DNA of 5,621 bases from Methanobacteriota archaeon. Lineage in GTDB: Archaea; Halobacteriota; Syntropharchaeia; DAOWMC01. This document shows, one piece after another, positions 1 to 5,621 of this stretch. The translations under genes were made by a program, and so were the position numbers. The stretch is from positions 1 through 5,621 of the forward strand of contig DAOWMC010000089.1 of the NCBI GenBank assembly GCA_030643285.1. The letters run 5' to 3'. Each line of letters starts with the position of its first letter. Positions within the stretch are counted from its first letter, which is position 1. The notes beneath the pieces are model-generated. The model ran no database searches. It saw only the letters and a program-made list of their open reading frames with translations, and was not told the origin of the DNA.

Positions 1-2
1 AA

Positions 3-101
3 ATCAAGGAAATTCAAGACGAAGGATTCCATTTAATCTCTAATTTTACACTACCTAAATTATCATGGTTTGATAGTTATTATTTACCGATTGAAAAATA
101 A
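3..101 (+). CDS. 3' end of a probable SAM-dependent methyltransferase (partial, possibly truncated)
   Basis: One frame is open from the window edge to a TAA at 99-101 and gives 32 residues; the other two + frames stop within about 45 bases. The peptide contains FTLPKLSWFDSYYLPIEK. This resembles the stretch after the Rossmann core of many class I SAM-dependent methyltransferases, usually of the form hFTLP-x-x-(A/S)-W-W-(D/E)-x-YY-x-P-(L/M/I)-E. That resemblance is from memory of the family, not from a search. In those proteins the chain usually runs on for tens of residues after the P-x-E, whereas here it stops two residues later. The gene may therefore be truncated, or belong to a short variant. 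Substrate unknown. The start and the SAM-binding motifs lie outside the window. Confidence 0.5.
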   Translation: MKEIQDEGFHLISNFTLPKLSWFDSYYLPIEK

Positions 102-373
102 TGAATGATGGGGGCAGGCGGATCGGGTGATAAAGATACAAGTTAATCAGAAGCCATTAAACTTCGGTATGTCGCTAAAGGTTCGTGGGTAAATAACGTC
201 TTGCTGTAGCCCGGAGAAAGTAAAATGTGGCAAAATAAAAGCCCTAAGGGCGCGTGACATATATTAGGCTGTTGTACACCGTATTTTATTTTACACGAGC
301 TAATTGTTTATTTGTATTTCTTTATTCCAGGTAGTTTTCCATAAAAAACAAAAAAAACCGAGTTAGATTATGC

Positions 374-383
374 AAAAGTTCAA
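374..383 (+). promoter_or_regulatory. AAAAGTTCAA element upstream of the small membrane protein gene (copy 1)
   Basis: The ten bases AAAAGTTCAA begin 56 bases before the ATG at 430. The same ten bases begin 58 bases before the hdrA-like start (copy at 714-723). The flanks also agree in part: both copies have G two bases before the element and AA two bases after it. The matching distance to two consecutive start codons suggests a shared promoter or operator element. The sequence is AT-rich, so chance is a real alternative. Confidence 0.3.
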
Positions 384-417
384 TAACCTGTAAATGATAA
401 GTATACGAATTGAATAT

Positions 418-425
418 GGATGTGA
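418..425 (+). promoter_or_regulatory. Probable ribosome binding site of the 57-residue gene
   Basis: GGATGTGA differs by one base from the Shine-Dalgarno core GGAGGTGA and ends four bases before the ATG at 430. It is the best ribosome site in the left part of the window. It is the main reason for treating the short frame that follows as a real gene. Confidence 0.5.
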
Positions 426-429
426 ATAA

Positions 430-603
430 ATGGATAAAATTGAACGAATAGGACTTTTACTTATATTTATAGGGGTCTGTCTTTGGGCGCTTTTGATAGC
501 TGATTTCGGTGCAATGCAGATACTTCCCTTTCACCTGATGTTTGTACTACCCGGGTTTGTTTTAAGAAGATATAAGCTTTTTAAAAAGATATTTAATAGA
601 TAA
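430..603 (+). CDS. Small two-helix membrane protein, function unknown (57 aa)
   Basis: ATG to TAA, 57 residues, preceded by a good Shine-Dalgarno-like site. Residues 1-6 are charged (MDKIER). Residues 7-24 form a hydrophobic helix (GLLLIFIGVCLWALLIA). Residues 31-45 form a second hydrophobic stretch with the motif PFHLMFVLPGFVLRR, and the tail is strongly basic (RRYKLFKKIFNR). This is the pattern of a small inner-membrane protein with a positive cytoplasmic end. I have an impression that similar short proteins with a P-x-H-L...PG...LRR motif occur in other methanogen-related archaea, but I cannot name a family and assign no function. It has no cysteines and so no sign of binding a cluster. 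It lies 168 bases before the HdrA-like gene on the same strand, so co-transcription is possible but not shown. Confidence 0.65.
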   Translation: MDKIERIGLLLIFIGVCLWALLIADFGAMQILPFHLMFVLPGFVLRRYKLFKKIFNR

Positions 604-672
604 GATCACTGGAACAACCCTAAGCCGAACCATAATAACATATCTTGATTACAAATGATCTTTGCTTTAAAT

Positions 673-705
673 GGCCCGCATGGGGCGCCTTTTACCATCT
701 TTTTT
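673..705 (+). terminator. Possible weak terminator after the 57-residue gene
   Basis: GGCCC at 673-677 can pair with GGGGCGCC-type sequence at 684-689, giving a five-pair stem with one bulged C. TTTT (690-693) and a six-T run (700-705) follow. Archaeal transcription often stops at such T tracts, with or without a hairpin. If functional, it separates the small gene from the HdrA-like gene. The stem is short, so the T tracts are the stronger part of the evidence. Confidence 0.35.
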
Positions 706-713
706 CCTAACGT

Positions 714-736
714 AAAAGTTCAAAAAATTGATATAA
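714..736 (+). promoter_or_regulatory. Probable promoter region of the HdrA-like gene, with AAAAGTTCAA copy 2
   Basis: AAAAGTTCAA (714-723) runs into an A-rich stretch and then TTGATATAAC (728-737), which contains a TATA-like GATATAA. An archaeal TATA box here would start transcription near 755-762 and leave a leader of roughly 10-17 bases. The ATG at 772 has only a poor Shine-Dalgarno match (GCGGAATGGT). A short or nearly leaderless transcript would fit this, but that is inference. Confidence 0.35.
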
Positions 737-771
737 CATTAACTTTAGAATCATAAGCGGAATGGTTTAAT

Positions 772-3700
772 ATGAAAGATGTAAGCGGCTCTGTTTTAGT
801 AATAGGTGGCGGTATAGCGGGAATACAGGCCTCGCTTGATATTGCCGATCAAGGATTTAAGGTTTATCTGGTGGAAAAGGATCCATCAATTGGTGGGAGG
901 ATGGCTCAGCTGGATAAGACATTCCCCACAAACGACTGCTCGATATGTATTGAAGCACCCAAGATGGTGGAAGTGGCGAGACACCCCAATATTGAGGTTT
1001 TAGCGTATTCGGAGGTTAAGGGGGTAAAAGGAAAGATAGGGAACTTTAAGGTGAAAGTTTTAAGAAAACCAAGGTATGTTGATGATGACTTGTGTAATGG
1101 GTGTGGTCTGTGCGTTGAGGAAGCAGGGTGTATTAAAGCATGCCCCGTGGGAGCAATTAAAAAGGATGAGGTAACCGGTATTATAAGCATTGATGAAGAG
1201 CTGTGCAAGCGTGAGATTGAGGAAAATGGATGCACGGAGTGTATCGGCGGTTGCCAGTATGATGCGGTAAGTATCCCCCCTGGATACGACCATGCTGCCA
1301 TTTGTGATCTCTGTGGTGGCGATCCTAAATGTATAGAAGTATGTCCTGTTAATGCCCTTGAATTAAAGAAATTCCATGTTAAGCTTTCAATTGATCCGGA
1401 AAAATGCACCGGGTGTAGAACCTGTGAACTTATCTGTTCTGAAGAAAAAGAGGATCTATTCAACCCGAATAGAAGTCGTATTCGTATAAATGAAGATAGA
1501 GGGATCGTTGATACTTTGGTATGCCAATTGTGCAAGGTTGATATCAAATGTGTTGATGCATGTCCTGTTAATGCCCTTGAGAAGGACGAAGAGACTGGTG
1601 CCATAAAGCTTTCTGGCCTATGTGCTGCTTCGGGTGGATGTTCCGCATGTGTCGATGCATGTGAGTATGATGCTATTCGAATTCCCTTGGGTGCAACCGA
1701 ACCAATACTCTGTGACCTCTGTGGTGGCGAGCCAAAATGCATGGAGTTTTGCCCTGTAGATGCGATCTCAATGGAGACATTCTATGATGGAATTGAGCTT
1801 GATCCGGAAAAATGCACCGGGTGTAGAACCTGTGAACTTGCCTGCTCTGAAGAAAAGGATGGTGTGTTCAACCCTAAAAAGAGTCGTATTCACATAATAG
1901 AACATGAGGGGAATATTGAGGTAAACCGATGTGTACTCTGTAAGACCTGTCCGGTATTTGCTCCAAGTGAGTTTGATGCAGGCATGGGGCAACGAAAAGC
2001 GGTTTATATACCATTCCCACAGGCCGTACCTTCAGTTGCCACTATAGACCGTGAAAAATGCGTAATATGTGGTTGCTGTGATTATATATGCAAAACAGAT
2101 GCCACAGATGCAGTTATATTCTCACAGAAACCCGAGGAAATTGAGATCAACGTTGGTAGCGTGGTTGTGGCAACAGGATACGAGGAATACGATCCAAGTG
2201 TCAAAAAAGAGTATGGGTATGGATTATATGATAACGTAGTCACTGGCCTTCAGTATGAGAGGTTGCTAATGGCATCAGGTCCAACATTTGGGCATGTTGT
2301 GAGGCCGTCGGATCATAAAGATCCTAAAAAGATTGCCTGGATACAGTGTGTTGGCTCAAGGGATGAAAACGCACACAAGTACTGTTCTAGGGCCTGCTGT
2401 ATGTGGGCTACCAAACAGGCCATGATTACAAAGGAGCACGATAAGAGCATTGATACGACTATATTCTACATGGATATCAGGGCTTACGGGAAGAACTTTG
2501 AAGAATTTTATATAAGAGCCCAAGAACAATCGGGTATAAACTATATTAAGAGCAGACCAGGTGAAGTCATCGAGACTCCGGACAAGAAGATGATACTCCG
2601 CTATGAGGATATCGCAACAGGTGAAATCGGTGAGTTTGAGGCTGATCTTTTAGTTCTTTCTTCTGCCATCATACCTAACAGAACAAATGAGGAGTTGAGT
2701 CGGGCATTGAAGATAGAACTCGATGAGAACAACTTCTTCAAGGAAAAAGACATGCTTTTTGCACCACTTGAAACCTCAAGAGCAGGTATATACATGGGTG
2801 GATGTATATCCGGGCCAAAGGATATACCGGACTCGATCGCACAGTCCTGTGGGGCTGCTGCAAAAGCGATTATACCTGTACATGAGGCAAGAGGTAAGGA
2901 TACTGTAGCCTTTGAGCTACCACCTGAAAAAGAGGTCACCGATGATGAAGAACCGAGAGTCGGAGTCTTTGTCTGCAGGTGTGGTATAAATATCGGTGGG
3001 GTAGTGGATGTTGAGAATGTTATAGAGTATGCTAAGACGCTTCCTGGGGTAGTTTTTTCAGAGGTTGATACCTTTACATGTTCCGATGACTGTCAGACAA
3101 GGATAAAGAACGCAATCGAGGAACACAAGCTCAATCGGGTTCTTGTTGCCGCATGTACTCCAAAGACGCATGAACCACTTTTCAGAGCAACGCTCAGGGA
3201 GGCAGGACTTAATCCATACCTCTTCGAATTTGTAAATATAAGGGAGCATTGTTCGTGGATTCATCAGGGTGAAACCGGGCTTGCAACAGAGAAGGCAAAG
3301 GATCTTGTCAGAATGGGCGTTGGCAAGGCGAAACTTCTACTGGTGGAAGAGGAAGGAGAACTTGAGGTCGGAGAGGATGCACTTGTAATCGGTGGTGGTA
3401 TTGCCGGAATGACGACGGCGCTTGACCTTGCGGATATGGGCTTTAGTGTACATCTTGTGGAAAAGGAGGGTGAACTTGGTGGGATGCTTTCAAAAATAAA
3501 CAAACTATTCCCAACCGATGTCCTTGCAGAGGATATGATAAGACCAAAGATAGAAGCGATCGAAAGCCATGAAAATATAAAGGTTTACAAAGGCGCAGAT
3601 ATCGAAGAACTGAACGGATTCATCGGTAATTTCAACACAGTGATCTCACAGAACGGTTCAAAGGATGCTTTCAAAGCAGCAACGGTTGTTTTGGCCACCG

Positions 3701-4641
3701 GTTCGAAAGAGATCGATCCCACGGGATACTATGGCTATGGCCAGCACGACAACGTGATAACACAGCTCGAGCTTGAAAAGATGCTAAAAGAGGGTACATT
3801 AAAAGAACCAAAAGACGTGGTCATTATAACCTGTGTGGGTGCCAGAGAGGACAAAGGTAGGACTTATTGCTGTAGAATCGGTTGTGGTACGTCGGTAAAG
3901 AATGCCAAGTACATAAAAGAGCTCTATCCAGAAGCAAATGTAACCGTGCTCTACTATCAGGATTTGAGGGTATTTGGAAAGAGGGAAGAGGAGTACTACA
4001 GGGATGTCAGATACAATCACGGTGTGCAATTTATAAATTACACGAAGGAGAAAAGGCCAGAAGTATCTATTAAAGATAGCGGGCTAACCATTGACGTTTA
4101 TGATTCGCTTGTCGGTGAAGAGATCAAACTGGATGCTGATCTACTGGTTCTGACGGTTGCAACCGAAGGTGCTGAGGATATAGGCAAGATTCAAAAGATG
4201 CTGAAAGTGCCACTTGGTGTTGGAAACTTCCTGGCAGAGGCACATGTAAAGATAAGACCGCTCGACTTTGCAAGTGATGGAATATACCTCTGCGGATCTG
4301 CAAACTTCCCAAGAAGTGTACCTGATGCAATAGCACAGGGTTCTGGTGCAGCATCTCGTGCATCAATTCCAATGGGACAGGGAAAGGTTACAAGCGAAGG
4401 CATCGTGAGCATTATAAACGAAGGGATGTGTGTGCGCTGTGGAACATGTGAGCCCATGTGCCCGTACAGTGCGATCCGAACAGAGGACGATGGTAGAGTT
4501 TACGTCTTAACTGCACTGTGTAAAGGCTGTGGTACATGTGCGGCAGCGTGCCCGACCGGAGCGGTCGATCAGAGGCATTTCCAGAATGATCAGATAATTG
4601 CACAGATAAAGAATGTGTTTTATTATGAGGCGTTGGGGTAA
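772..4641 (+). CDS. Double HdrA-type flavo-iron-sulfur protein with a polyferredoxin insertion (1289 aa)
   Basis: Homologue of HdrA, the FAD and [4Fe-4S] subunit that splits or merges electrons in heterodisulfide reductase complexes; cytoplasmic, with no signal peptide or membrane helix. The start is fixed by an in-frame TAA at 754-756 with no other start codon before 772. First half: FAD fold with GGGIAG (12-17) and VEK (34-36); DCSICI (55-60); ferredoxin region 108-440; EFDAGMGQRKAVYIPFPQAVP (400-420) and VVATG (465-469), typical of HdrA; internal cluster motif with Cys 526, 538, 542 and 543. A linker follows (about 706-728). Second half: HdrA N-terminal domain (VCRCGINIGG 734-743, CTPKTHEP 795-802); second FAD fold, GGGIAG (874-879); ATG (975-977); Cys 1021, 1033, 1034, 1038; C-terminal ferredoxin with Cys 1220/1223/1226/1230 and 1250/1253/1256/1260. 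Two-HdrA fusions of about 1000 residues are known in sulfate reducers and related archaea. The excess of about 280 residues is the insertion at about 108-386. Partners are not encoded in the window. The physiological electron donor and acceptor are unknown. Confidence 0.9.
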   Translation: MKDVSGSVLVIGGGIAGIQASLDIADQGFKVYLVEKDPSIGGRMAQLDKTFPTNDCSICIEAPKMVEVARHPNIEVLAYSEVKGVKGKIGNFKVKVLRKPRYVDDDLCNGCGLCVEEAGCIKACPVGAIKKDEVTGIISIDEELCKREIEENGCTECIGGCQYDAVSIPPGYDHAAICDLCGGDPKCIEVCPVNALELKKFHVKLSIDPEKCTGCRTCELICSEEKEDLFNPNRSRIRINEDRGIVDTLVCQLCKVDIKCVDACPVNALEKDEETGAIKLSGLCAASGGCSACVDACEYDAIRIPLGATEPILCDLCGGEPKCMEFCPVDAISMETFYDGIELDPEKCTGCRTCELACSEEKDGVFNPKKSRIHIIEHEGNIEVNRCVLCKTCPVFAPSEFDAGMGQRKAVYIPFPQAVPSVATIDREKCVICGCCDYICKTDATDAVIFSQKPEEIEINVGSVVVATGYEEYDPSVKKEYGYGLYDNVVTGLQYERLLMASGPTFGHVVRPSDHKDPKKIAWIQCVGSRDENAHKYCSRACCMWATKQAMITKEHDKSIDTTIFYMDIRAYGKNFEEFYIRAQEQSGINYIKSRPGEVIETPDKKMILRYEDIATGEIGEFEADLLVLSSAIIPNRTNEELSRALKIELDENNFFKEKDMLFAPLETSRAGIYMGGCISGPKDIPDSIAQSCGAAAKAIIPVHEARGKDTVAFELPPEKEVTDDEEPRVGVFVCRCGINIGGVVDVENVIEYAKTLPGVVFSEVDTFTCSDDCQTRIKNAIEEHKLNRVLVAACTPKTHEPLFRATLREAGLNPYLFEFVNIREHCSWIHQGETGLATEKAKDLVRMGVGKAKLLLVEEEGELEVGEDALVIGGGIAGMTTALDLADMGFSVHLVEKEGELGGMLSKINKLFPTDVLAEDMIRPKIEAIESHENIKVYKGADIEELNGFIGNFNTVISQNGSKDAFKAATVVLATGSKEIDPTGYYGYGQHDNVITQLELEKMLKEGTLKEPKDVVIITCVGAREDKGRTYCCRIGCGTSVKNAKYIKELYPEANVTVLYYQDLRVFGKREEEYYRDVRYNHGVQFINYTKEKRPEVSIKDSGLTIDVYDSLVGEEIKLDADLLVLTVATEGAEDIGKIQKMLKVPLGVGNFLAEAHVKIRPLDFASDGIYLCGSANFPRSVPDAIAQGSGAASRASIPMGQGKVTSEGIVSIINEGMCVRCGTCEPMCPYSAIRTEDDGRVYVLTALCKGCGTCAAACPTGAVDQRHFQNDQIIAQIKNVFYYEALG
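1093..1521 (+). repeat. Ferredoxin tandem unit 1 inside the HdrA-like gene (residues 108-250)
   Basis: This unit encodes four cysteine motifs in the order II-III-IV-I of a HycB-like four-cluster ferredoxin. Motif II' has Cys 108, 111, 114, 120 and 124 and reads into KACPVGAI. Motif III has Cys 145, 154, 157 and 161 (TECIGGCQYDAV). Motif IV has Cys 178, 181, 187 and 191 (CDLCGGDPKC...CPVNAL). Motif I has Cys 212, 215, 218 and 222 (CTGCRTCELICSEEK). The conserved FNP..SRIRI sequence after motif I is characteristic of ferredoxin subunits of the HycB/DmsB type. Spacing from motif II' to the next motif II is 143 residues. Confidence 0.8.
1391..1431 (+). repeat. 41-base perfect direct repeat, copy 1
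   Basis: Begins TTGATCCGGAAAAATGCACC and covers the codons for DPEKCTGCRTCEL of motif I in unit 1. It is identical over 41 bases to 1799-1839, including third codon positions. Similarity continues downstream at lower identity, about three quarters over the next 58 bases by hand count. Confidence 0.95.
1522..1929 (+). repeat. Ferredoxin tandem unit 2 inside the HdrA-like gene (residues 251-386)
   Basis: Second copy of the same four-motif unit, 136 residues long. Motif II has Cys 251, 254, 260 and 264 (CVDACPVNALEKDEETG). Motif III has Cys 284, 290, 293 and 297 (CVDACEYDAI). Motif IV has Cys 314, 317, 323 and 327 (CDLCGGEPKC...CPVDAI). Motif I has Cys 348, 351, 354 and 358 (CTGCRTCELACSEEK), followed by FNPKKSRIHI. 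It then runs into a third, incomplete motif II (Cys 387, 390, 393) that merges with the ordinary HdrA sequence EFDAGMG. Motifs IV and I lie exactly 136 residues (408 bases) after their partners in unit 1. Confidence 0.8.
1799..1839 (+). repeat. 41-base perfect direct repeat, copy 2
   Basis: Same 41 bases as 1391-1431, at a distance of 408 bases, which equals the 136-residue protein period. It encodes motif I of unit 2. A further 14-base match with the same offset (1309-1322 and 1717-1730, CTCTGTGGTGGCGA) lies at motif IV. Confidence 0.95.
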
Positions 4642-4673
4642 TTGCCCCCCTGTTTTAATTTTTGTATTTGTTT
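4635..4673 (+). terminator. Probable terminator of the HdrA-like gene, overlapping its stop codon
   Basis: GGGG (4635-4638) can pair with CCCC (4645-4648) around a six-base loop that contains the TAA stop codon (4639-4641). The T-rich tract TGTTTTAATTTTTGTATTTG follows at 4651-4670. The arrangement of a GC stem followed by T runs fits a terminator for the + strand. The stem is only four pairs, so in an archaeon the T tract may be what matters. Confidence 0.5.
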
Positions 4674-4685
4674 AGCTCACTATAA

Positions 4686-4728
4686 CCACAAGATTACGTG
4701 TAAAATATGTGTAATATCAGGGTTGTGG
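4686..4728. repeat. Nested inverted repeat in the convergent gap
   Basis: CCACAA (4686-4691) is complementary to TTGTGG (4723-4728). Inside it, ATTAC (4693-4697) is complementary to GTAAT (4711-4715). It sits between the two converging genes and could help stop transcripts arriving from aroE. No strong T tract follows it on the minus strand, and the outer and inner stems are offset by unpaired bases. Confidence 0.3.
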
Positions 4729-4748
4729 AGACGCTTAACAGATACATA

Positions 4749-5567
4749 TCATCTATTTTGCAAAGCCCCCCTAACTGCTTTTTCCATTACATCGATAGGA
4801 GGTTTTTTCCCGGTCCAAATCTTAAAGGATTCTGCCCCCTGATGAACAAGCATCATAACACCGTCTATTGTCTTTGCACCGGATCGTTTTGCAGCCCTTA
4901 GCATTTTTGTCTCGATTGGATTATAGACGATGTCAAAAACGGTTAAATCCGGATGCATCCTATCAGAAGTCAAAATTGAGCCATCAACATTTGGATACAT
5001 GCCAACAGAGGTTGAATTGATAAGTATATCCGCATCCTTAACATTAGAATTCAGTTCGTTTAGACCTACGCCTGTAACTTTGGGGCTGTCAATTGAATTT
5101 GCAAGATCTATCGCTCTACTTCTGGTTCTATTGACAATTGTTATATGTGCACCATCGGCTGCCAGTTGAAATGCAATGGCTTTTGCCGCACCACCGGCCC
5201 CGACTAAAACAACATTTTTTCCCCCAACATCCACATCGTGAGCCTCCAAAGCCTTTTTGGCACCAAGCCCATCTGTATTGTAACCCGTGTTTGTACGAAG
5301 ATCAATCGTGTTAACGGCACCGATCTTTTTTGCCAAGGGATCAACATCCAAAAAAGGAATTACATTCTCCTTGTGTGGAATTGTGATATTTAGGCCGTCT
5401 ATACCAAGCGATTTTGCACCCAGAACCGCCTCTTTCAAGGCCTCTGCTTTTACATTAAAGGCAAGATAGATGCAATCCATTTTCATTTTGTCAAAGGCAG
5501 CGTTTTGCATTACGGGGGAAAGTGAATGCTCAATCGGATCTCCTATGACACCGTATACCTTTTTCAT
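4749..5567 (-). CDS. aroE: Shikimate dehydrogenase (NADP+)
   Basis: Reduces 3-dehydroshikimate to shikimate with NADPH in the shikimate pathway to aromatic amino acids; cytoplasmic. 272 residues, the usual length for AroE. The N-terminal substrate domain begins at once with YGVIGDPIEHSLSP (5-18), where the serines of the SLSP motif bind shikimate. NITIPHKE (60-67) holds the catalytic lysine K66, GAVNT (83-87) follows, and D99 in NTDG is the partner catalytic aspartate. The NADP domain has GAGGAAKA (123-130) and NRT (146-148), the latter typical of NADPH preference. NSTSVGM (184-190), the D-I-V-Y-N-P motif (212-217) and MLVHQGAESF (239-248) complete the family pattern. All key residues are present, so the enzyme should be active. 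The start is fixed by the motif lying right at the N-terminus. It converges on the HdrA-like gene with a 107-base gap. A weak GGTTGAT (5573-5579, minus strand) may be its ribosome site. Confidence 0.97.
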   Translation of the reverse strand: MKKVYGVIGDPIEHSLSPVMQNAAFDKMKMDCIYLAFNVKAEALKEAVLGAKSLGIDGLNITIPHKENVIPFLDVDPLAKKIGAVNTIDLRTNTGYNTDGLGAKKALEAHDVDVGGKNVVLVGAGGAAKAIAFQLAADGAHITIVNRTRSRAIDLANSIDSPKVTGVGLNELNSNVKDADILINSTSVGMYPNVDGSILTSDRMHPDLTVFDIVYNPIETKMLRAAKRSGAKTIDGVMMLVHQGAESFKIWTGKKPPIDVMEKAVRGALQNR

Positions 5568-5588
5568 ATCGTATCAACCGATCATCGT

Positions 5589-5621
5589 TTAATATCCCAG
5601 GTCCTCGTCAATCAATAAAAC
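5589..5621 (-). CDS. Possible 3' end of a gene upstream of aroE (partial)
   Basis: On the minus strand the frame entering at the window edge reads VLLIDEDLGY and stops at TAA (5591-5589), 21 bases before the aroE start. The other two frames stop sooner, or also end within this stretch. A gene ending here would be close enough to form an operon with aroE, plausibly with other aromatic biosynthesis genes. Ten residues are too few to identify it. Confidence 0.3.
   Translation of the reverse strand, partial: VLLIDEDLGY

Follow-up and report, generated by a model that had tools for sequence, protein, structure and literature searches.

The window analyzed here, a stretch of 5,621 bp that makes up the entire contig C102 of the source genome (G000; 1.3 Mb, 65% complete), encodes a tandem HdrA that carries a double ferredoxin insert. 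The insert splits the first motif of the inserted ferredoxin domain native to HdrA, between the third and the fourth cysteine, and its closest relatives are WorS and AorA, the small Fe-S subunits of tungsten aldehyde oxidoreductases. With eight predicted clusters, the double WorS-like insert may be a built-in wire that joins the low-potential port of the bifurcating flavin to a docked partner, possibly a tungsten oxidoreductase, a reading in which we weigh belief and doubt about equally.

The best PDB chain for the hdrA product is 5odc_A, HdrA (753 bits). Residues 5–116 and 391–658 match the flavin part of this Methanothermococcus protein (5ODC), residues 726–898 its N-terminal part and residues 1139–1283 its C-terminal part. 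Pfam detects FAD domains in two locations and a series of 4Fe-4S domains, and 25 residues follow the C-terminal ferredoxin domain before the protein ends. The features referred to below, in window coordinates, are:

772–4641, + strand: hdrA, encoding a tandem (type II) HdrA with the insert, 1289 aa; open reading frame without internal stop
946–948, + strand: C59, counterpart of 5ODC Cys197 by alignment register (query residues 5–116 with 143–254)
1093–1113, + strand: C108, C111 and C114, the three cysteines that open motif 1 of the native inserted ferredoxin domain; invariant in 38/38 sequences
1114–1947, + strand: the insert, residues 115–392, 278 aa with 32 cysteines, from the 5ODC and A2 alignments
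1114–1533, + strand: tandem copy A, residues 115–254, beginning in the middle of motif II
1120–1371, + strand: arm 1 of the permuted module (second half of motif II, motifs III and IV), residues 117–200; ligand pairing putative
1381–1779, + strand: central module, residues 204–336, a complete WorS-like ferredoxin with its four motifs in order
1391–1431 and 1799–1839, + strand: 41-nt exact repeat shared by both copies
1534–1947, + strand: tandem copy B, residues 255–392, finishing in the middle of motif II
1789–1944, + strand: arm 2 of the permuted module (motif I, first half of motif II), residues 340–391; ligand pairing putative
1948–1950, + strand: C393, fourth cysteine of the split native motif (CxxCxxC...CPV); invariant in 38/38
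2059–2091, + strand: C430, C433, C436 and C440, motif 2 of the native inserted ferredoxin domain; invariant in 38/38
2257–2259, + strand: E496, first-half counterpart of E356 (bifurcating flavin)
2413–2415, + strand: K548, first-half counterpart of K409
2947–3465, + strand: HdrA N-terminal domain plus the beginning of the second FAD half, residues 726–898, aligned to 5ODC residues 2–174
3775–3777, + strand: E1002, second-half counterpart of E356
3898–3900, + strand: K1043, second-half counterpart of K409
4411–4563, + strand: C-terminal two-cluster ferredoxin domain (PF14697), residues 1214–1264
4749–5567, − strand: shikimate dehydrogenase gene (aroE), opposite in strand to hdrA

Both halves of the protein contain counterparts of the flavin-stabilising residues E356 and K409 (5ODC numbering). 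The first half has C59 and no N-terminal domain, and the second half has the N-terminal domain and no cysteine between 827 and 1021; in 5ODC, Cys197 is donated as a ligand to the N-terminal cluster in the partner HdrA half (PMC9012536). Between the contig start and hdrA, at 430–603, is a 57-aa open reading frame that by eye contains a likely membrane segment.

The HdrA core fold is intact (best match Hdr, E 1.5e-53), all eight cysteines of the native ferredoxin domain are present in 38/38 sequences, and the same chain contains the second thioredoxin-reductase domain that defines type II. Scores against the NCBIfam models are 807.3 bits for the HdrA equivalog (cut-off 1400) and 1083.7 bits for HdrA2 (NF040770; cut-off 1100). 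Since both cut-offs are missed, we file the protein by its domains as a type II HdrA, and as neither HdrA2 nor the methanogen HdrA equivalog. PF02662, which would mark the C-terminal MvhD fusion of HdrA2 or type Ia, is absent from the 25 of 28 Pfam families shown, and the insert, whose matches are 4Fe-4S families and Fe-S subunits, has no GltD-like domain of the kind that defines type III.

The position of the insert follows from an alignment (A2) of 38 sequences in which insert carriers and plain HdrA stand together. The corresponding motif of 5ODC, CxxCxxCxxxCP (C246, C249, C252, C256), is unbroken and runs straight across the insert junction, and the match of the window protein to 5ODC ends just past C114 and restarts just ahead of C393. 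Because the flanking C108, C111, C114 and C393 are invariant in carriers and plain HdrA alike and the 5ODC match is broken at this point, the insert lies between the third and fourth cysteines. The initial annotation had come close with a span of 1093–1929 (residues 108–386), which is now corrected to residues 115–392, nucleotides 1114–1947.

The two copies of about 140 residues each are identical at 69 of 136 aligned residues (61.5% at the DNA level), and both start and stop inside a cysteine motif. Read as four-motif ferredoxins, they resolve into a central module in the order I-II-III-IV and a second module that is circularly permuted. The same codon is used at 42 of the 69 identical residues versus 29 expected, an excess much of which falls within the 41-nt exact block and which suggests local gene conversion between copies A and B. 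Residues 100–400 hold 36 cysteines, versus about 10 expected from the rest of the protein (binomial P 3e-11). These cysteines form nine sets of four, and all 36 are invariant in the six aligned carriers (6/6) and retained in P0217 as well, from which we predict that the insert binds eight [4Fe-4S] clusters beyond the usual HdrA set. Under the pairing rule of double ferredoxin folds, C387 and C390 would pair with C120 and C161, and C124 with C145, C154 and C157, and so on through the insert. Given this pairing, the first insert cluster would adjoin the native HdrA clusters, since C120 follows C114 by six residues and C393 follows C390 by three. Much of the earlier description therefore holds: its count of 33 cysteines at residues 108–358 is correct, its two tandem four-motif ferredoxins are there (with the refinement that one is permuted), and its built-in polyferredoxin with room for about eight more clusters is supported by the conservation of every cysteine.

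In a first structure model, built from the 38 rows of A2, the insert had a pLDDT of about 40. A second model of residues 106–396, built from an 80-row alignment (A3), reached a mean pLDDT of 73.9, with both insert ends below 50. Because aligning single modules with plain HdrA misplaced the modules, plain HdrA rows were left out of A3, for which 72 of 117 single-module matches were used. All 72 of these free-standing relatives align in order, with four ordered motifs and 16 cysteines, to residues ~204–345, that is, to the central module.

WorS and AorA subunits were the best 4 of 23 matches in a PDB sequence search and the best 5 of 147 in a Foldseek search. In sequence and structure searches they outrank MvhB, FwdF, HycB and FdhB chains; the chains listed in one structure comparison cover almost solely model residues 94–234, so the permuted module is barely sampled. 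The earlier term 'HycB-like' was thus right as to fold, but by these rankings the nearest relatives are WorS and AorA rather than HycB.

Seven sequences contain the full insert. Besides the window protein, these are P0002 (85% in the searched region, 1287 aa), P0003 (83%, 1288 aa), P0004 (66%, 1269 aa), P0005 (54%, 932 aa), G004:C67, from a genome of the same class, in which the insert-bearing hdrA runs off the contig, and P0217, a partial sequence of 420 aa with the NCBI name 'Halobacteriota archaeon'. In P0217, 18 FAD-domain residues are missing and the PSEFD and PFPQAVP signatures are altered, with all 36 insert-region cysteines retained; this protein is perhaps a paralogue drifting toward a pure polyferredoxin. 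P0218 and P0219 are fragments. P0219 (238 aa, on a contig of 3285 bases) is near-identical to the window protein and stops just past the first FNP motif within copy A, at a point of resemblance between copies A and B; either the assembly broke at the repeat or the variant is truncated.

The insert is rare. At E values up to 1e-60, carriers made up 2 of 58 genomes of the class, with up to 28 candidates scored per genome, and 2 of 392 genomes drawn from the phylum, the same two; in the latter scan four candidates were scored per listed genome, a depth at which carriers rich in HdrA paralogues could be missed. A protein search with residues 60–450 gave 5307 matches, and among the 120 listed, 5 cover 99–100% of the query and the other 115 at most 46%. 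No intermediate with a single-unit insert was present among these 120, nor, by coverage, among the 120 listed of 7987 in a second search. A scan of named genomes yielded four loci, including a Bathyarchaeota tandem HdrA without the insert (L009, 1178 aa) and a locus (L012) that matched solely through a separate 201-aa ferredoxin. The source genome itself also encodes an insert-free tandem HdrA of 997 aa (L047, G000:C17, 464–4812), which by eye has a methylene-tetrahydrofolate reductase-like gene on one side and an mvhD-like gene on the other.

How did the insert come to reside in different HdrA proteins? The window protein and P0002–P0004 are tandem (type II) and have no N-terminal domain at their start, and P0005, a single HdrA, and the G004 protein begin with one. 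In a tree built from the HdrA core alone, insert removed (48 rows, P0217 excluded), carriers fall in two places and a single carrier clade is rejected (p-AU 0.017), as is, with it, a single origin of insert-bearing HdrA by whole-protein descent. In the module tree, the 14 insert modules group together as one clade (100/99), and so do the seven permuted modules among themselves (96/94); no single branch of the best tree separates the seven central modules from the rest (44% of bootstraps), and the permuted module of G004 is a long branch. Because the insert modules are one clade while the HdrA backbones are two, the cassette probably arose by a single duplication and insertion and later passed from one hdrA paralogue to another. 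The alternative, loss of the insert from plain HdrA, seems less likely since the motif would need to be restored exactly.

We found no worL or other partner gene near the insert-bearing hdrA, either in the window, where just aroE lies beside it, or on the 8 kb before the G004 homologue. The source genome contains seven AOR matches, two of them weak, and its WorL proteins are those of G000:C37, C228, C224, C174 and C15. Neither a 25-row tungsten-enzyme tree of six genomes nor a class-wide search revealed a WorL restricted to insert carriers. G004:C33 does pair with G000:C37 (99/99), but long branches meet in this tree, and relatives occur in seven ANME-1-family genomes at 41–44%, versus 48% between the two carriers. 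At 18 of 30 AOR loci, in carriers and non-carriers, the stretch seen has no WorS-like frame; this stretch extends about 1.5 kb beyond each match, some loci stop at a contig end and some duplicate the same gene. A hydrogenase search gave matches in all six genomes.

As to the host, 33 of the 58 class genomes contain the target of the ANME1-350 probe; every one of these belongs to group f2, and G000 lacks the target. The source genome has five divergent MCR-alpha matches (G000:C40, C59, C135, C72 and C34; best 1.4e-19), versus 8e-41 or better for the best match in each f2 genome that has one, which suggests several alkyl-CoM reductases. Because the probe target is absent, MCR-alpha is divergent and P0217 carries the name 'Halobacteriota archaeon', the host is probably a non-ANME-1 member of the class named Syntropharchaeia (PMC12533140).

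The inserted ferredoxin domain of HdrA is described as the low-potential exit to ferredoxin (PMC9012536; PMC12054007), and it is this domain that the insert interrupts. The suggestion that the insert serves as a wire from the first FAD is therefore plausible and can be sharpened. In type III HdrA, a GltD module near the same domain has been argued to block soluble ferredoxin and to supply another carrier (PMC12054007); by analogy, the insert likely swaps soluble ferredoxin for a protein-bound wire. That it replaces a separate HycB or polyferredoxin subunit, as was also proposed at the outset, is plausible. In the AOR of Aromatoleum, AorA links the tungsten subunit to further carriers with gaps of <15 angstroms (PMC10413684). 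Because of this role of AorA, and because a WorL-WorS pair occurs with HdrA/B/C-like subunits in benzoyl-CoA reductase, we place a docked tungsten oxidoreductase first among the candidate partners, at a modest probability.

The likely host would oxidise alkanes via alkyl-CoM reductases, so confurcation would probably be the direction in which its HdrA works. Low-potential electrons derived from aldehydes would then enter from a tungsten oxidoreductase docked on the insert, pass along the eight clusters to the first-half FAD, be joined there by electrons from CoM-SH and CoB-SH arriving via HdrBC, and leave to a mid-potential acceptor. Only tentatively do we put forward the fuller picture, in which the insert is a permanent WorS docking arm that holds one or two tungsten aldehyde oxidoreductases at the low-potential port, passes aldehyde electrons over eight clusters to the bifurcating flavin without soluble ferredoxin, and spreads among hdrA paralogues as a cassette.

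Could the insert be a polyferredoxin wire to an enzyme other than a tungsten oxidoreductase, for example to formate dehydrogenase, to a hydrogenase or, on the pattern of the Hdr-Fmd supercomplex, to formylmethanofuran dehydrogenase? Hdr is known to form supercomplexes with Fmd/Fwd and with Fdh (PMC12054007), MvhB, FwdF, HycB and FdhB chains are among the matches to the insert, and by eye the contig of the G004 insert-bearing hdrA has fdhA-like and formate-transporter-like genes. However, these genes are more than 4 kb off, on the other strand and behind unrelated genes, and the higher ranks of WorS and AorA in both the sequence and the structure searches argue against such partners, which leaves this a possible but doubtful explanation. 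It is rather unlikely that the insert has no fixed partner and acts as an internal electron buffer, or as a landing platform that passes electrons to soluble ferredoxin. Eight predicted clusters would store several electrons, no partner gene lies near either the window hdrA or its G004 homologue, and class II tungsten oxidoreductases (WorL with WorS) use ferredoxin (PMC13328260), but the AorA of known structure joins an active-site subunit to a further carrier (PMC10413684).

Two other explanations carry far less weight. AorA and HycB3/HycB4 make the cores of filaments (PMC10413684), and modules resembling AorA or HycB3 could in principle serve chiefly for self-assembly by polymerising HdrA. 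We regard this as very improbable, as those filaments need the C-terminal helices of the AorA or HycB3/HycB4 subunits (PMC10413684), while the insert is fused into HdrA at both ends. An assembly chimera or a dead gene might be suspected from the P0219 contig fragment that stops inside copy A and from the 41-nt block common to both copies, but six further sequences contain both copies, inserted at the identical position, and none of them has lost any of the 36 cysteines. We give hardly any credence to this last explanation, and the worry that the reading frame is an assembly artefact is removed.

HdrA sets which redox pools couple in anaerobic archaea, and if its ferredoxin port becomes a protein-bound wire, coupling shifts from diffusible to hard-wired. 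Such a wire would also bear on the steps that lead from alkyl-CoM to acyl-CoA in anaerobic alkane oxidation, for which tungsten aldehyde oxidoreductases are among the candidate enzymes, although moderate expression casts doubt on them in one case (PMC10322722). An HdrA-WorL complex is a direct prediction of the tungsten reading of the built-in wire.

How does the window protein compare with known HdrA? One classification sorted 1,152 HdrA from 624 genomes, of 302–1,182 aa, into 28 classes (PMC12054007), and another study described fourteen ANME HdrA groups and one NfnB-like insertion (PMC9012536). Like type II HdrA (two thioredoxin-reductase domains; classes A3/A4; PMC12054007), the window protein has two TrxR/FAD halves with E356 and K409 counterparts in both; unlike them, it carries the 278-aa double ferredoxin insert and is 1289 aa long, versus the published 302–1182 aa. 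It shares with the fused ANME HdrA the complementary pattern of C59 and N-terminal domain, for which self-partnering has been proposed (PMC9012536), with the halves in reverse order. Type III HdrA (GltD/NfnB-like; HdrA9-11 of ANME-1 and A10 of Bathyarchaeota) likewise have a redox module within the inserted ferredoxin domain, but theirs is a flavin/NAD(P)H module between motifs 1 and 2, whereas that of the window protein is a pure Fe-S module inside motif 1. By eye, P0201, P0177 and P0130 have an NfnB/GltD-like insertion between motif 1 and motif 2, and that of P0130 (1697 aa) itself bears a further two-motif ferredoxin segment. The main text of PMC12054007 does not use the word 'polyferredoxin', and the classification sections covered here name the GltD insertion and no Fe-S insertion; in the text passages of the HdrA and tungsten-enzyme literature searched, we found no description of the present insertion. 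The initial annotation's sense that it had not been described thus stands for the insert itself, with the qualification that other HdrA have been published with an analogous GltD/NfnB-like insertion in that domain. The insert is then a second kind of module in this domain, a place where evolution swaps electron partners.

Among Fe-S proteins, the WorS/AorA subunits (WOR5, 6x6u/6x1o; AOR, 8c0z; 9mqx) share the double ferredoxin fold with four motifs and four clusters and are the best matches to the central module, but they are single stand-alone modules beside worL, whereas the window protein has two modules, one of them permuted, within HdrA and without a nearby worL. The FwdF/FmdF polyferredoxin of Hdr-Fmd supercomplexes (9sw6, 5t5i, 7bkb) also consists of repeated ferredoxin units and is physically coupled to Hdr, but it is a separate subunit with a weaker sequence match (1.7e-07 to 7e-05) and an unmatched overall fold (TM 0.16). 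The class II benzoyl-CoA reductase BamBCDEFGHI offers a WorL-WorS pair (BamBC) in complex with the HdrA/B/C-like BamD and BamE, although there the parts are separate subunits, BamC has three clusters rather than four, and the reaction is a different one (PMC13328260).
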